A stretch of 64,000 nucleotides of DNA, taken from positions 1-64,000 of the forward strand of contig JAIELG010000010.1 of the NCBI GenBank assembly GCA_019753155.1. The letters are read 5' to 3'. The stretch is from Burkholderiales bacterium. Lineage in GTDB: Bacteria; Pseudomonadota; Gammaproteobacteria; Burkholderiales; JABEVD01. A program made the position numbers and the translations under genes. Positions 1-64,000 of this stretch are shown in pieces. The notes beneath the pieces are model-generated. The model was not told the DNA's origin. It saw nothing but the letters and a program-made list of their open reading frames with translations, and searched no databases. Numbering within the stretch: the stretch's first letter is position 1; the number at the start of each line of letters is the position of its first letter.

Positions 1-272
1 CATTGCCATCACTCCGTTTCACAATGCCGCTATTTTACCAAATCAAGTGAATGCCCGGGTTTTTCAGCAGCCTGCTAGAGGTCAAAACCACCAAAACACG
101 CAAAAAGCCAACCTAACATGACTGGTGGCATTCTCGGTTTTTCAAAACTTAACAGGCAGTGAATAATTGCATATTCCCTAAGTAATTCAGGAAAAGTAGC
201 TTAATTTTTGAGCATTTCTCAGCAAAAATAGTTTTGCAAGAAGCTCTATATTACTTTTCAATAGTTCTATTC
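1..272. other. AT-rich non-coding stretch at window edge
   Basis: No convincing gene lies here. It follows the stop codon of the leftward wzt-like gene and is AT-rich. At the extreme left, ATG codons on the minus strand (position 9 and position 3) are preceded by a GGAG-like sequence near positions 11-17, so a further leftward gene may begin at the window edge. No clear terminator hairpin with a T-run was found. Confidence 0.4.
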
Positions 273-1592
273 TCAAGCCAGCTGCAACAATTCAATTGAA
301 TAGTCAAGCCGCATCTGTCCAAGCACACTAACCGGTGTGTCACAATACAAGTGAATCAGATTGGTGTACTCCTTCACAGGAAATATCTGATCTTGAGTGC
401 CAATGGCCAAGCTCGGAGTAATGAAGTAATGCCCTGATGCAAGTTTCATAGGCGATACTTTGCAGCGAATTACGCACTCCGTATTGCTTTCAAGATTAAA
501 CTGCAGGACATCTTCCTCAAGCATAGAGCTTGCGAAGTTGGTTATTACCCAACCCTGGCTATTTTCAAATCTAAACCCAACCAGCATCTTGGGGAGAACT
601 CCATGCTCTCTGCATATCCTTAATACGGCATCTGAGTCCCATTGGCAGACCATCTCAATTTCAATGTAGTCGTCCCAGCAGAAGATATTCGGCTCCCGAA
701 TTCCACCAACGCGCAAACGGCTAATCCAGGCGGCACCATACCCCCACTGAGTATCGGCGGCATTCATATCAACATCAAGCCAATATTTATCACCCGAATC
801 GGTATCATTTAAATGAAGCGAAGGCACGGCAAGCTCTTTTTGGTTCTCCGATTTTTCCCCTTTAGGGAACATGATTTGGTAATAACGGTTTGCAACCTCG
901 TCAGGCTCGCCTATCGCCACCATCTTTCCATCGTTAATCAAGATAAGTCTGTTGCAAAAGGACTTAACCGTGAAAATATCATGGCTGACAAAAAGAATTG
1001 TTTTGCCTCTTTCCTTAAAATTGCGCATGAAATCTACACATTTTTTTTGAAAACGTACATCACCAACCGCCAGAGCCTCGTCAATAATCAGAATATCAGG
1101 ATCGACATGTACTGAGGCGGCAAATGCCAGACGAACAAACATTCCACTTGAGTAAATTTTGACCGGTTGATCAATGAAGTCCCCAATATCTGCAAAGTTA
1201 ATGATCTCAGAGATACGTTCATTCATTTGTGCTTTGGTGCACCCCATCAAGGCACCGTTAAAATAGATATTTTCGCACCCGGTAAGTTCCGGGTTAAAGC
1301 CTGCGCCCAGTTCGAGCAAGGATGCCACTTTCCCCGACACTTGAACATTGCCCGCAGTCGGCGAAAGAACCCCTGAAAGAATTTTCAACAGCGTCGATTT
1401 GCCTGAGCCATTGCGTCCTATGATGCCGATGCTCTCACCCTCTTCGACCGTGAAACTAATGTCAGACAGCGCGTGAAAATCATTATGCCGAGGCTTGCCA
1501 AACGGCAGGAATAAATCCAGGCCGCGATCTGTTTTTGAGTTGTACAACTTATAAGACTTTGACAACCCCTGAACGGAAATAACTTTATTCAT
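273..1592 (-). CDS. wzt: Polysaccharide ABC exporter ATPase with C-terminal extension (Wzt-like)
   Basis: This is the ATP-binding subunit of an ABC-2 polysaccharide exporter that would drive O-antigen or capsule export across the inner membrane. The 439 residues hold a nucleotide-binding domain (about 1-240) with Walker A GRNGSGKS (59-66), signature YSSGM (147-151) and Walker B ILIIDE (167-172), followed by about 180 extra residues. In the O9a/O12 Wzt family such a C-terminal domain is a carbohydrate-binding module that recognises the modified end of the chain. It lies 9 bases after the permease gene and shares its strand, so they form one operon. The neighbouring methyltransferase fits a system with a capped glycan. 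Substrate specificity is inferred. Confidence 0.88.
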   Translation of the reverse strand: MNKVISVQGLSKSYKLYNSKTDRGLDLFLPFGKPRHNDFHALSDISFTVEEGESIGIIGRNGSGKSTLLKILSGVLSPTAGNVQVSGKVASLLELGAGFNPELTGCENIYFNGALMGCTKAQMNERISEIINFADIGDFIDQPVKIYSSGMFVRLAFAASVHVDPDILIIDEALAVGDVRFQKKCVDFMRNFKERGKTILFVSHDIFTVKSFCNRLILINDGKMVAIGEPDEVANRYYQIMFPKGEKSENQKELAVPSLHLNDTDSGDKYWLDVDMNAADTQWGYGAAWISRLRVGGIREPNIFCWDDYIEIEMVCQWDSDAVLRICREHGVLPKMLVGFRFENSQGWVITNFASSMLEEDVLQFNLESNTECVIRCKVSPMKLASGHYFITPSLAIGTQDQIFPVKEYTNLIHLYCDTPVSVLGQMRLDYSIELLQLA

Positions 1593-1601
1593 CTTATCAA
1601 A

Positions 1602-2387
1602 TCACAGCACGTCAGCAAAATCGCGCTTTGTGCGCCTAAATAAAAAAAATCCTATGCCCAGAAGAACCATGGTTACCGACCAAAAATATATGGTCTGATT
1701 TGGCTTCTCGAAAAACCAGGTATTGAAAAGTAAAGAATCACGATAGCCCTGAACAATATAGCCGACTGGATTCAAATAGACCAAAGGCGCAAATCGTTCG
1801 GGCAATATTTTCGCATCCCAAAGAACTGGGGTTCCCCACAAGCCAATTTGCATGAGAATAGTGATTACTCCCTGAAAGTCGCGAAAAAACACCTGAATTA
1901 CAGTGCTAATCATTGAAATCGCCAGGACAAACATAATGAGTGCAAAGAGGTAATAGGGAATTTGCATCCAAAAAATGGTCGGATAATGTCCTACGTAGAT
2001 ATATAAACCAAACAATAGTACCAGACTCACCACATGCACATACAACGATGAGCACACCTTAACAACGGGCAAAAGTTCGGTAGCGAACTGTATTTTTTTG
2101 ACGAGAAAGCTGTATTCGATGACTGAATTAGACCCGGAAATGATGCCATCGCTAATGTAAAACCAAACTATCAATCCAGTAATTAACCAGAGATCAAACC
2201 TGACACCATTAACCGGTCCTGAACGAAACCCAATATCAAAAACGAAGAGCAAAACGCCTATCGTTGCCAAAGGAGCCGCAAATGCCCAAAATACTCCGAA
2301 GTACGTTCCCAGGTATCTACGTTGAAAGTCAGACCGCACCAAGCTTGATAGTATTGTCAACTGCCTAAAATCTCTGAAGAAACGCAT
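1602..2387 (-). CDS. wzm: Polysaccharide ABC exporter permease (Wzm-like)
   Basis: This is a 261-residue ABC-2 type membrane protein, the permease partner of the ATPase encoded just downstream. Several hydrophobic segments are visible (about 30-52, 68-85, 110-130, 140-165, 175-190 and 235-252), preceded by the amphipathic N-terminus (LTILSSLVRSDFQRRYLG) typical of Wzm/KpsM/TagG proteins. Length matches the family. The gene starts 3 bases before the stop of the methyltransferase gene region, so methyltransferase, permease and ATPase are probably one transcript. Two Wzm would pair with two Wzt. Base composition is AT-rich, unlike the rml genes to the right. Confidence 0.9.
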   Translation of the reverse strand: MRFFRDFRQLTILSSLVRSDFQRRYLGTYFGVFWAFAAPLATIGVLLFVFDIGFRSGPVNGVRFDLWLITGLIVWFYISDGIISGSNSVIEYSFLVKKIQFATELLPVVKVCSSLYVHVVSLVLLFGLYIYVGHYPTIFWMQIPYYLFALIMFVLAISMISTVIQVFFRDFQGVITILMQIGLWGTPVLWDAKILPERFAPLVYLNPVGYIVQGYRDSLLFNTWFFEKPNQTIYFWSVTMVLLGIGFFLFRRTKRDFADVL

Positions 2388-2390
2388 GAA

Positions 2391-4334
2391 TTAATGCTTC
2401 CCGAAATGAATAAAGGAATTGATCATAACTTTTGCTTTTCGCATGAGTCGAATCATAGGAAACGTCTGATACCTATTCAGGCTCGTTGTTAGAATTTGAT
2501 TCTGCTTCCGCTGTTGATCTAGCTCCAAGTCGAGTTGTTCGTTCTGTTTCCGCTGTTGATCTAGCTCCAAGTCGAGTTGTTCGTTCTGCTTCCGCTGTTG
2601 ATCTAGCTCCAAGTCGAGTTGTTCGTTCTGCTTCCGCTGTTGATCAAGTTCGTTAGTTAACGACCGTTTAGCCTTAGTGGCTGCTTCAAGCTTGGCTTTG
2701 ATAGCTTCAGATTCAAGTATTTTCATCTCCATTACTATGTTGCTTGCTGGCAATGAATGTAAATTACTGATTGATTTTATTTGGGAGTTAACAAATTCAG
2801 CACCGATAAAACAGCGACCATCAGGCTCGACGTGTAGCAATTCTGCCCCATAACCCAACGGGATAATTGTCTTAAGTGTGGCAACAGCACAAAAAATAGA
2901 ATGTAGCTCAATGAGCAACACTGGATGATGCTGTATTAGTGTTTGTGTAGCTCCAGCCAGTGCTAAATGCTCAGCCCCTTCAATATCTATTTTCAAACAA
3001 GCTGGAATTAAATTTGTATATTGAACAAATTCATCCAGCGTCACCATGCTCACATCTACATCGGTGAAACCCAACTGAGACAATTGCTGTTCAGACAAAG
3101 TTGTATGAGCTCCTTCAATATAAGAGGCGCTGCTTAAGCCATCATCAACATTGCTGTGAACCTTAAACTTAGTATTTCCCCTTTCATTCGACAGGGCAAA
3201 CGGATAAATCTTGATACGATCACTCAACTCAGGATTTTCAGATATATTTAGTGCAAGCCTGTCAGCATTAAAGGGGTTGGGTTCAAACGAACAAACCATT
3301 CCTTCAGCAGTAACTTGACGTGCGAACTGCATACTATTAACACCGACAAAGGCCCCAAGATCAAAAATTATCTTTCCAGCAAGCTGATATTTAGACATGA
3401 AATTTATCAGAAATTGGTCATAATTCCCGTTATCGTAATATTCAAGATATGTTGGCACAACATATAAGGAAATCCCCGCCAGATTCCCATTTTTGAAACG
3501 ATGGAGTTCAACTTCCTTATTTAATTTATAAGCAATTTCAAATTTTTCTGGTAACCAACTTCCTCTTAATGGGATGCCTCGCGCGCGTGCATCATCCCAG
3601 CGCTTCCGGTAACTGTACTTACCATGCCAGATACTCTCATCACCTTTAGGCATTCCGAAGTAATGTCCACGAGAAATAGGTAAATATCCGAGATTACTGA
3701 AAAAATGGCGGAGACTATTCAGTGTATAACGGTTGCAATGCATACCCTTTGTTTCTTCAATGAAATCAGAGGAGTCCATGCATTTTTCATTGAGCCCTTC
3801 AGTGATCACATCATTATCAAATGGAAAGTCAGGTGTGTTAACGACTATAACAGCATTCACCGAAAGAATAGGTCGTAAGATTTTTAGAACTTCAATTAGC
3901 TCCGCCCTGGGAATATGCTCGACAAAGTCGAGCATCACCAATACATCAATCGACGGGCCCTTTGCTTCATTCGTTTCAGCCGAAAATTTGCGCGCAAACT
4001 CTATTGCATCTGAGCATATAATTTTAGGTCCGACGATAGCAAATTTCTCAAGGAACCCTTTGGCGATACTGCAAGCAGCTTCGGAGAAATCAACGCCTGT
4101 ATAATTGCTAGCACCTTGCTCCCAGATATACTTAATCGTTTCACCTCGACCAAATCCAAACTCAAGTACATTGGCGCCCGAAAAGTTGATACGACTCAGG
4201 ATTTCCAGATCATGTTCGCGCAGATCGCCCTTTATGAAAGATTCAATTCCTTCAACGCCATAGGGCAAGATATTTCCATCAAGGTCTTTACGTAAAAAAT
4301 ACGCTTCATTATATTTATCTACCAAATAACCCAA
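2391..4334 (-). CDS. Two-domain methyltransferase with C-terminal tandem-repeat coiled coil
   Basis: The 647-residue protein joins a class I SAM methyltransferase (about 30-225; glycine motif LEFGFGRGE at 57-65), an FkbM-type methyltransferase (about 315-480; FDLGAFVG at 324-331, KIDIEGAE at 448-455) and a coiled coil (about 535-620) made partly of identical 14-residue units QQRKQNEQLDLELD. The last 25 residues are basic and amphipathic and could touch the membrane. The start chosen is TTG at 4334, 7 bases after AGGAG; no in-frame ATG lies nearby. By analogy with E. coli WbdD, whose coiled coil acts as a ruler that sets O-antigen length and whose cap is read by Wzt, this may terminate the glycan. 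That role is inference; the methyltransferase folds are well supported. Confidence 0.8.
   Translation of the reverse strand: MGYLVDKYNEAYFLRKDLDGNILPYGVEGIESFIKGDLREHDLEILSRINFSGANVLEFGFGRGETIKYIWEQGASNYTGVDFSEAACSIAKGFLEKFAIVGPKIICSDAIEFARKFSAETNEAKGPSIDVLVMLDFVEHIPRAELIEVLKILRPILSVNAVIVVNTPDFPFDNDVITEGLNEKCMDSSDFIEETKGMHCNRYTLNSLRHFFSNLGYLPISRGHYFGMPKGDESIWHGKYSYRKRWDDARARGIPLRGSWLPEKFEIAYKLNKEVELHRFKNGNLAGISLYVVPTYLEYYDNGNYDQFLINFMSKYQLAGKIIFDLGAFVGVNSMQFARQVTAEGMVCSFEPNPFNADRLALNISENPELSDRIKIYPFALSNERGNTKFKVHSNVDDGLSSASYIEGAHTTLSEQQLSQLGFTDVDVSMVTLDEFVQYTNLIPACLKIDIEGAEHLALAGATQTLIQHHPVLLIELHSIFCAVATLKTIIPLGYGAELLHVEPDGRCFIGAEFVNSQIKSISNLHSLPASNIVMEMKILESEAIKAKLEAATKAKRSLTNELDQQRKQNEQLDLELDQQRKQNEQLDLELDQQRKQNEQLDLELDQQRKQNQILTTSLNRYQTFPMIRLMRKAKVMINSFIHFGKH
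2500..2647. repeat. 42-bp tandem repeat, three full copies plus a partial one
   Basis: A 42-bp unit beginning gctccaagtcgagttgttcg occurs at 2522-2563, 2564-2605 and 2606-2647 with a single c/t difference, and a partial unit precedes it at 2500-2521. It stays in frame and encodes 14 residues (two heptads) of the methyltransferase coiled coil. Near-identity at DNA level points to recent expansion by slippage or recombination, so copy number may vary between strains. Confidence 0.95.
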
Positions 4335-4446
4335 TTTAGTGCTCCTATAAGTACTATTACCCGCATCGTTAGGTTAAGTCCGTAAACTGCTGTAAAAATT
4401 TGGTGGGGTAGCCACCGCTTCGGTTTGGTAAATTGACGGTTCTGAA

Positions 4447-4471
4447 AGAGCTGGCTCCGGTTGTTTGAACA
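4447..4471. repeat. Left imperfect inverted repeat of the IS
   Basis: The sequence agagctggctccggttgttt followed by gaaca matches, with a few differences, the reverse complement of 5700-5724 (agagctgtccccgg then aaatttgaaca). It lies about 40 bases beyond the end of orfB. Confidence 0.7.
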
Positions 4472-4507
4472 GCGGAATCCGAATTTTAAGTGGATCCCCT
4501 GCTGATT

Positions 4508-5337
4508 TCACGCTGCCTGTTCAACCGTCGGCAGCATCACGTTATAAATCTCATCCGGCGTTTTTTTGCCCAGACTGGAATGCGGCCTCAGCCTGTTGTA
4601 CCAAACCACATACTGCATGATTGAAGCCCTTGCCTGGCTCACCGAATCGTAAGCATACAGGTACACCCGTTCATATTTTACTGACCGCCACAAGCGTTCA
4701 ACAAAGATGTTGTCCCGCCAGGCGCCTCTTCCGTCCATGCTGATCTTGCAGCCACGATCCTTGACCGTCTGCACGAACTCATGCGCAGTGAACTGGCTAC
4801 CCTGATCTGTGTTCACGATCTCAGGCACGCCATGTCGGTTGAAGGCTTCCTGCAATACATCAACCGCATGACAGGCTTCCAGCGTAAGGCCACCTTGGCC
4901 GCCATGATCCTGCGGCTGAACCAGTCTACCACGGCAGTCAAATACACAAAGCCCTTGGCCATCGGAATATACGTCGTATCCAATGCCCAGACCTGATTGG
5001 ATCTGTCGATCTTCAGGTTGCGCAACAGATACGGATATACCGTATGCCCCGGATGTTTCTTGCTAGTGCCCGGCTTTCGGTACAGCGCTTCAATTCCCAT
5101 GCGCTTCATCAGCTTGCCGACATGCTTACGACCCACTTCATAGCCTTGCCGGTTCAACTGATCGCGCAACATCCTGGCTCCCATGAACGGATGCTCCAGA
5201 TGCAGCCTGTCCATCTGTTTCATCAGCGTCAGGTCCGTCTCGTTTACCGGCCTGGGAACGTAATACACGCTGCCCCTGCTGATTCCTGCCAATCTGGCCT
5301 GACGGCTGAGCGGCAATCTGTGGGTTCGATCTATCAT
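4508..5337 (-). pseudogene. IS3-family transposase orfB, disrupted by a one-base deletion
   Basis: The N-terminal part (from ATG 5337) carries the HTH_21 region (HPFMGARMLRDQLNRQGYEVGR) split here as HPFMGARMLRDQ then LNRQGYEVGR, and the first catalytic Asp in WALDTTYIP. After AKVAL the reading frame changes: the normal continuation LEACHAVDVLQEAFNRHGVP is in another frame, so one base is missing near 4885. The distal part has the second Asp (NTDQGSQFT) and the catalytic Glu region (FVERLWRSVKYE). The break lies inside the DDE domain, far from the orfA/orfB junction, so it is not the programmed frameshift of the family and the transposase is probably inactive. Confidence 0.85.
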
Positions 5338-5690
5338 CGCTTTGCGCTCAGCAACCCCACCCTGTTGAGCGCGCTTTCTAAAAAATCGTTTTCCAGCGTC
5401 AACTGCCCGATCTTTGCATGCAGCGTTTTCAGATCAATTGGCGTTTCACCAGAACCCTTCTTGTCGAACACATTCACGGCACCTGCGGCAAGTTGCCGCT
5501 TCCATTCCGTTATCTGGTTCGGATGCACCTCGTACTGCTGAGCCAATTCCGCCAGCGTCTTGTCACCCGATAGCGCCGCCAAGGCTACCTTCGCCTTGAA
5601 TGTCGACGAATGCGTACGCCTCGTTCTTTTTGCCATTTCCTGCCCCATTTCTATGCCCAACATGGGCATCAAAGGTAGCAGGTTTTCCAC
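5334..5690 (-). CDS. IS3-family transposase orfA (HTH)
   Basis: This 118-residue protein has the IS3 OrfA/HTH_8 pattern: KRTRRTHSSTFKAKVALAAL, then LAELAQQYEVHPNQITEWKR (about 46-65), then a leucine-rich helical tail (LHAKIGQLTLENDFLESAL). Its stop overlaps the orfB start as ATGA. OrfA binds the element ends; a full transposase normally needs the OrfAB fusion, which cannot form intact because orfB is broken. The real start may be an internal ATG (MLGIEMGQEMAKRTRR), since the family usually begins close to the KRTRR stretch. Confidence 0.85.
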   Translation of the reverse strand: MENLLPLMPMLGIEMGQEMAKRTRRTHSSTFKAKVALAALSGDKTLAELAQQYEVHPNQITEWKRQLAAGAVNVFDKKGSGETPIDLKTLHAKIGQLTLENDFLESALNRVGLLSAKR

Positions 5691-5699
5691 TTAACCGCT

Positions 5700-5724
5700 T
5701 GTTCAAATTTCCGGGGACAGCTCT
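5700..5724. repeat. Right imperfect inverted repeat of the IS
   Basis: It reads tgttcaaatttccggggaca then gctct on the plus strand and pairs with 4447-4471. A second short copy of gacagctct follows at 5725-5733, giving a small direct repeat next to the end. Confidence 0.7.
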
Positions 5725-5897
5725 GACAGCTCTCCACCATCGAAATTCAGTTCGATCTTGCGGCGTGAAAACCCGGGAAAGATGTTTTTAGGTGCGGTAC
5801 AATTTGGCATCGGCGGAACGCTCATAAATACGGTCGGGAAACCATATTTTATGCGGGTTTTACCCTTCCGCCGACTCTCTATCGTGAAATTTTCGGG
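5725..5897. other. Non-coding gap between IS and epimerase gene
   Basis: No gene or clear signal is visible in these 173 bases. They separate the right end of the IS from the stop of the epimerase gene. They would be transcribed leftward with the polysaccharide genes if no terminator intervenes; no hairpin followed by a T-run is evident on the minus strand. Confidence 0.5.
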
Positions 5898-7031
5898 TTA
5901 GGCTTTATTTTTTGACCAAACAACATTATTTACAAAATTCGTATAACTCAAGACAACGCGCAGAATTTTCTGTGATACCAAGCCCCCTTCATAATCCGGA
6001 ACGATTCTGAATTGTCTGTCTGTCTTGTTGTGCTGCTGGGTTACGATGCGAACCGCATCGAGAACCCTTTCTGCCTTGAGGCCACTCATGATGAGAACGC
6101 CGGAGTCCATGCCTTCCGGCCGTTCGTGTGCGTTACGAATGGTCACTGCCGGCAAGTTAAGCAATGAAGCCTCTTCGGTAATCGTGCCGCTGTCGGATAA
6201 AACACAAAACGCTTCCATTTGTAGCTTGACATAATCGAAGAACCCAAACGGTTTGAGAAACTGTATTCTGGAATCCAGTCCATCCACCCCCAGCTTTTCC
6301 AACCGCTGCCTGGTGCGCGGATGTGTGGATACGATAACTGGCACTTCATAATGCTTGACCAGTGCTTGCAGTGTATCCAACAGGTCTTGCAGGTTATCGG
6401 GCGAGTCGACGTTTTCTTCCCGGTGCGCGCTCAACAGGAAGTAACGTTGAGACGGTAGGTTGAGGCGGGCAAGCACATCCGATGTTGTAATTTTCGGCAT
6501 GTAACACTCCAGCACTTCCTGCATGTGCGAACCGGTTTTGATAATTCTGTCCGCGTGGATGCCCTCCGCGAGCAAATAGCGCCTAGCGTGTTCGGTGAGC
6601 ACCAGGTTGACGTCGCTCAAGTGATCCAGCACTTTACGGTTCAGTTCTTCGGGCACTCGCTGATCGAAGCAGCGGTTGCCCGCTTCCATGTGGAATACCG
6701 GAATTTTGCGGCGTTTGGCTGAAATAACAGAAAGGCAGGAGTTGGTGTCGCCATAGAGTAGAAGAGCATCGGGTTGCTCTTTCTCCAGCACCTCATCGGC
6801 TTTTTCGATAATACGCGCGATGGTCTGAGCGGCATTCACGCCTACCGCGCCCAGAAAATAGTCCGGTTTACGGATGTCAAGGTCGTCGAAGAAAACCTGA
6901 TTCAGTTCGTAATCGAAGTTTTGGCCGGTATGAACCAAGACATGCTTGGTATGTTGATCAAATTCGGCAATGACCCGCGACATTTTTATAAGTTCCGGTC
7001 GCGTGCCAACGATAGTCATGACCTTAAGCAT
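5898..7031 (-). CDS. UDP-N-acetylglucosamine/6-deoxyhexosamine 2-epimerase (WecB/FnlC family)
   Basis: This is a 377-residue non-hydrolysing UDP-sugar 2-epimerase. Visible family motifs are GTRPE (9-13), HTGQN (34-38), GDTNS (94-98), HMEAGNR (114-120) with VPEELNR (126-132), STHPRTR near 255-262, and SDSGTITEEA near 290-299. In isolation this could be WecB (UDP-GlcNAc to UDP-ManNAc). Its neighbours, a 5-inverting 4,6-dehydratase and an SDR reductase, instead match the WbjBCD/FnlABC and WbvB-R-D routes, where the 2-epimerase (WbjD/FnlC/WbvD) works last. The start overlaps the previous gene's stop by 8 bases, which supports translational coupling. Substrate is inferred from context. Confidence 0.85.
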   Translation of the reverse strand: MLKVMTIVGTRPELIKMSRVIAEFDQHTKHVLVHTGQNFDYELNQVFFDDLDIRKPDYFLGAVGVNAAQTIARIIEKADEVLEKEQPDALLLYGDTNSCLSVISAKRRKIPVFHMEAGNRCFDQRVPEELNRKVLDHLSDVNLVLTEHARRYLLAEGIHADRIIKTGSHMQEVLECYMPKITTSDVLARLNLPSQRYFLLSAHREENVDSPDNLQDLLDTLQALVKHYEVPVIVSTHPRTRQRLEKLGVDGLDSRIQFLKPFGFFDYVKLQMEAFCVLSDSGTITEEASLLNLPAVTIRNAHERPEGMDSGVLIMSGLKAERVLDAVRIVTQQHNKTDRQFRIVPDYEGGLVSQKILRVVLSYTNFVNNVVWSKNKA

Positions 7032-8034
7032 TCAGCTGTGCCTGAATGAAATCGAGATTCAGCAACAATTCTTTTACTCCATCGGTTTGAAGTTGTTGGG
7101 TATTATGTGAGGTGTAGTCGGCAATTGCGGAAAGTTTCAGGTCGCCTTCCACATAAAATTGGGCGTAGTTCAAGCCGCGGTTGTCAGCGGGAATGCGGAA
7201 ATAGCGTCCTTCATCTTCCGCTTTTGCCATTTCTTCTCGCGATATGAGCGACTCGTACAACTTTTCTCCGTGCCGCGTCCCGATTACTCGAATTGGTACG
7301 TCTGCATCAAACAATTCCCTCAACGCTTGAGCCAATACCCCTACCGTCGACGCAGGTGCTTTCTGCACGAAAATATCTCCCTGTTGGCCATGTTCAAACG
7401 CGTAGGTAACCAAATCGACAGAGTCTTCCAGCGACATGAGAAAGCGGGTCATGTTTGGGTCAGTAACGGTTAGCGCTTTGCCTTCCTTTAGCTGGCTGAC
7501 AAACAGGGGAATGACTGACCCACGCGAAGCCATCACATTCCCATAACGCGTCGCGCACAGTATTGTTTCGCCTTTTGATTGCATTCTGGCCTTGGCAACC
7601 ATGAGTTTTTCCATCATTGCCTTCGAGATACCCATTGCGTTGATCGGATACACCGCCTTGTCGGTACTCAATACAACGACACGCTCCACGTTTCTTGCTA
7701 TTGCGGCGTTCATTGTGTTTTCAGTCCCCATAATGTTTGTTTTCACCGCTTCCATAGGATAGAATTCACACGAGGGAACCTGTTTCAATGCGGCAGCGTG
7801 AAAAACGTAATGCACACCCTTCATGGCTTCGTAAATACTGTCGTAATTTCGCACATCGCCGATATAAAACTTGAGTTTCGGATGATTAAAGGCGATTCGC
7901 ATGTCTTCCTGCTTTTTTTCATCGCGACTAAAAATCCGAATTTCCTTTATTTCGGTTTCCAAGAAACGTTTAAGAACAGCATTGCCAAACGAACCGGTTC
8001 CCCCCGTAATTAATAGTATCTTATTTGCAAACAC
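7024..8034 (-). CDS. UDP-GlcNAc 4,6-dehydratase (5-inverting), FnlA/WbjB/CapE family
   Basis: It converts UDP-GlcNAc to UDP-2-acetamido-2,6-dideoxy-L-hexos-4-uloses, the first step to L-FucNAc, L-RhaNAc or L-QuiNAc. The NAD motif GGTGSFG lies at residues 11-17, and STDKAVYPINAMGISKAMME shows Met in place of the usual SDR Tyr (MGISK rather than YxxxK), a hallmark of the CapE/WbjB class. I prefer the GTG start at 8034: a very strong GGGGGGGAG precedes it, and it aligns with family N-termini. An upstream in-frame ATG at 8067 would add 11 residues and overlap the preceding gene. It belongs to one operon with the two flanking sugar genes. Confidence 0.88.
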   Translation of the reverse strand: MFANKILLITGGTGSFGNAVLKRFLETEIKEIRIFSRDEKKQEDMRIAFNHPKLKFYIGDVRNYDSIYEAMKGVHYVFHAAALKQVPSCEFYPMEAVKTNIMGTENTMNAAIARNVERVVVLSTDKAVYPINAMGISKAMMEKLMVAKARMQSKGETILCATRYGNVMASRGSVIPLFVSQLKEGKALTVTDPNMTRFLMSLEDSVDLVTYAFEHGQQGDIFVQKAPASTVGVLAQALRELFDADVPIRVIGTRHGEKLYESLISREEMAKAEDEGRYFRIPADNRGLNYAQFYVEGDLKLSAIADYTSHNTQQLQTDGVKELLLNLDFIQAQLNA

Positions 8035-8053
8035 TCTCTCCCCCCCTTGCGAG

Positions 8054-8908
8054 TTACTTAAATTCATGCATGCGTTGAATCAAGGCAGGCCATTCTGGAG
8101 CTTCATATCCGGTTGCGTCCTTAAAGCGATCTGCGTTCAGCGAGCGATCAATGATCGGGTTCTCTGATGGGATAATTTCGATGTTTTTGCCATATGCTTT
8201 TGCCACCAGCTTCAGCAAATCAAATTTATTGATGGGGTTGGACGCAACGTGGTAGATGCCATGAAGTTCTTTGCGCGGCAGCACCAAATCCCGAACAACT
8301 GTAGCTAATTCAACCGTTGGCAAGCCAGAGAAAACGGCGCGGGTAAAGCCATTTACCACGCCCTGTTGATCAAGGAACCAGTTTACCAAACTTCTTTGCC
8401 CTGATAATTCAATGCCAATGATGGATGTGCGAAGTGTAATCGCATGTGGATAATCAACCTCCCCCAGCAGCTTGGAGCGACCGTAGAGGTCGCTTGCATC
8501 GGGGAAGTCTGTTTCTAAATAATTGCCTTTTGATCCGGAGAATACGCAGTCTGTACTAATATGCACAAGGCGTGCTGCTGTAGCCTGGCAAAGCGTTGCG
8601 AGGCGATGTGGCAAAAGCGTGTTGATCGGAATTACTCGTAAAGGGTCATTTGCGTCCGCCAATTGCTTTACCAAACCAACGCAATTCACGACAACATCAG
8701 GGTGTATGGCAGCAAATGCCTTAACCAACGAGTCGTGGTTTTCGACATCCACGCCGACAATGATTTGGTTAGCTAACGCTTCTGCAAAGTGAAGTCGAGC
8801 ACTGCCACTACGTGCAGAACCGTAAACAGTTAAGCTTTTGTCTGCCGACAGGACGCGGAACATGGCATTTCCAAGCATTCCTGTCACACCAATAACAAAT
8901 ATTCTCAA
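8054..8908 (-). CDS. RmlD-like SDR reductase for a UDP-6-deoxy-L-hexosamine
   Basis: This 284-residue extended SDR has the Rossmann motif GVTGMLG (7-13), STD (118-120) and catalytic YGRSK (Tyr142, Lys146), as in dTDP-4-dehydrorhamnose reductases. A complete rmlD lies nearby, so this copy probably acts on the UDP-4-keto-6-deoxy-L-sugar from its dehydratase neighbour. FnlB/WbjC/CapF enzymes of the L-FucNAc route are about 370 residues with a C-terminal cupin epimerase domain; this protein ends after the SDR and lacks it. That favours a simple 4-reductase as in the WbvR (L-RhaNAc/L-QuiNAc) route, though this is inferred from domain content. It is the first gene of the AT-rich block; 87 bases separate it from rmlD. 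Confidence 0.75.
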   Translation of the reverse strand: MRIFVIGVTGMLGNAMFRVLSADKSLTVYGSARSGSARLHFAEALANQIIVGVDVENHDSLVKAFAAIHPDVVVNCVGLVKQLADANDPLRVIPINTLLPHRLATLCQATAARLVHISTDCVFSGSKGNYLETDFPDASDLYGRSKLLGEVDYPHAITLRTSIIGIELSGQRSLVNWFLDQQGVVNGFTRAVFSGLPTVELATVVRDLVLPRKELHGIYHVASNPINKFDLLKLVAKAYGKNIEIIPSENPIIDRSLNADRFKDATGYEAPEWPALIQRMHEFK

Positions 8909-8995
8909 TATAGATACTCTATGGGGATGGCAAACAATTTAAGCGGACAATTGTACTCTGTTCGGAGGGAGGGAGCAAAATCCGCCAATGAGGGA

Positions 8996-9880
8996 TCAGC
9001 GCGAAAGATCCCGCATGCACATCGATAGGCAGGCATCCCAGGAGGGCGGCATGATTCCGAAGGTCGATTCCAGCTTTTCATGGGAGAGCGCCGAATTCTT
9101 CGGTCTTGGCGCCGGAAGCGGGTAACTTTCGGTCGGGATGGGGATGAGTTCCGGTTTCCTCTCCAGAAGAGAGGCGTCGAGAATGGCTTTTGCAAAGCCA
9201 TGCCAGGAAGTCTGTCCGCTTGAAGTCAGGTTGTATATGCCGCCCACATCGGCAAGACCTGACGAGGAAGCGGGCGAGAAGCACTGGGCAAGGATCTGTG
9301 CGGTGACTTCGGCAATCATCCGGCTCCAGGTCGGTGCGCCGATCTGGTCGTCGACGATCCTGAGTTCGTTGCGCTCGCGTGCAAGACGCAGGATGGTGTG
9401 CAGGAAATTGTGTCCGCGCACGCCGTAAACCCAGCTTGTCCGGAAAATCAGATGCGCGGCTCCGGAATTTCGCACGGCGTCCTCCCCCGCAAGTTTCGTT
9501 CTGCCATAGACGCTCAACGGGCAGGGGATATCGTTTTCCAGGTAAGGGCCAATCTTGGTGCCGTCGAAAACATAATCCGTCGAATAATGCACGATTGCAG
9601 CGCCCAATGCCTTGGCTTCCTGCGCCAGGATTCCGGGTGCGATGCCGTTCACTTGCATGGCCAGATCCGCTTCCGCTTCGGCCTTGTCCACCGCGGTATA
9701 GGCCGCCGCATTGACGATCAGGTCGGGACGGATTTCACGGGTGACGCTGGAGATGGAGTCCGGATTTGCAAGATCCATCTCCTGCTGGTCGATGGCGGTG
9801 ATATGGCCAAGAGGGGAAAGGGTCCGCTCCAGTTCCCACCCGACCTGCCCGTTTTTCCCTATGATCAGGATTCGCCTCAT
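8996..9880 (-). CDS. rmlD: dTDP-4-dehydrorhamnose reductase
   Basis: It catalyses the last step of dTDP-L-rhamnose synthesis, reducing dTDP-6-deoxy-L-lyxo-4-hexulose. The 294 residues show the nucleotide motif GKNGQVG (8-14), YSTDYVFDG (99-107) and the catalytic pair in VYGRTK (Tyr125, Lys129). Length fits the family (about 290-300). It overlaps rmlC by 4 bases (ATGA at 9877-9880) and ends the rmlBACD operon. The C-terminus (RDLSR) lies in a small inverted repeat (gggatc at 8992-8997 and gatccc at 9007-9012) that could be a weak terminator but lacks a T-run. Confidence 0.95.
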   Translation of the reverse strand: MRRILIIGKNGQVGWELERTLSPLGHITAIDQQEMDLANPDSISSVTREIRPDLIVNAAAYTAVDKAEAEADLAMQVNGIAPGILAQEAKALGAAIVHYSTDYVFDGTKIGPYLENDIPCPLSVYGRTKLAGEDAVRNSGAAHLIFRTSWVYGVRGHNFLHTILRLARERNELRIVDDQIGAPTWSRMIAEVTAQILAQCFSPASSSGLADVGGIYNLTSSGQTSWHGFAKAILDASLLERKPELIPIPTESYPLPAPRPKNSALSHEKLESTFGIMPPSWDACLSMCMRDLSR

Positions 9881-10425
9881 TCGAAGAACTCCGCTTCATT
9901 GAAAAACTTCGCGGCGCCGTCCTTGGCAGAAAGTGCGGGGGTTTGCCCGCCCAGGGGCCAGTCGATACGAAGGTCCGGGTCATTCCAGGATATGGCCCGC
10001 TCATGCTCTGGTGCCCAGTAATCTGTTGTTTTATAGAGAAATTCTGCGTATTCGGAGAGTACCATAAAACCATGGGCGAACCCTTCCGGAATCCAGAGCA
10101 TGCGCTTGTTTTCCGCAGACAAAACCTCTCCAACCCATTTCCCGAAGGTGGGCGAGCTTTTTCGAATGTCGACTGCGACATCGAAAACTTCCCCGGCGGT
10201 GGCCCTGACGAGTTTCCCCTGAGGTTGACTGATCTGGTAGTGAAGTCCCCGAAGCACGCCCCGCGCAGACTTCGAATGATTGTCCTGCACGAATTCCACT
10301 TTCTTCCCCGTGAGTTCTGCAAACTTCCTCGCATTGTAGCTCTCGAAGAAAAATCCCCGTTCGTCTCCGAAAACCCTGGGTTCGACGATCAGCACTTCCG
10401 GTATCGATGACGCGATGATCTTCAT
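9877..10425 (-). CDS. rmlC: dTDP-4-dehydrorhamnose 3,5-epimerase
   Basis: This is a 182-residue cupin that epimerises C3 and C5 of dTDP-4-keto-6-deoxyglucose. Family landmarks: [10 protein letters not shown] (21-30), [10 protein letters not shown] (55-64, with the catalytic base His62), and YKTTDYW (131-137) carrying the conserved tyrosines. The start is ATG 10425, which overlaps the rmlA stop (ATGA, 10422-10425) and gives the standard family length; the longer upstream reading frame is not needed. Translational coupling to rmlA and rmlD through 4-base overlaps suggests balanced production of the pathway enzymes. Confidence 0.95.
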
Positions 10426-11297
10426 TGCGATTCCTCCCTGAGCAGGGCCAGCAGGTATTGTCCATAGCCGTTCTTGGAAAGGGGGGCGGCGAGTTTCCCG
10501 AGTTTTTCTGCACTGATATAGCCCATCCGGTATGCGATTTCCTCCGGGCAGGATATTTTCAGCCCCTGCCTTTTTTCCAGGGTCTGGATGAACATCGAAG
10601 CTTCCAGCAACGACTCGTGGGTTCCCGTGTCCAGCCATGCCATGCCGCGTCCCATCTGCTGTACGTCAAGCGTGCCTTCCCGCAGGTAGTGCATGTTGAC
10701 ATCGGTGATCTCGAGTTCTCCCCTCGCGGACGGTCTGATCGATTTTGCAACCTCGACGACTGTATTGTCGTAGAAGTAGAGTCCGGTCACGGCATGGCGC
10801 GATTTCGGTTTTTGAGGTTTTTCCTCGAGGCTCACCGCCCGGCCGTTTTTGTCGAATTCCACCACGCCGTACCGCTCCGGATCGTGGACGGGATAGGCAA
10901 ATACGGTGGCCCCCGTTTCTTTTCTGGATGCCGTTTCGAGGTCTTTGGCGAATTCATGCCCGTGAAATATGTTGTCTCCCAGGATCAGGGCGCAGGTGTC
11001 CTGCCCTATGAATGTCTCCCCTATCAGAAATGCCTGGGCGAGTCCGTCCGGGGATGCCTGCACGGCATAGGAAAGATTGATGCCCCATTCGTTCCCGTTT
11101 CCGAGCAGTTGCTCGAAACGCGGCGTATCCTGTGGCGTCGAGATGATCAGGACATCCCGTATTCCAGCCAGCATCAGGGTGGACAGGGGGTAATAGATCA
11201 TCGGTTTGTCGTAAATGGGCAGGAGTTGCTTGGAAATCGCCTGGGTGACCGGATAAAGGCGAGTCCCGGAGCCGCCCGCCAGAATGATGCCTTTCAT
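10422..11297 (-). CDS. rmlA: Glucose-1-phosphate thymidylyltransferase
   Basis: It makes dTDP-glucose from dTTP and glucose-1-phosphate, the committed step to dTDP-rhamnose. The 291-residue protein starts [16 protein letters not shown], the nucleotidyltransferase signature, followed by [18 protein letters not shown], the RmlA substrate loop. [10 protein letters not shown] and [14 protein letters not shown] are also characteristic. Start ATG 11297 overlaps the rmlB stop by 4 bases. The family is usually subject to feedback inhibition by dTDP-rhamnose; nothing unusual is visible. Confidence 0.96.
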
Positions 11298-12358
11298 GAG
11301 TGTCCCTTTTCGTAATGCGCCGCTATCCAGTTCCGGTATTCTCCGCTGGTGACATGGGCGACCCAGTCCTGATTGTCGAGATACCATTGCACGGTTTTTC
11401 TGATCCCGGAATCGAAGGACTCCTGGGGCAGCCATCCCAGTTCCTTCTCGATTTTCGATGCGTCGATCGCATAACGGTAATCATGCCCCGGTCTGTCCTT
11501 TATGAAAGTCACGAGGGATGCATGAGGCGCCGGGGTGGGGACGAGTTCGTCGAGGATGCCGCATATGGCATGAACCACTTCGAGATTGGTTTTTTCGTTT
11601 CTGCCGCCGATGTTGTAGGTCTCTCCGACCTGCCCCTTCTCGAGCACCAGCCGCAATGCTCTCGCATGATCTTCGACGAAAAGCCAGTCCCTGATGTTGT
11701 CGCCCTTGCCATAAACGGGGAGGGGTTTGCCGTTCACTGCATTGAGGATGATGAGCGGAATCAGTTTTTCCGGAAAATGGTAGGGGCCGTAGTTGTTCGA
11801 ACAGTTGGTCGTGACGACCGGCAGGCCATAGGTATGGTGCCACGCCCTGACCAGATGGTCGGAGGCGGCCTTGCTCGCGGAATAGGGAGAGTTGGGCTGG
11901 TATGCCGTTTCTTCCGTGAAAAATCCGCTCTCCTCCAGGCTTCCATAGACCTCGTCGGTCGAGATGTGATGGAAGCGGAATTGCGCTTTCCGGTCCTCGG
12001 GAAGAGCGTTCCAGTAATCGCGGGCGGCTTCCAGAAGAGTATAGGTTCCCATGATGTTGGTTTGGATGAATTCGGAAGGTCCGCTGATCGAACGATCCAC
12101 ATGGGATTCAGCCGCGAGGTGCATGACGCAGTCGGGATTATGCCGCCCGAATACTGCGCGCACAGCCTCACTGTCGCAGATGTCCACCTGCTCGAAACAG
12201 TACCTGGGGTTGCCGGATACCCCTTTCAGGGATTCGAGGTTTCCGGAATAGGTCAGCTTGTCGACATTGACCACGCTGAACGATGTTTCCGAGATGAACT
12301 GCCTGACTACGCACGAGCCGATGAAGCCCGCGCCGCCTGTCACCAAGATTTTTTTCAT
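11294..12358 (-). CDS. rmlB: dTDP-glucose 4,6-dehydratase
   Basis: It dehydrates dTDP-glucose to dTDP-4-keto-6-deoxyglucose with bound NAD. The 354 residues contain GGAGFIG (8-14), STDEVYG (133-139; Thr134, Asp135 and Glu136 catalytic) and YSASK (Tyr159, Lys163). It is the first gene of the rmlBACD operon, and its promoter must lie in the 360-base gap shared divergently with mraZ. Base composition is GC-rich, like the dcw genes and unlike the polysaccharide genes at 1-8,908. Confidence 0.96.
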
Positions 12359-12545
12359 GCGCCTTACCTATGTTGGTAATTCAATAAATTGAGTTCGATC
12401 GCAGCGCGAAACTTTAACATTTCGCCGTGTCGTTTGTAAGGTGGATTTGTTGCAGTTGGGTTAAATCCATGCCATTTGTCGCTTCCCTGTCCCGCATTTC
12501 GCCCCCGCAAATCCTCATAAATTACATTAGGTTTTGTCTGTAGTC

Positions 12546-12571
12546 TATTATTTAAAATCATTTAAATAATA
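12546..12571. repeat. Perfect 11-bp AT-rich inverted repeat
   Basis: The arms tattatttaaa (12546-12556) and tttaaataata (12561-12571) are perfect reverse complements around the 4-base loop atca. In a divergent promoter region this may be a regulator or UP-element-like site, for either rmlB or mraZ. No T-run makes a terminator likely. Confidence 0.6.
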
Positions 12572-12628
12572 AGATAAATAATTCAAGCCTAAGTCTTTGT
12601 GCGCAATGAGGAAAGTCCTTGTTTGAGC

Positions 12629-12657
12629 TTGACCGGCCATATTTTTTTCTCTATAGT
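12629..12657 (+). promoter_or_regulatory. Sigma70 promoter of mraZ and the dcw operon
   Basis: A -35 TTGACC (12629-12634) and a -10 TATAGT (12652-12657) are separated by exactly 17 bases. Transcription would start near 12664, about 55 bases before the mraZ ATG, inside the MraZ operator boxes. This is the best promoter match I found ahead of the cluster. Confidence 0.7.
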
Positions 12658-12690
12658 GGGGATATGTGGTGAAAGGTGGGGGATAGTGGG
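12656..12690 (+). promoter_or_regulatory. MraZ operator: four GTGG boxes at 10-bp spacing
   Basis: GTGG occurs at 12656, 12666, 12676 and 12686, four direct repeats on one helix face (gtgggg, gtggtg, gtgggg, gtgggt). MraZ is known to bind TGGG-type direct repeats upstream of its own gene and repress the dcw promoter. The first box overlaps the -10 element and the rest cover the start site, as expected for repression. Confidence 0.8.
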
Positions 12691-12718
12691 TTTTTTCTCC
12701 CGAAAACTGGGGATTGGA

Positions 12719-13162
12719 ATGTTTCACGGCTCATCTCAACTCAATCTGGACAGCAAGGGGCGGCTCGCTATTCCCGCGAAATACAGGGATGAGCTGCTGG
12801 CCTGCTGCGAAGGGCGCCTGGTCGTTACCGCCGATCCGGACCGCTGCCTGCTGGTTTATCCGCAGCAGGAGTGGGAGCCTATCCAGAGGAAGCTCATGGG
12901 CTTGTCGAGCTTCAACACGAAAACAAGAGCCCTGCAGAGGTTGCTGGTGGGGTATGCGGAAGATGTGGAAATGGACGGGGCGGGGCGGATACTTCTGCCT
13001 GCGACCTTGCGCGAATATGCGGGTCTGGACAAGCGTGTCATGTTGGCGGGCCAGGGGAATAGGCTGGAATTGTGGGAAGAGGATAGGTGGCACAAGCAGG
13101 GAGCGGCGATCGGTTCGCTGGAAGAGGGTATTCCGGCCGAGCTGGAAGGCTTCTCTTTGTGA
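12719..13162 (+). CDS. mraZ: Transcriptional regulator MraZ
   Basis: This 147-residue DNA-binding protein represses its own operon, the dcw cluster. It has two AbrB/SpoVT-like half-domains, each with the family box: [13 protein letters not shown] (11-23) and [13 protein letters not shown] (86-98). The start ATG 12719 gives MFHGSS, the usual N-terminus; the frame is open further upstream but that part covers the operator. In the family it assembles into a ring that contacts the repeated boxes found directly upstream. The stop overlaps the rsmH GTG start. Confidence 0.95.
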
Positions 13163-14085
13163 GCCGGCATGAAACCGTCCTGCTGGATGAGGCGGTGGAT
13201 GCGCTGAATGTCAGGGAAGGCGGCATTTATGTGGATTGCACGTTCGGGCGGGGCGGGCATTCCGGGCGGATCCTGTCGAGGCTTGGCAATTCCGGCAGGC
13301 TGATCGCGCTGGACAGGGATGCGGATGCAGTGGCTTGCGGGATGTCGATAGGAAGTCCGAACCTGGTAATGGTGCATGGCGCTTTCGGGAAACTGGAAGC
13401 GCTGCTGGCGGATTTCGGCGTTGCGGGGGTGGACGGCATATTGCTCGACCTGGGTGTTTCCTCTCCGCAACTGGATGTGGCTGAGAGAGGATTCAGTTTC
13501 AGGTTCGAAGGCCCTTTGGACATGAGAATGGATACAAGCTGTGGGCAGACCGCGGAAGAATGGATCGGATCTGCATCTGAAAAAGAACTGGCGGAGGTGA
13601 TAAAAAATTATGGCGAAGAACGGTTTGCTAAACAGATTTCAAGAGCGATTGTTGCGGCTCGATCGGGACAACGTATCGCCACAACGCGGCAGCTTGCCGA
13701 GATTGTGGCAAAAGCCGTGCGCACGCGTGAGCCCGATCAGAATCCGGCGACCCGCACTTTCCAGGCTATACGGATTTTCATCAATCAGGAGCTTGAGGAG
13801 TTGTCGCTCGTACTGCCGCAATGCCTGAGGGTGTTGAATCCCGGGGGGAGGCTGGTCGTGATCAGCTTCCATTCCCTGGAGGATCGCATCGTCAAGCAGT
13901 TCATGAAAGGCGGCGCCAGCAGCGATGTTTTGCCGAAAAAGCTCCCGGTAAGGGAATGCGAGTTGAAGGCGCCGAGGTTGCGCATGGTGGGGCGGATTGT
14001 GCGGCCATCGGATGCGGAAGTTGCGGCAAATCCGCGTGCGCGCAGTGCGGTGATGAGGGTGGCCGAGAGAACCTTGGCGCAGTAG
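13159..14085 (+). CDS. rsmH: 16S rRNA (cytosine-1402-N4)-methyltransferase
   Basis: It methylates N4 of C1402 in the ribosomal P site using SAM. The 308 residues begin at GTG 13159, which overlaps the mraZ stop (GTGA) and gives the standard N-terminus [21 protein letters not shown] lies 9 bases upstream. [11 protein letters not shown] is the SAM motif, and [12 protein letters not shown] plus [20 protein letters not shown] are family signatures. It is the usual second gene of dcw clusters. The frame is open upstream inside mraZ, but a start there would not match the family. Confidence 0.95.
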
Positions 14086-14104
14086 CGAGAAGGGGTGACT
14101 GAAA

Positions 14105-14380
14105 TTGATGCGGCTCAATCTGGTGCTTTTTGCGATCCTGGTTTTTTGCGCACTCGGAGTGGTGACCTCCCAGCATAAGGCGCGAAAGCTGTTCGTCGAA
14201 TTGCAGAAGGACAAGGATGAAGCCAGGCATCTGGAAGTCGAGTGGGGGCAGTTGCAGTTGGAGCAAAGCACTTGGGCGACGCCTGTGAGGATAGAGCAGA
14301 TCGCAGGCAGCGTTCTGCACATGAAAGTGCCCGCATCCGGCCGTATTCAGCCGGTTTTTCCCGGAGACGGGCGTAAATGA
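14105..14380 (+). CDS. ftsL: Cell division protein FtsL
   Basis: This small bitopic membrane protein (about 91 residues) forms the FtsQLB complex that activates septal peptidoglycan synthesis. A short cytoplasmic start is followed by one membrane helix (LVLFAILVFCALGVVTS, about 7-23) and a periplasmic coiled coil rich in K, E and L (KARKLFVELQKDKDEARHLE). It begins with TTG (14105) directly followed by ATG (14108); AGGGG at 14091 suits either. The stop overlaps the ftsI start by 4 bases. Identification rests on size, topology and position, since FtsL is poorly conserved. Confidence 0.9.
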   Translation: MMRLNLVLFAILVFCALGVVTSQHKARKLFVELQKDKDEARHLEVEWGQLQLEQSTWATPVRIEQIAGSVLHMKVPASGRIQPVFPGDGRK

Positions 14381-16104
14381 GCTACAGGCCCAAGGCGCTG
14401 GCGCTGCAGCTTCCAGGCTGGCGCTCGCATCTGCTTCTGGCGTTGATTATTTTGAGTTTTGCGGGAATGCTGACTAGGGCTGTTTATCTCCAGGGAATAC
14501 GCAACGACTTTCTGAGGCAGAAGGGCGAATCCCGCTACAGCAGGGTGATCGAGCTTTCCGCTCACCGCGGGATGATAGCCGACCGCAACGGCGAGCCGCT
14601 CGCGATCAGTACGCCGGTCGAATCCGTATGGGCCAGCCCCGGGGATGTGGAAATCGATTCGGGTCAATTGAAGGAATTGGCGGAAATATTGAATCTTGCG
14701 CCCGGGGAGATCAAAAAAAGGCTGGGCGAGGAAGGTCGCGATTTCGTCTATCTGGAGCGCCAGTTGCCGCCCGAGCAGGCTGCCAGGATTGTCGAACTCA
14801 AGATCCCGGGCATTTTCCTGCAGCGCGAATACCGCCGCTATTACCCTTCAGGGGAAGTCATGGCGCAAATACTGGGCTTTACCAATTCCGACGACAACGG
14901 TCAGGAGGGATTGGAGCTTGCCTACCAGAATATTCTTGCGGGAAAGCCGGGAAGCCGCCGCGTCATCAAGGACAGGCTGGGCAGGATAGTCGAGGATGTG
15001 GAAAGCATACGCACGCCCAAACCCGGACAGGACATCGTGCTCAGCATCGACAGCAAGATACAGTATCTCGCATACCGCGAAATCAAGCATGCCGTGGAGG
15101 AAAACAAGGCCAGGGCGGGCGCGGTGGTGGTGCTCGATTCGAAGACCGGGGAAGTGCTCGCCATGGCGAACGTGCCGACCTATAACCCCAATAACAGGGA
15201 AGATCTCAAGGTGAGTCTCATCCGCAACCGCGTGGTGACGGACAGTTTCGAGCCCGGCTCGACCCTCAAGCCCTTCACCATAGCCGCTGCCCTGGAAACC
15301 GGAAAATATACGCCCGATACCGTTATCGACACCTCCCCCGGCACGCTCAGCATCGGTTCGGCCACGATTCACGATGCCCACAGGGAAGGATTGCTGAGCG
15401 TTTCCCAAATTATCCAGAAGTCGAGCAATGTCGGCGCATCCAAGATCGCCCTGTCGCTCGCGCCCGAGACCATGTGGGACATGCTGCACAATTCGGGGTT
15501 CGGCTCCGATCCGGGTTCCGGCTTTCCGGGAGAGGCTTCCGGGAGGCTCAGGCCCTATGCGGGCTGGCATCCCATAGAACAGGCAACGATGTCGTTCGGC
15601 AACGGCATTTCGGTGAGCCTGCTGCAACTTGCGAGGGGTTATACCATCTTCACGAACGGCGGAATGTCGATACCGGTCACTTTTCTGAAAAGGGATACCC
15701 TTCCGCAGGGACGTCAGGTGATCTCCGTCAAAACTGCCCATGAAATGACGAGGATACTCGAAACCGTCGTGCAGCCGGAAGGTACGGGACCGCTCGCCCA
15801 GGTAATGGGGTACAGGGTGGGGGGGAAAACGGGCACGGCGCACAAGGTCGAGGGCAACGGCTATTCCGCCCGCAAATACATCGCTTCCTTCATCGGCTTC
15901 GCTCCGGCATCCAATCCGCGTCTCATCGTCGCGGTAATGGTCGACGAGCCATCCAACGGCAAATATTACGGCGGGGAAATCTCGGCCCCCGTATTCAGCC
16001 GCGTGATGGCGGGCGCGCTGCGCACCCTCGGCGTGCCCTTTGACGCCCAGGCCAACAATATCGTGCTTCCCCAGGGGGACGGGATGCTGAAGGGGGACAT
16101 GTGA
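14377..16104 (+). CDS. ftsI: Septal peptidoglycan transpeptidase FtsI (PBP3)
   Basis: This 575-residue class B penicillin-binding protein crosslinks septal peptidoglycan with FtsW. A membrane helix (about 19-38) is followed by the PBP dimer domain (RGMIADRNGEPLA, 64-76) and the transpeptidase domain with the active-site STLK (Ser295 to Lys298), SSN (349-351) and KTGT (484-487). All three penicillin-binding motifs are intact. It overlaps ftsL and murE by 4 bases each. Confidence 0.97.
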   Translation: MSYRPKALALQLPGWRSHLLLALIILSFAGMLTRAVYLQGIRNDFLRQKGESRYSRVIELSAHRGMIADRNGEPLAISTPVESVWASPGDVEIDSGQLKELAEILNLAPGEIKKRLGEEGRDFVYLERQLPPEQAARIVELKIPGIFLQREYRRYYPSGEVMAQILGFTNSDDNGQEGLELAYQNILAGKPGSRRVIKDRLGRIVEDVESIRTPKPGQDIVLSIDSKIQYLAYREIKHAVEENKARAGAVVVLDSKTGEVLAMANVPTYNPNNREDLKVSLIRNRVVTDSFEPGSTLKPFTIAAALETGKYTPDTVIDTSPGTLSIGSATIHDAHREGLLSVSQIIQKSSNVGASKIALSLAPETMWDMLHNSGFGSDPGSGFPGEASGRLRPYAGWHPIEQATMSFGNGISVSLLQLARGYTIFTNGGMSIPVTFLKRDTLPQGRQVISVKTAHEMTRILETVVQPEGTGPLAQVMGYRVGGKTGTAHKVEGNGYSARKYIASFIGFAPASNPRLIVAVMVDEPSNGKYYGGEISAPVFSRVMAGALRTLGVPFDAQANNIVLPQGDGMLKGDM

Positions 16105-17543
16105 AGCGGGATCTCGATTCCCTGGAAATCAGGCATCTGGTCACGGACAGCCGGAAAGTCGGGCCGGGCGATACTTTTGTCGCCTATGTGGGCGAGAAAA
16201 TGGACGGCAGGCAGTTCATCGGGGATGCAATCCGTTCGGGTGCGGCCTCGGTGATATGGGAGAAGGAAGACTTTTCCTGGAATGCCGCATGGCAGGTTCC
16301 GAATTTGCCTGTGGCGAATCTCCGGGCCAAGGCTGGAGAGATCGCAAGCCATGTCTATGGTTATCCTTCGGAGAAACTCTGGATCGTAGGGGTGACCGGA
16401 ACCAACGGCAAGACTTCCAGCGCGCACTGGATCGCGCAGGCGCTCACGCGAATGGGCAAAAAAACAGCCGTCATCGGCACCCTCGGCAACGGTTTCCCCG
16501 GAGCCCTCTCCCCCACGATCAATACCACTCCCGATGCGGTTGCACTGCATGGCCTGCTGGCGAACTATCTCGCGGAAGGCGCGAATTGCATTGCGATGGA
16601 GGTCTCCTCCCATGCGCTTGTTCAGGGCAGGGTCAACGGCATCCATTTCGATGTCGCGCTTCTGACCAACCTGACGCGGGATCATCTCGATTACCACGGC
16701 GACATGGCTGCCTATGGCGCCGCCAAGGCGGGTCTTTTCGAGCGGCCTGAACTCAGGTACGCGATTCTGAACCTGGACGATTCATTCGGATTCGAGATCA
16801 TGAAGAAGGCGATGCCGGCGCAAAAAATTGCATTTGGTTTTTCCGATATCCGGGAAAAAATGCGGGTCAGGGGAAAGAACCTGAGAGTGCAGGGCGGGAT
16901 GCTGGTCATGGATGTGGAATCCTCCTGGGGAAACGGCATTGTCGACTCCCCTGTAGTCGGAAGGTTCAACGCATCCAATCTTCTCGGAGTGCTTTGCGTG
17001 CTGCTCGCGAGCGGATACGGATTTTCGGAATCGGTCGAGGCTCTCTCCGCAATAGAAGCCGTGCCGGGAAGGATGCAGCAGCTTGGCGGGAAGGGCGCGC
17101 CGCTCGTGGTGGTGGATTATGCCCATACCCCGGACGCGCTGGAGAGCGTGCTGAAAACGTTGCGGGAAATCGTGCCTGGCGCGGGCAGGCTCACCTGCGT
17201 CTTCGGATGCGGAGGGGATCGCGATCGCGGAAAAAGACCGGTCATGGGGAAAATCGCATCCAGCCTTTCCGACCATGTCATCCTGACTTCCGATAATCCG
17301 AGGGGCGAGAACCCGTGCGCCATCATCGCCGAAATCGCCGGGGGAATCGAAGGCGACTATTGCGTGGAACTCGACAGGGGCAAGGCGATCAGCCGGGCGA
17401 TTCTGGGTTCCGACATGGAGGATGTGGTGCTGCTCGCTGGAAAGGGACACGAGGATTATCAGGAAATAAACGGCGAAAGGGTGCCTTTCAGCGACATGGA
17501 AGTCGCCCGCTCGGCCCTGGAATCACGGGGAATGGGATGCTGA
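16101..17543 (+). CDS. murE: UDP-MurNAc-L-Ala-D-Glu:meso-diaminopimelate ligase
   Basis: This 480-residue cytoplasmic Mur ligase adds the third amino acid of the stem peptide. ATP-binding GTNGKTS lies at 100-106. DNPR (398-401) is the signature of enzymes selecting meso-diaminopimelate rather than lysine, as expected for a Gram-negative wall. The GTG start at 16101 overlaps the ftsI stop (GTGA), and the end overlaps murF by 7 bases. Confidence 0.96.
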   Translation: MKRDLDSLEIRHLVTDSRKVGPGDTFVAYVGEKMDGRQFIGDAIRSGAASVIWEKEDFSWNAAWQVPNLPVANLRAKAGEIASHVYGYPSEKLWIVGVTGTNGKTSSAHWIAQALTRMGKKTAVIGTLGNGFPGALSPTINTTPDAVALHGLLANYLAEGANCIAMEVSSHALVQGRVNGIHFDVALLTNLTRDHLDYHGDMAAYGAAKAGLFERPELRYAILNLDDSFGFEIMKKAMPAQKIAFGFSDIREKMRVRGKNLRVQGGMLVMDVESSWGNGIVDSPVVGRFNASNLLGVLCVLLASGYGFSESVEALSAIEAVPGRMQQLGGKGAPLVVVDYAHTPDALESVLKTLREIVPGAGRLTCVFGCGGDRDRGKRPVMGKIASSLSDHVILTSDNPRGENPCAIIAEIAGGIEGDYCVELDRGKAISRAILGSDMEDVVLLAGKGHEDYQEINGERVPFSDMEVARSALESRGMGC

Positions 17544-18886
17544 ATCTCTCTGAAATCGCAGCAGTGCTGAAGGCCGATCATGTCGGCCCGGATGCCCGGT
17601 TTGCCTCCGTATCGACGGACAGCAGGAAGGTATCTCCAGGGGCTCTTTTCATTGCCCTCAGGGGAGAGCGTTTCAATGGATGCGATTTCTTGCCCCTGGC
17701 GCAGCAGGGCGGGGCGGTTGCCGCGATCGTGGAAAACAGGGTCGAGGCAGACATTCCGCTTCTGGTCGTGGAGGACGCAAGACGGGCGCTGGGGCAGCTG
17801 GCCGCATTCTGGCGCAGCCGCTTCGATATCCCCGTCATTGCGATAACCGGAAGCAATGGCAAGACGACGGTAAAGGAGATGCTGGCTTCCATTTTGCGCG
17901 AGCTGGGCGAGGTTCTTGCGACGCGAGGCAATTTGAACAACGATATCGGCCTTCCGCTCACGCTCCTCGGCTTGCGCCCCGAACATCGCTTTGCGGTGGT
18001 CGAAATGGGGATGAACCATAGAGGCGAGATCGCCTATCTTTGCGATATCGCGAAACCCGATATTGCGCTTGTCACCAATGCAGCGAGCGCTCACCTTGCC
18101 GGACTCGGCTCGATCGGGGAAGTGGCGCGCGCGAAAGGCGAGATTTTCGAAGGCATGAGCGGAAACGGAATCGCGCTCATCAATGCCGACGATGCTTATG
18201 CGCCCCTGTGGCGGGAATTGGCGGGAGATCGCCGCATCATCGATTTCGCTCTTTCACGGGATGCCTGTCTGACGGCGAAATATTCCCTCCTGGAATTCGG
18301 CAGCAAAATCGCCATTCGGACCCCGGAAGGGGAGGTCAATGCCGAAATTGCAGCGCCCGGCCTTCACAACGTGAGAAACGCGCTTGCCGCTGCCGCTGCC
18401 GCGCATGCCTGTGGCATCGGGAACGATGCGATTGCCGCCGGACTCGGGAAGTTCGAGGGTGTCGCAGGCAGGATGCAGCGCAGGAATGGCAGGCATGGCG
18501 CGATCCTGATCGACGATACCTACAACGCCAATCCCGATTCGGTCAAGGCGGCGATAGCCTGGTTGTCCGGGATGAAAGGAAGGACTGTGCTGATCCTGGG
18601 CGATATGGGCGAACTCGGCCCTGATGCATCGAAGCTCCATGAAGCGGTCGGGCTTGCCGCGAAAGAGGCGGGAATCGGTGCGCTTCTGACATTGGGACGG
18701 ACAGGCAGGGATGCGGCGGAATCTTTCGGAGAAGGCGCATTCGCTTTCGACGATATGGACGAGCTGATTTGTATGGCGGACAGCCTGATGGGGCAGGACG
18801 TGCCGGTTCTCGTCAAGGGATCCCGTTTCATGAAGATGGAGCGGATCGTCGAAAAACTCGAGGAAAAGGGGGCGGCATGCTCTTGA
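17537..18886 (+). CDS. murF: UDP-MurNAc-tripeptide:D-Ala-D-Ala ligase
   Basis: It completes the UDP-MurNAc-pentapeptide. The 449-residue protein shows GSNGKTT (105-111), the Mur ligase P-loop, with [14 protein letters not shown] and [10 protein letters not shown] further on, both typical of MurF. The ATG at 17537 is chosen because it gives the MurF N-terminus ([11 protein letters not shown]) and a 7-base overlap with murE; the longer reading frame begins inside murE. It overlaps mraY by 10 bases. Confidence 0.96.
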
Positions 18887-19962
18887 TACTGGCGCAATCG
18901 CTGTCCCGCGACATCCATGCCTTCAATGTGTTCAGTTACATCACATTGCGCACCGTTCTCGCTTCGATGACTTCGCTCGCGATTTCCTTCATGGTCGGGC
19001 CGGCCATGATCAGGAAACTCACTGCCTACAAGATCGGCCAGTCGGTAAGGAGCGACGGACCCCAGACGCACCTTGTCAAGGCGGGAACCCCGACCATGGG
19101 CGGGGCGCTGATATTGATTGCCGTCTCCATCTCCACGCTGCTCTGGGGGGACCTATCCAATCGCTATGTCTGGGTGACGCTGATCACAACGCTCGGCTAT
19201 GGCGCCATAGGCTGGATCGACGACTACCGGAAAGTCGTCGAGCGCAATCCGAAAGGGCTTTCAGCCAGGGCGAAAATGTTCCTGCAATCCGCAATCGCAA
19301 TCGGGGTTGCGATTTATCTTGTAAACACGGCAACATTGCCGGCCGAAACGGAACTGATCGTGCCTTTCTTCAAGCATCTCGTATTCCCTCTGGGGAGCGT
19401 GGGATTCGTCCTGTTCGCCTATTTCGTCATCGTTGGCACGAGCAATGCGGTCAATCTGACGGATGGCCTCGACGGACTCGCGATCATGCCGACCGTTCTC
19501 GTCGCGGGGGCGTTCTCGATTTTCGCCTATGTCGCGGGGCATGCTGTGTTCGCCAAATACCTCGGCGTTCCCCATATTCCGGGGGCCGGCGAGCTTTCGG
19601 TGTTTTGCGGGGCGCTGGCCGGGGCGGGGCTTGCGTTCCTGTGGTTCAACGCCTATCCCGCGGAAGTGTTCATGGGGGACGTGGGGGCGCTCGCTCTGGG
19701 CGGCGCTCTGGGCCTGATCGCAGTCATCGTCAGGCAGGAAATCGTCCTGTTCATGATGGGCGGCGTATTCGTTGTCGAAACGCTCTCCGTGATGCTGCAG
19801 GTCGCATCCTTCAAGCTCACGGGAAAAAGAGTTTTCAGGATGGCCCCGCTTCACCATCACTTCGAGTTGAAGGGGTGGAAGGAAACCCAGGTCGTGGTGC
19901 GCTTCTGGATCATCACCATGATGCTGGTCCTGCTTGGCCTGTCCACCCTGAAGCTGAGGTGA
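18877..19962 (+). CDS. mraY: Phospho-MurNAc-pentapeptide transferase
   Basis: This integral membrane enzyme transfers phospho-MurNAc-pentapeptide to undecaprenyl phosphate to make lipid I. The 361 residues start [10 protein letters not shown], with about ten membrane segments. Catalytic Asp115 and Asp116 (GWIDDYRK) align by position with the E. coli enzyme; NLTDGLDG (193-200) and the HHHFELKG loop near the end are also intact. Start ATG 18877 lies inside the end of murF. Confidence 0.97.
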
Positions 19963-19966
19963 TGCG

Positions 19967-21325
19967 ATGAATTTGAGCGGCAAAAAAATTCTCGTTCTCG
20001 GTCTGGGCGATACGGGTATCTCTGCCGTCAGGTGGCTCAAATCCGTGGGTGCGCAAGTGGTTGCGGCGGATTCCAGATTGAGTCCGCCGCGCGCAGGCGA
20101 ATTGCAGGGCATCGAATTCGATGCCGGACCATTCAGGCAGGAAATTCTGGAAGGGGTGGACATGATCGTGATCAGCCCGGGATTGTCGCTTCAGGAACCC
20201 GTGGTTTCTAGGGCGATCGAAATGGGCATTCCCGTTCTGGGAGATGTCGAGCTTTTCGCACGGGAAATCGCGAAAAAGAACCCGAGGCCGGGCGTTCTCG
20301 CAATAACGGGCTCGAACGGCAAAAGCACGGTGACTTCCATGGTGGGGGCAATGTGCTCAAAGGCAGGACTCGATACGGTGGTCGCGGGCAACATAGGCCT
20401 TCCGGTGCTGGATACGCTGGGGGGAAATCCCACCATCTGCGTGCTCGAACTCTCGAGTTTCCAGCTCGAAACGCTCGGGAGCCTGAACGCAAAGGTTGCG
20501 ACAGTGCTTAATGTGAGCGAGGACCATCTCGATCGCTACGATTCGATGCGCGAATATTCGAGGGTGAAATCCGGGATATTCTCAGGGGACGGCATCCAGG
20601 TTCTCAATCGCGACGACCCCGCAAGTATGGCCATGCGTCTTCCTGGGCGCATGGCGCTCACTTTCGGTCTCTCGGCCCCCGCGGGCGAAAACGAATACGG
20701 TCTTGTCCAAGCCGGGGAGGAAACCTGGCTGGCAAGGGGAGGTCGACGCCTGATGAGGGTTTCCGAGCTTCATGTCGCGGGGCTGCACAATGCGCTCAAC
20801 GCACTGGCTGCCCTTGCCCTGTGTTCTGCCCTCGATATTCCGGAAGAAAAACTGCTTGCAGCCCTGCGTGAATTCAGGGGCTTGCCGCACCGGGTTGAAA
20901 AGATCGGGGAAATCAACGGGGTTGTTTTTTACGATGATTCGAAAGGCACGAATGTCGGCGCAACCGTCGCGGCCCTTACGGGATTGAGCGAAAAGGCCGT
21001 CGTGATACTGGGAGGGGACGGGAAAGGCCAGGATTTTACGCCCCTGAGGACGCCGATTGCGGAGCATGCGCGCGCGGTGGTGCTGATCGGACGGGATGCC
21101 CCGGCCATCGAGAAAGCCGTGGCGGGCATATCCGTTCCCATGCTCCATGCCGGGAGTATGGAAGAGGCGGTCATCGATGCGTTCAATGCGGCTGAAAAAG
21201 GGGATGCCGTGCTGCTGTCTCCGGCATGCGCGAGCTTCGACATGTTCAGGAATTATGCGCACAGGGCCGAGGCATTCGTCGATGCATTCAGGATCCTGGA
21301 AGGAGAAGCATGCATACGGCGCTGA
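19967..21325 (+). CDS. murD: UDP-MurNAc-L-alanine:D-glutamate ligase
   Basis: This 452-residue cytoplasmic ligase adds D-Glu to UDP-MurNAc-L-Ala. N-terminal LGLGDTGIS (11-19) binds the uridine nucleotide, GSNGKST (115-121) is the ATP loop, and FYDDSKGTN is characteristic of MurD. It begins 4 bases after mraY and its end overlaps ftsW by 16 bases. Confidence 0.96.
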
Positions 21326-22461
21326 ACAGGAGTCCAGATTACGACAGGACGCTGTTCTGGATCGTCCTGTTCCTGCTCGGAATGGGACTCGTGATGGTGT
21401 ATTCGGCCTCCATTGCAATTGCGGATGCGGGGCGCCATGCTTCCGAAAACCATCCGGCCTATTTCCTCGTCAGGCAGTCGGTATTCCTCGCCATAGGCGC
21501 CGTGCTCGGGGCACTCGCGTTCCAGGTGCCCATGAGGTTGTGGCAGAAGGCCTCGCTCTACCTTTTCGTGGCTGCGGCGATCCTCCTTGTCCTGGTGCTG
21601 ATTCCCGGCATCGGGCGCGAAGTGAACGGCAGCCGTCGCTGGCTCTCCCTTCTCGTGATCAACCTTCAGCCTTCCGAATTCATGAAGCTGTGCGTCGTGA
21701 TTTACGCCGCGGATTACACGGTGCGCAAGGCGGCCTACATGCAGGATTTGAAAAAGGGATTTCTTCCCATGTTTCTCGTCATGCTCCTGACTGGCGCCCT
21801 GCTGCTCGCGGAGCCCGATTTCGGGGCGTTCGCCGTCATCACGGCGATTGCGATGTCGGCGCTCTTCCTGGGCGGGATGAACGGAAAGCTTTTCGTCGGC
21901 CTCATCCTGATGCTCGTTGCAGGTTTCATCCTGCTGATATGGACCTCCCCCTACAGGATGCAGCGCATCGTCGGATTCATGGACCCCTGGGCGGACCCTT
22001 ACGGCAAAGGCTACCAGTTGAGCCATGCATTGATCGCGATCGGCAGGGGGGAATGGTTCGGGGTCGGCTTGGGCGGGAGTGTCGAAAAACTGTTCTATCT
22101 TCCCGAAGCACATACCGACTTTCTGCTTGCCGTGATCGGCGAGGAACTCGGTTTTGCCGGGATCGTCGTGGTGATCGGCCTGTTCGCCTGGCTCGTGGTC
22201 CGCGCTTTTTCCATAGGCAGGGCAGCGGCTTCAATCGAGCGTTATTTCCCCGCATTGGTTGCGCAAGGCATAGGGGTCTGGCTGGGCTTTCAGACCATCA
22301 TCAATCTCGGCGTCAATATGGGCGTGCTGCCCACCAAAGGATTGACCCTTCCCCTGCTCAGCTTCGGTGGGAGCGGGATCGCATCGAACTGCATTGCGCT
22401 CGCCATGCTGTTCAGGGTCGACTTCGAGAACAGGTTGCTCATGAAGGGGAAAGTGTTTTGA
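21310..22461 (+). CDS. ftsW: Septal peptidoglycan glycosyltransferase FtsW
   Basis: This 383-residue SEDS-family polymerase works with FtsI at the septum. About ten membrane helices are visible; family stretches include [40 protein letters not shown], and FGGSG near the C-terminus. Start ATG 21310 follows GGAGAAGC and overlaps the end of murD. The stop (TGA, 22459-22461) overlaps a TTG that would once have started murG; the present murG starts 118 bases later because of the partial duplication described below. Confidence 0.95.
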
Positions 22462-22586
22462 ACCGGACGATTCTGATTATGGCAGGTGGCACGGGTGGGC
22501 ACATCTTTGGTTCCGACATAACGCACGCAATGCGCGCATTAGTCTACGCCGAAGATGTGCCGGGATCGGAGGCCATTCATGTCTAG
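22458..22586 (+). pseudogene. Truncated duplicate of the murG 5' end, 42-codon reading frame
   Basis: A TTG overlapping the ftsW stop (TTGA) opens a 42-codon frame beginning [18 protein letters not shown], almost the same as the real murG start (MSRTILIMAGGTGGHIFP). After GGHIF the frames diverge into unrelated sequence and stop at 22586, 8 bases inside the true murG. The tight overlap with ftsW is what intact dcw clusters normally show for murG. I read this as the original start left behind when a 121-bp partial duplication or insertion displaced the gene. Whether the short peptide is made is unknown. Confidence 0.75.
22465..22508 (+). repeat. 44-bp direct repeat, copy 1 (copy 2 at 22586-22629)
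   Basis: Positions 22465-22508 match 22586-22629 with one difference (gggtggg against gggaggg); the offset is 121 bases. Between the copies lie a perfect 12-bp palindrome aatgcgcgcatt (22529-22540) and an inverted copy of the repeat's own end: ggcacatctt at 22498-22507 and aagatgtgcc at 22552-22561, able to form a hairpin. Confidence 0.95.
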
Positions 22587-23643
22587 GACGATTCTGATTA
22601 TGGCAGGTGGCACGGGAGGGCACATCTTTCCGGCGCTTGCGGTTGCGGACGAATTGAGGAATGCGGGATTCAAGGTCGTCTGGCTGGGCACGAGAAGCGG
22701 AATGGAAGCAAGGCTCGTGCCTGAAAAGGGGTACGAGATCGAATATATAAAAATTTCCGGGGTCAGGAAAAGCGGCATCCTGCGCTGGATGTTCATGCCG
22801 ATCAACCTCCTTGTTGCCTGCATGCAAAGCGTTTCGGTCATCCTGAGGCACCGCCCCGACGTCGTGCTCGGCATGGGCGGTTTCGCATCCTTTCCCGGGG
22901 GATTGACTGCGGCGATGCTCGGAAGGCCGCTCGTGATCCACGAACAGAATGCAATAGCGGGATTGACCAACAGCCTGCTCTCGAAAATAGCAGGCAGGGT
23001 GCTGGTCGCGTTTCCCGGGGTGTTGGGCAAAAAAGCGATCCTTGTCGGAAATCCCGTGAGGAAGGATATCGCATCCCTTCCTGCGCCGGAAGTGCGCTTC
23101 GAGAAAAGGCAGGGGCCTCTGCAGCTTCTTGTCCTGGGCGGGAGCCGTGGGGCGAGAGCGATCAACGAGACCGTGCCGAAAGCGCTCGGCATGATGGAAA
23201 AAGGGAGTCGCCCCACGGTCCTGCACCAGAGCGGGGAAGCCGACATCGACTACGTGAAGGGAATCTATCTTGCCGCAGGCGTAGGCGCGAACGTGGTTCC
23301 CTTCATAGGAGACATGGCCATGGCCTATGGGGGATGCGATCTCGTCCTGGCGCGCTCGGGGGCGCTCACCGTTGCGGAAATCGCGGCGGCGGGGGTCGCG
23401 AGCATTCTCGTTCCCTATCCCCATGCGGTGGACGATCACCAGAAGTTCAATGCGCGCTACCTGAGCGATTCGGGCGCAGCAGTCCTGATTCCCCAGGACG
23501 AACTCGATGCGGCAAAGCTCGCGCAACTTTTGAAAAGCATGGATAGAGCGCGGTTGCTGGAAATGGGCAAGCAGGCAAGGCATCTTGCCAGGGCGGATGC
23601 GACAGGAAAAGCGGCTGAAATCTGCATGGGGATCGCGGCATGA
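22579..23643 (+). CDS. murG: UDP-GlcNAc:lipid I N-acetylglucosaminyltransferase
   Basis: It makes lipid II on the inner face of the cytoplasmic membrane. The 354 residues show the glycine-rich loop GGTGGHIFPA (10-19), HEQNAIAG, and GGSRGARAINE of the C-terminal domain, all standard. The start is ATG 22579, after GGATCGGAGG; upstream is the partial duplicate of its own 5' end. Apart from that its length is normal, so the enzyme should work. Confidence 0.95.
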   Translation: MSRTILIMAGGTGGHIFPALAVADELRNAGFKVVWLGTRSGMEARLVPEKGYEIEYIKISGVRKSGILRWMFMPINLLVACMQSVSVILRHRPDVVLGMGGFASFPGGLTAAMLGRPLVIHEQNAIAGLTNSLLSKIAGRVLVAFPGVLGKKAILVGNPVRKDIASLPAPEVRFEKRQGPLQLLVLGGSRGARAINETVPKALGMMEKGSRPTVLHQSGEADIDYVKGIYLAAGVGANVVPFIGDMAMAYGGCDLVLARSGALTVAEIAAAGVASILVPYPHAVDDHQKFNARYLSDSGAAVLIPQDELDAAKLAQLLKSMDRARLLEMGKQARHLARADATGKAAEICMGIAA

Positions 23644-23655
23644 ACGGGAGGAAAT

Positions 23656-25041
23656 ATGCGGCATAAGATCAGGCATATCCATTTCGTCGGGATAGGCGGC
23701 TCCGGGATGAGCGGAATCGCGGAAGTGCTGCATAACCTGGGTTTCGTCATAAGCGGTTCGGACATTCAGGAAAATTCCGCGACCAGGAGGCTGAAGCAGC
23801 TCGGCGCGTCCATCAGCACCGGACACGAAGGCCGCAACATTCTCGGCGCGGATGCGGTCGTGGTTTCAACCGCCGTAAAAAAGGACAACCCGGAAGTCGT
23901 CGCGGCAAGGGCAGACAGGATTCCGGTCGTGCCGCGCGCGATGATGCTTGCCGAACTCATGCGCCTCAAAAAGGGCATCGCGGTCGCGGGGACGCATGGA
24001 AAGACGACGACCACGAGCCTGGTTTCCAGCGTGCTGGCCGAGGGGGGGCTGGACCCCACTTTCGTCATAGGCGGCAGGCTCAACAGCGCAGGGTCGAACG
24101 CAAAGCTGGGCAGCGGCGAATTCATCGTCGTCGAAGCGGACGAATCCGATGCGTCCTTCCTCTACCTGCAGCCTGTCATTGCCGTGGTCACCAACATCGA
24201 TGCGGACCACATGGAAACCTACGGTCATGACTTTTCCAGACTCAAGCAGGCATTTGTCGATTTCCTGGAGCATCTTCCCTTTTACGGCGTCGCGGTGCTT
24301 TGCGCGGACGATGCCAACGTGATGGAAGTCAGCCAGAGCATCACCAAGCCCGTCACGACCTACGGCATTTCGCAAGGCGCGCAGATCCGGGCTTATGACA
24401 TCGAGCATTGCGGCGGACAGATGAAATTCAGGGTTGCGAGAAACGGACATTCATTCCCCGTGACCCTCAATTTGCCGGGCCTGCACAATGTCAGAAATGC
24501 CCTTGCCGCCGTTGCCGTGGGAGTCGAACTCAACGTGCCTGACGAATCCATAGCCGGCGCGCTTTCGGAATTCAAGGGCGTGGGCAGGCGCTTCCAGCGC
24601 TATGGCGAAATCCCCCTGGCGGGAGGCGGGACTTATACCCTGATCGACGATTATGGGCACCATCCGGCGGAGATGGCCGCAACCATTGCAGCCGCAAGGG
24701 GCGCATTTCCGGGAAGGCGGCTCGTGCTGGCTTTCCAGCCCCACCGCTATACCAGGACACGCGACCTGTTCGAGGATTTCGTGAAAATCCTGGCAAGCGT
24801 CGATGCGCTCCTCCTCGCCGAGGTTTATCCCGCCGGGGAAGCCCCGATCGTGGCGGCGGATGGCAGGGCGCTCGCGAGAGCGGTGAGGCTGCTTGGCAAG
24901 GTAGAGCCCTTGTTCGTCGAAACGCCGGAAGAACTCGTGGGCGCAATCGGGCATGTGGCCCAGGACGGCGATGTCGTGCTCATCATGGGCGCGGGATCCA
25001 TCGGATCGGTCCCGAAAAAGTTAAAGGAGCGGGGCGGATGA
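23656..25041 (+). CDS. murC: UDP-N-acetylmuramate:L-alanine ligase
   Basis: It adds L-Ala to UDP-MurNAc, the first peptide step. In its 461 residues, [12 protein letters not shown] (11-22) binds the nucleotide sugar and GTHGKTT (112-118) is the ATP loop; [10 protein letters not shown] and FQPHRYTRT are MurC landmarks. It starts 12 bases after murG, behind GGGAGG, and overlaps murB by 4 bases. Confidence 0.97.
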
Positions 25042-25904
25042 TGCGCGGGGAACTCACTAATTCCGAGTCCATGAAGCGCCACACGAGCTGGCGGGCGGGC
25101 GGGAATGCGGATAAATGTTACAGGCCCCGCGATCTCGATGACCTCAGGACATTTCTCGCGGAATTGCCGGCGGGAGAACAGATCGAGGTGGTGGGGCTGG
25201 GAAGCAATCTCCTCGTGCGGGATGGGGGAATACGCGGGACGGTGATCCTGATGCACAAGGCGCTCGACAAGGTTCGGGAAGAAGATGGGCTGATCCACGC
25301 CGAGGCCGGCGTTGCCTGCGCGAAAGTCGCGCGTTTTTCCGCAAGCCACGGATGGCGGGGTGCGGAATTCCTTGCCGGGATTCCGGGAACCATAGGCGGA
25401 GCGCTTGCCATGAATGCGGGCTGCTACGGAGGGGAAACCTGGAAGATCGTGGAAAAGGTCGAATCCCTGGGGCGCGACGGCGTGGTGCATGTGCGCTGCC
25501 CGGAGGAATACAGGATCGGCTACAGGTCAGTCTCGGCCCCGGAAAAGGAATGGTTCGTGTCGGCCTGGTTCAGGCTTGTGCCTGGGATGGGCGGGATGGA
25601 GGAAATCAGGACGATGCTCAAAAAAAGGATCGCGTCGCAGCCCCTGGGATTGCCCAATGCGGGATCGGTGTTCAGGAACCCGGAAGGCGATTACGCGGCG
25701 AGATTGATCGAATCCTGCGGACTCAAGGGCAGAACGATAGGCGGGGCCATGGTCTCACCCAAACACGCCAATTTCATCGTCAATACGGGCAACGCGAAAG
25801 CATCCGACATCGAGAGCCTGATCGGACTCGTGCAGGAAACGGTATTGAGGGATACGGGAATCACGCTCGAACGCGAAGTGCGCATCATCGGGGAGGCGGC
25901 ATGA
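25038..25904 (+). CDS. murB: UDP-N-acetylenolpyruvoylglucosamine reductase
   Basis: This flavoenzyme reduces UDP-GlcNAc-enolpyruvate to UDP-MurNAc. At 288 residues it is of the short (type II) form found in many bacteria, unlike the longer E. coli enzyme. FAD-contact stretches [11 protein letters not shown] (54-64) and [15 protein letters not shown] (114-128) are intact, with Ser210 in NAGSVFRNP as proton donor and Glu280 near the C-terminus. Its stop overlaps the ddl start (ATGA). Confidence 0.96.
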
Positions 25905-26800
25905 ACTGGGGAAAAGTGGCTGTGCTCATGGGGGGCAGGTCCGCCGAGCGCGAAATCTCGCTCAAGAGCGGCAATGCCGTGCTTTGCGCGCTGAAAAAGC
26001 GCGGCGTGGATGCCCATGCCTTCGATCCGGCCCACAACGAACTTCATGAACTCAAGGCTTACGACAGAGCTTTCATCGTACTGCACGGGCGCTACGGGGA
26101 GGACGGCACGATACAGGGTGCCCTGGAATTGATGAACATTCCCTACACCGGAAGCGGCGTGATGGCCTCCGCCATTTCCATGGACAAGTGGCGCACCAAG
26201 CTCATCTGGCAGGCGTCCGGCATACCGATAGCGAAGTACGAACTCCTCGCGCCCGATTCGGATTTCGATGCGGTGATAGCGCGGCTGGGATTGCCGATTT
26301 TCGTGAAGCCTGCATGCGAAGGCTCCAGCATCGGGATCAGCAAGGTGATGCGCGCCGGGGATTTGAAGGCTGCATACGAGCTTGCGGCAAAGTACGACAG
26401 CCTGGTATTGGCCGAGTCTTTCGTCGACGGGGCGGAAGTGCAGTTCCCGGTGCTCGGAGACGAAGTATTGCCCTCCATCAGGATAGAAACCCCTCACGCT
26501 TTTTACGATTACGACGCGAAATATTTCGCAAACGATACCCGCTATATCTGCCCCGGATTGCCCGCGGAAGAGGAAGCCAGGCTGCACGAACTCGTGCTCA
26601 AATCGTTCAAGGTGCTGGGATGCAGGGGCTGGGCGAGGGTGGACCTGATCCTGGACAGGGAAGGCAAGCCCTGTTTCCTCGAAATGAACACCGTTCCCGG
26701 CATGACCGACCACAGCCTGGTGCCGATGGCGGCAAGGCAATGCGGAATCGAGTTCGAGGATCTGGTGATGCGCATTCTGGAGGCGAGTCATGTGGGATAA
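25901..26800 (+). CDS. ddl: D-alanine:D-alanine ligase
   Basis: This 299-residue ATP-grasp ligase makes D-Ala-D-Ala for MurF. Landmarks are [17 protein letters not shown] (8-24), [27 protein letters not shown], and [11 protein letters not shown] near the C-terminus for ATP and metal binding. Start ATG 25901 overlaps murB; the gene ends 11 bases inside ftsQ. Confidence 0.96.
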
Positions 26801-27512
26801 GCCGCAGGCATTGACGGCGCTGTCCAACCTGCTGTTGGTCCTGGTGTCGGCAATGATGCTTTACGCTGCGATCCATTGGGCGATCCGCCTTCCCTGCTTT
26901 TCCCTGAAGGTGCTGAAGGTCGAGGGCATGACGGGCCACCTGGCGAGAGATCAGGTCGACTTCATCGTGGGCAGAAGAATGAAAGGCAATTTCTTTACGG
27001 TGAACATCGACGAAGTGAGGAGCGACTTCGAGAAGTTGCCGTGGGTCAGGACTGTCAGCGTGAGGCGCCGTTGGCCGCTCGAAATCGACGTGAAGATCGA
27101 GGAGCATGTGCCGCTCGCCCACTGGGGCGCCGATCAGCTCGTCAACACCCATGGGGAAGTTTTCGATGCTTCGACGGAACAGGTCCTGCCCTATTTTTCG
27201 GGCCCCATCGGCAGCTCAGGCGATATTGCCCGCGAATACGCATCGTTCAGCACGAGCGTTGCGCCGCTCAAGCGCCGCCTGGCCCAGTTGAATCTTTCTG
27301 CAAGGCAGGCATGGGAATTGAAGCTGGACGACGGGATGGTGGTCGAGCTTGGAAGGGATGGCGTGGAGAAGCGTTTTGCGGATTTCGCAGCGCTCTACGC
27401 GAGAACCGTGGGGCGCTTCAACAAGCGTATCGATTATGTCGATCTGCGCTACGACAATGGATTTGCAGTGCGCATTCCGGGATGGAAAGAACGGACCAGG
27501 GGCGCTGCATGA
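26790..27512 (+). CDS. ftsQ: Cell division protein FtsQ
   Basis: This bitopic divisome scaffold partners FtsL and FtsB. The 240 residues hold a short cytoplasmic part, one membrane helix (about 10-30), a POTRA domain ([18 protein letters not shown] onward) and the FtsQ beta domain with [19 protein letters not shown]. Start ATG 26790 lies within the end of ddl. Length and order match other betaproteobacteria. Confidence 0.94.
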
Positions 27513-27534
27513 ATGGAATTCTCGGAGAAGGAAC

Positions 27535-28773
27535 ATGAGCATGACTAGGGAAGCGAAAAATCTGATCGTCGGCCTCGACATCGGCACGTCGAAAATCGTA
27601 GCGATCGTCGCGGAGATCACGCAGGAGGGCAAGCTCGAGATCATCGGAATGGGGAGTCACCCTTCCCGCGGACTCAAGAAAGGCGTCGTGGTCAACATCG
27701 AGTCGACCGTGAGTGCGATCCAGCGCGCCCTGGAGGAAGCCGAACTGATGGCCGATTGCAAGATCCGCGAAGTCTATACGGGGATCGCGGGCAGCCATAT
27801 CAAGAGCTTCAATTCACACGGCATGGTGGCGATCAAGGAGAAGGAAGTCAACCAGATGGATGTGGAGCGCGTGGTCGAAACGGCCAAGGCGGTCAACATC
27901 CCAACCGACCAGCAGATCCTCCACATCCTGAACCAGGAATTCATCATAGACGGGCAGGAAGACGTGAGGGAGCCCCTGGGGATGAGCGGGATGCGGCTCG
28001 AAGTCAAGGTTCACATCGTGACCGGCGCGATCTCGGCTGCGCAGAACATCGTGAAATGCGTGAGACGGTGCGGCCTCGTCGAGCGCGATCTCATCCTGCA
28101 GCCTCTGGCCTCCGCCATGGCCGTGCTGTCGGAAGACGAGAAGGATCTCGGCGTCTGCCTCGTCGATATCGGCGGCGGGACGGCCGATATCGCCGTCTTC
28201 TCTCAGGGGGCGATCAGGCATACGGCGGTCATCCCGATCGCGGGGGACCAGATCACCAACGACATCGCGATGGCCTTGCGCACGCCCACCAAGGAAGCGG
28301 AAGACATCAAGGTGCATTACGGCTGCGCGCTGCGCCAGCTCGCCGATCCTTCGGAGATGATCGAAGTGCCCGGCGTGGGGGAACGGGGGGCGCGCCAGCT
28401 TTCGCGCCAGACGCTTGCAGAAGTCATCGAGCCCAGGGTGGAGGAACTCTATTCGCTCATCCAGGCAGAACTTCGGCGCAGCAGATTCGAGGAACTTTTG
28501 TCTTCCGGGATCGTGATCACGGGGGGCAGCAGTGCAATGGCGGGGATGGTCGAACTCGGAGAGGAAGTGTTTCACATGCCGGTTCGCCTCGGCATTCCGC
28601 AGTATGTGGGGGGGCTTGCCGAAGTCGTGAGAACCCCCCGGTTTTCCACGGGGGTGGGATTGTTGTTGATGGGGCTGGAACAGCACAAGCGTCAGAACCT
28701 GATATCGCTGCATTCGGGTTCCTTCGGGCAGGTTTTCGAGAGGATGAAAAGCTGGTTCCAGAGAAGTTTTTGA
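27535..28773 (+). CDS. ftsA: Cell division protein FtsA
   Basis: This actin-like ATPase tethers FtsZ to the membrane. The 412 residues start MSMTREAKNLIVGLDIGTSK, with the phosphate-1 loop GLDIGTSK, phosphate-2 VDIGGGTADIA and adenosine motif ITGGSSAMAG. The C-terminus (FERMKSWFQRSF) is an amphipathic helix, the usual membrane anchor. ATG 27535 is preceded by GGAGAAGGA; an upstream open frame overlapping ftsQ is not used. Confidence 0.96.
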   Translation: MSMTREAKNLIVGLDIGTSKIVAIVAEITQEGKLEIIGMGSHPSRGLKKGVVVNIESTVSAIQRALEEAELMADCKIREVYTGIAGSHIKSFNSHGMVAIKEKEVNQMDVERVVETAKAVNIPTDQQILHILNQEFIIDGQEDVREPLGMSGMRLEVKVHIVTGAISAAQNIVKCVRRCGLVERDLILQPLASAMAVLSEDEKDLGVCLVDIGGGTADIAVFSQGAIRHTAVIPIAGDQITNDIAMALRTPTKEAEDIKVHYGCALRQLADPSEMIEVPGVGERGARQLSRQTLAEVIEPRVEELYSLIQAELRRSRFEELLSSGIVITGGSSAMAGMVELGEEVFHMPVRLGIPQYVGGLAEVVRTPRFSTGVGLLLMGLEQHKRQNLISLHSGSFGQVFERMKSWFQRSF

Positions 28774-28806
28774 AGTGCGGATGAATTTAATTCACAAGGA
28801 GGTCAT

Positions 28807-29961
28807 ATGTTTGAAGTAATGGATTCACAGGATCAACTGGCAGTGATCAAGGTGATCGGCGTGGGCGGGTGCGGCGGCAATGCAGTCGACCACATGATCG
28901 AAAATGGCGTGCAGGGCGTCGAATTCATCAGCGCCAATACGGATGCCCAGGCGCTCAAGAGGAACAGGGCCGAAACGGTTCTGCAACTTGGGGAAGAAAT
29001 CACCAAGGGCCTTGGGGCCGGGGCGAATCCCGATGTCGGGCGCGATTCCGCAATCGAGAACCGGGACAGGATCGCCGAGGCGATCGAGGGAGCGGACATG
29101 CTCTTCGTCACGGCGGGAATGGGCGGCGGCACCGGAACGGGCGCAACCCCGGTGGTTGCGCAGGTGGCGAAGGAACTCGGGATACTGACGGTTGCCGTGG
29201 TCACCAAGCCCTTCAGCTTCGAAGGAAAAAGGCAGAAAGTCGCGCATGCCGGGATAGAAGAACTGACCCAGCATGTCGATTCGCTGATCGTGATCCCGAA
29301 CGACAAGCTGATGGCCGTTCTCGGCGAAGAGGTCAGCATGCTCGATGCCTTCAAGGCGGCCAACAACGTGCTGTACGGCGCGGTTGCCGGAATCGCCGAA
29401 GTCATCAATTGCCCCGGCCTCGTGAACGTCGATTTCGCCGACGTGAGGACCGTGATGTCCGAAATGGGCATGGCGATGATGGGTTCCGCCATCGCATCCG
29501 GCGCCGAGCGCGCCAGGATTGCCGCGGAACAGGCGGTCGCGAGCCCGCTTCTGGAGGATGTCAATCTTTCGGGCGCAAGGGGCGTGCTCGTCAACATCAC
29601 CGCGAGCCTCTCGCTCAAGATGAAGGAAGTCCACGATGTGATGAACACCATCAAGAAATTCGTCGCGGAAGATGCGACCGTGATCGTCGGGACAGTGATC
29701 GACCAGGCCATGCAGGACAGCCTGCGCGTCACGATGGTGGCGACAGGACTCGGGATGCCGACAGTCAAGCCGCAGGCAAGGCCGATCACCATAGTCAAAA
29801 CGGGGACGGACAACATGCCGGTGGAACTCGATTTCGGCGCGCTCGATCTGCCCACAGTGATGCGCACGGGAAGAAAGCGCGAATCCGAAGTCGAGGCGAT
29901 GAAGCAGTCCGGAATGGAAACCCTGGACATTCCCGCATTCCTGAGGAAGCAGGCGGACTGA
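28807..29961 (+). CDS. ftsZ: Cell division GTPase FtsZ
   Basis: This tubulin-like GTPase forms the division ring. The 384 residues include GVGGCGGNAV (18-27), the tubulin signature GGGTGTG (106-112) and the C-terminal peptide LDIPAFLRKQ that binds FtsA and ZipA. A very strong ribosome-binding site, AAGGAGGT at 28796-28803, lies 3 bases before ATG, in line with high FtsZ demand. A 33-base gap separates it from ftsA, one of the few real gaps in this cluster. Confidence 0.98.
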   Translation: MFEVMDSQDQLAVIKVIGVGGCGGNAVDHMIENGVQGVEFISANTDAQALKRNRAETVLQLGEEITKGLGAGANPDVGRDSAIENRDRIAEAIEGADMLFVTAGMGGGTGTGATPVVAQVAKELGILTVAVVTKPFSFEGKRQKVAHAGIEELTQHVDSLIVIPNDKLMAVLGEEVSMLDAFKAANNVLYGAVAGIAEVINCPGLVNVDFADVRTVMSEMGMAMMGSAIASGAERARIAAEQAVASPLLEDVNLSGARGVLVNITASLSLKMKEVHDVMNTIKKFVAEDATVIVGTVIDQAMQDSLRVTMVATGLGMPTVKPQARPITIVKTGTDNMPVELDFGALDLPTVMRTGRKRESEVEAMKQSGMETLDIPAFLRKQAD

Positions 29962-29984
29962 TGCGTGCGCCGGGTTTGATGCTA

Positions 29985-29993
29985 TGGTAATAT
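29985..29993 (+). promoter_or_regulatory. Possible extended -10 promoter of lpxC
   Basis: TGGTAATAT (TGn then TAATAT) lies 28 bases before the lpxC ATG, within the 59-base gap after ftsZ. No good -35 is present, which is tolerable for an extended -10. A dedicated lpxC promoter would allow control apart from ftsZ. Confidence 0.35.
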
Positions 29994-30020
29994 GATAAAA
30001 ATATCGTTTCCATCATTATC

Positions 30021-30932
30021 ATGCTCAAACAGCGCACGCTCAGGAATATTGTCCGCGCCACCGGCATAGGGTTGCATACCGGCGAGAAGGTTTACATGAC
30101 CTTGCGCCCGGCTGCGATCGATACGGGGATCGTTTTCAGGCGTATCGATCTCGATAACCCTGTCGAGATCAAGGCCGATCCCTTCATGGTGCATGATACC
30201 CGCCTCTCCACCTGTCTCGAACAGGGCGGCGTGAGGGTGGCGACCATCGAGCATCTGATGTCGGCCTTCGCTGGAATGGGGATAGACAACGCCCATGTCG
30301 ATCTCACCGCGTCCGAAGTGCCGATCATGGACGGCAGCGCAGGGCCCTTCGTGTTCCTGATCCAGTCGGCGGGAATCGAGGAGCAATCCGCGCCCAAGAA
30401 ATTCATCAGGGTCAGGAAGGCGATACAGATCGGGAGCGAAAAAAGCTGGGTGCGTTTCGAACCCTATAACGGGTTCAGGCTCAATTTCAGCATTTCCTTC
30501 GCCCATCCCGTCCTCGAAGGGACGAATCAGAGCGTGTCGATCGATTTTGGCTCCACTTCCTATCTCAAGGAACTGAGTCGGGCGAGGACTTTCGGCTTCG
30601 TCCATGATGTCGAGCACCTGAGATCCCAGGGGCTCGCCATGGGAGGGAGCCTGGACAACGCCATCGTCATGGACGAATTCCGCGTCCTCAACAGCGACGG
30701 ATTGCGCTATGAAAACGAGTTCGTCCGGCACAAGGTTCTGGATGCGATCGGGGATCTCTACCTTCTGGGCCATCCCCTTTTAGGCGCATTCACGGGATTT
30801 CGTTCGGGGCATGCGCTCAACAACCAGTTGCTGCGCACCCTGCTGGCAGATTCGGAGGCATGGGAATATGTATCGTTCGACCGTCCGGAGGAGATTCCTG
30901 CCTATCTCAGGCATCAGCCCAGGCCGGCATAG
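30021..30932 (+). CDS. lpxC: UDP-3-O-acyl-N-acetylglucosamine deacetylase
   Basis: This zinc amidase commits UDP-acyl-GlcNAc to lipid A synthesis. The 303 residues start with the family pattern [21 protein letters not shown]. Catalytic Glu77 and zinc ligand His78 lie in TIEHLMSA; the other zinc residues sit in [14 protein letters not shown], with [10 protein letters not shown] further on. Its position after ftsZ is standard in proteobacteria. Confidence 0.97.
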
Positions 30933-30941
30933 GGAACTGAA

Positions 30942-31127
30942 TTGATCGTCCTGAGGCTGATCGCTTTCGCGGTTATCGTCGCGATCGGCGTGTGTCTTCT
31001 CGCTTTTGTCGTGAAGAAGGACAGGCGCTATCTCGACTTCGCTTTCAGGCTATTCAAGTACACTTTGATCCTGATGTCGGTCTTCGGCCTGTTTTATGTT
31101 CTCGAACGCTTGATTCTGGTGGCCTAG
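30942..31127 (+). CDS. Small two-helix membrane protein, function unknown
   Basis: I do not recognise this 61-residue protein. It starts with TTG 9 bases after lpxC. Two hydrophobic segments are visible (about 2-24, and 37-58), separated by a basic loop (KKDRRYLDFAFR), suggesting a small hairpin inner-membrane protein. Its closeness to lpxC and shared strand suggest cotranscription. It is the last gene before the accessory block. Confidence 0.7.
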   Translation: MIVLRLIAFAVIVAIGVCLLAFVVKKDRRYLDFAFRLFKYTLILMSVFGLFYVLERLILVA

Positions 31128-31166
31128 GTTTTTCTGTCCGGTTTCCAGGCAACGATTCGATCGACT

Positions 31167-31195
31167 CAGGGAGTGTCCCTGGGTGGCATACCCAG
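31167..31195 (+). promoter_or_regulatory. Two mutually exclusive hairpins in the leader of the STAND regulator
   Basis: Hairpin 1: CAGGGA (31167-31172), loop gtg, TCCCTG (31176-31181). Hairpin 2: CTGGGT (31179-31184), loop ggcat, ACCCAG (31190-31195). They share 31179-31181 and cannot form together, an arrangement seen in attenuators, but no T-run follows. The remaining leader to 31263 shows nothing else clear. Confidence 0.4.
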
Positions 31196-31263
31196 CATGA
31201 TAAAAGACTGCTGGTCCACTGCCGTAAAATTCTGCATGAACTGAAGCCATCATGGGGAACGTT

Positions 31264-34038
31264 ATGTCGAGGAACAATTCGTTTGTCAAAATAAGCCAGC
31301 CGAGAATGGCCAACTACCTTCCAAGGGAAAGGCTGTTTTCCCTGATTGACGGGAATTGCGGCATTACATGGATTTCCGCTCCCGCCGGTTCCGGCAAGAC
31401 CACCCTGGCGGCAAGCTACCTCGACTCCAGAAAACGGTCTTGCCTGTGGTATCAGCTTGATGCGGGTGATGCGGATCTTGCTGCATTTTTCCACTATCTC
31501 GGTCTGGCCGGCAAGAAGGCAGCGCCGCGATACCGCACCCCGCTTCCCCTCCTGACGCCGGAGTATATGCCCGAGTTGCCGATTTTCGTGCTGAGATATT
31601 TCGAGAAACTCTTCGACAGGCTGGGGTCGCGCTTCACGCTGGTATTCGATAATTATCAGGATGTATCCAATCCGGAATTTCACAAGATCATCAGCGCCGG
31701 ACTATCGGTTCTCCCTCCGGAACTCAATGTCATCGTGATCAGCCGGTCCCCGCCGCCCGCTGAATTTTCCCGCCTGCTTGCATCGGGCAAGATGAACCTG
31801 ATCGGATGGGAAGACATCCGCTTTAGTCTGGAGGAAAGCAGGTTTTTTCTGCCGGACGGCAAGCTGGAGCCCATTCAGGAAAAACTGGTTGAAAAGACGG
31901 AAGGCTGGGCAGCGGGGCTGGTGTTCATCGGTGAAGCTGCCCGGATGAACAGGCCGATCACTGTCCGGGCGCAGGACGAATTCAATCCGGTATTCGATTA
32001 TTTTGCCAACGAATTGTTCGATCACTTCGATATCGATACCAGGGATTTCCTGCTCAAGACCGCCTGTCTCCCAAACGTCACGCTGGAGATTGCGGAAAAA
32101 ATAACCGGCATTCCCAACCCGAAGAAAATCCTGTTCTACCTCAACCGGAACAACTTGTTCACTCAAAGGCATGAAGGCGCCCGGGAGTCATATGTCTATC
32201 ACCCGCTTTTCAGGGAATTCCTCCTGACAAAAGCGGCGGATTTGTTGCCCCGGGCCGAAATAGACCGGATCCATCATGACGCGGCCTTGCTGCTGGAAGC
32301 CTCGGGGAAGATCGATGCGGCGATCGAACTATTTTTGCAATCCGCAAGCTGGCATGATTCGGTCCGGGCGATTCTCTCACAGGCCCCCATATTGATGGCG
32401 CAAGGCAGGGCCGGCAGCCTGGAACAATGGCTGAATGCCCTTCCGCACGAGGTGCTCGCCCATGACCCCTGGCTCCTGTATTGGCTGGGCATGTGCCGGA
32501 TACCGATCGATCCCGTTGAAAGCCGCGCTTATTTCGATAAGGCATTTGGCCTGTTTGCGGATGCAGGCGACATCCAGGGGCGTTTCGCCGCGGCTGGCGG
32601 GGCGATACATGCGTTCGTGATAGCGTGGGACGACTTCGAGCAATTGATTAAGTGGATGAATACGATCGAAAGCCTGATCGAGGAATACGGCAGCCTGCCG
32701 CCGGGGAAAACAGGAGAGCATCTCGCTTTGAGCATGTATATGGCGCTGCTGTATGGCGCCCCCGGCCATGCCAAAATTGCTCCCTGGGAAAAATTATTGC
32801 TGTCGCTCCTGCATCGATCGGATGACCGGAATTACAAGCTGCAAGCCGCCGAAGGCCTGCTGCTGTATTATGCATGGAAAGGCGATTCCCGGAAGGCCGG
32901 GGATGTAATCGCCATCATGGAACCCATAGCGGATTCCCCGGAATGCGCAACATTGCCGAAGATGCGGTATAAGCTCCAGGCCGCCATATACTGGTGGTCG
33001 GTCGCGCACTTTGACAATAGCGAAGAATCGGCCAGGGATGGACTCAAGCTGGCAGAGGAATCCGGCATCCATCTCGTGGATTCGATATTCCTAGCGCAGC
33101 TTGTATACTGCAGGCTGCTCCGGGACGAGCATGCCGAAGTGGACGACCTGATCGAAAAAATGAAGCAGAGCACGGAAATGGCGGCTCAGGTGAAGGCCGG
33201 TCATTATCACCATGTGGTTGCCTATGCCGCGATCTGCCGCAACGATGCCCAATGCGCGCTGTATCATGCGGAAGCCCTCCTTGGACTTGCCAGTGGAAAC
33301 AAGGGGGCTTTCCCTTTCATGACCCTGATATCGCGGCTGAGAATGGCCTATGCCCTGTTCATCGGCAATGCGCCCTATGGGGAGATTTTTTCCCACCTGG
33401 ATGAAGCGCTGAAAATAGGCATCTGGATGCAAAGCTATTATGCACAAGCCATGAACTCACTGTTGCGCAGCCTCGTTTATTTCAACGTGGGGGAAGAATC
33501 CGCAGGACTCGAAGCATTGTCGGAAGGCATGGCGCTTAACAACAGATACGGTATTTTCAACTATGAAGGATGGCGGCGGCAGGACATCGCTCTCGTTTGC
33601 GGCAAAGCCCTGGCGGCGGGGATAGAGCCGGAATATGTGCAGGGCGTCGTCAGGAGACTGAAGCTTGCGCCTCCCGCATCTGTGGAAAACTGGCCCTATC
33701 CGGTCAGGATTTATGCCGGCGAAACATTCAGGATCGTGGTGGACGGCAAACCCCTGGAGTTTTCCGGCAAGGTTCAGAAGAAGCCTCTGGAAATGCTGAC
33801 GGCGATCATCGGGCATGGCGCGACCGGGGCGGCCGAGGAGAGAATATGTGACGAGTTGTGGCCGGATGCGGAAGGCGACCGCGCCCATCAGTCCTTTACG
33901 ACCACGCTGAAGCGGTTGCGGCAACTGCTCGGCCATCATCACGCGATAAGGCTCCAGGCCGGACGGGTAACGCTGGACCCCAGATATTGCCGGGTTGACG
34001 CTTTGCCAGGCAGCGATAACAAAGCCGTGAGCGCATGA
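31264..34038 (+). CDS. Large STAND-type ATPase regulator with C-terminal winged helix
   Basis: This protein of about 924 residues resembles MalT/LuxR-type STAND regulators: Walker A APAGSGKT (39-46) and Walker B FTLVFD (124-129), then a long helical, TPR-like middle (about 330-800). Instead of a LuxR HTH it ends in what looks like an OmpR/SARP-type winged helix (about 820-920: KKPLEMLTAIIG, EERICDELWPD, HQSFTTTLKRLRQLLG). The BTAD domain that follows this helix in actinobacterial SARPs is absent. I prefer ATG 31264, with GGGGAACGTT just upstream, over ATG 31252. Stand-alone, it runs convergently to the TonB receptor with only 16 bases between. It is a likely inducer-responsive activator of the neighbouring secretion genes; this is inference. 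Confidence 0.75.
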   Translation: MSRNNSFVKISQPRMANYLPRERLFSLIDGNCGITWISAPAGSGKTTLAASYLDSRKRSCLWYQLDAGDADLAAFFHYLGLAGKKAAPRYRTPLPLLTPEYMPELPIFVLRYFEKLFDRLGSRFTLVFDNYQDVSNPEFHKIISAGLSVLPPELNVIVISRSPPPAEFSRLLASGKMNLIGWEDIRFSLEESRFFLPDGKLEPIQEKLVEKTEGWAAGLVFIGEAARMNRPITVRAQDEFNPVFDYFANELFDHFDIDTRDFLLKTACLPNVTLEIAEKITGIPNPKKILFYLNRNNLFTQRHEGARESYVYHPLFREFLLTKAADLLPRAEIDRIHHDAALLLEASGKIDAAIELFLQSASWHDSVRAILSQAPILMAQGRAGSLEQWLNALPHEVLAHDPWLLYWLGMCRIPIDPVESRAYFDKAFGLFADAGDIQGRFAAAGGAIHAFVIAWDDFEQLIKWMNTIESLIEEYGSLPPGKTGEHLALSMYMALLYGAPGHAKIAPWEKLLLSLLHRSDDRNYKLQAAEGLLLYYAWKGDSRKAGDVIAIMEPIADSPECATLPKMRYKLQAAIYWWSVAHFDNSEESARDGLKLAEESGIHLVDSIFLAQLVYCRLLRDEHAEVDDLIEKMKQSTEMAAQVKAGHYHHVVAYAAICRNDAQCALYHAEALLGLASGNKGAFPFMTLISRLRMAYALFIGNAPYGEIFSHLDEALKIGIWMQSYYAQAMNSLLRSLVYFNVGEESAGLEALSEGMALNNRYGIFNYEGWRRQDIALVCGKALAAGIEPEYVQGVVRRLKLAPPASVENWPYPVRIYAGETFRIVVDGKPLEFSGKVQKKPLEMLTAIIGHGATGAAEERICDELWPDAEGDRAHQSFTTTLKRLRQLLGHHHAIRLQAGRVTLDPRYCRVDALPGSDNKAVSA

Positions 34039-34054
34039 ACGATGCGCTGATTTT

Positions 34055-36220
34055 TCAGTATCTGTAGCCCACCTGAGCGCCGATTGTCCGCCCCGACGCA
34101 TAGTAGGCAAGATAACCCAGTCCCGGGGGATCGAAGATCGTTTTTGCATAGGTTTTGTCCGCAAGATTCTTTACGAAGAAAGAGCCATACAGTCCCGATT
34201 TTCCGTAAGGCTTGTACGATAACAATACGTTCCAGAGGGACAGGGCGTCTCCGCTGGCATAGTCATCCCTGAAGGGGGTGTAATATACTTTCGACCGGTA
34301 GTATCCTTCGCCGCGTAGCGTGAACGAACCGTGCTCCAGCGGCCACGTGTATTGGGTTGCCAAATTGAGCGTCGTGTCGGGCGCGCGCGACAATGGGTTT
34401 CCCCCGAAATTTTGCGCTCCAAGCGTCGGGTAGCGGGGATCGATGGAGACGAAGTTCGTAAACCGGGCTTCGAGGAATTGCAGTCCGCCCGACAATTCGA
34501 GTCTGGAAGTCGGGTTCGCAACGAAGCTTGCCTCCATCCCTTTGCTGACGGCCTGGGCTGCATTCTGGATCGCCAAGGCGAACACGCCTGCATTGTTTTG
34601 CAAAATGGAGAGCTGCATATCGTTGTATCGCGTATAAAAGGCGGCCAGATTCAGTTGCAGGCTGTCGTCGAACAGTTTCGACTTGAGTCCGACCTCGTAG
34701 TTGATCGCCGTCTCCGGAGCGAAGGCCGGCTGGATCGAAATGGTGTTGTAGCCGCCGCTCTTGAAGCCCTTGGTTGCCGAAGCATAAAACATGTTGTTCC
34801 GGTCAGGCGAGTAATCGACCACGAACTTCGGGGTTACCGATGACCAGGTTTTCTTGTCGGTCTTGCTCCCGGTGAGCATGCCGTTGGCATAGGTCAGGTC
34901 TTTTTCCAGATTTTTTGTTTCCGTGCTGTAACGGGCTCCAACGGTCAGGCGCACACCGTTCGTCCACGAATAGGTGGCTTGCCCGCCCGCGCCTATCGAA
35001 TCGGTGGAAACGATTGCCACCGAGTTTTGCGTCAAGTTGAGCAGAGGCAGCGAAACGTTGTATTCCGGAGCATCGACCTTCTGATGGTTGTACGACAGCA
35101 GTCCCGTCCAGGCAAGGGGGGAATGGTCGCTCGAAACCAGCGTAAATTCCTGGGAGAAGAAATTCGTGATTTCACGTATTCCAGCGCCGGTCGTCTGGGA
35201 GCCCACTTTCATCAAGGGGATTTCCGTTCCGTCCAGATCGGCGCTCCCGTTGCGATCATCGGTTTTGTTGATGGCGGTGATCGATGTCAAGCGTTTCGAT
35301 TCCAAATCCCATTCGGTTTTGACATCGATACCGGATTGCGTGTGGCTCATGGCGCTTTGCTGGTTTTGCATGACTATCCGGGGATCGCTGATTGCCGTTG
35401 CGCCGAAATGGGTGAATAGCGGGTTCAATGCCGGATAAAGCGGTTTCATGATCGGATGGTCGTTGTCATGGTAGTAATGCGCATGGACCGTCACGCTGAG
35501 CATGTCATTGGGCAGAAATTCGAGCGTTCCGCGCAGCGCATTCACCTCGCTGCTGTTTCCCGTGACATTGAGCAGGATATTCCTGGTGTCTCCATCGTTC
35601 TGGTTATGGAGAAATGACAGACGCCCGATGGTCGAGCCATAGGAAAGGGGACCGCTGACAGTGCCGCGGACCATTTTTTGATTGTGGCTGCCGCCCTGAA
35701 CGTCGAATTGCCCTGATTGTTCCCAGGTAGGCGCCCTGGATATGATGTTGATCGCGCCTCCCGTGGCGTTCCTGCCGTACAGAACGCCTTGCGGGCCTTT
35801 CAGAATTTCGACGCGATCCACATCGACGAATTGCATCGCAGTGCCGGAGGCGCGGCTCTGATAGACCCCGTCCATATAAACCGGAACCGCGTCTTCCAGG
35901 CCCGGACCGACAATGTCGGTACCGATGCCCCGTATGAATATCTGGGTTTGTCCGGGGGCGGCCTTTGTGATGGACAGTCCCGGGACCGATTGCTGCAACT
36001 CCGCGACGGATTCCAGCCTTGATTTCTCGATATCCGCGGCAGTAAGCGCCGTGACGGAAACCGGGACATTCTGCAGAAACTGAGAGCGCCTTTCCGCGGT
36101 AATCACGATTTCTGCCGTGGCTGGCGTGTAAATGATGTCATCGCTCGCCGACGCTGCAAATGTCCAGGGACTGGCCCCGAATACAGCGTAAGCGACGATT
36201 GAGCCGAAACTTTTTTTCAT
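34055..36220 (-). CDS. TonB-dependent outer-membrane receptor
   Basis: The 721-residue protein has a signal peptide (cleavage near ASASDD, about 26), a TonB-box-like EIVITAERR (about 37-45), a plug domain (NVPVSVTALTAADIEKSR through VEILKGPQGVLYGRNATGGAIN) and a beta-barrel ending in GAQVGYRY, with the expected terminal aromatic. The LYGRNATGGAIN stretch is typical of receptors annotated for siderophores or other organic ligands; the ligand cannot be told from sequence. A ribosome-binding AGGGGAA precedes ATG. It begins 110 bases after the end of the secretion operon on the same strand, so it may be read through from it or have its own promoter. Confidence 0.88.
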   Translation of the reverse strand: MKKSFGSIVAYAVFGASPWTFAASASDDIIYTPATAEIVITAERRSQFLQNVPVSVTALTAADIEKSRLESVAELQQSVPGLSITKAAPGQTQIFIRGIGTDIVGPGLEDAVPVYMDGVYQSRASGTAMQFVDVDRVEILKGPQGVLYGRNATGGAINIISRAPTWEQSGQFDVQGGSHNQKMVRGTVSGPLSYGSTIGRLSFLHNQNDGDTRNILLNVTGNSSEVNALRGTLEFLPNDMLSVTVHAHYYHDNDHPIMKPLYPALNPLFTHFGATAISDPRIVMQNQQSAMSHTQSGIDVKTEWDLESKRLTSITAINKTDDRNGSADLDGTEIPLMKVGSQTTGAGIREITNFFSQEFTLVSSDHSPLAWTGLLSYNHQKVDAPEYNVSLPLLNLTQNSVAIVSTDSIGAGGQATYSWTNGVRLTVGARYSTETKNLEKDLTYANGMLTGSKTDKKTWSSVTPKFVVDYSPDRNNMFYASATKGFKSGGYNTISIQPAFAPETAINYEVGLKSKLFDDSLQLNLAAFYTRYNDMQLSILQNNAGVFALAIQNAAQAVSKGMEASFVANPTSRLELSGGLQFLEARFTNFVSIDPRYPTLGAQNFGGNPLSRAPDTTLNLATQYTWPLEHGSFTLRGEGYYRSKVYYTPFRDDYASGDALSLWNVLLSYKPYGKSGLYGSFFVKNLADKTYAKTIFDPPGLGYLAYYASGRTIGAQVGYRY

Positions 36221-36330
36221 TCGGCTATTCCCCTATAGATATTGTGCTTTTTGGGGAATCATACCATTTTCCGCTGTCGGCGTTGTAGGAACCGACGCAG
36301 AGGCTTGCCCCTCGAAATCAGACCGGTTCC

Positions 36331-37518
36331 CTATATCAGGTATGGGAAGGTCACGCCGAACGTGGCCGATTGCGCGATGCCGGCAAGGCCAAAGCTCAGC
36401 GTCGGCTCCATGCTCCACTCCCTGGTCAGCGTGTAGTGAAATCCCATGTTCAGGCGGAAAGACTCCGCCGCCGGCAGCGTCGCTTTCGAATAGGCGGTGC
36501 GGCCCTGGAAATCTCCGGAGAGGGAAAAATTGGCGGCGAACGCATCATTCAGGACGATGCCGTAACCAAGGGAAGCGCTGATGCGATCGCGGGCGGTCAG
36601 GTGCATGAGATCGTTCTCGTCCCCGACAAATGAGCGCCAGTAGAGCAGGGAGGCCGACATCACCGTGGGATCGATGCTTTTTGCAAACGTCATGCCGGCC
36701 CCCAGGGAACGTGTTTGATTCGCCGCAGTAGGCGCGTTAAAGCGGATATCGAGTATCCCGCCGGGAATGAGCTGTCCTTCGTTCCAGATTTGTTTTCTCA
36801 TGCCGAACGAGAGCATGGTCTGATCGTAGGTACTCGCGCCGATGGATTGATCGAGCACCAGTGTGTCCATGTTCTCATGCAGGCGTGTCATGCCGAACGA
36901 GAATTCGCTGTCGCCACTGCCGCCGCGGCGCAGGATGAACCCGGCCGTGGTGTTCCGGTATCGTTCGCTTGCAAGCGTCAACAGGTTCGGCGTCGCCATT
37001 GCGAGCACCTGCCGATCGAACCGCTCGAAGGAAAGCGTAGGTTCCAGCAGCCACTGGCCGGGTTTGAGCAGCAGCTTGGTATCGCGCATGGCGATATCCT
37101 GCGGCTTCGCGGCATCATCGGGTTTGGGGCCCAGTTGCCTGACAGGTTGTGTTGCCGGCGTGCCTGAAGGCGGCGAAACCTCCCCGGCATCGACCCGTGC
37201 TGCCGGCGGGCTTGACGGCGGCATGGCGCGGCCATGCGCGACCGGTGCCGCGTTCGAGGATGACATGCATGCGCCTGCATTGTCGCCGCCGAGCCAGCAC
37301 AGAATCGCCTGGCGCGAAAACCGCCAGCTTCCGCCCACATTCCGGCCAGGCAGATCTTTCCTGCGTGCCAGCGAGGCGACGGCGCCAGTTGGAAGGCGCA
37401 GCAATGCCGCAGCTTCCGGCAAGGTTAGCACTTCGCGCTGCGCTTCCGGTGCGGCGGCATGACCGGTTGCGGCAAGGGCCAGCCCCAGAACAACCGCCAC
37501 AGCAAGGCGCGGCATCAA
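36331..37518 (-). CDS. Exported protein fusing an excisionase-type HTH to an outer-membrane barrel
   Basis: The 395 residues start with a clear Sec signal (VAVVLGLALAATGHAAA, cut near 22). Residues 28-76 match the excisionase/MerR-like HTH_17 pattern very closely (LTLPEAAALLRLPTGAV, RKDLPGRNVGGSWRFSRQA), then a Pro/Ala-rich linker (about 85-140) and about 250 residues of alternating polar and hydrophobic strands that look like an outer-membrane barrel. A DNA-binding fold outside the cytoplasm is odd; it may have been recruited as a peptide- or glycan-binding module. It overlaps the C39 gene by 4 bases and ends the operon. Function unknown; a channel or exporter for the operon's product is one guess. 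Confidence 0.7.
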   Translation of the reverse strand: MMPRLAVAVVLGLALAATGHAAAPEAQREVLTLPEAAALLRLPTGAVASLARRKDLPGRNVGGSWRFSRQAILCWLGGDNAGACMSSSNAAPVAHGRAMPPSSPPAARVDAGEVSPPSGTPATQPVRQLGPKPDDAAKPQDIAMRDTKLLLKPGQWLLEPTLSFERFDRQVLAMATPNLLTLASERYRNTTAGFILRRGGSGDSEFSFGMTRLHENMDTLVLDQSIGASTYDQTMLSFGMRKQIWNEGQLIPGGILDIRFNAPTAANQTRSLGAGMTFAKSIDPTVMSASLLYWRSFVGDENDLMHLTARDRISASLGYGIVLNDAFAANFSLSGDFQGRTAYSKATLPAAESFRLNMGFHYTLTREWSMEPTLSFGLAGIAQSATFGVTFPYLI

Positions 37519-38201
37519 CGCACTGCTCCCGGGTAGGCCGTGCCGATGTTCATCAGCATGCGTGCTTCGAGTTTCTCGGGCGCCTCGAAATCGGCCCCGG
37601 GCAGAGCGCGCCAGTCCAGATCGATCCTGCCGTCGGCACGTTCGACCACGAAGATGATGCCCTGCTTTTTCTTGCCGAGCCAGTATTCGCGGAACCTTTC
37701 GAGCGGCATGCGCATGTTGCCCTGAGTAGGGTCGCTCAGAAACGCGCGATCGCCGCGAATGCCGCGCAGCACCGAAAAGTGCGGCTCGTCGCGTATGTTC
37801 AGAAAGACAATGACGGCGCGGTCGATTTTCGGCAATTGATCGATCCCAAGGCGGTATCCGGCTGCGCGATGGCCGCGCTGCTGCGCCACCCTTTTGAGGT
37901 CGAGGAGCGACAAACCAGTTTTCTCGCGGTCGACCATATCGCCTTCGGCGAGCAGGCCGAGCGTCTGACGGATGATCTCGTCCTCGGTGACCGGGTCTGC
38001 GAGTTGTTCGGTCAGGAGCGTCGCCAGCGAGGCGGCGCCGCAGGAATAATCGTGCCGCTGGCGAACGACATGGCGTTCACTCATTTCCTTGAGGGAAGCG
38101 ACATGCAGCACTATGCCCATTCCGCTGCCCATGGAGATGTCAGCCGCCCTTGCGGAAGTCAACAAAACCGACAGGGCGGCGCAGGCGACGCGGCCTCTCA
38201 T
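37515..38201 (-). CDS. Exported C39-family cysteine peptidase
   Basis: This 228-residue protein has a Sec signal (about 1-20) and a C39 peptidase core: oxyanion Gln48 and nucleophile Cys54 in RQRHDYSCGAASLATLL, His141 in EPHFSVLRG, and Asp157 in SDPTQG. C39 enzymes normally form the N-terminal domain of bacteriocin ABC exporters and cut leader peptides at double-Gly sites. Here there is no transporter part and the enzyme would act in the periplasm, as with FapD of the Fap amyloid system. The likely substrate is the small secreted peptide at the head of the operon, or TpsA. Four-base overlaps link it to both neighbours. Confidence 0.85.
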   Translation of the reverse strand: MRGRVACAALSVLLTSARAADISMGSGMGIVLHVASLKEMSERHVVRQRHDYSCGAASLATLLTEQLADPVTEDEIIRQTLGLLAEGDMVDREKTGLSLLDLKRVAQQRGHRAAGYRLGIDQLPKIDRAVIVFLNIRDEPHFSVLRGIRGDRAFLSDPTQGNMRMPLERFREYWLGKKKQGIIFVVERADGRIDLDWRALPGADFEAPEKLEARMLMNIGTAYPGAVR

Positions 38202-40678
38202 CGCCGTGTCTCTTGCTTCCAGATTTCGGGATGAACGGGCAAGCGTCCGCTTATAATGAAACTGCTCGACCCTTCGGTATTTTTTGCGGCGCAGACTGAA
38301 TTGAGCAGCATGCCGCTGTCCTCGAAGGATTCCCGCAATAACGCCAGACCCTGGCCGACATCGGTGTTGGGCGCGGCGATGTTGATGTTGCCGTTGATTC
38401 CAAGTCGGGACGAGGCTTGAACAAGACTTAGCGGATCGGTGATGAAATTGCCGGCGACGACCAGGATGTTGCCGCCGTTGCCGCCGAAGGCGTTGGCGGC
38501 GATGTTGCCATTCTTGAGCACGACAAAGAGGGGGTCGATCGAGATGTTGCCGCCGTTGCCGTTGCCGCGTTTCACCGAGGTGGCGATGCGGCTGTCCTGA
38601 ACGAACAGCAGGTTGCGGGCATTGGTCACGATGTTGCCGCCGTCGCTCGTCAATGCCTCGGTAGTGATCGAGGCGTTGTCGCTCAAACGGATGGAGTTGC
38701 CGGCATCGATTTTTATCTGCCCGGTGTTGCCGCTGCCGACGCTGCCGGCGGCGATCGAGCCCCCGTGCGCCATCAGGAGATCGCCCGTTGAAATTGCAAT
38801 ATCTCCGCCTTTTCCTGCGCTGTAAGCGCGCGCTTCGACCATGCCGCTATTGGTAAGATTCAGGCTGCCGGCGTCGATCTGGATATTGCCGCCTGCTCCG
38901 GCGCCGAAAGTGCTGGAAAGGAAGCCCGACAACTCGCCCGAGACGGCAATGCTGCCTGCGTGTACGCTGAGCAGTCCGCCGTTTCCGCTGCCGCGCAGGT
39001 TTGCGTTGTTACGGTCTCCGCTGCCCGAGCCGATGGTTGCGCGATTGTTGCGGTCGATGCCGATAAGCTTGATGGAATCGGCAGATAGATGAATATTGCC
39101 GGCATTGCCGTTGCCGAAGGTTGCAGCCTGGATTGATCCTCCCGCCGACATGGCAAGGTTTCCTGTATGCAGCCATATGTCCCCGCCGGCGCCGCTGCCC
39201 ATCGTTCTGGCATCCAGGCCGGATAGCCCGCCAAATGGATCAATGCCGCCGATGCTGACCGAGCCGGAGGCATTGACATGCAATGTTCCACCCGCGCTGC
39301 CTCCAGCGGTTGCGGCGGAAATGTGACCGCCATCCCGAAGCATCAGGTCGCCCACATTGACAGTGATCGTTCCGCTGCTGCCGTTGCTTTTCGTATAGGA
39401 GTTGCCGATATTGACCACGGCGCCGCCGGCGACTTCGAGTTTGGGCGCCGTAAGCGTGATGCTGCCCGTCTGCCCGGCGCTGGTTTTGTCGGACTGGGCT
39501 GAAATGGATGTCAGGGCGTTGGCGCTTTTATAGCCGGACAACCGGATCGAATTGCCTGCCTCGATGCCGATATTCCCGCCTTGCCCGGCGCTGCCGAAGT
39601 TGTTGGCATGAATCTGTGCGCCGCTATCGAGCCTGACGGTTGCTGCCTTGACCAGAATATTGCTGCCCAGGCTGGCCTTGTTGCCGTTGTACACATTGTC
39701 GGCCGTGACTGCCGCGCCATTGCTTGCGTACAAGTCGTTCCTTGCATTGATGTCGACGCTGCCCCCATTGCCGAATAAATAGGTGTCCGCGCTGACAACG
39801 GCATTTGCGAGGCTCAGGTTTTCGCCCCTGATGACGATCTGTCCGCCGGGACCGAAGCTGGAATAGTTGGAGGCATCGAGATTGCTGAGAGATGCGATCG
39901 GCCTGCCGCGGCCGTCGTAAATGACATGTTTCTGGACGGCGGAAGAAACAGAGAGGCTGATGCTGCCGAGCCTGGCGAAACCGTCGAGCTTCGTCCAGGC
40001 GCCGGAACTGTCCTGGCTCACGGTGCCGGGAGAACCTGCGCTGTCTATCTGGATTTTGCCGCCCGGGGCGTAAATGAAGCTGTCTGCGAGCGTGATGTTG
40101 CCGCCAACCAGGGCAATGCCCTTGCCTTTCCCTACGGCGAGATAGCTGCCGTTGAGATTGATCCCCGCAGGAGCCGCGGAGAGAAACCCGAAAGCGCTCG
40201 GCGCATCGGCGGTCAATATCGTATCGGCGCCGGGATTGGCGGGAAAATTCCCGCTTGCGCCCAGTTTGAGCACATCGGCAGTGCTTGCATGAAAAGATCC
40301 GGTCAGGTCAAGCGCGGCATTGGGGCCGAAGGCGATTCCCGCGGGATTGAGCAGATAGAGATTGGCGCCCGCGATGCTCGATCCGAGCCGCCCATCGATC
40401 CAGGATGAGGCGCCGCCGGTCACGCGCGCGATGATGTTGGCAATGTTGCCCGGCCCCGCAAAAATCGCCGATTCACCGGTATTCACCGAGAAACTGGCGA
40501 AGCTGTGAAAGAGGTTGCCACCGACCTGCCGACCGTAACTGGCGGGAATGGTAAATTTACCCGATAGGGTCGTGCCTGCCGCGACCGCCCCCACCGTGCC
40601 GTCGAAGGTCGCGGCTGCTTGCGCCGTGACCGCGCAGGCAAGCGCCATGACGCCGATGAATCCTGGGCATGCTTTCAT
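38198..40678 (-). CDS. TpsA-type exoprotein with filamentous haemagglutinin secretion domain
   Basis: The 826-residue protein has a signal peptide (about 1-22) and an N-terminal TPS domain (about 24-270) with LYLLNPAGIAFGPNA (107-121), a variant of the NPNGI motif that guides TpsA proteins to their TpsB partner. The rest is Gly/Ala/Asn-rich repeats (such as GNIHLSADSIKL and GGNIQIDAGSLNL), which should fold as a right-handed beta-helix. The C-terminus (GSSSFIISGRLPVHPEIW) resembles a tail common in cyanobacterial and proteobacterial TPS proteins found with CHAT and DUF928 genes. It would be secreted by the TpsB encoded three genes upstream. No toxin domain is visible, so adhesion or surface structure is more likely than contact killing. 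Confidence 0.9.
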   Translation of the reverse strand: MKACPGFIGVMALACAVTAQAAATFDGTVGAVAAGTTLSGKFTIPASYGRQVGGNLFHSFASFSVNTGESAIFAGPGNIANIIARVTGGASSWIDGRLGSSIAGANLYLLNPAGIAFGPNAALDLTGSFHASTADVLKLGASGNFPANPGADTILTADAPSAFGFLSAAPAGINLNGSYLAVGKGKGIALVGGNITLADSFIYAPGGKIQIDSAGSPGTVSQDSSGAWTKLDGFARLGSISLSVSSAVQKHVIYDGRGRPIASLSNLDASNYSSFGPGGQIVIRGENLSLANAVVSADTYLFGNGGSVDINARNDLYASNGAAVTADNVYNGNKASLGSNILVKAATVRLDSGAQIHANNFGSAGQGGNIGIEAGNSIRLSGYKSANALTSISAQSDKTSAGQTGSITLTAPKLEVAGGAVVNIGNSYTKSNGSSGTITVNVGDLMLRDGGHISAATAGGSAGGTLHVNASGSVSIGGIDPFGGLSGLDARTMGSGAGGDIWLHTGNLAMSAGGSIQAATFGNGNAGNIHLSADSIKLIGIDRNNRATIGSGSGDRNNANLRGSGNGGLLSVHAGSIAVSGELSGFLSSTFGAGAGGNIQIDAGSLNLTNSGMVEARAYSAGKGGDIAISTGDLLMAHGGSIAAGSVGSGNTGQIKIDAGNSIRLSDNASITTEALTSDGGNIVTNARNLLFVQDSRIATSVKRGNGNGGNISIDPLFVVLKNGNIAANAFGGNGGNILVVAGNFITDPLSLVQASSRLGINGNINIAAPNTDVGQGLALLRESFEDSGMLLNSVCAAKNTEGSSSFIISGRLPVHPEIWKQETRR

Positions 40679-41370
40679 TTCGGGGTTTCCCCATGTTCGG
40701 ATGTTGCGGCCGCAAGCCCGGCCTGACTCAGCAGGTTGGCGAGTTGACGCCGCGCCTCCGGAGAGGCGTCATTTTTCGCGGCAATGCTCTCTTCGGCCTC
40801 GATTGCGTCGTACCAATAGCCCTGTTCGGCGTAAAACTGCGCCTGCCCCGCCGGGTCGAGAGCCGCAAGCCGTTTTTTCAGTTCATCGCCTGCAGCGACA
40901 TGGCGGATGGCTCCGGTGGAGACGATGTCCAGGGAGCGGTTATTGGGATCGAACACCAGGGCGAGATTCCACAGGTAGTCGGTGTCGGGTTTGAGCCGCA
41001 CGCCTTCCGAGGCGAGGGAAACCGTGATCAGCCTGCCGTTTGCCGCAATCCGGCGTTCGATAAGCGGCGCGACGGCATGTTCTTCGATCAGCGAGAATTC
41101 GATGTAGCCTTTGTCAGGCGGCGCAGACAGGAAACCGTAGAGCGTCGGCTGATCGCGGATGGTCAACCCTGTGTGGTCAGGCGCCAGCACGACCAGGGTC
41201 GGAATGTCAGCGATGGCTCCGCCGCGGGCTCCGCCGCTGATGCGGTTTGTCGGCGCCCCGCGCATGGGCGGCTTGTAAACGATGCTCGCTCCGTGGGGCA
41301 GAGTTTTTTCTGCGCCGGCCGTACCCATCATGGCGAGCAACGTCAGTGCAGTCACTATCTCGATTCGCAT
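40675..41370 (-). CDS. Exported DUF928-family protein
   Basis: The 231 residues start at ATG 41370 behind GGGAGAAC, with a signal peptide (MRIEIVTALTLLAMMGTAGA). The body has the DUF928 pattern: APTNRISGGARGG near the start, then LVVLAPDHTGLTIRDQPTLYGF, YLWNLALVFDPNNRS, and a helical tail. The family is uncharacterised but is often encoded beside CHAT proteins and TPS systems in cyanobacteria and proteobacteria. Its stop overlaps the TpsA start by 4 bases. A periplasmic or surface role in TPS biogenesis is inferred from context only. Confidence 0.82.
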   Translation of the reverse strand: MRIEIVTALTLLAMMGTAGAEKTLPHGASIVYKPPMRGAPTNRISGGARGGAIADIPTLVVLAPDHTGLTIRDQPTLYGFLSAPPDKGYIEFSLIEEHAVAPLIERRIAANGRLITVSLASEGVRLKPDTDYLWNLALVFDPNNRSLDIVSTGAIRHVAAGDELKKRLAALDPAGQAQFYAEQGYWYDAIEAEESIAAKNDASPEARRQLANLLSQAGLAAATSEHGETPK

Positions 41371-41381
41371 GTTGTTCTCCC

Positions 41382-42953
41382 TTACATCCAGTTGCCGATA
41401 ACAAGAAATGGCCCCCAATAGCCGGGGTGGCGAAAACGCCGGTCGGCCAGCAGCTTGAGCTGCGCTTCGCGCAGGGCAAGGGCTTTCGACAGGCCGCCGC
41501 GCATGCTGCGATAGAATTCCTCCACTATTTCAGAGGCTGCGCTATCATTGATGTACCAGAGCGAAGCGAGCGCGCTTTGCGCGCCGGACTTGACGGCAAC
41601 TCCGGCCAGGCCCAGCGCCGCCTTGTCGTTTCCCGCCGCTGTCTGGCAGGCGCTCAGCGTGACGAGCCTCACCGGCTGGCTGCTGTAACGTCGGCTGCCT
41701 ATGAGCTGCTGAAGATCGTCCAGGCTCACCTTGTCCGAATAGGAGAGCAGGAAAGTATCGTTCGGATTCTCCCGAAACTGGGCATGCGTGGCGATATGTA
41801 CGATCCCGTAATTGCCGGCCTTCATTTCGCTGGACAGACTTTGACGGTCGAAGGCTTCGTCGACCAGCGCAGTGCCGTGATATAGGTTTTCCACCTCGCG
41901 CACTTCTTCCGCGACGCTTGGCAGGCCGGGGAAATGCTGCACCGGTTTGGAAACGGCGCCGATCAGCATGTTGTCTTGCTGCCGTTTCACAATGCGCACA
42001 TCGGTCAGGCGCAGCCCCGGAACCACCGCCACTGCCCATTTGGAAATCAGGAAATCCTTGCCGTCGTGCAGCGTCGCCATCGGAATCATCCGCAAAGGCC
42101 CGTCCGGGACGAACACCAGTGTCTCGATTTTGGCTGCTTCGAGCATGGGGGCGATCGGGCGGATCATCCAGTCGTAGAACAGCCATGACGAAGTCATGAA
42201 CTCCTGAGTCGTGCGCTTGCCGAGCTTGTTGACGAAAATGGCGGTTTCCTGCCGGAGTCTTTCGGCGCCCACGGGGACGGTGATCTGGTGGAGGGTGCCA
42301 TGGATATCGACGAGAATTTCCATGCGTTCCGGAAAAATGATCGGATAAATAATGGCGGCATGGCTGTCGAGATTGGTCGCATCGGGCATCGAATCGGACG
42401 AGGCCAGGCAATCGTTGCGGAAATAGTTGCGCAGCTCGGCTTCCCGGTAACGTTCGATCGTCTGTTGAGCCTCGCGCCGCAGCGCCTGGACTTCGGCCCC
42501 GTCATTGAGTGCCTGCGCCCGGCGCAGCAACAGGTCGGCGAGACGGGAATAGACCTGTCCTTCGGTTTCGCGGAACATGTCCGCGCTGCCCCGCAGCGAT
42601 TGCAGGTGAAAGGCCGCTTCGCGCAGCGGCGCGATTGCCTGTTCGCTGCGTCCCATGCGGTCGAGGATCAGCCCGGCCTGCCATTGCGAACTGAACATCA
42701 GATAAGGGTCTCTGGCCTCCTGGCTTGCGAAAACTGCGCGGTCGATCAGCCCCAGGGCTTGAGGCAGGTTTCCCTCGGCTTCACGCTGGTGGGCTTGCGC
42801 AATGAGTTCAAATACATGCTTTGCCGCCAGCGCCAAGCCCTCTTTGCCGGGATCGGCAGTCTGGGCATGGGAAGCGCCTGCAAAAAGCAGCAGGAAACTG
42901 GCGCATATGGCGACCCGAACGCGCCGTGCCATGGTTGTCAGGGTGGCGTTCAT
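41382..42953 (-). CDS. Exported CHAT-domain (caspase-like) protease
   Basis: The 523-residue protein has a signal peptide (about 1-30), a helical, TPR-like segment (about 40-175) and a CHAT domain (about 240-523). The catalytic dyad is visible: His390 in IVHIATHAQF and Cys436 in VTLSACQTAAG; VFVPDGPLRMIPMATL and the C-terminal GYWGPFLVIG are also typical. CHAT proteases share the caspase/separase fold; the known bacterial cases are mostly cytoplasmic defence or cell-death enzymes, whereas this one should be periplasmic. It lies between TpsB and DUF928, overlapping tpsB by 4 bases, so processing of TpsA or another exported partner is plausible but unproven. Confidence 0.87.
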   Translation of the reverse strand: MNATLTTMARRVRVAICASFLLLFAGASHAQTADPGKEGLALAAKHVFELIAQAHQREAEGNLPQALGLIDRAVFASQEARDPYLMFSSQWQAGLILDRMGRSEQAIAPLREAAFHLQSLRGSADMFRETEGQVYSRLADLLLRRAQALNDGAEVQALRREAQQTIERYREAELRNYFRNDCLASSDSMPDATNLDSHAAIIYPIIFPERMEILVDIHGTLHQITVPVGAERLRQETAIFVNKLGKRTTQEFMTSSWLFYDWMIRPIAPMLEAAKIETLVFVPDGPLRMIPMATLHDGKDFLISKWAVAVVPGLRLTDVRIVKRQQDNMLIGAVSKPVQHFPGLPSVAEEVREVENLYHGTALVDEAFDRQSLSSEMKAGNYGIVHIATHAQFRENPNDTFLLSYSDKVSLDDLQQLIGSRRYSSQPVRLVTLSACQTAAGNDKAALGLAGVAVKSGAQSALASLWYINDSAASEIVEEFYRSMRGGLSKALALREAQLKLLADRRFRHPGYWGPFLVIGNWM

Positions 42954-44560
42954 TGTTTTTCCTCAAAAAAATCGGACGAAATGCGGAAATGGATGCCGCT
43001 GTCCTGAAGATTGCTTCCGGGGATGGGCGCTTTTTTCAGCGCGTAACCATAATAGATGCGCGCATGGGTATTTTTCCATGGCTGCCATTCGAGCCCTGCG
43101 CCCAGGCTCGCCAGCGTATTCGCCTGGGCTGGAGCATTTTTGTCCCAGGCTTTTCCGGTATCGAAAAAAGGCACGAGTTCGAGCGCATGGCTGCCGCCGG
43201 CGGCAAGACCGATATGCGCCTCGACCGTGGCTGACACGACATCGTCGCGGACAAGCAGGTTCTCGCGGTAGCCGCGCACGGTATCGAAGCCGCCGATGGA
43301 GGACTTTTCCAGCGCGAGCAGTGGACTGCTGCTGACCTGGAAATTGGCGCGCAGATGCACCGAATCGTCTGAGGCGTTGATTTTTTTCGCCCATTGGAAC
43401 TGTCCCGCCCAGTGGGAAAAACGGCCATCGGGTGAGGCCGAATTAATGGTGGCGCCGAGCGCGTTCAATCCGAAGCTGAAAGTCGAGCGCAGGGAGACGA
43501 TTCTCTGCGGCGAAACATCCAGCCATTCCTGCGCAAGCCGCAATGCGGTGACGCTGCCCTGCCCGCTCTGCTGACCCGCGCTGAATGAGAAGGGCATTCC
43601 GAGCATCGTGGTCTCACTCCACTTTCTCTCTATCTTGGCGAGGAGGGCGAATTCGCGCTCGGGGCCATACTCCCATGGCATGCGTAGCGAAACGGCGGTG
43701 CTGCTGGCCTTGCTCGTGATATTGAGCGCGCTGAAGGTGCTGTCGATGACGACAGCATCGTTCTTCCGATAATGAAGGCCGATGGTGGTGTCGCGGGACG
43801 TGACGGGCAGCCAGTAGTCGAGTTCTCCGTCGGCAAGGCCGCGGGTCTTTCCGACGAGAAGGCGCAAGGAATCGCCGTGCCCGGTAAGATTGCGATGTAC
43901 GCCTTCGAAAGCCAGATGCTCGGCGCCGACGGAGGGCGGATGGCTGTTATCCAGTGTCAGTCCCATCTGATAAGGTCGCGCCTCTGTCACATGCACGTCG
44001 AGTTCCGACTCGCCGGGGCGCATGCCAGGCTTGAGGTGGGCATTGACGTTCCCGATCAGCGGATTATGCTTGAGCTTCAACAGCGCATCCTGCAGCGTCC
44101 GGACATTGAGGGGTTCGTTTCCGGCCGCGGCGATGCGGGATGCGATATAGCTGGTTTTCAGGCGACCGTTGCCGTCGATCCTGATGTCCTTGAGGCGGCC
44201 TTCCTGGATCGAGATCGTTACGACGCCGTCCTCGATGCTCTGGTCTGGGATCGTGGCGCCCGAGTTGATGTAGCCGTGTTCGACGTAGTACAGGGTCAGC
44301 TTCTGCCGCAGTTCGTGCAATTCCTGTGCGGTTACGAGCTGCCCAAGATAAGGGCGGATGAGCGGTTGAAATTCATCCGTGGAAAAAACCGTGTTGCCGG
44401 AAAGTCGAACTTCCTTGAGAAAAAGCGCAGGGGTGGCCGAAAGCATGGCGCTGTCCGGCCGCGCAAATAAAACGGATGGCAGCAGCAGCGCTCCGGCAAG
44501 CAGCGCTCCTCGACAAAATCTTGGGATCATCCTGAAAGTCTCGCTTGGCAAATTAACCAT
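42950..44560 (-). CDS. TpsB outer-membrane transporter (ShlB/FhaC/HecB family)
   Basis: This 536-residue Omp85-family protein secretes TpsA proteins. After a signal region (about 12-34) come two POTRA domains (about 47-122 with LKEVRLSGNTVFS, and 125-195 with LKDIRIDGNGRL), then a 16-stranded barrel with the conserved loop-6 motif VRGY in GFDTVRGYRENL. A start at the internal ATG 44530 (MIPRFCRGALLAG) would give a more usual signal peptide; neither start has a strong ribosome-binding site. It begins 50 bases after the peptide gene and overlaps the CHAT gene by 4 bases. Confidence 0.92.
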   Translation of the reverse strand: MVNLPSETFRMIPRFCRGALLAGALLLPSVLFARPDSAMLSATPALFLKEVRLSGNTVFSTDEFQPLIRPYLGQLVTAQELHELRQKLTLYYVEHGYINSGATIPDQSIEDGVVTISIQEGRLKDIRIDGNGRLKTSYIASRIAAAGNEPLNVRTLQDALLKLKHNPLIGNVNAHLKPGMRPGESELDVHVTEARPYQMGLTLDNSHPPSVGAEHLAFEGVHRNLTGHGDSLRLLVGKTRGLADGELDYWLPVTSRDTTIGLHYRKNDAVVIDSTFSALNITSKASSTAVSLRMPWEYGPEREFALLAKIERKWSETTMLGMPFSFSAGQQSGQGSVTALRLAQEWLDVSPQRIVSLRSTFSFGLNALGATINSASPDGRFSHWAGQFQWAKKINASDDSVHLRANFQVSSSPLLALEKSSIGGFDTVRGYRENLLVRDDVVSATVEAHIGLAAGGSHALELVPFFDTGKAWDKNAPAQANTLASLGAGLEWQPWKNTHARIYYGYALKKAPIPGSNLQDSGIHFRISSDFFEEKQ

Positions 44561-44610
44561 CCAGAATGCCGCGAACGTTGCCGCTCGCGGCCGATGCTCA
44601 TGACGCGGTA

Positions 44611-44868
44611 TTACCTCCTGAAGCCGACTGCCAGCCCGGCGGCGGCGAAGCCTGTCCTGTTGTACGCGGTATGAATGCCGGTGTTGAAGGACATGTCGGC
44701 AAAGCAGCTTCCGTCGGCACAGAAGTCGAACGACTTGCCTTCAGTCTTCGCCAGATCTGCATTGCTCATCGCAGTGGCTTTGACGCCTTCCTGAAGTTCT
44801 ACCGATTGTGCAGCCATGGCGCTTGCCGAAACCAGGGACAAGGCCAAAACAAGGTAACGCAGTTTCAT
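44611..44868 (-). CDS. Small secreted peptide with leader-like motif, first gene of the TPS operon
   Basis: This 85-residue protein has a clean signal peptide (MKLRYLVLALSLVSASAMAA, 1-20), then MSNADLAKTEG (34-44), which resembles the LSxxELxxIxGG recognition motif of double-glycine leaders except that the second Gly is Lys. The remaining 41 residues carry two cysteines (Cys50, Cys55; CADGSC) and a Gly/Ala-rich end (FAAAGLAVGFRR). AAGGAG 7 bases before ATG gives a strong start. An exported C39 peptidase in the same operon could cut after Gly44, releasing a peptide with one possible disulfide. I do not recognise a named family; the processing model is inference. Confidence 0.7.
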   Translation of the reverse strand: MKLRYLVLALSLVSASAMAAQSVELQEGVKATAMSNADLAKTEGKSFDFCADGSCFADMSFNTGIHTAYNRTGFAAAGLAVGFRR

Positions 44869-44951
44869 AATAATCTCCTTAATGAATTAACAACGCAGGC
44901 GTGCCTGCCAATTGCCCCTAGGTTGGGACGTCTCAATGCTAATCGCTGCAA

Positions 44952-44976
44952 GGTAACGGATTGGTAACAGATTATA
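44952..44976 (-). promoter_or_regulatory. Promoter of the secretion operon with two tandem 11-bp repeats
   Basis: A perfect -10 TATAAT on the minus strand (44976-44971) lies about 100 bases before the peptide start; the -35 is weak, as for an activated promoter. Overlapping it and running downstream are tandem 11-mers GGTAACGGATT (44952-44962) and GGTAACAGATT (44963-44973), 10 of 11 bases identical. Eleven-base spacing puts both on one DNA face, a typical regulator site, and is the spacing used by SARP-type winged helices. Confidence 0.5.
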
Positions 44977-45006
44977 AATTTTTCGGATTGATATGCGATT
45001 TTCTAT

Positions 45007-45034
45007 CGCCCTCGGACAAATCCGTTCGAGGGCG
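45007..45034. repeat. Perfect 8-bp inverted repeat ahead of the secretion operon
   Basis: Arms CGCCCTCG (45007-45014) and CGAGGGCG (45027-45034) flank a 12-base loop. It lies between the end of the dciA-like gene and the operon promoter, centred about 55 bases upstream of the expected start. It may be an activator site or the stem of a terminator for the dciA-like gene, but no T-run follows on the minus strand. Confidence 0.5.
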
Positions 45035-45100
45035 CATGGTCGCCTGAAGGCGGTTGCTGGATGCGTGAAGGGCCGGACGGACGTTGGGACCAGGGCTTCC

Positions 45101-45523
45101 TTAGCGCTTGCCCAGGCTTTCGAGCAGCGATTCGATCGAGGATTTTAACGGCGAGTCCTCCAGGGAATTGGCAAGCTCCCTGAAGCTCTCGATCCCCTTT
45201 TTCCCCATTTTGGGCTTGGGCGTTTTTGCGGGTTTTTTGTCGGTTTTCACCCTGACCGATATTTTCAGGGAATCGGCGTCCACGCCGCGCGCCTTCAGCT
45301 TCTCCACGATGCCGGACGAGAACTGCCTGAGCTTCAGGGCAACGGCTCCGTTGTCCGCGTAGATATGCAGCCTGCCTGCCGATAGCCTGCCCATGCTGCA
45401 GTATTTTGCCAGTTCCTGGGGAAGCGATGCTCTCAGGATTTTCTCGATGGCAAGGGTTCTTTCGGCTTCGATGAGCAATGCTTCCTGGTTCAGGAAGAAA
45501 TCGAGCTTGTTTGCAAATATCAT
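45101..45523 (-). CDS. DUF721/DciA-like protein
   Basis: The 140-residue protein matches the DUF721 pattern: an N-terminal helical part (LAIEKILRASLPQELAKYC), then a KH-like segment (GRLSAGRLHIYADNGAVALKL, split by a turn, and LRQFSSGIVEKL), followed by a Lys-rich, probably disordered stretch (KTDKKPAKTPKPKMGKKG). DUF721 includes DciA, the helicase loader that replaces DnaC in most bacteria. The gene is divergent from secA with 57 bases between starts, a neighbourhood common for DUF721 genes in betaproteobacteria. Role assigned by family; the loader activity here is not shown. Confidence 0.75.
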   Translation of the reverse strand: MIFANKLDFFLNQEALLIEAERTLAIEKILRASLPQELAKYCSMGRLSAGRLHIYADNGAVALKLRQFSSGIVEKLKARGVDADSLKISVRVKTDKKPAKTPKPKMGKKGIESFRELANSLEDSPLKSSIESLLESLGKR

Positions 45524-45533
45524 GCAACTGTTG

Positions 45534-45542
45534 TGGTAGAAT
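45534..45542 (+). promoter_or_regulatory. Possible extended -10 promoter of secA
   Basis: TGGTAGAAT (TGn then TAGAAT) sits 38 bases before the secA ATG in the 57-base divergent gap. TTGCAA at 45511-45516 is a poor -35 with 20-base spacing. Confidence 0.35.
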
Positions 45543-45580
45543 CGAAAACCCTATTGTAAACCCATCAATGCAACTCACCT

Positions 45581-48289
45581 ATGTTTTCCAGCCTGCTTAA
45601 AAACATCTTCGGAAGCCGCAACGAAAGGCTGATCAAGCAATACACGCAGAAAGTGCGCGAGATCAACGCGCTGGAGCCGCAGATTGCCGCCTTGTCCGAT
45701 GCCGATCTCAGGGGAAAAACCGATGCGTTCAGGCAGCGCCTTGCCAGGGGCGAATCGCTCGATGCCCTGCTCCCCGAGGCTTTTGCCGTCGTGCGCGAGG
45801 CCGGAAAGCGGGTGCTCGGGATGCGCCATTTCGACGTTCAGCTCATAGGCGGCATGGTGCTGCATCAGGGCAAGATCGCGGAAATGAGGACAGGCGAAGG
45901 CAAGACCCTGGTAGCGACGCTGCCCTCCTACCTCAATGCGCTTGCGGGCAAGGGCGTCCACGTGGTGACGGTGAACGACTATCTCGCGGAACGGGACTCG
46001 GGCTGGATGGGCAGGATACACGAATTTCTGGGATTGTCGGTCGGGGTGATCCTCTCCCAGATGGATCATGCCGACAAGCAGGAAGCCTATGGCGCCGACA
46101 TCACCTACGGCACGAACAACGAATTCGGTTTCGATTACCTGCGCGACAACATGGTTTCCCATCCTTCGGAGAAGGTGCAGCGCCCGCTCAATTTCGCCAT
46201 AGTCGACGAAGTGGATTCGATCCTGATCGACGAAGCGAGGACGCCGCTCATCATCTCGGGGCAGGCGGAAGACAACATCGACCTCTATTACAGGATCAAC
46301 GATCTTGCTCCCCGGCTCAAGCGCCAGGAGACCGAGGAGGGACCGGGGGATTATTCCGTGGACGAGAAGGCGCATCAGGTGCTGCTTTCGGAGGAAGGGC
46401 ACGAGCATGCGGAGAGGCTGCTCGCCCAGGCGGGGCTCCTGCCCCCCGGGACCAGCCTGTACGACTCCGCCAACATCACCCTGATCCACCACCTCTATGC
46501 CGCGCTGCGCGCGCATGCGCTCTATTTCAAGGATCAGCATTACGTGGTGCAGGACGGCGAAGTCATCATCGTGGACGAATTCACGGGGCGTCTGATGTCG
46601 GGACGGCGCTGGTCGGACGGCCTGCACCAGGCGGTGGAAGCGAAGGAAGGGGTGTCCATCCAGAAGGAAAACCAGACGCTTGCCTCGATCACGTTCCAGA
46701 ATTATTTCAGGATGTATGGGAAACTCGCCGGCATGACGGGTACTGCCGACACGGAAGCTTTCGAATTCCAGCAGATTTACGCCCTGGAAACCGTGATCAT
46801 CCCGACGCACAGGCCGATGCAGCGTAAGGATATGCTCGACCAGGTTTACAGGACCGCGAACGAGAAGCACCAGGCTGTCATCAACGACATCAAGGGTTGC
46901 CATGAGCGCGGGCAACCCGTTCTCGTCGGCACCACTTCCATCGAGAATTCCGAACTCCTCTCCAATTTGCTCAACAAGGCGAAACTTCCCCATCAGGTCC
47001 TGAATGCGAAGCATCACGAGCGCGAGGCTGAAATCGTCGCCCAGGCCGGAAGAGCGAAAATGGTGACGATCGCAACCAACATGGCGGGCCGCGGCACCGA
47101 CATCGTTCTGGGCGGCAGCATCGAAGCGGATATCGAGGCGATCAGGGAAGACGAAAAGCTGGACGAGGACGCGAGGCGGGAGAAGATAGAGAAGCTTAGG
47201 GAAGAATGGCAGGCGCGCCATGAAGATGTGCTCGCGAAGGGCGGTCTGCACATCATCGGAACGGAGCGCCACGAATCGCGGCGGGTCGACAACCAGCTTC
47301 GGGGCCGCGCCGGGCGCCAGGGCGATCCGGGTTCTTCGCGTTTTTACCTTTCCCTCGAAGACCCGCTCCTGAGGATTTTTGCTTCCGACAGGGTTTCTTC
47401 CATCATGCAGAAACTCAACATGCCCGAAGGCGAGGCGATCGAGCATCCCTGGGTGACGCGCGCGATCGAGAATGCGCAGAAGAAGGTCGAGGCCAGAAAC
47501 TTCGACATGAGGAAGCAGCTTCTCGAATACGACGATGTTTCCAACGATCAGCGCAAGGTGATTTACCAGCAGAGGAACGAGCTTCTCGATGCCACGGACA
47601 TTTCCGGGACGGTGAAGGCGATGCGCAACGACGTGCTGGATGCGCTCACGAGCCAGTACATCGCGCCCCAGAGCATGGAAGAGGAATGGGACGTGCCTGG
47701 CCTCGAAAAGGCGCTCGCATCCGAATACCAGATGCAGCTTCCCTTGGAGAAATGGCTGAAGGAAGAACACGACCTGCACGAGGAGGCGCTCAGGACGCGG
47801 ATTGCCGAACATGCGGAATCGCTCTATCAGCAGAAGGTCGAACTTGCGGGAGTCGAGCTCATGCGCCATTACGAGCGCGCGGTGATGCTGCAAAGCCTGG
47901 ACAACCACTGGCGCGAGCATCTCGCGGCGCTGGATCATCTGCGCCAGGGCATCCACCTGCGCGGTTATGCGCAGAAGAACCCGAAGCAGGAATACAAGCG
48001 CGAGGCCTTCGAACTCTTTTCCGAGATGCTGGAGTCGATCAGGCGGGACGTGACGCAGAATCTCGTGACCGTCCAGATCAGGAGCCAGGCCGATGTCGAG
48101 GCGGTGGAAGCGCCTGCGGCCCTCGAAAACGTGCGCTATCAGCATGCCGATTTCGAAGAGGCGCTCGCTTCGGACGAGGAAACCAAGGAACAACCCTTCG
48201 TCAGAGTCGGGGAGAAGGTCGGGCGCAACGATCCCTGCCCCTGCGGCTCGGGCAGGAAATACAAGCAGTGCCACGGCAAGCTGGCTTGA
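45581..48289 (+). CDS. secA: Preprotein translocase ATPase SecA
   Basis: This 902-residue motor drives Sec-dependent export. Walker A MRTGEGKT (about 102-109), the DEAD-type box [32 protein letters not shown] and MAGRGTDI of the second motor domain, and the C-terminal zinc-binding [13 protein letters not shown] are all present. Nothing is missing. It exports the many signal-peptide proteins in this window, including the whole TPS operon. Its stop overlaps a TTG that starts the next gene. Confidence 0.98.
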
Positions 48290-48828
48290 AAATAATACTG
48301 GTGCGCCACGGCGAGAGCGAAGCGAACGTCGCACGTCGCATCAGCGACGATCCCTTGCGCCTTGTCGGACTGACCGAGCTTGGCAGGATGCAGGCGGGAC
48401 GCGCGGCAGCGGAGCTGGGGCAGACCGCTTTCGACTGCGCCTATGTTTCGGAATTTCCCCGTGCCCGGCAAACTGCCGGGATCATTCTTTCAGGCAGAAC
48501 CTGCCCCCTTTTCGTCGACGCAAGACTCAACGAGCGCAAGTCCGGAATGGACGGGGAACCGGTCCATGCTTTCAACGATCTGGTGCGTCACGACCCGGTC
48601 AATTTCAGGCCGGAGAACGGGGAATCCTTCCTGGAAGAGATGGCAAGGCTGAACAGCTTTCTGGACGAGGTTCATGCGCGCCATCCCGGAGGAACCATCC
48701 TCGCGGTGAGCCACGAAAATCCCATTCTTGCAGCGCTCGCCCTTGCCGGCATGAATCCGATCGACGCCGCGCTCGGGTCTGTCTCGAATTGCGCGCAGGT
48801 CGAGCTTTCCTGGCCCAGTGCCTTATAA
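48286..48828 (+). CDS. Histidine phosphatase family protein
   Basis: The 180-residue protein starts at TTG 48286, overlapping the secA stop (TTGA), and reads [17 protein letters not shown]: the RHGE motif (7-10) with the phosphorylated His8. [12 protein letters not shown] and [15 protein letters not shown] supply the other conserved Arg and His. This superfamily covers phosphoglycerate mutases and many phosphatases of small metabolites; substrate cannot be told here. No ATG gives the complete motif, so TTG is well supported. It ends tail-to-tail with the SemiSWEET gene. Confidence 0.85.
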
Positions 48829-49083
48829 GTCCTTCGTCGTGATTTTCAGCCAGAGCACGAGGGATGCGAGCAGCAGGGTGACGGCATTGGCCGCGATGAC
48901 GGGAGGACTCCCGATCTCAATGCCGTATCCGAGCCAGAGCGCGACCCCCAGGGTGAAGAGTGCGTACATCGGCAGGGAAATTCCGGACAGATCTCGCGTT
49001 TTCCAGGATTGCCATGCCTGCGGCACGAATGCGACAGTGGTGAGTATGGCGGCCGGATAGCCGATCAGGTTGCTGATTTCCAT
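48823..49083 (-). CDS. SemiSWEET-family sugar transporter
   Basis: This 86-residue membrane protein has three helices (about 5-22, 38-55 and 62-80) and the PQ-loop motif FVPQAWQSWKTRDLSGIS (19-36) typical of SemiSWEETs, which dimerise to form a sugar channel. It overlaps the histidine phosphatase gene tail-to-tail by 6 bases: both stop codons lie in one TTATAA palindrome (48823-48828). A sigma54-like sequence lies about 52 bases upstream of its start. Substrate unknown. Confidence 0.85.
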   Translation of the reverse strand: MEISNLIGYPAAILTTVAFVPQAWQSWKTRDLSGISLPMYALFTLGVALWLGYGIEIGSPPVIAANAVTLLLASLVLWLKITTKDL

Positions 49084-49134
49084 GGTGAACCGAACAGTTT
49101 CGTCAGGCTGATTGTAGTGTAGTTCCCCCCTATA

Positions 49135-49150
49135 GACAAATGTCGTGCCA
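49135..49150 (-). promoter_or_regulatory. Sigma54-like promoter facing the SemiSWEET gene
   Basis: On the minus strand the sequence is TGGCACGacatTTGTC, close to the -24/-12 consensus TGGCACG-N4-TTGC but with T for the -12 C. It would start transcription about 40 bases before the SemiSWEET ATG. The adjacent nitrogen cluster makes an RpoN link attractive, but the mismatch hits a key base. Confidence 0.35.
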
Positions 49151-49315
49151 CTGCGGCAATTGGTTTCCCGTTTTTTTCTGAAAAGCTACAGCCTACGCTG
49201 CCTGATTCCAGCAGCATACGCAATCTGACGTATTCTTCGCGCATCTCCTGTCTATCTAAACTAGCGCCGTGTTCCTTTCACTTTGTTCAATTTTAATAAC
49301 TTTAGGAGTGCGGCA

Positions 49316-50518
49316 ATGATCAAGAAAAGATTCCGTAATCCGGTTGCGACCGGTAAGGGAAAGGCAAAATTATTCAGGGCTGGGCTGACCGTTATGGCGA
49401 GTCTGGCAGGCATTGCAAACGGCTATGCCGGGCAAACCTTCCAGATGGGGGACGACAGGTCGCTGTCCCTGGGGTTTGGCCTGAGGACCAGTTATACCAG
49501 TTTGAAAAATGGCGCGCCCGATGGCATTTCGCGTTCGAACAAGTTCGACGTCGAGAACCTGCGTCTGTATATCAGCGGTCAGCTCAACAACACGATCAAA
49601 GCCACGCTCAATACCGAACGGGATGCGGCGGGGAAAATCGTCCTCATGGATGGCTTCACCGAACTCGCGTTCAACGACGATTTCAATGTCCGACTCGGAA
49701 GGCTGATCCCGCCTACCGACAGGTCGAATCTGGATGGCCCGTTTTATCTGAATGCCTGGCAATTTCCGATCGTTTCGGCCTACCCCAGTCTGGCGATAGG
49801 ACGGGATAACGGGCTGCTGGCATGGGGCAAACCCATGGATGGCAAAATCGTCTATTCGGTCGGAGCTTTTACCGGCCACAATGTCGTGACCGGCGGTTCC
49901 AATGCTTCGGCTAATCTGCTTTATGCGGGGCGCTTGGCGGTCAACCTTCTCGATCCCGAGCCTGATCCCGCCTATTACACATCGAGTACCTATTACGGTT
50001 CCAACGATATTTTCACTATCGGCTTGGTTTATCAGACACAGAAGAACGGCGTGGGCTCGTCTCCCACGGTGAGGGGCGACTACAACTCCTGGAGCAGCGA
50101 TTTACTGTTCGAGGAGAAGGTTCCTGGAGACGGCGTCGTGACCGTCGAGGGAGCGTACTACAAGTATGGCCTCGGCGCGGTGGATTGCGGTTCAGGCGAG
50201 CCGGGCGCCGGAATATGTCCAGCAGGAGGCACCAACGTGGGCGGTTTGGTTGCAGGAAAAGCCTATCTTGCCACGCTGGAATACATGTTTCCGCAAAAAG
50301 TCGGTATCGGCAATTTTCAGCCCTTCGTCAGGATTCAGAATTTCAAGCGCGACGTGTCGCAAACTACGAACAAGCAAACCGATGTAGGCGTCAACTATAT
50401 CATCAGCGGACACAACGCGCGCATCAGCGCGGTCTATTCGAAATTGAACGACAATCGCCTGGCCCCTGCTATGGCGAGCAGCAATCAGTTCGTCCTGGGC
50501 GTTCAGGTTCAGTATTGA
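49316..50518 (+). CDS. fmdC: Outer-membrane porin, FmdC-like
   Basis: The 400-residue protein starts at ATG 49316 behind AGGAG, with a long positively charged signal region ending near ANGYAG. Its barrel pattern includes FGLRTSYTS, NVRLGRLIPP and a C-terminal NQFVLGVQVQY ending in an aromatic residue, as in trimeric porins. In Methylophilus, FmdC is an amide/urea-induced porin encoded before the fmdDEF transporter and fmdA, the same order as here, so passage of short amides and urea is the likely role. An upstream in-frame ATG at 49283 would spoil the signal peptide. A strong terminator follows the gene. Confidence 0.82.
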   Translation: MIKKRFRNPVATGKGKAKLFRAGLTVMASLAGIANGYAGQTFQMGDDRSLSLGFGLRTSYTSLKNGAPDGISRSNKFDVENLRLYISGQLNNTIKATLNTERDAAGKIVLMDGFTELAFNDDFNVRLGRLIPPTDRSNLDGPFYLNAWQFPIVSAYPSLAIGRDNGLLAWGKPMDGKIVYSVGAFTGHNVVTGGSNASANLLYAGRLAVNLLDPEPDPAYYTSSTYYGSNDIFTIGLVYQTQKNGVGSSPTVRGDYNSWSSDLLFEEKVPGDGVVTVEGAYYKYGLGAVDCGSGEPGAGICPAGGTNVGGLVAGKAYLATLEYMFPQKVGIGNFQPFVRIQNFKRDVSQTTNKQTDVGVNYIISGHNARISAVYSKLNDNRLAPAMASSNQFVLGVQVQY

Positions 50519-50550
50519 TCTCATCGAAACGGTGTTGGTTTGTTCACTTC

Positions 50551-50575
50551 AGCGGGGATTTTCCCCGCTTTTTTT
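50551..50575 (+). terminator. Rho-independent terminator after the porin gene
   Basis: A perfect 8-bp stem AGCGGGGA (50551-50558) and TCCCCGCT (50562-50569) around a TTT loop is followed by a run of T to 50575. It separates the porin transcript from the ABC transporter operon, which therefore needs its own promoter in 50576-50747. Confidence 0.92.
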
Positions 50576-50747
50576 GTAGGGCTCGAACTGATATCGCGGT
50601 CGTGAGGTAAAGGGAGTGGGCGGCGCATAAGTAAGATGACGTATTCATGTGGCGTATCGAAAATCCTATTCTACACCCATGGCTTAAAGATAATTTTTGG
50701 TCCAAGTGTTGTTCAAATTTCACCCAATTGTTTAAGGAGAAAATGTC

Positions 50748-52031
50748 ATGCCAAGCAAGAAATCGATGCTTCCTACCAATTATTCGGCGGTCCTTTCCGG
50801 GGGCGCCATGCCGACGCGCAAAAAGATCGCATTTGCCGTGGCCGGCACGCTTTTCTTTGCGCTCACTGCAAGTTCTTACGGGGCAGGTCCTGCGACGTCA
50901 CAAGTCGACACGACGCATCTGGCTGTCACGGATACCGAGGTGACAGTAGGCCAGTTGCATTCATCCACCGGAACAATGGCCATATCGGAAACCGGCGCAA
51001 TTGAGGCCGAACGCCTGGCCATCAGCCAGATCAACGCGATGGGCGGGGTTCTCGGTAGGAAAATCAAGGTCATCCAGGAAGACGGTGCTTCCGACTGGCC
51101 GACATTCGCAGAAAAAGCAAAAAAGCTCCTGGAGGAAAACCGCGTGGCGGCGATATTCGGCTGCTGGACATCGGCTTCGCGTAAGGCGGTGCTGCCGGTT
51201 TTGGAGCGCGATAACGGCTTGTTGTACTACCCGACATTTTACGAAGGTCTGGAGCAGTCCAAGAACGTCGTTTACACCGGACAAGAAGCCACGCAGCAGG
51301 TTTTCGCTGGGCTCGATTGGGTTTCAAAAACCAAGAATGCCAAGACGTTCTATCTGATCGGATCGGATTATATTTGGCCGCGCACGACCATGAAGCTTGC
51401 CCGCAAGTACATCGAAACCGTGCTGCACGGCAAGGTTGTGGGTGAGGAATATGCCGCCCTTGGGAGCACGGATTTCGGTTCGACGATCAACAAGATTCGC
51501 CTGAAAAAACCCGATGTGATTTACGCGGCCGTGGTGGGCGGATCGAACGTGTCCTGGTTCAAGCAGATGAAAGCGGCCGGGATCAACGGGAAAGACCACA
51601 CTTTGCTCACTTTGTCGGTCACTGAAGACGAGGCGAAGGGTATCGGTGGTGAAAATCTGGTCGGGTTCTATTCGGCGATGAAGTATTTCCAGTCGCTCAA
51701 TACGCCGCGCAACGAGACATTCGTGAAGGAGTTCAAGGTGATGTGGGGTGCCGGAGCGCCCGTCGGCGACGTGACGCAGGCAGCTTATGAGGGTCCATGG
51801 ATCTGGAAGGCTGCGGTGGAAAAGGCCGGCAGCTTCGATACCGATAAGGTGGCGAAGGCCGAGGAAAGCGGAACCATCAGTTTCGATGCGCCGGAGGGCA
51901 TGGTTTATCTGGAACCCAATCATCATTTGAAAACCAAGCTCAGGATCGGCGAATGGCGTACTGACGGTCAGGCCGATATCGTGTACACCTCTGGCTACAT
52001 CATGCCCAATCCATTCCCCAAGGGCTACTGA
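50748..52031 (+). CDS. urtA: Urea/short-amide ABC transporter substrate-binding protein (UrtA/FmdD-like)
   Basis: This 427-residue periplasmic binding protein belongs to the UrtA/AmiC-type group of branched-chain-amino-acid-like receptors. TVGQLHSSTGTMAISETGAI and AAIFGCWTSASRKAVLPV are close to UrtA; YYPTFYEGLEQSKNV and EPNHHLKTKLRIGEW are also typical. The signal peptide proper begins at Met21 (KKIAFAVAGTLFFALTASS), so there are 20 extra N-terminal residues; AAGGAG before ATG 50748 supports the long start, but ATG 50808 is possible. It heads the urtABCDE operon. Urea or formamide/acetamide is the likely ligand, from the neighbours. Confidence 0.9.
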   Translation: MPSKKSMLPTNYSAVLSGGAMPTRKKIAFAVAGTLFFALTASSYGAGPATSQVDTTHLAVTDTEVTVGQLHSSTGTMAISETGAIEAERLAISQINAMGGVLGRKIKVIQEDGASDWPTFAEKAKKLLEENRVAAIFGCWTSASRKAVLPVLERDNGLLYYPTFYEGLEQSKNVVYTGQEATQQVFAGLDWVSKTKNAKTFYLIGSDYIWPRTTMKLARKYIETVLHGKVVGEEYAALGSTDFGSTINKIRLKKPDVIYAAVVGGSNVSWFKQMKAAGINGKDHTLLTLSVTEDEAKGIGGENLVGFYSAMKYFQSLNTPRNETFVKEFKVMWGAGAPVGDVTQAAYEGPWIWKAAVEKAGSFDTDKVAKAEESGTISFDAPEGMVYLEPNHHLKTKLRIGEWRTDGQADIVYTSGYIMPNPFPKGY

Positions 52032-52041
52032 TACCGCCCCA

Positions 52042-52070
52042 GGTTACCCATCGTTCAGCGGTGGGTAACC
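52042..52070 (+). promoter_or_regulatory. Strong hairpin between urtA and urtB
   Basis: Perfect 9-bp arms GGTTACCCA (52042-52050) and TGGGTAACC (52062-52070) surround an 11-base loop, in the 74-base gap after the binding-protein gene. No T-run follows, so it is more likely an mRNA-stabilising or partial-attenuation structure, as often found after binding-protein genes that need more product than their permeases. Confidence 0.7.
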
Positions 52071-52105
52071 CATTGTAAATAGTTAAGTCATAGGAGGTCC
52101 GTGCA

Positions 52106-53029
52106 ATGGGCGGTTACTCGTTATCAGATTTATGGTCGATCCTGGTCATGCAGGGATTCTCCGGCTTGAGCTTGTTCAGCGTGCTGCTGCTGATGGCGCT
52201 GGGCCTTGCCATCATCTTCGGGCAAATGGGCGTCATTAATATGGCTCATGGGGAATTCATGACCATCGGTGCGTACACGATTTATTTTTTCTCGAAAATC
52301 ACGGAAAAATATTTTCCGGGCTTGATGCCATTTTACTTTGTCGTTGCAATAATCGCAGCATTCTCGATTGCCTTCCTCATCGGGTACTTGGTCGAATATG
52401 TGTTGATCAGACACCTGTACAAGCGTCCTCTGGATACGCTCCTGGCTACCTGGGGGCTCAGTTTGATCATGCAACAGATATTTCGATCCATGTTCGGTGC
52501 GCGTGAAGTCAGCGCGACCCTGCCGAACTGGCTGATGGGTTCGTGGAAACCGACGCCGGATATCGATATTCCGCTCAACGGCCTGTTCGTGATGGCCATG
52601 TCTATCGTGGTGACTTTGGTTGTGGTCCTGTTCCTTTACCGCTCCAATTGGGGGCTCAAGGTCCGCGCCACGACGCAAAATCGCATCATGGCCGGTGCCG
52701 TTGGCATCAACACCAGGAAGATCGACAGGATAACGTTTGCGACCGGCTGCGGAATTGCCGGCATAGCGGGGGCATGCTTTACCACGATCGCATCCACGGG
52801 CCCCACGAGCGGCTCCCTGTATATTGTGGATACCTTTCTGGTCGTGGTGTTCGGCGGGTCGGCAAGCCTTTTCGGAACGGTCGCGTCGGCTTTCACGATT
52901 GCTCAGGCGCAATCGATTCTGACATTTTTCATGACCAATGCCATGGGCAAGGTTGTCACTTTGCTAGCGATCATCATCATCCTGATGATGCGACCGGAAG
53001 GTTTGTTCACCAGCAAGGTAAGAAAGTAA
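52106..53029 (+). CDS. urtB: Urea/amide ABC transporter permease UrtB-like
   Basis: This 307-residue LivH-type permease has about eight membrane segments. GLAIIFGQMGVINMAHGEFMTIGAY, seen here as FGQMGVINMAHGEF near 37-50, is the signature of UrtB/LivH proteins, and FGGSASLFGTVASA and RPEGLFTSKVRK close the protein. AGGAGGT lies before ATG 52106. It pairs with UrtC and the two ATPases. Confidence 0.92.
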   Translation: MGGYSLSDLWSILVMQGFSGLSLFSVLLLMALGLAIIFGQMGVINMAHGEFMTIGAYTIYFFSKITEKYFPGLMPFYFVVAIIAAFSIAFLIGYLVEYVLIRHLYKRPLDTLLATWGLSLIMQQIFRSMFGAREVSATLPNWLMGSWKPTPDIDIPLNGLFVMAMSIVVTLVVVLFLYRSNWGLKVRATTQNRIMAGAVGINTRKIDRITFATGCGIAGIAGACFTTIASTGPTSGSLYIVDTFLVVVFGGSASLFGTVASAFTIAQAQSILTFFMTNAMGKVVTLLAIIIILMMRPEGLFTSKVRK

Positions 53030-53039
53030 GGGGAAAAAG

Positions 53040-54194
53040 ATGAATTCATTTTACAGCAAATGGTTGGGCGGTAAACACGGGGCAATCGAACTTGCAATCC
53101 TGGCGGCATTCATTTTCGTGGTCATGCCGCTATGGCTGGATATTTTCCGCCTGAACATGGTCGGAAAATATCTGACCTACGCGTTTGCCGCCGTGGGGCT
53201 GGTCATGGTTTGGGGGTACGGCGGGATTTTGAGCCTCGGGCAGGGCGTGTTCTTCGGAATCGGTGGCTACTGCATGGCCATGTTCCTCAAGCTGGAAGCC
53301 TCCGACCCGGTCAGTACGGCACACCAGACCACACCCGGCATACCGGATTTCATGGACTGGAATCAGGTCACCCACTTGCCCTTGTTTTGGGAACCGTTCC
53401 ATAGTCTGACGTTCACGTTGATTGCCGTCGTCGTGGCTCCGTTGGTCATGGCCTATATCATTGGGGCCGCGATGTTCAAACGGCGCGTGGGCGGCGTGTA
53501 TTTCTCGATCATCACCCAGGCCATTGCGGCAATCCTGACAATTCTGGTCGTGGGGCAGCAGGGCATGACCGGCGGAATCAACGGGATTACCGATCTCAAG
53601 ACGCTACACGGCTGGAATATCAACTCGGATGCGGCGAAATACGCCCTGTATTACGTTAACGGCGCATTGCTGATCGGCGTGATCATGCTGTGCAAATTCG
53701 TCCTATCGTCGAAACTCGGCCGTTTGCTCCTGGCAATGCGGGATAAGGAAGACAGGGTCAGGTTTTCAGGCTACGACGTCGCTAATTTCAAGATTTTCAC
53801 ATTTTGCCTCGGAGCGGTCATCTCGGCTATAGGCGGGGCCATGTTTACCCTCCAGGTCGGCTTCATGTCGCCATCTTTCGTGGGTATCGTGCCTTCGATC
53901 GAAATGGTGATCTTTGCTGCGATAGGCGGACGCATGTCTCTGGTCGGGGCAGTATACGGCACCCTGCTGGTTAACTATGGGAAAACAGTATTTTCGGAAT
54001 CGTTTCCTTCGCTATGGCTCTTCTTCATGGGAGCGATGTTCATCGTGGTCGTGATGTTCTTTCCCAAGGGATTGTCCGGCCTGTACGACACTTATTTGAA
54101 AGTATGGCTGGGACATCTGGTGACGAAATTCGGGAAAAGCGGCCTGCCCGAAAAACTAAACCCTATCAAAACGGAGCTCCAAAATGGGAAATGA
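53040..54194 (+). CDS. urtC: Urea/amide ABC transporter permease UrtC-like
   Basis: This 384-residue LivM-type permease is the second membrane subunit. VWGYGGILSLGQGVFFGIGG (about 57-76) is the family signature and GGMTGGINGIT-like QQGMTGGINGITDLK is UrtC-typical; FFPKGLSGLY is the standard end of the last helix. It starts 10 bases after urtB and overlaps urtD by 11 bases. Confidence 0.92.
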   Translation: MNSFYSKWLGGKHGAIELAILAAFIFVVMPLWLDIFRLNMVGKYLTYAFAAVGLVMVWGYGGILSLGQGVFFGIGGYCMAMFLKLEASDPVSTAHQTTPGIPDFMDWNQVTHLPLFWEPFHSLTFTLIAVVVAPLVMAYIIGAAMFKRRVGGVYFSIITQAIAAILTILVVGQQGMTGGINGITDLKTLHGWNINSDAAKYALYYVNGALLIGVIMLCKFVLSSKLGRLLLAMRDKEDRVRFSGYDVANFKIFTFCLGAVISAIGGAMFTLQVGFMSPSFVGIVPSIEMVIFAAIGGRMSLVGAVYGTLLVNYGKTVFSESFPSLWLFFMGAMFIVVVMFFPKGLSGLYDTYLKVWLGHLVTKFGKSGLPEKLNPIKTELQNGK

Positions 54195-54924
54195 TTTCGC
54201 GCTGGCTGTCGAGGATTTGACCGTCTCGTTCGACGGTTTCAAGGCGGTGGATGGCCTCAACCTATACGTGGAAAAGAACGAATTGCGCGTGATCATCGGA
54301 CCAAACGGCGCCGGAAAAACCACGGTACTGGATCTGATTTGTGGGAAGACCAAGGCTACGAGCGGCTCCATCAAGTTCAACGGCACGGAACTCACCAAGT
54401 ATCCCGAGCACAAAATCGTTCAGTCCGGCGTGGGCCGAAAATTTCAGACCCCGTCCATTTATGAAAATCTGACCGTTCTGGAGAATCTGGAAATTTCATT
54501 TCCCAGGGGCCGCAGTGTTTTCGGATCCCTGATGTTCATGCGCACCCAGGACGTGACGGAACGCGTGCTGGAAATCGCCGAAACCATTTTCCTGTCCGAG
54601 TATTTGAATACGCAGTCCGGATTATTGAGCCACGGTCAGAAGCAATGGCTCGAGATAGGGATGCTGCTCATACAAAACCCGGAATTGCTGATGCTGGATG
54701 AACCGGTTGCCGGGATGAGCGTTTCCGAGCGCGAGAAAACGGCCGAGCTGTTGAACAAGATATCACATGGGCGGTCGATGATCGTCATCGAACACGACAT
54801 GGAATTCGTCAAGCGCATCGCACACAAGGTTACCGTGCTGCATCAGGGTAAATTGCTGGCGGAAGGAAACATGGACGATGTGCAGAATAATCCGAAAGTC
54901 ATCGAAGTTTACCTTGGGCATTGA
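54184..54924 (+). CDS. urtD: Urea/amide ABC transporter ATP-binding protein UrtD-like
   Basis: The 246-residue LivG-type ATPase has Walker A GPNGAGKTT (about 39-47), the variant signature LSHGQKQWLEIGM, and Walker B LLMLDEPVAGMS. LSHGQKQWLE is characteristic of UrtD. VIEHDMEFVKRIA holds the switch His. It energises uptake with UrtE. Confidence 0.93.
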   Translation: MGNDFALAVEDLTVSFDGFKAVDGLNLYVEKNELRVIIGPNGAGKTTVLDLICGKTKATSGSIKFNGTELTKYPEHKIVQSGVGRKFQTPSIYENLTVLENLEISFPRGRSVFGSLMFMRTQDVTERVLEIAETIFLSEYLNTQSGLLSHGQKQWLEIGMLLIQNPELLMLDEPVAGMSVSEREKTAELLNKISHGRSMIVIEHDMEFVKRIAHKVTVLHQGKLLAEGNMDDVQNNPKVIEVYLGH

Positions 54925-54933
54925 GAGAATATC

Positions 54934-55635
54934 ATGTCTAATCATATATTTAGTGTCAATGAACTGGACTCGGGCTACGGGCAGAGCCAAGTGATACACA
55001 AATTGAATCTCGGCGTGGAAAAGAAGGAAATCGTTGCCGTCATGGGCCGTAACGGTATGGGTAAAACCACGCTGTTCAAGACGCTGATGGGGCTGCTGCC
55101 GTCAACGGGAGGCAGTGTAACCGTGGACGGCAGCAGCCTCGACGGCATGGATTCTTGTCAGCGCGTTCAGCAGGGTTTGGCTTACGTGCCCCAGGGACGA
55201 ATGATTTTTTCCAATATGACGGTACTCGAGAATATCCAGACCGGATTGCCTTCTTCCGCGCAAGGCCTCGTCCCGGAAGAGCTGTATGCGCTTTTCCCTG
55301 TCCTTTACGACATGCGTTCGCGCAAGGGCGGAAACCTGTCCGGCGGGCAACAGCAGCAGCTGGCGATTGCGCGGGCGCTTGCCACCAATCCCAAGGTGCT
55401 GCTGCTGGATGAGCCGACCGAAGGGATACAGCCCTCCATCATCAAGGACATAGCGAAGAGCCTCAAGGAAATCAGAAATATGCGAGATCTCACGATTATC
55501 GTGTCCGAGCAGGTCCTCAGTTTCACGCTGGATATCGCCGATCGCTTTTTCGTGATCGATAAGGGTAGGTTCGTTTACGAGGATCGACGCGCCAATGTCG
55601 ATGCAAAAATCATCAGCCAGTATTTATCGATTTAA
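54934..55635 (+). CDS. urtE: Urea/amide ABC transporter ATP-binding protein UrtE-like
   Basis: The 233-residue LivF-type ATPase has Walker A GRNGMGKTT (about 34-42), signature LSGGQQQQLAIARAL and Walker B VLLLDEPTEGIQPSI. GRNGMGKTTL and EGIQPSII are usual in UrtE. It ends 51 bases before the fmdA start, behind which a strong AAGGAGGAG lies, so transporter and formamidase are probably one transcript. Confidence 0.93.
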   Translation: MSNHIFSVNELDSGYGQSQVIHKLNLGVEKKEIVAVMGRNGMGKTTLFKTLMGLLPSTGGSVTVDGSSLDGMDSCQRVQQGLAYVPQGRMIFSNMTVLENIQTGLPSSAQGLVPEELYALFPVLYDMRSRKGGNLSGGQQQQLAIARALATNPKVLLLDEPTEGIQPSIIKDIAKSLKEIRNMRDLTIIVSEQVLSFTLDIADRFFVIDKGRFVYEDRRANVDAKIISQYLSI

Positions 55636-55686
55636 TGATTGATTCAATCCGAACACGCGATTCATTTTTTACCAAGGAGGAGCATC

Positions 55687-56919
55687 ATGGCCGAAACACT
55701 CATCAAGGTTGATTTGAAACAGTCCCCATACGAAAACGAAATGGTCCACAATCGCTGGCATCCGGACATTCCGATGGCCTGCTGGGTCAAGCCCGGCGAC
55801 GATTTCGTGCTCGAAACCTACGACTGGACCGGCGGCTTCATCCAGAACAACGACTGCGCCGATGACGTGCGCGACATCGATTTGTCCATCGTCCATTTCC
55901 TCTCCGGGCCTGTCGGCGTGCACGGCGCTGAACCGGGCGATTTGCTGGTGGTCGATTTGCTGGATATCGGTGCCAAAGCGGACAGTCTCTGGGGGTTCAA
56001 CGGATTCTTCTCCAGGAAGAACGGCGGTGGGTTTCTGACCGATCATTTTCCGTTTGCGCAAAAGTCCATCTGGGATATCCAGGGCATGTTCACCAAAAGC
56101 CGCCATGTGCCTGGGGTGAGTTATGCGGGATTGATCCATCCCGGACTCATCGGCTGCCTGCCCGACCACGACCTGTTGTCGAAATGGAACGAACGCGAAG
56201 TGGGCCTGATCGCGACCGATCCGGACCGCGTGCCGCCCTTGGCCAACCCGCCTTTCCCTTCCACTGCCCATATGGGCAAACTCACCGGGGATGCCAAGGC
56301 CAGCGCTGCAGCGACAGGGGCCCGGACTGTGCCGCCGCGGGAACATGGCGGCAATTGCGACATCAAGGATCTATCGCGCGGTTCGAAGATTTACTTTCCC
56401 GTCTACGTGAACGGTGCCGGCCTCTCCGTGGGCGATCTGCATTTCAGCCAGGGGGATGGCGAAATCACGTTTTGCGGCGCCATCGAGATGGCCGGCTGGG
56501 TGCACATGAAGGTCGACCTCATCAAGGGAGGCATGGCGAAATACGGCATCAGGAATCCGATCTTCAAGCCCAGCCCGATCACGCCTAACTACAATGACTA
56601 CCTGATTTTCGAGGGTATTTCGGTTGACGAGTCGGGTAGACAGTATTATCTGGACGTGAATGTGGCGTATCGGCAGGCCTGTCTGAATGCGATCGAGTAT
56701 CTGACCAAGTTCGGTTATACCAAGGCGCAGGCCTATTCGATCCTGGGTACGGCGCCGGTTCAGGGCCACATCAGCGGCGTGGTCGATATCCCCAATTCCT
56801 GCGCAACGTTGTGGCTGCCGACGCAGATTTTCGATTTCGACATCAGTCCCAATGCGGCAGGGCCGGTACAGCATGTTAGGGGTGGTGCAGACATGCCGAT
56901 GTCCCCTGATCTGGAGTGA
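55687..56919 (+). CDS. fmdA: Formamidase
   Basis: This 410-residue acetamidase/formamidase (FmdA family) hydrolyses formamide to formate and ammonia. Start ATG 55687 follows AAGGAGGAG and gives MAETLIKVDLKQSPYENEMVHNRWHPDIP; the N-terminal extension upstream is not needed. FMDA landmarks include VHFLSGPVGVHGAEPGDLLV, HPGLIGCLPD, REHGGNCDIKDLSRGSKIYF and FSQGDGEITFCGAIEM. It is directly followed by fmdB and amiE. In Methylophilus the equivalent enzyme is induced by amides and urea. Confidence 0.95.
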   Translation: MAETLIKVDLKQSPYENEMVHNRWHPDIPMACWVKPGDDFVLETYDWTGGFIQNNDCADDVRDIDLSIVHFLSGPVGVHGAEPGDLLVVDLLDIGAKADSLWGFNGFFSRKNGGGFLTDHFPFAQKSIWDIQGMFTKSRHVPGVSYAGLIHPGLIGCLPDHDLLSKWNEREVGLIATDPDRVPPLANPPFPSTAHMGKLTGDAKASAAATGARTVPPREHGGNCDIKDLSRGSKIYFPVYVNGAGLSVGDLHFSQGDGEITFCGAIEMAGWVHMKVDLIKGGMAKYGIRNPIFKPSPITPNYNDYLIFEGISVDESGRQYYLDVNVAYRQACLNAIEYLTKFGYTKAQAYSILGTAPVQGHISGVVDIPNSCATLWLPTQIFDFDISPNAAGPVQHVRGGADMPMSPDLE

Positions 56920-56922
56920 GTC

Positions 56923-57243
56923 ATGCCGACCTACGACTATCAATGTACACATTGCGGGCCTTTCGAGGCCATGCGCCGAATGGCCGATCGCGATGCGGCC
57001 GCAGCCTGTCCGCAGTGCGGCGCGCAAGCCGGACGCATCCTTGTTTCGGCCCCGCATCTGGCCGATATGGCGAGCGATGTACGCTTTGCGATGGCGACCA
57101 ACGAGAAATCCAGGCACGAACCGAAGCTGTCGTCGTCGCTTAGGCACCCGAAAGGCTGCGGCTGCTGCAGCACGTCTTCCCGCAAGACTGCTCCTACCGC
57201 GAAATCCTTCGCCAACAGGCGACCGTGGATGATCAGTCACTGA
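56923..57243 (+). CDS. fmdB: FmdB-type zinc ribbon protein
   Basis: This 106-residue protein starts MPTYDYQCTHCGPFEAMRRM, the FmdB/CxxC zinc-ribbon pattern, with Cys8/Cys11 and the second pair CPQCG (about 29-33). In Methylophilus fmdB lies after fmdA and was proposed as a regulator of the amide genes; the fold is often found in accessory factors. The C-terminal half adds a Cys-rich KGCGCCSTS near 77-85 that could hold another metal. It starts 3 bases after fmdA, so it is cotranscribed. Confidence 0.88.
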   Translation: MPTYDYQCTHCGPFEAMRRMADRDAAAACPQCGAQAGRILVSAPHLADMASDVRFAMATNEKSRHEPKLSSSLRHPKGCGCCSTSSRKTAPTAKSFANRRPWMISH

Positions 57244-57269
57244 CTTAATCCGTTCCAGAGAGGCTAACC

Positions 57270-58310
57270 ATGATTCATGGAGATATTTCCAGCAGCAATG
57301 ACACCGTTGGCGTGGCGGTGGTCAATTACAAAATGCCGCGGCTACACACCCGTGCCGAGGTGCTCGACAATGCCCGCGCCATAGCGCGCATGATAGAGGG
57401 CATGAAGGTCGGGCTCCCCGGGCTGGATCTCGTGATTTTCCCCGAGTACAGCACGCACGGGATCATGTACGACAGTAGTGAAATGTACGAAACCGCCTCG
57501 AATGTGCCGGGTGAGGAGACCGACATATTCGCCGTTGCCTGCCGCAAGGCCAGGGTCTGGGGGGTCTTTTCGCTCACCGGCGAGCGGCATGAAAATCACC
57601 CGAACAAGGCGCCCTACAATACGCTCATCCTGATGAACGATCAGGGCGAGATCGTCCAGAAATACCGCAAGATCATGCCCTGGGTGCCGGTCGAAGGCTG
57701 GTATCCCGGCAATTGCACCTATGTCTCGGATGGGCCTAAAGGTCTCAAGGTCAGTCTGATCATCTGCGACGATGGCAATTATCCCGAAATCTGGCGCGAT
57801 TGCGCGATGAAGGGGGCGGAACTGATCGTGCGTTGTCAGGGCTACATGTACCCGGCCAAGGAGCAGCAGATCCTGATCTCCAAGGCCATGGCGTTTGCCA
57901 ACAATACCTACGTTGCCGTGGCCAACGCGGCAGGCTTCGACGGCGTGTATTCATACTTCGGTCATTCGGCACTGATCGGCTTCGATGGGCGCACTCTGGG
58001 AGAATGCGGCGAAGAGGAAATGGGCATCCAGTATGCCGCCCTGTCCAAGAGTCTGATACGCGACTTTCGGCGCAACGGACAGTCCGAAAACCACCTATTC
58101 AAGTTGTTGCACCGCGGCTACACCGGTAAGATCAATTCGGGCGAAGGGGACAAGGGCGAGGCGGCCTGCCCGTATACCTTCTACGAGAAGTGGGTCAGCG
58201 ATCCTGTGGGTACGCAAAAGATGGTGGAAGAGTTGACGCGGCCGATGGTCGGAACGGAGGAATGCCCCATACAGGGCATACCCCATCCCGATACCGTGCG
58301 CCACCGCTGA
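57270..58310 (+). CDS. amiE: Aliphatic amidase
   Basis: This 346-residue nitrilase-superfamily enzyme hydrolyses short aliphatic amides to the acid and ammonia. It is nearly collinear with the Pseudomonas amidase (same length and N-terminus, [18 protein letters not shown]), and the triad is in register: Glu59, Lys134 and Cys166 ([20 protein letters not shown]). Pseudomonas AmiE prefers acetamide and propionamide; side-chain choice here is untested, and the nearby FmdA covers formamide. Its stop is 4 bases before ureD, linking amide and urea degradation in one transcript. Confidence 0.95.
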
Positions 58311-58314
58311 GCGG

Positions 58315-59202
58315 ATGGCCTCCAGTCCGGATGCATGGCACGGGATTAATGATGGCACGATGCTTGCATGTAATAAGCAAGCAGACGGATGGCAGGCTAG
58401 GCTGAGTCTGGGATTCGAAAGAAGGGAAGACGCTACCGTGCTGGCGCGCCGTGAGCATGTCGGGCCGCTTAGGGTACAGAAACCGTTCCATCCCGAGGGA
58501 CCCGCGGTATGCCACGCTCTGGTGCTGCATCCGCCGGCAGGCATTGCAGGCGGCGATGAACTGGAGATTGCGGTTAGGGTGGGCGATGAAGCGCACGCCT
58601 TGTTGACGACTCCGGGGGCCGGTAAGTGGTACCGAAGCGCAGGTTCCTGGGCATCCCAGACAATTCGGCTCGAAGTTGGTGCAGCAGGCGTGCTGGAATG
58701 GCTGCCGCAGGAAACCATCGTTTTCGACGGTGCCATGGCGAGGATGCAGATGCGGGTGTCGCTTGCGGCAAATGCCTGTTTCATCGGCTGGGAAGTATTG
58801 TGCCTCGGTCGGCGCGCCTCGGGGGAGTGCTTCGATTCCGGCGCGATTCACATGCATACCCGGATCGAACGCGAGGGCAGGCCGATCTGGCTCGAGCGCG
58901 GCACGCTGGAGGGCGGCGCGCCCCTGCTCCATTCTTCCGCCGGACTCGCGGGATACAGCATCTGTGCGACGCTGCTGGCGACAGCTGGTCCCGATGCTTC
59001 GGTAACCCGGGCCTGTCGCGAACTGATCCCGGAGGAGGCGGGCGCGCTTCATGGGCTCACGCAATTGCCGGATATCCTGGTGGCGCGTTACCTCGGGCAT
59101 TCTTCGGAGGCTGCGCGCAACTGGATGACTGCGCTGTGGCATCTGTTGCGGCCGGTCATGCCGGGTCGGGTTGCGATCGATCCGCGCATCTGGAGAACTT
59201 GA
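58315..59202 (+). CDS. ureD: Urease accessory protein UreD
   Basis: UreD (UreH) binds the urease apoprotein as part of the UreDFG activation complex. The 295 residues show [26 protein letters not shown] and QETIVFDGA, the family signatures. The start at 58315 lacks a strong ribosome-binding site; ATG 58360 ([11 protein letters not shown]) is a sensible alternative, nearer the conserved part. Its end lies 11 bases before ureA, so the order ureDABCEFG is complete. Confidence 0.93.
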
Positions 59203-59212
59203 TGGAGAAACG

Positions 59213-59515
59213 ATGGAATTGACGCCACGCGAGAAGGACAAACTTCTCATTTTTACCGCGGGACTGCTTGCAGAAAGGCGGCTCTCTCGCGGACTCAAAC
59301 TCAACTACCCCGAAGCGGTCGCGCTGATTTCGGCTGCCGTCATGGAAGGCGCGCGCGACGGCAAAACGGTCGCGCAGTTGATGAGCTACGGTAGTACCCT
59401 GTTGCGGCGGGACGACGTGATGGAAGGTGTGCCCGAAATGATTCCCGAGATTCAGGTCGAGGCCACCTTCCCGGACGGAACCAAGCTGGTCACCGTTCAC
59501 AACCCCATCATATAG
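59213..59515 (+). CDS. ureA: Urease gamma subunit
   Basis: This is the 100-residue small structural subunit. It starts [24 protein letters not shown], and [23 protein letters not shown] and the C-terminal VTVHNPI are standard. ATG 59213 follows GGAGAAACG and gives the family length; a longer frame reaching into ureD is not used. Confidence 0.97.
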
Positions 59516-59522
59516 GACAGCG

Positions 59523-59828
59523 ATGATACCGGGCGAATACAGGATAGAGCAGGGCGAGATCGAGTTGAATGTCGGACGCAGGAACGTCACGCTGAAGGTG
59601 GCCAATACCGGCGACAGGCCGATACAGGTGGGTTCGCATTACCATTTCTTCGAAACCAATGACGCGCTTCTGTTCGATCGCGAAACGGCGCGTGGAATGC
59701 GGCTCGACATTGCCGCAGGAACCGCGGTGCGTTTCGAGCCGGGACAGGTGCGCACGGTCGAACTGGTGGATCTGGCGGGCGAGCGCAAAATTTACGGCTT
59801 TCAGGGCCGGGTCATGGGAAATTTATGA
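59523..59828 (+). CDS. ureB: Urease beta subunit
   Basis: The 101-residue structural subunit starts [35 protein letters not shown] and [13 protein letters not shown] are the usual conserved stretches. It lies between ureA and ureC, with 7- and 13-base gaps. Confidence 0.97.
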
Positions 59829-59841
59829 TAAGGACTTTGCC

Positions 59842-61548
59842 ATGGCTGTAAAAATATCCCGGCAGGCTTATGCCGAAATGTTCGGTCCCACGGTGGGCGA
59901 TCGCGTGCGCCTTGCCGATACGGAGTTGTGGCTGGAGGTGGAACGGGATTTCACGATTTATGGCGAGGAAGTGAAATTCGGCGGCGGCAAGGTGATTCGG
60001 GACGGCATGGGGCAGAGCCAGCGCAGCACCTGCGATGTGGCCGACACGGTCATCACCAATGCGCTCATCCTTGATGCCGTCACCGGGATCGTCAAGGCCG
60101 ATATCGGCATCAAGGACGGCCGCATCCAGACGATCGGCAAGGCGGGCAATCCGGACATCCAGGCCGGAGTGAATATTCCCATCGGCGCCGGCACCGAAAT
60201 CATCGCGGGCGAAGGCATGATCGTCACCGCAGGCGGCATCGACAGCCACATTCACTTCATTTGCCCGCAGCAGATCGAGGAAGCGCTCACTTCCGGTATC
60301 ACCACCATGCTGGGTGGGGGCACAGGCCCTGCGACCGGCACCTATGCCACTACCTGTACGCCGGGGCCCTGGCACATCCATTCGATGCTGCGGGCGGCGG
60401 ACGCTTTTCCGATGAACCTGGGGTTCCTGGGCAAGGGCAACGTGTCGCTGCCGCAGCCGGCGAGGGAGCAGGTCGAAGCCGGCGCGATCGGCCTCAAGCT
60501 GCACGAGGACTGGGGCACCACGCCTGCCGCCATAGACAACTGTCTGAATGTCGCGGAAGAAATGGACGTGCAGGTGGCGATCCATACCGACACGCTCAAC
60601 GAATCCGGTTTCGTCGAGACGACCCTGGGGGCGTTCAAGGGCCGCACCATCCATACCTTCCATACCGAAGGCGCGGGCGGCGGGCATGCGCCCGACATCA
60701 TCAGGGCGGTTGGGGAGATGAACGTATTGCCATCGTCCACCAACCCGACCCGGCCCTATACGGTGAACACCATCGACGAACATCTCGACATGCTGATGGT
60801 GTGCCATCATCTGGATGCATCGATAGCGGAGGATGTCGCGTTTGCCGAATCGCGCATTCGGCGCGAGACGATCGCAGCCGAGGACATCCTGCACGATATG
60901 GGCGCTTTTTCGATGATGTCGTCCGATTCGCAGGCAATGGGGCGCGTCGGCGAAGTCGTGATACGAACATGGCAGACCGCGCACAAGATGAAGGTGCGGC
61001 GCGGCACACTGAAACAGGATCCGGTACGCAACGACAATTTCCGCATCAAGCGCTATATCGCCAAATACACCATCAACCCGGCGATCACGCACGGCATCGG
61101 ACATGTGGTGGGTTCGCTGGAAGTGGGCAAGCTCGCCGATATCGTGCTGTGGAAACCCGCTTTCTTCGGGGTCAAACCCAGCCTCGTCATCAAGGGTGGC
61201 ATGATCGCCAGCGCAGCAATGGGCGACCCCAATGCGTCCATCCCCACTCCGCAACCCGTGCATTACCGCCCCATGTTCGGCAGTTACGGCTCAGCCATCA
61301 AGACTTCACTCACTTTCGTATCCCAGGCGGCCATGGAGAACGAGGCGGTGGCGGCTCTGGGTCTGATAAAGCCGCTGGTTGCGGTCAAGAACACCCGCAA
61401 GGTGACCAAGGCTGACATGCTGCATAACAGCGCCATGCCGCATATCGAGGTGGACCCTGAAACCTATGCCGTGCGTGCAGACGGGGAATTGCTGGTGTGT
61501 GAGCCGGCTTCCGTCCTGCCCATGGCCCAGCGCTATTTTCTTTTCTAG
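59842..61548 (+). CDS. ureC: Urease alpha subunit
   Basis: This 568-residue catalytic subunit has a dinickel site. By position, each active residue is two later than in the Klebsiella enzyme: His136 and His138 (SHIHF), carbamylated Lys219 and His221 (GLKLHEDWG), His248, His274, flap His322 (CHH) and Asp362 (SSDSQAMGR). All are intact. It hydrolyses urea to ammonia and carbamate in the cytoplasm. Start ATG 59842 gives [17 protein letters not shown], as expected. Confidence 0.98.
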
Positions 61549-61549
61549 C

Positions 61550-62050
61550 ATGCTGCTGATAGAAAAAAGGGCATCGATCGATGCATTGGCAACGGAAACT
61601 CTGGTGCTTACATTCGAGTTCCGCTGCAAAAGCAGGCTGCGTACCCGGCTCGAAAATGGAGAAGAAGTCGGGCTTTTTCTGGAACGCGGCACCGTGCTGC
61701 GCGGCGGGGATCTCCTGGAAGCGAATGACGGGCGCATCGTTGCAGTCGCCGCTGCGATCGAAGCCGTGATGGAAGCCCGAAGCCGGGATGCCCTGCTGCT
61801 GGCACGCGCTGCCTACCACCTCGGAAACCGGCATGTCGTGGTTCAACTGCTCCCGGGTCGGATGCGTTTTGCGAGAGACCATGTGTTGGGAGAAATGTTG
61901 GCGGGTTTGGATATGGAGGTGATTGAAGCGCACGCCCCATTCGAACCCGAGAGCGGCGCCTATGGCGGGCACGGCGGTCATGGACATAGCGCAGACGGCG
62001 AGGGGCGCGGGGCGCGCATCCATGACATGATGCGCGGTGGAAAGCCATGA
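61550..62050 (+). CDS. ureE: Urease nickel metallochaperone UreE
   Basis: The 166-residue protein delivers nickel to the UreDFG complex. ATG 61550 overlaps the end of ureC by no bases and starts MLLIEKRASIDAL. DALLLARAAYHLGNRHV is the UreE core with metal-binding His; GGHGGHGHS near 140-150 is a short His-rich tail. Its end overlaps ureF by 4 bases. Confidence 0.94.
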   Translation: MLLIEKRASIDALATETLVLTFEFRCKSRLRTRLENGEEVGLFLERGTVLRGGDLLEANDGRIVAVAAAIEAVMEARSRDALLLARAAYHLGNRHVVVQLLPGRMRFARDHVLGEMLAGLDMEVIEAHAPFEPESGAYGGHGGHGHSADGEGRGARIHDMMRGGKP

Positions 62051-62715
62051 ACACGGCATTGATCAGGCTGTTGCAGCTCGCAAGCCCTACCCTGCCGGTC
62101 GGCGCCTATACCTACTCCCAGGCGCTGGAATGGGCTGTGGAAACAGGCGTAGTGAATAACGAGTTTTCCGCCATGGCCTGGATCGGAGATTGCCTGGAAT
62201 TCGGAGCAGCCCGGTTCGAAGCCGTTTACCTCGCCCACATGCTCGCGGCATGGGCAAGGAAAGACCTGCCGCAGCTTGCCGAACTGGATGCGGATTTCAT
62301 CGCCAGCCGGGAAAGCGCCGAATTGCGAGCGGAAACCCTGCAAATGGGTCACTCCATGGCGCGTTTGCTGCAGGATATCGGGGGAGTCCAATTGCAAAAA
62401 CTCGATCTTTTCCCCGAGCCGAGCTTTCCGCTTGCCTGGAGTTGCGCTGCTGCAGGCTGGGCTGTACCGGCTGAGGATGCGCTCGCCGCCTACCTCTGGT
62501 CGTGGCTGGAGAACCAGGTCATGGCGGCGATCAAGTCGGTGCCGCTCGGCCAGACTGCGGGCCAGCGCCTCCTGCTCGAACTGGGGGGGCGCCTGAGCCT
62601 GCTTGCGAAGGATGCGCTGCAGCGTCCGCTGGAACTTGCGCACAATTATCTTCCTGCATTTTCCATCGCTTCCGGTTGTCACGAAACCCAATATACGAGG
62701 CTCTTCAGATCATGA
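62047..62715 (+). CDS. ureF: Urease accessory protein UreF
   Basis: The 222 residues include [22 protein letters not shown] (split [18 protein letters not shown] then ALEW) at 8-29 and the C-terminal [16 protein letters not shown], both standard for UreF, a GTPase-regulating part of the activation complex. It overlaps ureE and ureG by 4 bases each (ATGA). Confidence 0.94.
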
Positions 62716-63323
62716 CTCGCCGCTCACAACCTTTGCGCGTAGGAATCGGCGGCCCGGTTGGCTCGGGGAAGACCGCTCTGACGCTTGAACTGTGTCTGGC
62801 CTTGCGCGATAAGTACGACATTGCCGTCATCACCAACGATATTTACACGGAAGAGGATGCGCAATTCCTGGTGAGGCATGCAGCCCTGACGCCCGATCGC
62901 ATCCTGGGGGTCGAGACCGGCGGCTGCCCGCATACCGCAATTCGCGAGGATGCCAGCATCAACCTTGAAGCGGTGGATCGCCTCAACCGGCGTTTTCCCG
63001 GTCTGGACGTGATCTTCGTGGAAAGCGGAGGCGACAATCTGGCAGCGACGTTCAGCCCGGAGCTCTCCGATCTCACGATCTATGTCATCGATGTTGCCGC
63101 CGGAGAAAAAATTCCGCGCAAGGGGGGCCCCGGTATCACCAGGTCCGATCTGCTCGTGATCAACAAGATCGATCTGGCTCCTCTGGTCGGGGCGTCTCTG
63201 GACGTGATGGACAGGGATGCTGGAATAATGCGGGGAGAACGACCGTTCATTTTTTCGAACATGAAAACGAAGCTCGGACTCACGGAGATCATCAGCTTCA
63301 TCGAACGCGAGGGCATGTTATGA
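62712..63323 (+). CDS. ureG: Urease accessory GTPase UreG
   Basis: This 203-residue SIMIBI GTPase powers nickel insertion. GGPVGSGKT (13-21) is the P-loop, EDAQFLVR and [15 protein letters not shown] (with the CPH nickel motif) are conserved, and VINKIDLAP is the guanine-specificity box. It ends 42 bases before the next gene, with no clear terminator between. Confidence 0.97.
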
Positions 63324-63365
63324 GTCTGCAGGATTTTCGTTTCATTCCTTGAAAAGCGAAATTCG

Positions 63366-64000
63366 ATGAGTTCGAACGATGGGAATCAGGCCGGCAAGGA
63401 CAATGCCGTTCAGCATGTGTTCAAGGTGCGCCGGGACTACAATACCTGGGTAGCCAACGAAACCCTGGAGGATTACGCGCTGCGTTTCACCCCCAGAAAC
63501 TATCGCAAATGGTCAGAGTTCCAGGTGGCCAACACGGCTTTCAGTTCGGCTTCTTTCCTGGTGCTGGAGGCCATAGGCGCCACCCTTCTGGTCAATTACG
63601 GGTTCATCAATGCGGCGTTCGCCATTTTCGCCACCGCCCTGATCATCTTTCTGGCAAGCCTGCCCCTGAGTCGGTACTCGGCCCGATATGGGCTGGATAT
63701 GGATCTTCTGACGCGCGGTTCGGGTTTCGGTTATCTGGGCTCCACCATCACGTCACTCATTTATGCCGCATTCACCTTTATTTTCTTCGCGCTCGAAGCG
63801 GCCATCATGGCCTCCGCCCTCAAGCTGGCTTTCGGCATACCGGTGGCATGGGGTTACCTGATCTGCGCCCTGGTGGTGGTGCCACTGGTTACCCGCGGCA
63901 TTACCGCAATCAGCCGCCTGCAAACCATGACCCAGCCCATCTGGCTGGCAATGCTTCTTCTGCCCTACTTCTATCTGCTGGTGTTAAAACCGCAGGAAGC
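63366..64000 (+). CDS. NCS1-type permease-like membrane protein, cut by window end
   Basis: From ATG 63366 an open frame runs 211 codons to the window edge. It begins MSSNDGNQAGKDNAVQH and reads DYNTWVANETLEDYALRFTP, then several hydrophobic segments (about 60-100, 120-165 and 175-210), including RGSGFGYLGSTITSLIYAAF, resembling nucleobase/cation symporters of the purine-cytosine permease type. Such N-termini also occur fused to sensor kinases, so it may be a sensor rather than a plain permease. Its place after ureG, on the same strand, suggests a link to urea or nitrogen compounds. The C-terminus is not visible. Confidence 0.7.
   Translation, partial: MSSNDGNQAGKDNAVQHVFKVRRDYNTWVANETLEDYALRFTPRNYRKWSEFQVANTAFSSASFLVLEAIGATLLVNYGFINAAFAIFATALIIFLASLPLSRYSARYGLDMDLLTRGSGFGYLGSTITSLIYAAFTFIFFALEAAIMASALKLAFGIPVAWGYLICALVVVPLVTRGITAISRLQTMTQPIWLAMLLLPYFYLLVLKPQE

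Follow-up and report, generated by a model that had tools for sequence, protein, structure and literature searches.

The gene at positions 2391 to 4334 of the window (the whole stretch of DNA that was analysed, 64,000 nucleotides) lies beside wzm and wzt and raises the question of whether a protein with two methyltransferase domains and a coiled coil ends O-polysaccharide chains, and whether its coiled coil sets their length. Experiments have established coiled-coil rulers of O antigens in few systems, most of them from enteric bacteria. The gene probably encodes a chain terminator of the known coiled-coil class for an O-polysaccharide exported by an ABC transporter, with two methyltransferases instead of the methyltransferase and kinase of WbdD. 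This reading is based on domain content, predicted structure, the operon, the fold of Wzt, conservation of the modules beside wzm and wzt, the way terminator form goes with Wzt clade, and the identical stalk length of the two closest members; from these, we infer what the enzyme domains do and on which acceptor sugar, and that the protein recruits the polymerase, oligomerises and controls chain length.

Genes of the locus and genome context

2391-4334, minus strand: proposed O-antigen chain terminator of 647 amino acids, composed of Methyltransf_23 (MT23), FkbM, coiled coil and basic tail (open reading frame, Pfam/NCBIfam, AlphaFold2)
1602-2387, minus strand: wzm, ABC-2 permease (PF01061, just over the cut-off)
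273-1592, minus strand: wzt, ABC ATPase with a C-terminal extension (PF00005; the closest PDB chain is the ATPase of the Aquifex aeolicus O-antigen ABC transporter)
4508-5690, minus strand: degenerate IS3-family element with a frame-broken orfB, between the fnlC-type gene and the terminator gene, absent from the Rhodoferax locus
5898-8908, minus strand: wecB-type epimerase, FnlA-type and FnlB/RmlD-type genes (TIGR00236 over the cut-off; FnlA at 561 bits, under the cut-off of 730)

The terminator reading frame has a TTG start with AGGAG just before it. wzm begins 3 bp past the terminator gene and wzt follows at 9 bp, a spacing tight enough to suggest one operon for the three genes. On the minus strand, rmlB-rmlA-rmlC-rmlD (about 12.4-9.0 kb) come first, then the FnlB-, FnlA- and wecB-type genes (8.9-5.9 kb), the IS3-family element, the terminator gene, wzm and wzt; the closest relative, from Rhodoferax, has fnlB-fnlA-fnlC-terminator-wzm-wzt in the same order, without the insertion. 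The wecB-, FnlA- and FnlB-type genes probably supply a UDP-L-FucNAc-like sugar, and the IS3-family element may have cut the operon or given it a promoter. Between this element and the fnlC-type gene, a stretch of about 30 bp (5821-5850) is also found at many contig ends, a sign of a multicopy repeat.

The G+C content is about 42% at the terminator locus, against 54-59% over the larger part of the rml and dcw region, and neither the other 8 genomes of the window's genus nor the rest of 300 genomes of the order contain the terminator gene. Low G+C content and patchy presence are as expected of a mobile O-antigen locus.

The contig (C8) terminates at window positions 1-77 in an apparent IS copy just 3' of wzt. 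Contigs C16 and C24 start with the same repeat end, C14 carries it close to its end, and C17 has an internal copy by a transposase (DUF772) fragment. Because the contig breaks off just past wzt, the glycosyltransferases expected after wzt lie out of view: neither a polymerase gene nor glycosyltransferase genes of the cluster are found within the window, and the search of the window's genome for a close homologue of the next Rhodoferax glycosyltransferase gave only weak matches. Contig C24 carries the same IS end and polysaccharide genes, but its orientation gives no direct join to the window. Since the contig ends at an IS and the genome yielded no close glycosyltransferase homologue, this strain may have only part of the cluster. 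Separately, contig C17 of the same genome (G000) has a second wzt-type gene (L072; 25795-26427, plus strand), whose ATPase part is 51% identical to that of the window wzt; the several glycosyltransferase-like and methyltransferase-like reading frames after it suggest a second ABC-exported glycan.

Two methyltransferase domains

3645-4334, minus strand: N-terminal class I methyltransferase domain, residues 1-230 (PF13489; fold match)
2799-3479, minus strand: FkbM methyltransferase domain, residues 286-512 (PF05050, TIGR01444)

In the N-terminal domain, Pfam Methyltransf_23 matches residues 46-217 with 47.9 bits (cut-off 27), motif I (VLEFGFGRGE) is intact, and the fold matches class I methyltransferases with Z scores of up to 17.2. 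The second domain belongs to the FkbM family, as its scores exceed the curated cut-offs (Methyltransf_21, PF05050, residues 326-479, 56.8 bits against 22.7; NCBIfam fkbM_fam, TIGR01444, 95.6 bits against 37.7) and its SAM motifs IFDLGAFVG, FEPNP and KIDIEGAE are intact. It also aligns with the FkbM structure 2py6 over 170 residues (Z 15.6). No kinase model matched the protein, and FkbM fills residues 286-512. The AlphaFold2 model, calculated with eight family sequences, consists of two Rossmann-type methyltransferase domains and one long helix. As modelled, the putative capping modules thus stand N-terminal to a coiled coil in one protein, which is the long-helix layout of the O-antigen coiled-coil class. 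The first-pass annotation had described two methyltransferase domains followed by a coiled coil of 14-residue units beside wzm and wzt, and Pfam/NCBIfam, Tandem Repeats Finder (TRF) and AlphaFold2 all agree with this description.

The cap-binding domain of Wzt

309-785, minus strand: cap-binding (CBM) domain of Wzt, approximately residues 270-428 of Wzt (AlphaFold2 with Foldseek/VIA)

The C-terminal domain of Wzt was modelled with four relatives (pLDDT 77.5). The first-pass annotation had pointed to E. coli O9a, where Wzt reads the cap, and its proposal would fall with a C-terminal domain of another than a carbohydrate-binding fold; the model instead resembles the known cap-binding domains of E. 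coli O9a (2r5o, Z 12.8, 146 aligned residues, rmsd 3.4), K. pneumoniae O12 (5hno, Z 12.6) and Aquifex aeolicus (8dky, Z 12.6), and the closest unrelated fold reaches Z 8.9. A sequence profile search with the domain found 2r5o at E 5e-8. Pfam Wzt_C (PF14524) scores 27.8 bits on the window Wzt, under the gathering cut-off of 30.4, and 45.3 bits on the homologous domain of locus L014. Judged by the predicted fold, the Wzt encoded next to the terminator in this wzm/wzt locus therefore carries a cap-binding domain.

The Wzt C-terminal domains of five loci with a coiled-coil terminator form one clade (mutual E of 1e-18 or better). The corresponding domains of three related loci that lack a coiled-coil terminator form another group, and the similarity between the groups is not beyond chance. 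Such matching of terminator form and Wzt clade across distant lineages should be expected of a cap-maker and its cap-reader; whole-operon inheritance would give the same pairing.

In the proposed mechanism, the coiled coil would set a constant distance between the two methyltransferase domains and a polymerase on the membrane side. The growing non-reducing end would then meet the methyltransferases, one or two O-methyl groups would be placed on the terminal sugar, and elongation would end. The adjacent cap-binding domain of Wzt would recognise the methylated end and let the chain into export.

The stalk: length and sequence

2403-2747, minus strand: continuous predicted helix, residues 530-644 (about 115 residues), forming coiled-coil stalk and tail (AlphaFold2)
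2484-2651, minus strand: four 14-residue units, residues 562-617, with the unit ELDQQRKQNEQLDL (42-bp tandem repeat by TRF)
2394-2477, minus strand: basic amphipathic C-terminal tail, residues 620-647, RYQTFPMIRLMRKAKVMINSFIHFGKH (hydrophobic moment, charge)

The AlphaFold2 model with this helix has a mean pLDDT of 81 (mostly 73-86 over the repeats), and the a/d positions of the repeats follow the pattern Leu-Gln-Asn-Leu. In a hydropathy test, a 3.5-residue periodicity was weak in the window protein (P 0.07), strong for the Geobacter relative alone (P 2e-4) and absent in two relatives. From residue 530 to the tail motif at residue 625, the helix spans 96 residues, or about 14 nm at 0.15 nm per residue, of which the short array of 3.5 copies contributes about 8 nm. 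The tail, with a hydrophobic moment of 0.47 and a net charge of +5 over 18 residues, could possibly contact the membrane or the polymerase; a basic amphipathic tail is present in the window protein and most related proteins, and its motif is common to the window and Rhodoferax proteins.

These two proteins are 64% identical overall and 73% identical in both catalytic domains. Beyond FkbM, identity drops to 6% in the loop and is 23% in the helix that leads up to the repeats and 43% across the units themselves. Nevertheless, 113 residues separate the end of FkbM from the tail motif FPxIRL in both, each has four units starting at residues 562, 576, 590 and 604, and the numbering coincides at residues 512, 562 and 625. 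Alignment gaps before the repeats were considered as a length difference and rejected, since they offset each other (8 and 8). Longer stalks, with about 151 residues to the tail, occur in the gammaproteobacterial and Geobacter members (the gammaproteobacterial tail motif was assigned by eye), which have a 42-bp periodicity of their own, built of unrelated units. A stalk that keeps its length while its sequence turns over would look more like a spacer or ruler than like a length switch, equal length being one comparison of two proteins. Collapse of the array in the draft assembly, which consists of 59 contigs, is conceivable; the agreement in unit number with Rhodoferax is a mild argument against this.

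It is possible, albeit doubtful, that the coiled coil is solely a scaffold for oligomerisation and polymerase docking and that chain length is not set by the length of the stalk. The coiled coil of WbdD also drives trimer formation, and kinase activity depends on this coiled coil (PMC3482155); the distance to the tail differs among the members (113 to about 151 residues), and one member, in a bin labelled Patescibacteria (L015), has both methyltransferases and no coiled coil. However, the exactly equal length in window and Rhodoferax proteins at 23-43% stalk identity speaks against a scaffold alone, as does the experimentally supported ruler role of the coiled coil in O9a (PMC5082667). A ruler role of the stalk is thus plausible.

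Relatives of the terminator

Relatives were sought in 84,980 species genomes. Full-length relatives come from Rhodoferax (64% identity), Geobacter (39%), Elusimicrobia (35%) and a gammaproteobacterium (35%), and wzm and wzt adjoin all seven relatives; the same domain order next to wzt, for which the first-pass annotation had proposed a search, is thus found in other phyla. In the Aminicenantes and Acidobacteria forms, the N-terminal domain is shared and FkbM is encoded by the next, separate gene, which indicates that the pairing of the methyltransferases is kept when they are unfused. The FkbM protein of Aminicenantes passes the V. cholerae RfbT model (28.6 against a cut-off of 27.9), and the Rhodoferax homologue matches it weakly (E 2e-4). 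Outside the window's own genome, a whole-protein search of 300 genomes of the order, about 370 of the class and about 400 of the phylum gave no full-length match; plasmid and phage collections gave partial matches only, and viral contigs FkbM domains only. None of the 89 other genomes in the genus to which the Rhodoferax relative belongs has the gene, and neither, in a search for strain variants, has any other genome in the family of the Geobacter relative.

The Patescibacteria-labelled bin encodes wzm, wzt and the MT23-FkbM protein (L015:7001-8671), which is odd for a group thought to be LPS-free or reflects a binning error.

On Azospirillum plasmids, a related protein has a GT2-like segment between the two methyltransferase domains (L003:8001-10286, L004:6001-8286, L005:6001-8289). 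It is encoded away from wzt, and uptake-hydrogenase genes adjoin in two of the three cases.

These plasmid-borne proteins bear on an alternative in which the window protein is no terminator but a methyltransferase acting on a glycolipid or on sugars within the repeat unit, with the coiled coil as a tether to glycosyltransferases. FkbM and MT23 are general O-methyltransferase domains, and the location of the MT23/GT2-like/FkbM relatives away from wzt would suit such a role; however, the latter lack a coiled coil, and among the loci examined the coiled-coil form occurs solely beside wzm and wzt with one clade of Wzt cap domains, which makes this alternative unlikely.

The 42-bp repeat

TRF reports a single array in the 64 kb, at 2500-2645, with a 42-bp unit, 3.5 copies, 98% match and a score of 285. 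Units 1-3 (starting at residues 562, 576 and 590) are exactly ELDQQRKQNEQLDL and differ by 1-3 bases in 42 (93-98% alike in DNA); unit 4, starting at residue 604, opens like the others and then runs into unique sequence. The Rhodoferax units are only 50-62% alike in DNA. The far greater likeness of the window units indicates that they were homogenised recently, by slippage or conversion; judged from the two sequences, the unit count is unchanged relative to Rhodoferax despite this homogenisation.

According to the first-pass annotation, slippage could directly change glycan length in steps of about 2 nm. The size of the step is right, as 14 residues correspond to about 2.1 nm of helix, and a contingency locus in which slippage shifts stalk and glycan length between strains would benefit from a unit of 42 bp, which preserves both reading frame and heptad phase. 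Recent copying of the three units, identical in amino acids, also argues for it, as do the independent 42-bp periods of the gammaproteobacterial and Geobacter stalks. However, the sole close relative, that of Rhodoferax, has the same four units and an identical span, which speaks against the claimed change in length, and the collections yielded no strain series, the gene being absent from the other 8 and the other 89 genomes of the two genera. Slippage as a length switch is therefore not favoured on the sequences at hand and appears quite unlikely. A broader proposal, that the array is a contingency locus tuning O-antigen length by whole units, with 14-residue units arising independently in several tandem-methyltransferase terminators, is likewise quite unlikely.

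The terminator form with two methyltransferases, found in several unrelated lineages and accompanied by one clade of Wzt cap domains, predicts a terminal sugar with more than one methyl group, i.e., a doubly methylated one. Furthermore, the window and Rhodoferax proteins are a natural pair with a common stalk length and different stalk sequences, by which the question of whether length rather than sequence matters becomes testable.

Comparison with known systems

WbdD of E. coli O9a and K. pneumoniae O3 shares with the window protein an N-terminal methyltransferase, a second catalytic domain, a coiled coil and, as a putative one in the window protein, a C-terminal membrane-side region (PMC3482155, PMC11231755); its partner is likewise an ABC transporter with a cap-binding domain on Wzt. 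The second domain, however, is a kinase in WbdD and an FkbM methyltransferase in the window protein, the predicted helix to the tail measures about 14 nm compared with about 20 nm reported for WbdD (PMC5082667), and only the window protein has a stalk encoded in part by a DNA tandem repeat. The first-pass annotation had called the protein WbdD-like. This stands for the layout (domains, coiled coil and basic C-terminal tail in a wzm/wzt operon); for descent, the family profile gave no link. Likewise, its statement that FkbM replaced the kinase describes layout rather than history, since a kinase is missing and WbdD is not among the 60 best PDB matches of the family profile, although absence from this list is no proof. 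On the same two grounds, identification of the protein as WbdD is unsupported.

The terminators of E. coli O101/O162 and O8 resemble the window protein in the expected methyl-only capping and in an N-terminal methyltransferase with a C-terminal coiled coil (for O101, PMC13168486). The O101 protein, with one methyltransferase and a coiled coil, is required for O-methylation (PMC13168486), and the O8 enzyme is a methyltransferase only (PMC3482155). O101/O162-type terminators have one methyltransferase domain, whereas the window protein has two.

WbbB of K. pneumoniae O12 carries a Kdo transferase module. Work on K. pneumoniae concluded that a coiled-coil protein with a terminator module at its distal end marks the assembly strategy, while the catalytic modules vary by system, as in O7 ORF6, O4 ORF7 and O12 WbbB; for E. 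coli O9 and K. pneumoniae O12, the coiled coil has been shown to act as a ruler (PMC11231755). O7 ORF6 has a methyltransferase-kinase with glycosyltransferases and O4 ORF7 has Kdo transferases; the window protein has neither.

The family model of V. cholerae RfbT/WbeT is matched by relatives of the window FkbM domain; unlike the window terminator, RfbT/WbeT is a stand-alone protein without a coiled coil and is not known to act as a length terminator. The methylation of the V. cholerae O1 O-polysaccharide by RfbT falls on the terminal sugar. That RfbT methylates this polysaccharide has been published (PMC9929944). The Wzt cap-binding domain of A. aeolicus has the same fold as that of the window Wzt (Z 12.6), the likeness being one of fold at about 17-18% identity. 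It binds 3-O-methyl-mannose and not mannose (PMC9445017), which indicates that methyl-only caps can be read by such domains. Taken together, the class rule for O-antigen coiled-coil proteins, the O101 terminator, the methyl-only cap read in Aquifex and the matches to the RfbT model favour a tandem-methyltransferase terminator.

Follow-up and report, generated by a model that had tools for sequence, protein, structure and literature searches.

The locus examined here raises the question of how a small secreted peptide may be matured when a recognition site of the kind read by double-glycine (GG) C39 peptidases lies behind a Sec signal instead of at the N-terminus. The peptide, of 85 residues, is encoded on the minus strand at positions 44611–44868 of the 64-kb stretch of DNA that was analysed, hereafter the window. 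Translation of this open reading frame (ORF) gives MKLRYLVLALSLVSASAMA/AQSVELQEGVKATA-MSNADLAKTEGK-SFDFCADGSC..., where the slash marks the predicted signal peptidase site, and it bore out the preliminary description in the extent and length of the ORF, in the residue numbers 34–44 assigned to the leader-like motif and in the two cysteines, Cys50 and Cys55. The predicted layout comprises a Sec signal (residues 1–19 or 1–20, ending ASAMA/A; residues 1–20 correspond to positions 44809–44868, minus strand), a 25-residue spacer that ends in the GG-type leader motif MSNADLAKTEGK (residues 34–45; positions 44734–44769, minus strand) and a predicted mature tail of 40 residues containing both cysteines. 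The Sec signal was assigned from the sequence with a simple predictor, and signal peptides were called throughout with a simple home-made rule. A Shine-Dalgarno sequence, AAGGAG, is located 6 nt upstream of the ATG (positions 44875–44880, minus strand), and the GC content at the three codon positions (0.52/0.49/0.67) is coding-like. A promoter scan gave no match, and neither Pfam nor NCBIfam assigned a family to the peptide. Apart from weak matches, homologues of the whole peptide were found neither among 300 genomes of the same order nor among nine genomes of the same family, which leaves the mature part an orphan. One match in a genome of the same genus (G082) was rejected, being a short psiF-like ORF that lacks the motif.

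How far the motif departs from chance was assessed with a strict pattern, [LMIV][STDN]..[EDQ][LMI]..[VIT].[GA][GAKQRSN], and with two scoring matrices. Among the six-frame ORFs of 30 or more residues, the strict pattern occurs once in the window, within the peptide and behind its Sec signal, as had been proposed. The first matrix was compiled from general knowledge and comprised about 20 classical GG leaders; here 1.05% of shuffled versions of the part of the peptide behind the signal equalled the score of the peptide. Taken alone, the motif is moderately above chance by this measure. A second matrix was built from 60 non-redundant 12-mers from substrates adjoining related C39 genes, the window being excluded; here 45 of 50,000 shuffles (0.09%) and one of 289 signal-peptide genes located far from a C39 gene equalled the score of the peptide. 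Since this second matrix was picked using the first, it overcounts genes near a C39; both the window and the genes far from a C39 are out-of-sample. A leader profile from which the window had been left out missed the peptide when run on the genome that encodes it, the profile being too insensitive for blind recovery. The stretch ESVAELQQSVPG in the TonB-dependent receptor encoded downstream was also considered as a leader and was rejected, because it sits in the plug domain and was judged to be a chance match.

The 60 12-mers also bear on the end of the motif. Glycine is almost fixed at their position 11, G, A, R, K, E and Q all occur at position 12, and the residue that follows as number 13 is often aromatic. 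The window motif deviates in having Thr at residue 42, not Ile or Val, and Lys at position 12, not Gly, and both are found in relatives. The preliminary description had read the final Gly-Lys as a departure from Gly-Gly; it does read GK, but such an end is unremarkable given the variation at position 12. That description had also predicted a product of 41 residues. The prediction of a C39-type cut at the place marked by the motif stands, while the register of GG and GA leaders, which are cut behind the second residue, suggests that the peptide is probably cut after K45, to give 40 residues, rather than after G44.

The candidate peptidase is encoded at the other end of the same gene cluster. 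Downstream of the peptide gene, and on the same (minus) strand, lie in order the genes for a TpsB/ShlB-type outer-membrane transporter with POTRA (42950–44560), a CHAT-domain protein with a signal peptide (41382–42953), a DUF928 protein (40675–41418), a TpsA exoprotein with a TPS/filamentous-haemagglutinin N-terminal domain (38198–40678), a periplasmic C39 peptidase of the FapD/NapP kind (37515–38201), a FapF-like outer-membrane barrel (36331–37518) and a TonB-dependent receptor (34055–36220), whose membership in the system is uncertain. Because most of these genes overlap or are separated by no more than tens of bases, co-transcription is likely. The gap that separates tpsB from the peptide gene holds a strong RNA hairpin of 10 bp (44568–44591, minus strand; z −3.3) that lacks a U-tract. 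It may set unequal expression, such hairpins being frequent in operons that overproduce their first gene.

As had been noted before, the C39 protein carries a signal peptide of its own. It matched Peptidase_C39 with 61.2 bits (Pfam gathering score 22), and its best curated matches were FapD (3.9e-31) and FilB (NF050078; 9e-22), both under the equivalog cut-offs. With 108 bits against a FapD cut-off of 330, it is homologous to FapD and not equivalent. The oxyanion Gln48 and the triad Cys54-His141-Asp157 were invariant in 30 C39 relatives. Both its sequence and its fold matched LahT, PCAT1 and ComA, and the solved structure nearest in fold to the predicted model (pLDDT 84) was that of the double-glycine protease LahT in complex with a leader (target TM 0.79). 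In this genome, which is rated 99.7% complete, the sole other C39 match is an HlyB-like exporter domain lacking the catalytic Cys. The gene at 37515–38201 is therefore the one C39 of the active type seen in the genome, and the HlyB-like domain was rejected as a processor of the peptide. The latter domain belongs to a type I secretion operon on another contig (L158, 4165–13935), where we also observed, adjoining it, sulfotransferase-like genes and a repetitive protein rich in Gly and Asn, one stretch of which (TQVLIHEIGHALG) is a metalloprotease-like HExxH.

The C39 gene is separated from the peptide gene by 6.4 kb, and between them lies what is by its TpsA with a TPS domain and its TpsB with POTRA/ShlB a two-partner secretion (TPS) operon. 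Conceivably, the peptide could be an accessory of this TPS operon, encoded by the first gene of a tpsB-CHAT-DUF928-tpsA unit, in which case the motif would be a chance match and the target of the C39 would lie elsewhere. Its gene is indeed located directly upstream of tpsB on the same strand, and the shuffles that score equally against classical leaders, at about 1%, would leave room for coincidence. Yet TpsA/TpsB/CHAT/DUF928 clusters elsewhere lack the peptide: six other TPS loci, one of them in the genome of the window, were without C39, barrel and motif peptide, two of the six (L177 and L181) being partial. The paralogous cluster in the genome of the window (L176) combines TpsA, TpsB, CHAT and DUF928 genes on another contig.

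Conversely, similar peptides are present where the TPS operon is absent. The closest relatives of the window C39, with 44–49% identity, belong to three loci (L076, L078 and L079), each of which forms a cassette of a peptide with Sec signal and leader (LSVEEMEAISGE, LSVEEMQSISGQ and LSAAEMQSISGE), a C39 and a barrel with a helix-turn-helix (HTH) domain, and no TPS genes. The C39-barrel pair is also present in L077, where a MSATEMEDVEGQ peptide is encoded on the opposite strand, and in L081, where no peptide was recognised. The resemblance extends upstream of the motif, where the nine residues LQEGVKATA of the window peptide align with ALEGVDAQA and AIEGINAQA of the cassettes with a score of 44, compared with a maximum of 31 for 81 other substrates (shuffle p 0.006); this similarity does not depend on the motif. 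The cassette substrates terminate in CxxC in two cases and in another in CxxxxC, the arrangement of the window peptide. Since the cassettes share the peptide and the other TPS loci do not, we place it with the C39-barrel pair, the TPS operon being nested between them. Together with the absence of the strict motif from every other ORF in the window, this makes an accessory of the TPS operon with a fortuitous motif an improbable explanation.

If the C39 peptidase reads a leader behind a Sec signal, such leaders should be common beside related peptidases. FapD-like C39 loci were collected from the 300 genomes of the order and from 80 named loci of many phyla, and signal-peptide genes were counted as near when no more than 3 kb from the C39 gene and on its strand, and as far when more than 6 kb away. 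The classical-leader score was reached by 85 of 380 near genes, whereas only 6 of 291 far genes reached it. After dereplication of the C39s at 60% identity and removal of barrel genes, the counts were 31 of 162 near and 2 of 135 far, an approximately tenfold difference (Fisher 2e-7), and 25 of the 54 dereplicated loci had at least one leader gene. When the leader profile built without the window was run on the same 300 genomes, it gave eight full-motif matches, one of which (G142) had been in its training set, and all eight lay no farther than about 4.2 kb from a FapD-like C39. Furthermore, the leader types track the C39 clades: xxEMKxTEGA is found with Nap-like, LxDxELxxLRG[RK] with Fap and LSxxEMxxISG[EQ] with the nearest relatives of the window C39, the place of which in the tree is weakly supported. 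No Pfam or NCBIfam family covers most of the substrates of these relatives. Nor is the leader limited to small peptides, because near the C39 of a Persephonella locus (L132, 626–3733) a secreted protein of 1035 residues carries LSEEELGDVSAQ directly after its signal.

The two-step maturation put forward in the preliminary description, by signal peptidase and then by periplasmic C39 cleavage, is thus supported by the abundance of leaders beside FapD-like C39s, the agreement of leader types with the C39 tree, the similar cassette peptides and the absence of the peptide from TPS clusters without C39. With good confidence, we consider the peptide to be a substrate of the periplasmic C39 of its operon. 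It would first be exported by Sec and cleaved by signal peptidase after residue 19 or 20. In the periplasm, the C39 would then bind the amphipathic leader, approximately residues 25–45, reading M34, L39 and, in third place, T42, the positions read by classical C39s, together with the conserved G44. Judging from how consistently such leaders accompany such peptidases across the family, cleavage after K45 would free the 40-residue product SFDFCADGSCF...GFRR, probably with a Cys50-Cys55 disulfide. The search for paralogues of the motif elsewhere in the genome, which had been suggested as a check, found no further substrates.

The barrel encoded next to the C39 gene is, by analogy with the FapF and NapF precedents, likely to be the exit channel of the mature peptide. 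Its model has 12 strands and FapF as top fold match, and it scored 24.7 bits against NF058560, for which the cut-off is 700. A winged helix (HTH_17) is inserted between signal and barrel in the window and in L076, L077, L078, L079 and L081. This excisionase-type domain (window 36331–37518, minus strand; L076, 7222–8292; L077, 4353–5564) has a DNA-binding fold, is predicted to be periplasmic and is conserved adjoining C39 genes. Another observation concerns the NapF/FapF-like barrels of L066, L102, L106, L108 and L130, of which the mature N-terminus, LTVEDLITDKGK, is also leader-like by score; it is possibly a second FapD/NapP site, or else a feature of COG4313. This leader-like start of Nap-type barrels would fit a different role for the C39, namely that it is a leader-binding chaperone or cuts the periplasmic part of the barrel and not the peptide, and cleavage of FapF by FapD was indeed discussed by Rouse et al. 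2017 (PMC5557850). However, the window's own barrel lacks the strict motif, the catalytic residues of the C39 are intact and leader motifs are far commoner in small neighbouring proteins, and we regard this alternative as highly improbable. Cleavage of the peptide by the C39 remains our preferred reading.

The Sec-then-C39 logic very likely also explains the pairing of FapD with FapE in the Fap amyloid system of Pseudomonas. The activity of FapD is essential to amyloid secretion in Pseudomonas (PMC5557850, PMC6173800, PMC12822426). Rouse et al. 2017 judged the Fap proteins to be without a canonical C39 site and left the target of FapD open; in the same study, FapE was the sole Fap protein for which no N-terminal peptides were detected (PMC5557850). 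The substrate was still undetermined in 2018 (PMC6173800) and was 'thought' to be FapE/FapF in 2025 (PMC12822426). A bona fide FapE adjoining FapD in Pseudomonas marincola (317 bits, cut-off 250) reads NPFVPVE-LSDQELSQLRGR-YVLPG behind its signal. Among 40 FapE-like genes beside these C39s, approximately 39 encode, a short distance behind the signal, [LV]xDxxLxxxRG[RK] or a sequence much like it; the start of the fortieth, in L138, was unreadable. Examples adjoining FapD are found in L110 (10662–11402) and L125 (10576–11370), besides about 37 more. Judged by this conservation, [LV]xDxxLxxxRG[RK] is the probable FapD cleavage site in FapE. Among the open-access journal articles searched, none was found to describe this leader.

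The closest known systems are the Fap system and the Nap island of Neisseria. With Fap (FapA-F; PMC5557850, PMC6173800) the window shares a FapD-like periplasmic C39 and a FapF-like barrel with 12 predicted strands; moreover, the protein suspected to be the FapD target, FapE, bears a leader behind its Sec signal of the same kind as the window peptide. It differs in that C39 and barrel score far under the FapD and FapF equivalog cut-offs, and FapA, FapB, FapC and FapE, of which FapB and FapC are the amyloid repeat proteins, had no match among the operon proteins of the window. Like the Nap island (napABC, NapP C39, NapF; PLoS Biol 2025, PMC11798529), the window holds within one locus a small GG-motif peptide, a FapD-like C39 and a FapF-like channel. 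NapP was proposed to cut the Nap peptides in the periplasm; no Sec signal was named, and NapH was suggested for inner-membrane transport (PMC11798529). In two Nap-type loci of other species (L106 and L061), which stand in here for the gonococcal Naps, the leaders LSAQEMKETEGA and LSKQEMKETEGA are preceded by a Sec-like signal, and their final TEGA resembles the TEGK of the window. Unlike the Nap island, the window has a single peptide, a channel with a winged-HTH front domain, and peptide and C39-barrel genes that flank a TPS operon.

Outside the cell, the mature peptide would most likely act as an accessory of surface or matrix assembly. This last step is a guess, tentatively preferred to a toxin because the peptide gene is co-directional with that of the TpsA exoprotein. 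The layout shared with the Nap island (PMC11798529) and the small size of the peptide would suit a toxin of the class II microcin or bacteriocin-like Nap type, antibacterial or autolytic, which would be exported, cut and released in the same manner and differ in its action. Such a role seems unlikely: the predicted mature peptide is nearly neutral (pI 6.5–8.1, charge −0.5 to +0.8), unlike the cationic alpha-helical Naps, it is single and lies within a TPS operon, and no immunity-like gene was recognised. We therefore retain the accessory role as the working assumption.

The comparison also covered two further systems. PCAT1, LahT and ComA share the leader pattern LSxx[ED][LM]xx[IV]xGx and the C39 fold with Gln-Cys-His-Asp. 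In PCAT systems, however, the leader is at the very N-terminus, without Sec signal, and is cut on the cytoplasmic side of a C39-ABC exporter, whereas the window has its leader behind a Sec signal and a free periplasmic C39. The putative pilus system Fil (FilA, FilB) includes in FilB a C39 relative, and in L099 the gene for a FilA-like protein with ISEKDLQEVTAQ after its Sec signal adjoins that of a C39; Fil differs from the window in its substrates.

It is probable that the free periplasmic C39s, namely FapD, NapP, FilB and that of the window, all read GG-type leaders located behind Sec signals and so constitute one widespread route, in which FapD would cut its substrate FapE directly behind LxxxRG[R/K] and the window peptide would be a further, new substrate, linked to a TPS operon. 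From this follows a rule for finding substrates: a Sec signal, then LSxxELxxIxGx within about 10–60 residues, adjoining a periplasmic C39. Applied to FapE and to dozens of small secreted proteins that are as yet uncharacterised, the rule predicts a specific cut site, and it suggests that Nap-type peptides cross the inner membrane via Sec. A different class of C39 was observed in L048 (297–953), L053, which is from the genus of the window, and L062, beside tandem Sec proteins of 95–147 residues with LSxAQMDxVTAG leaders and Ala/Thr-rich bodies.
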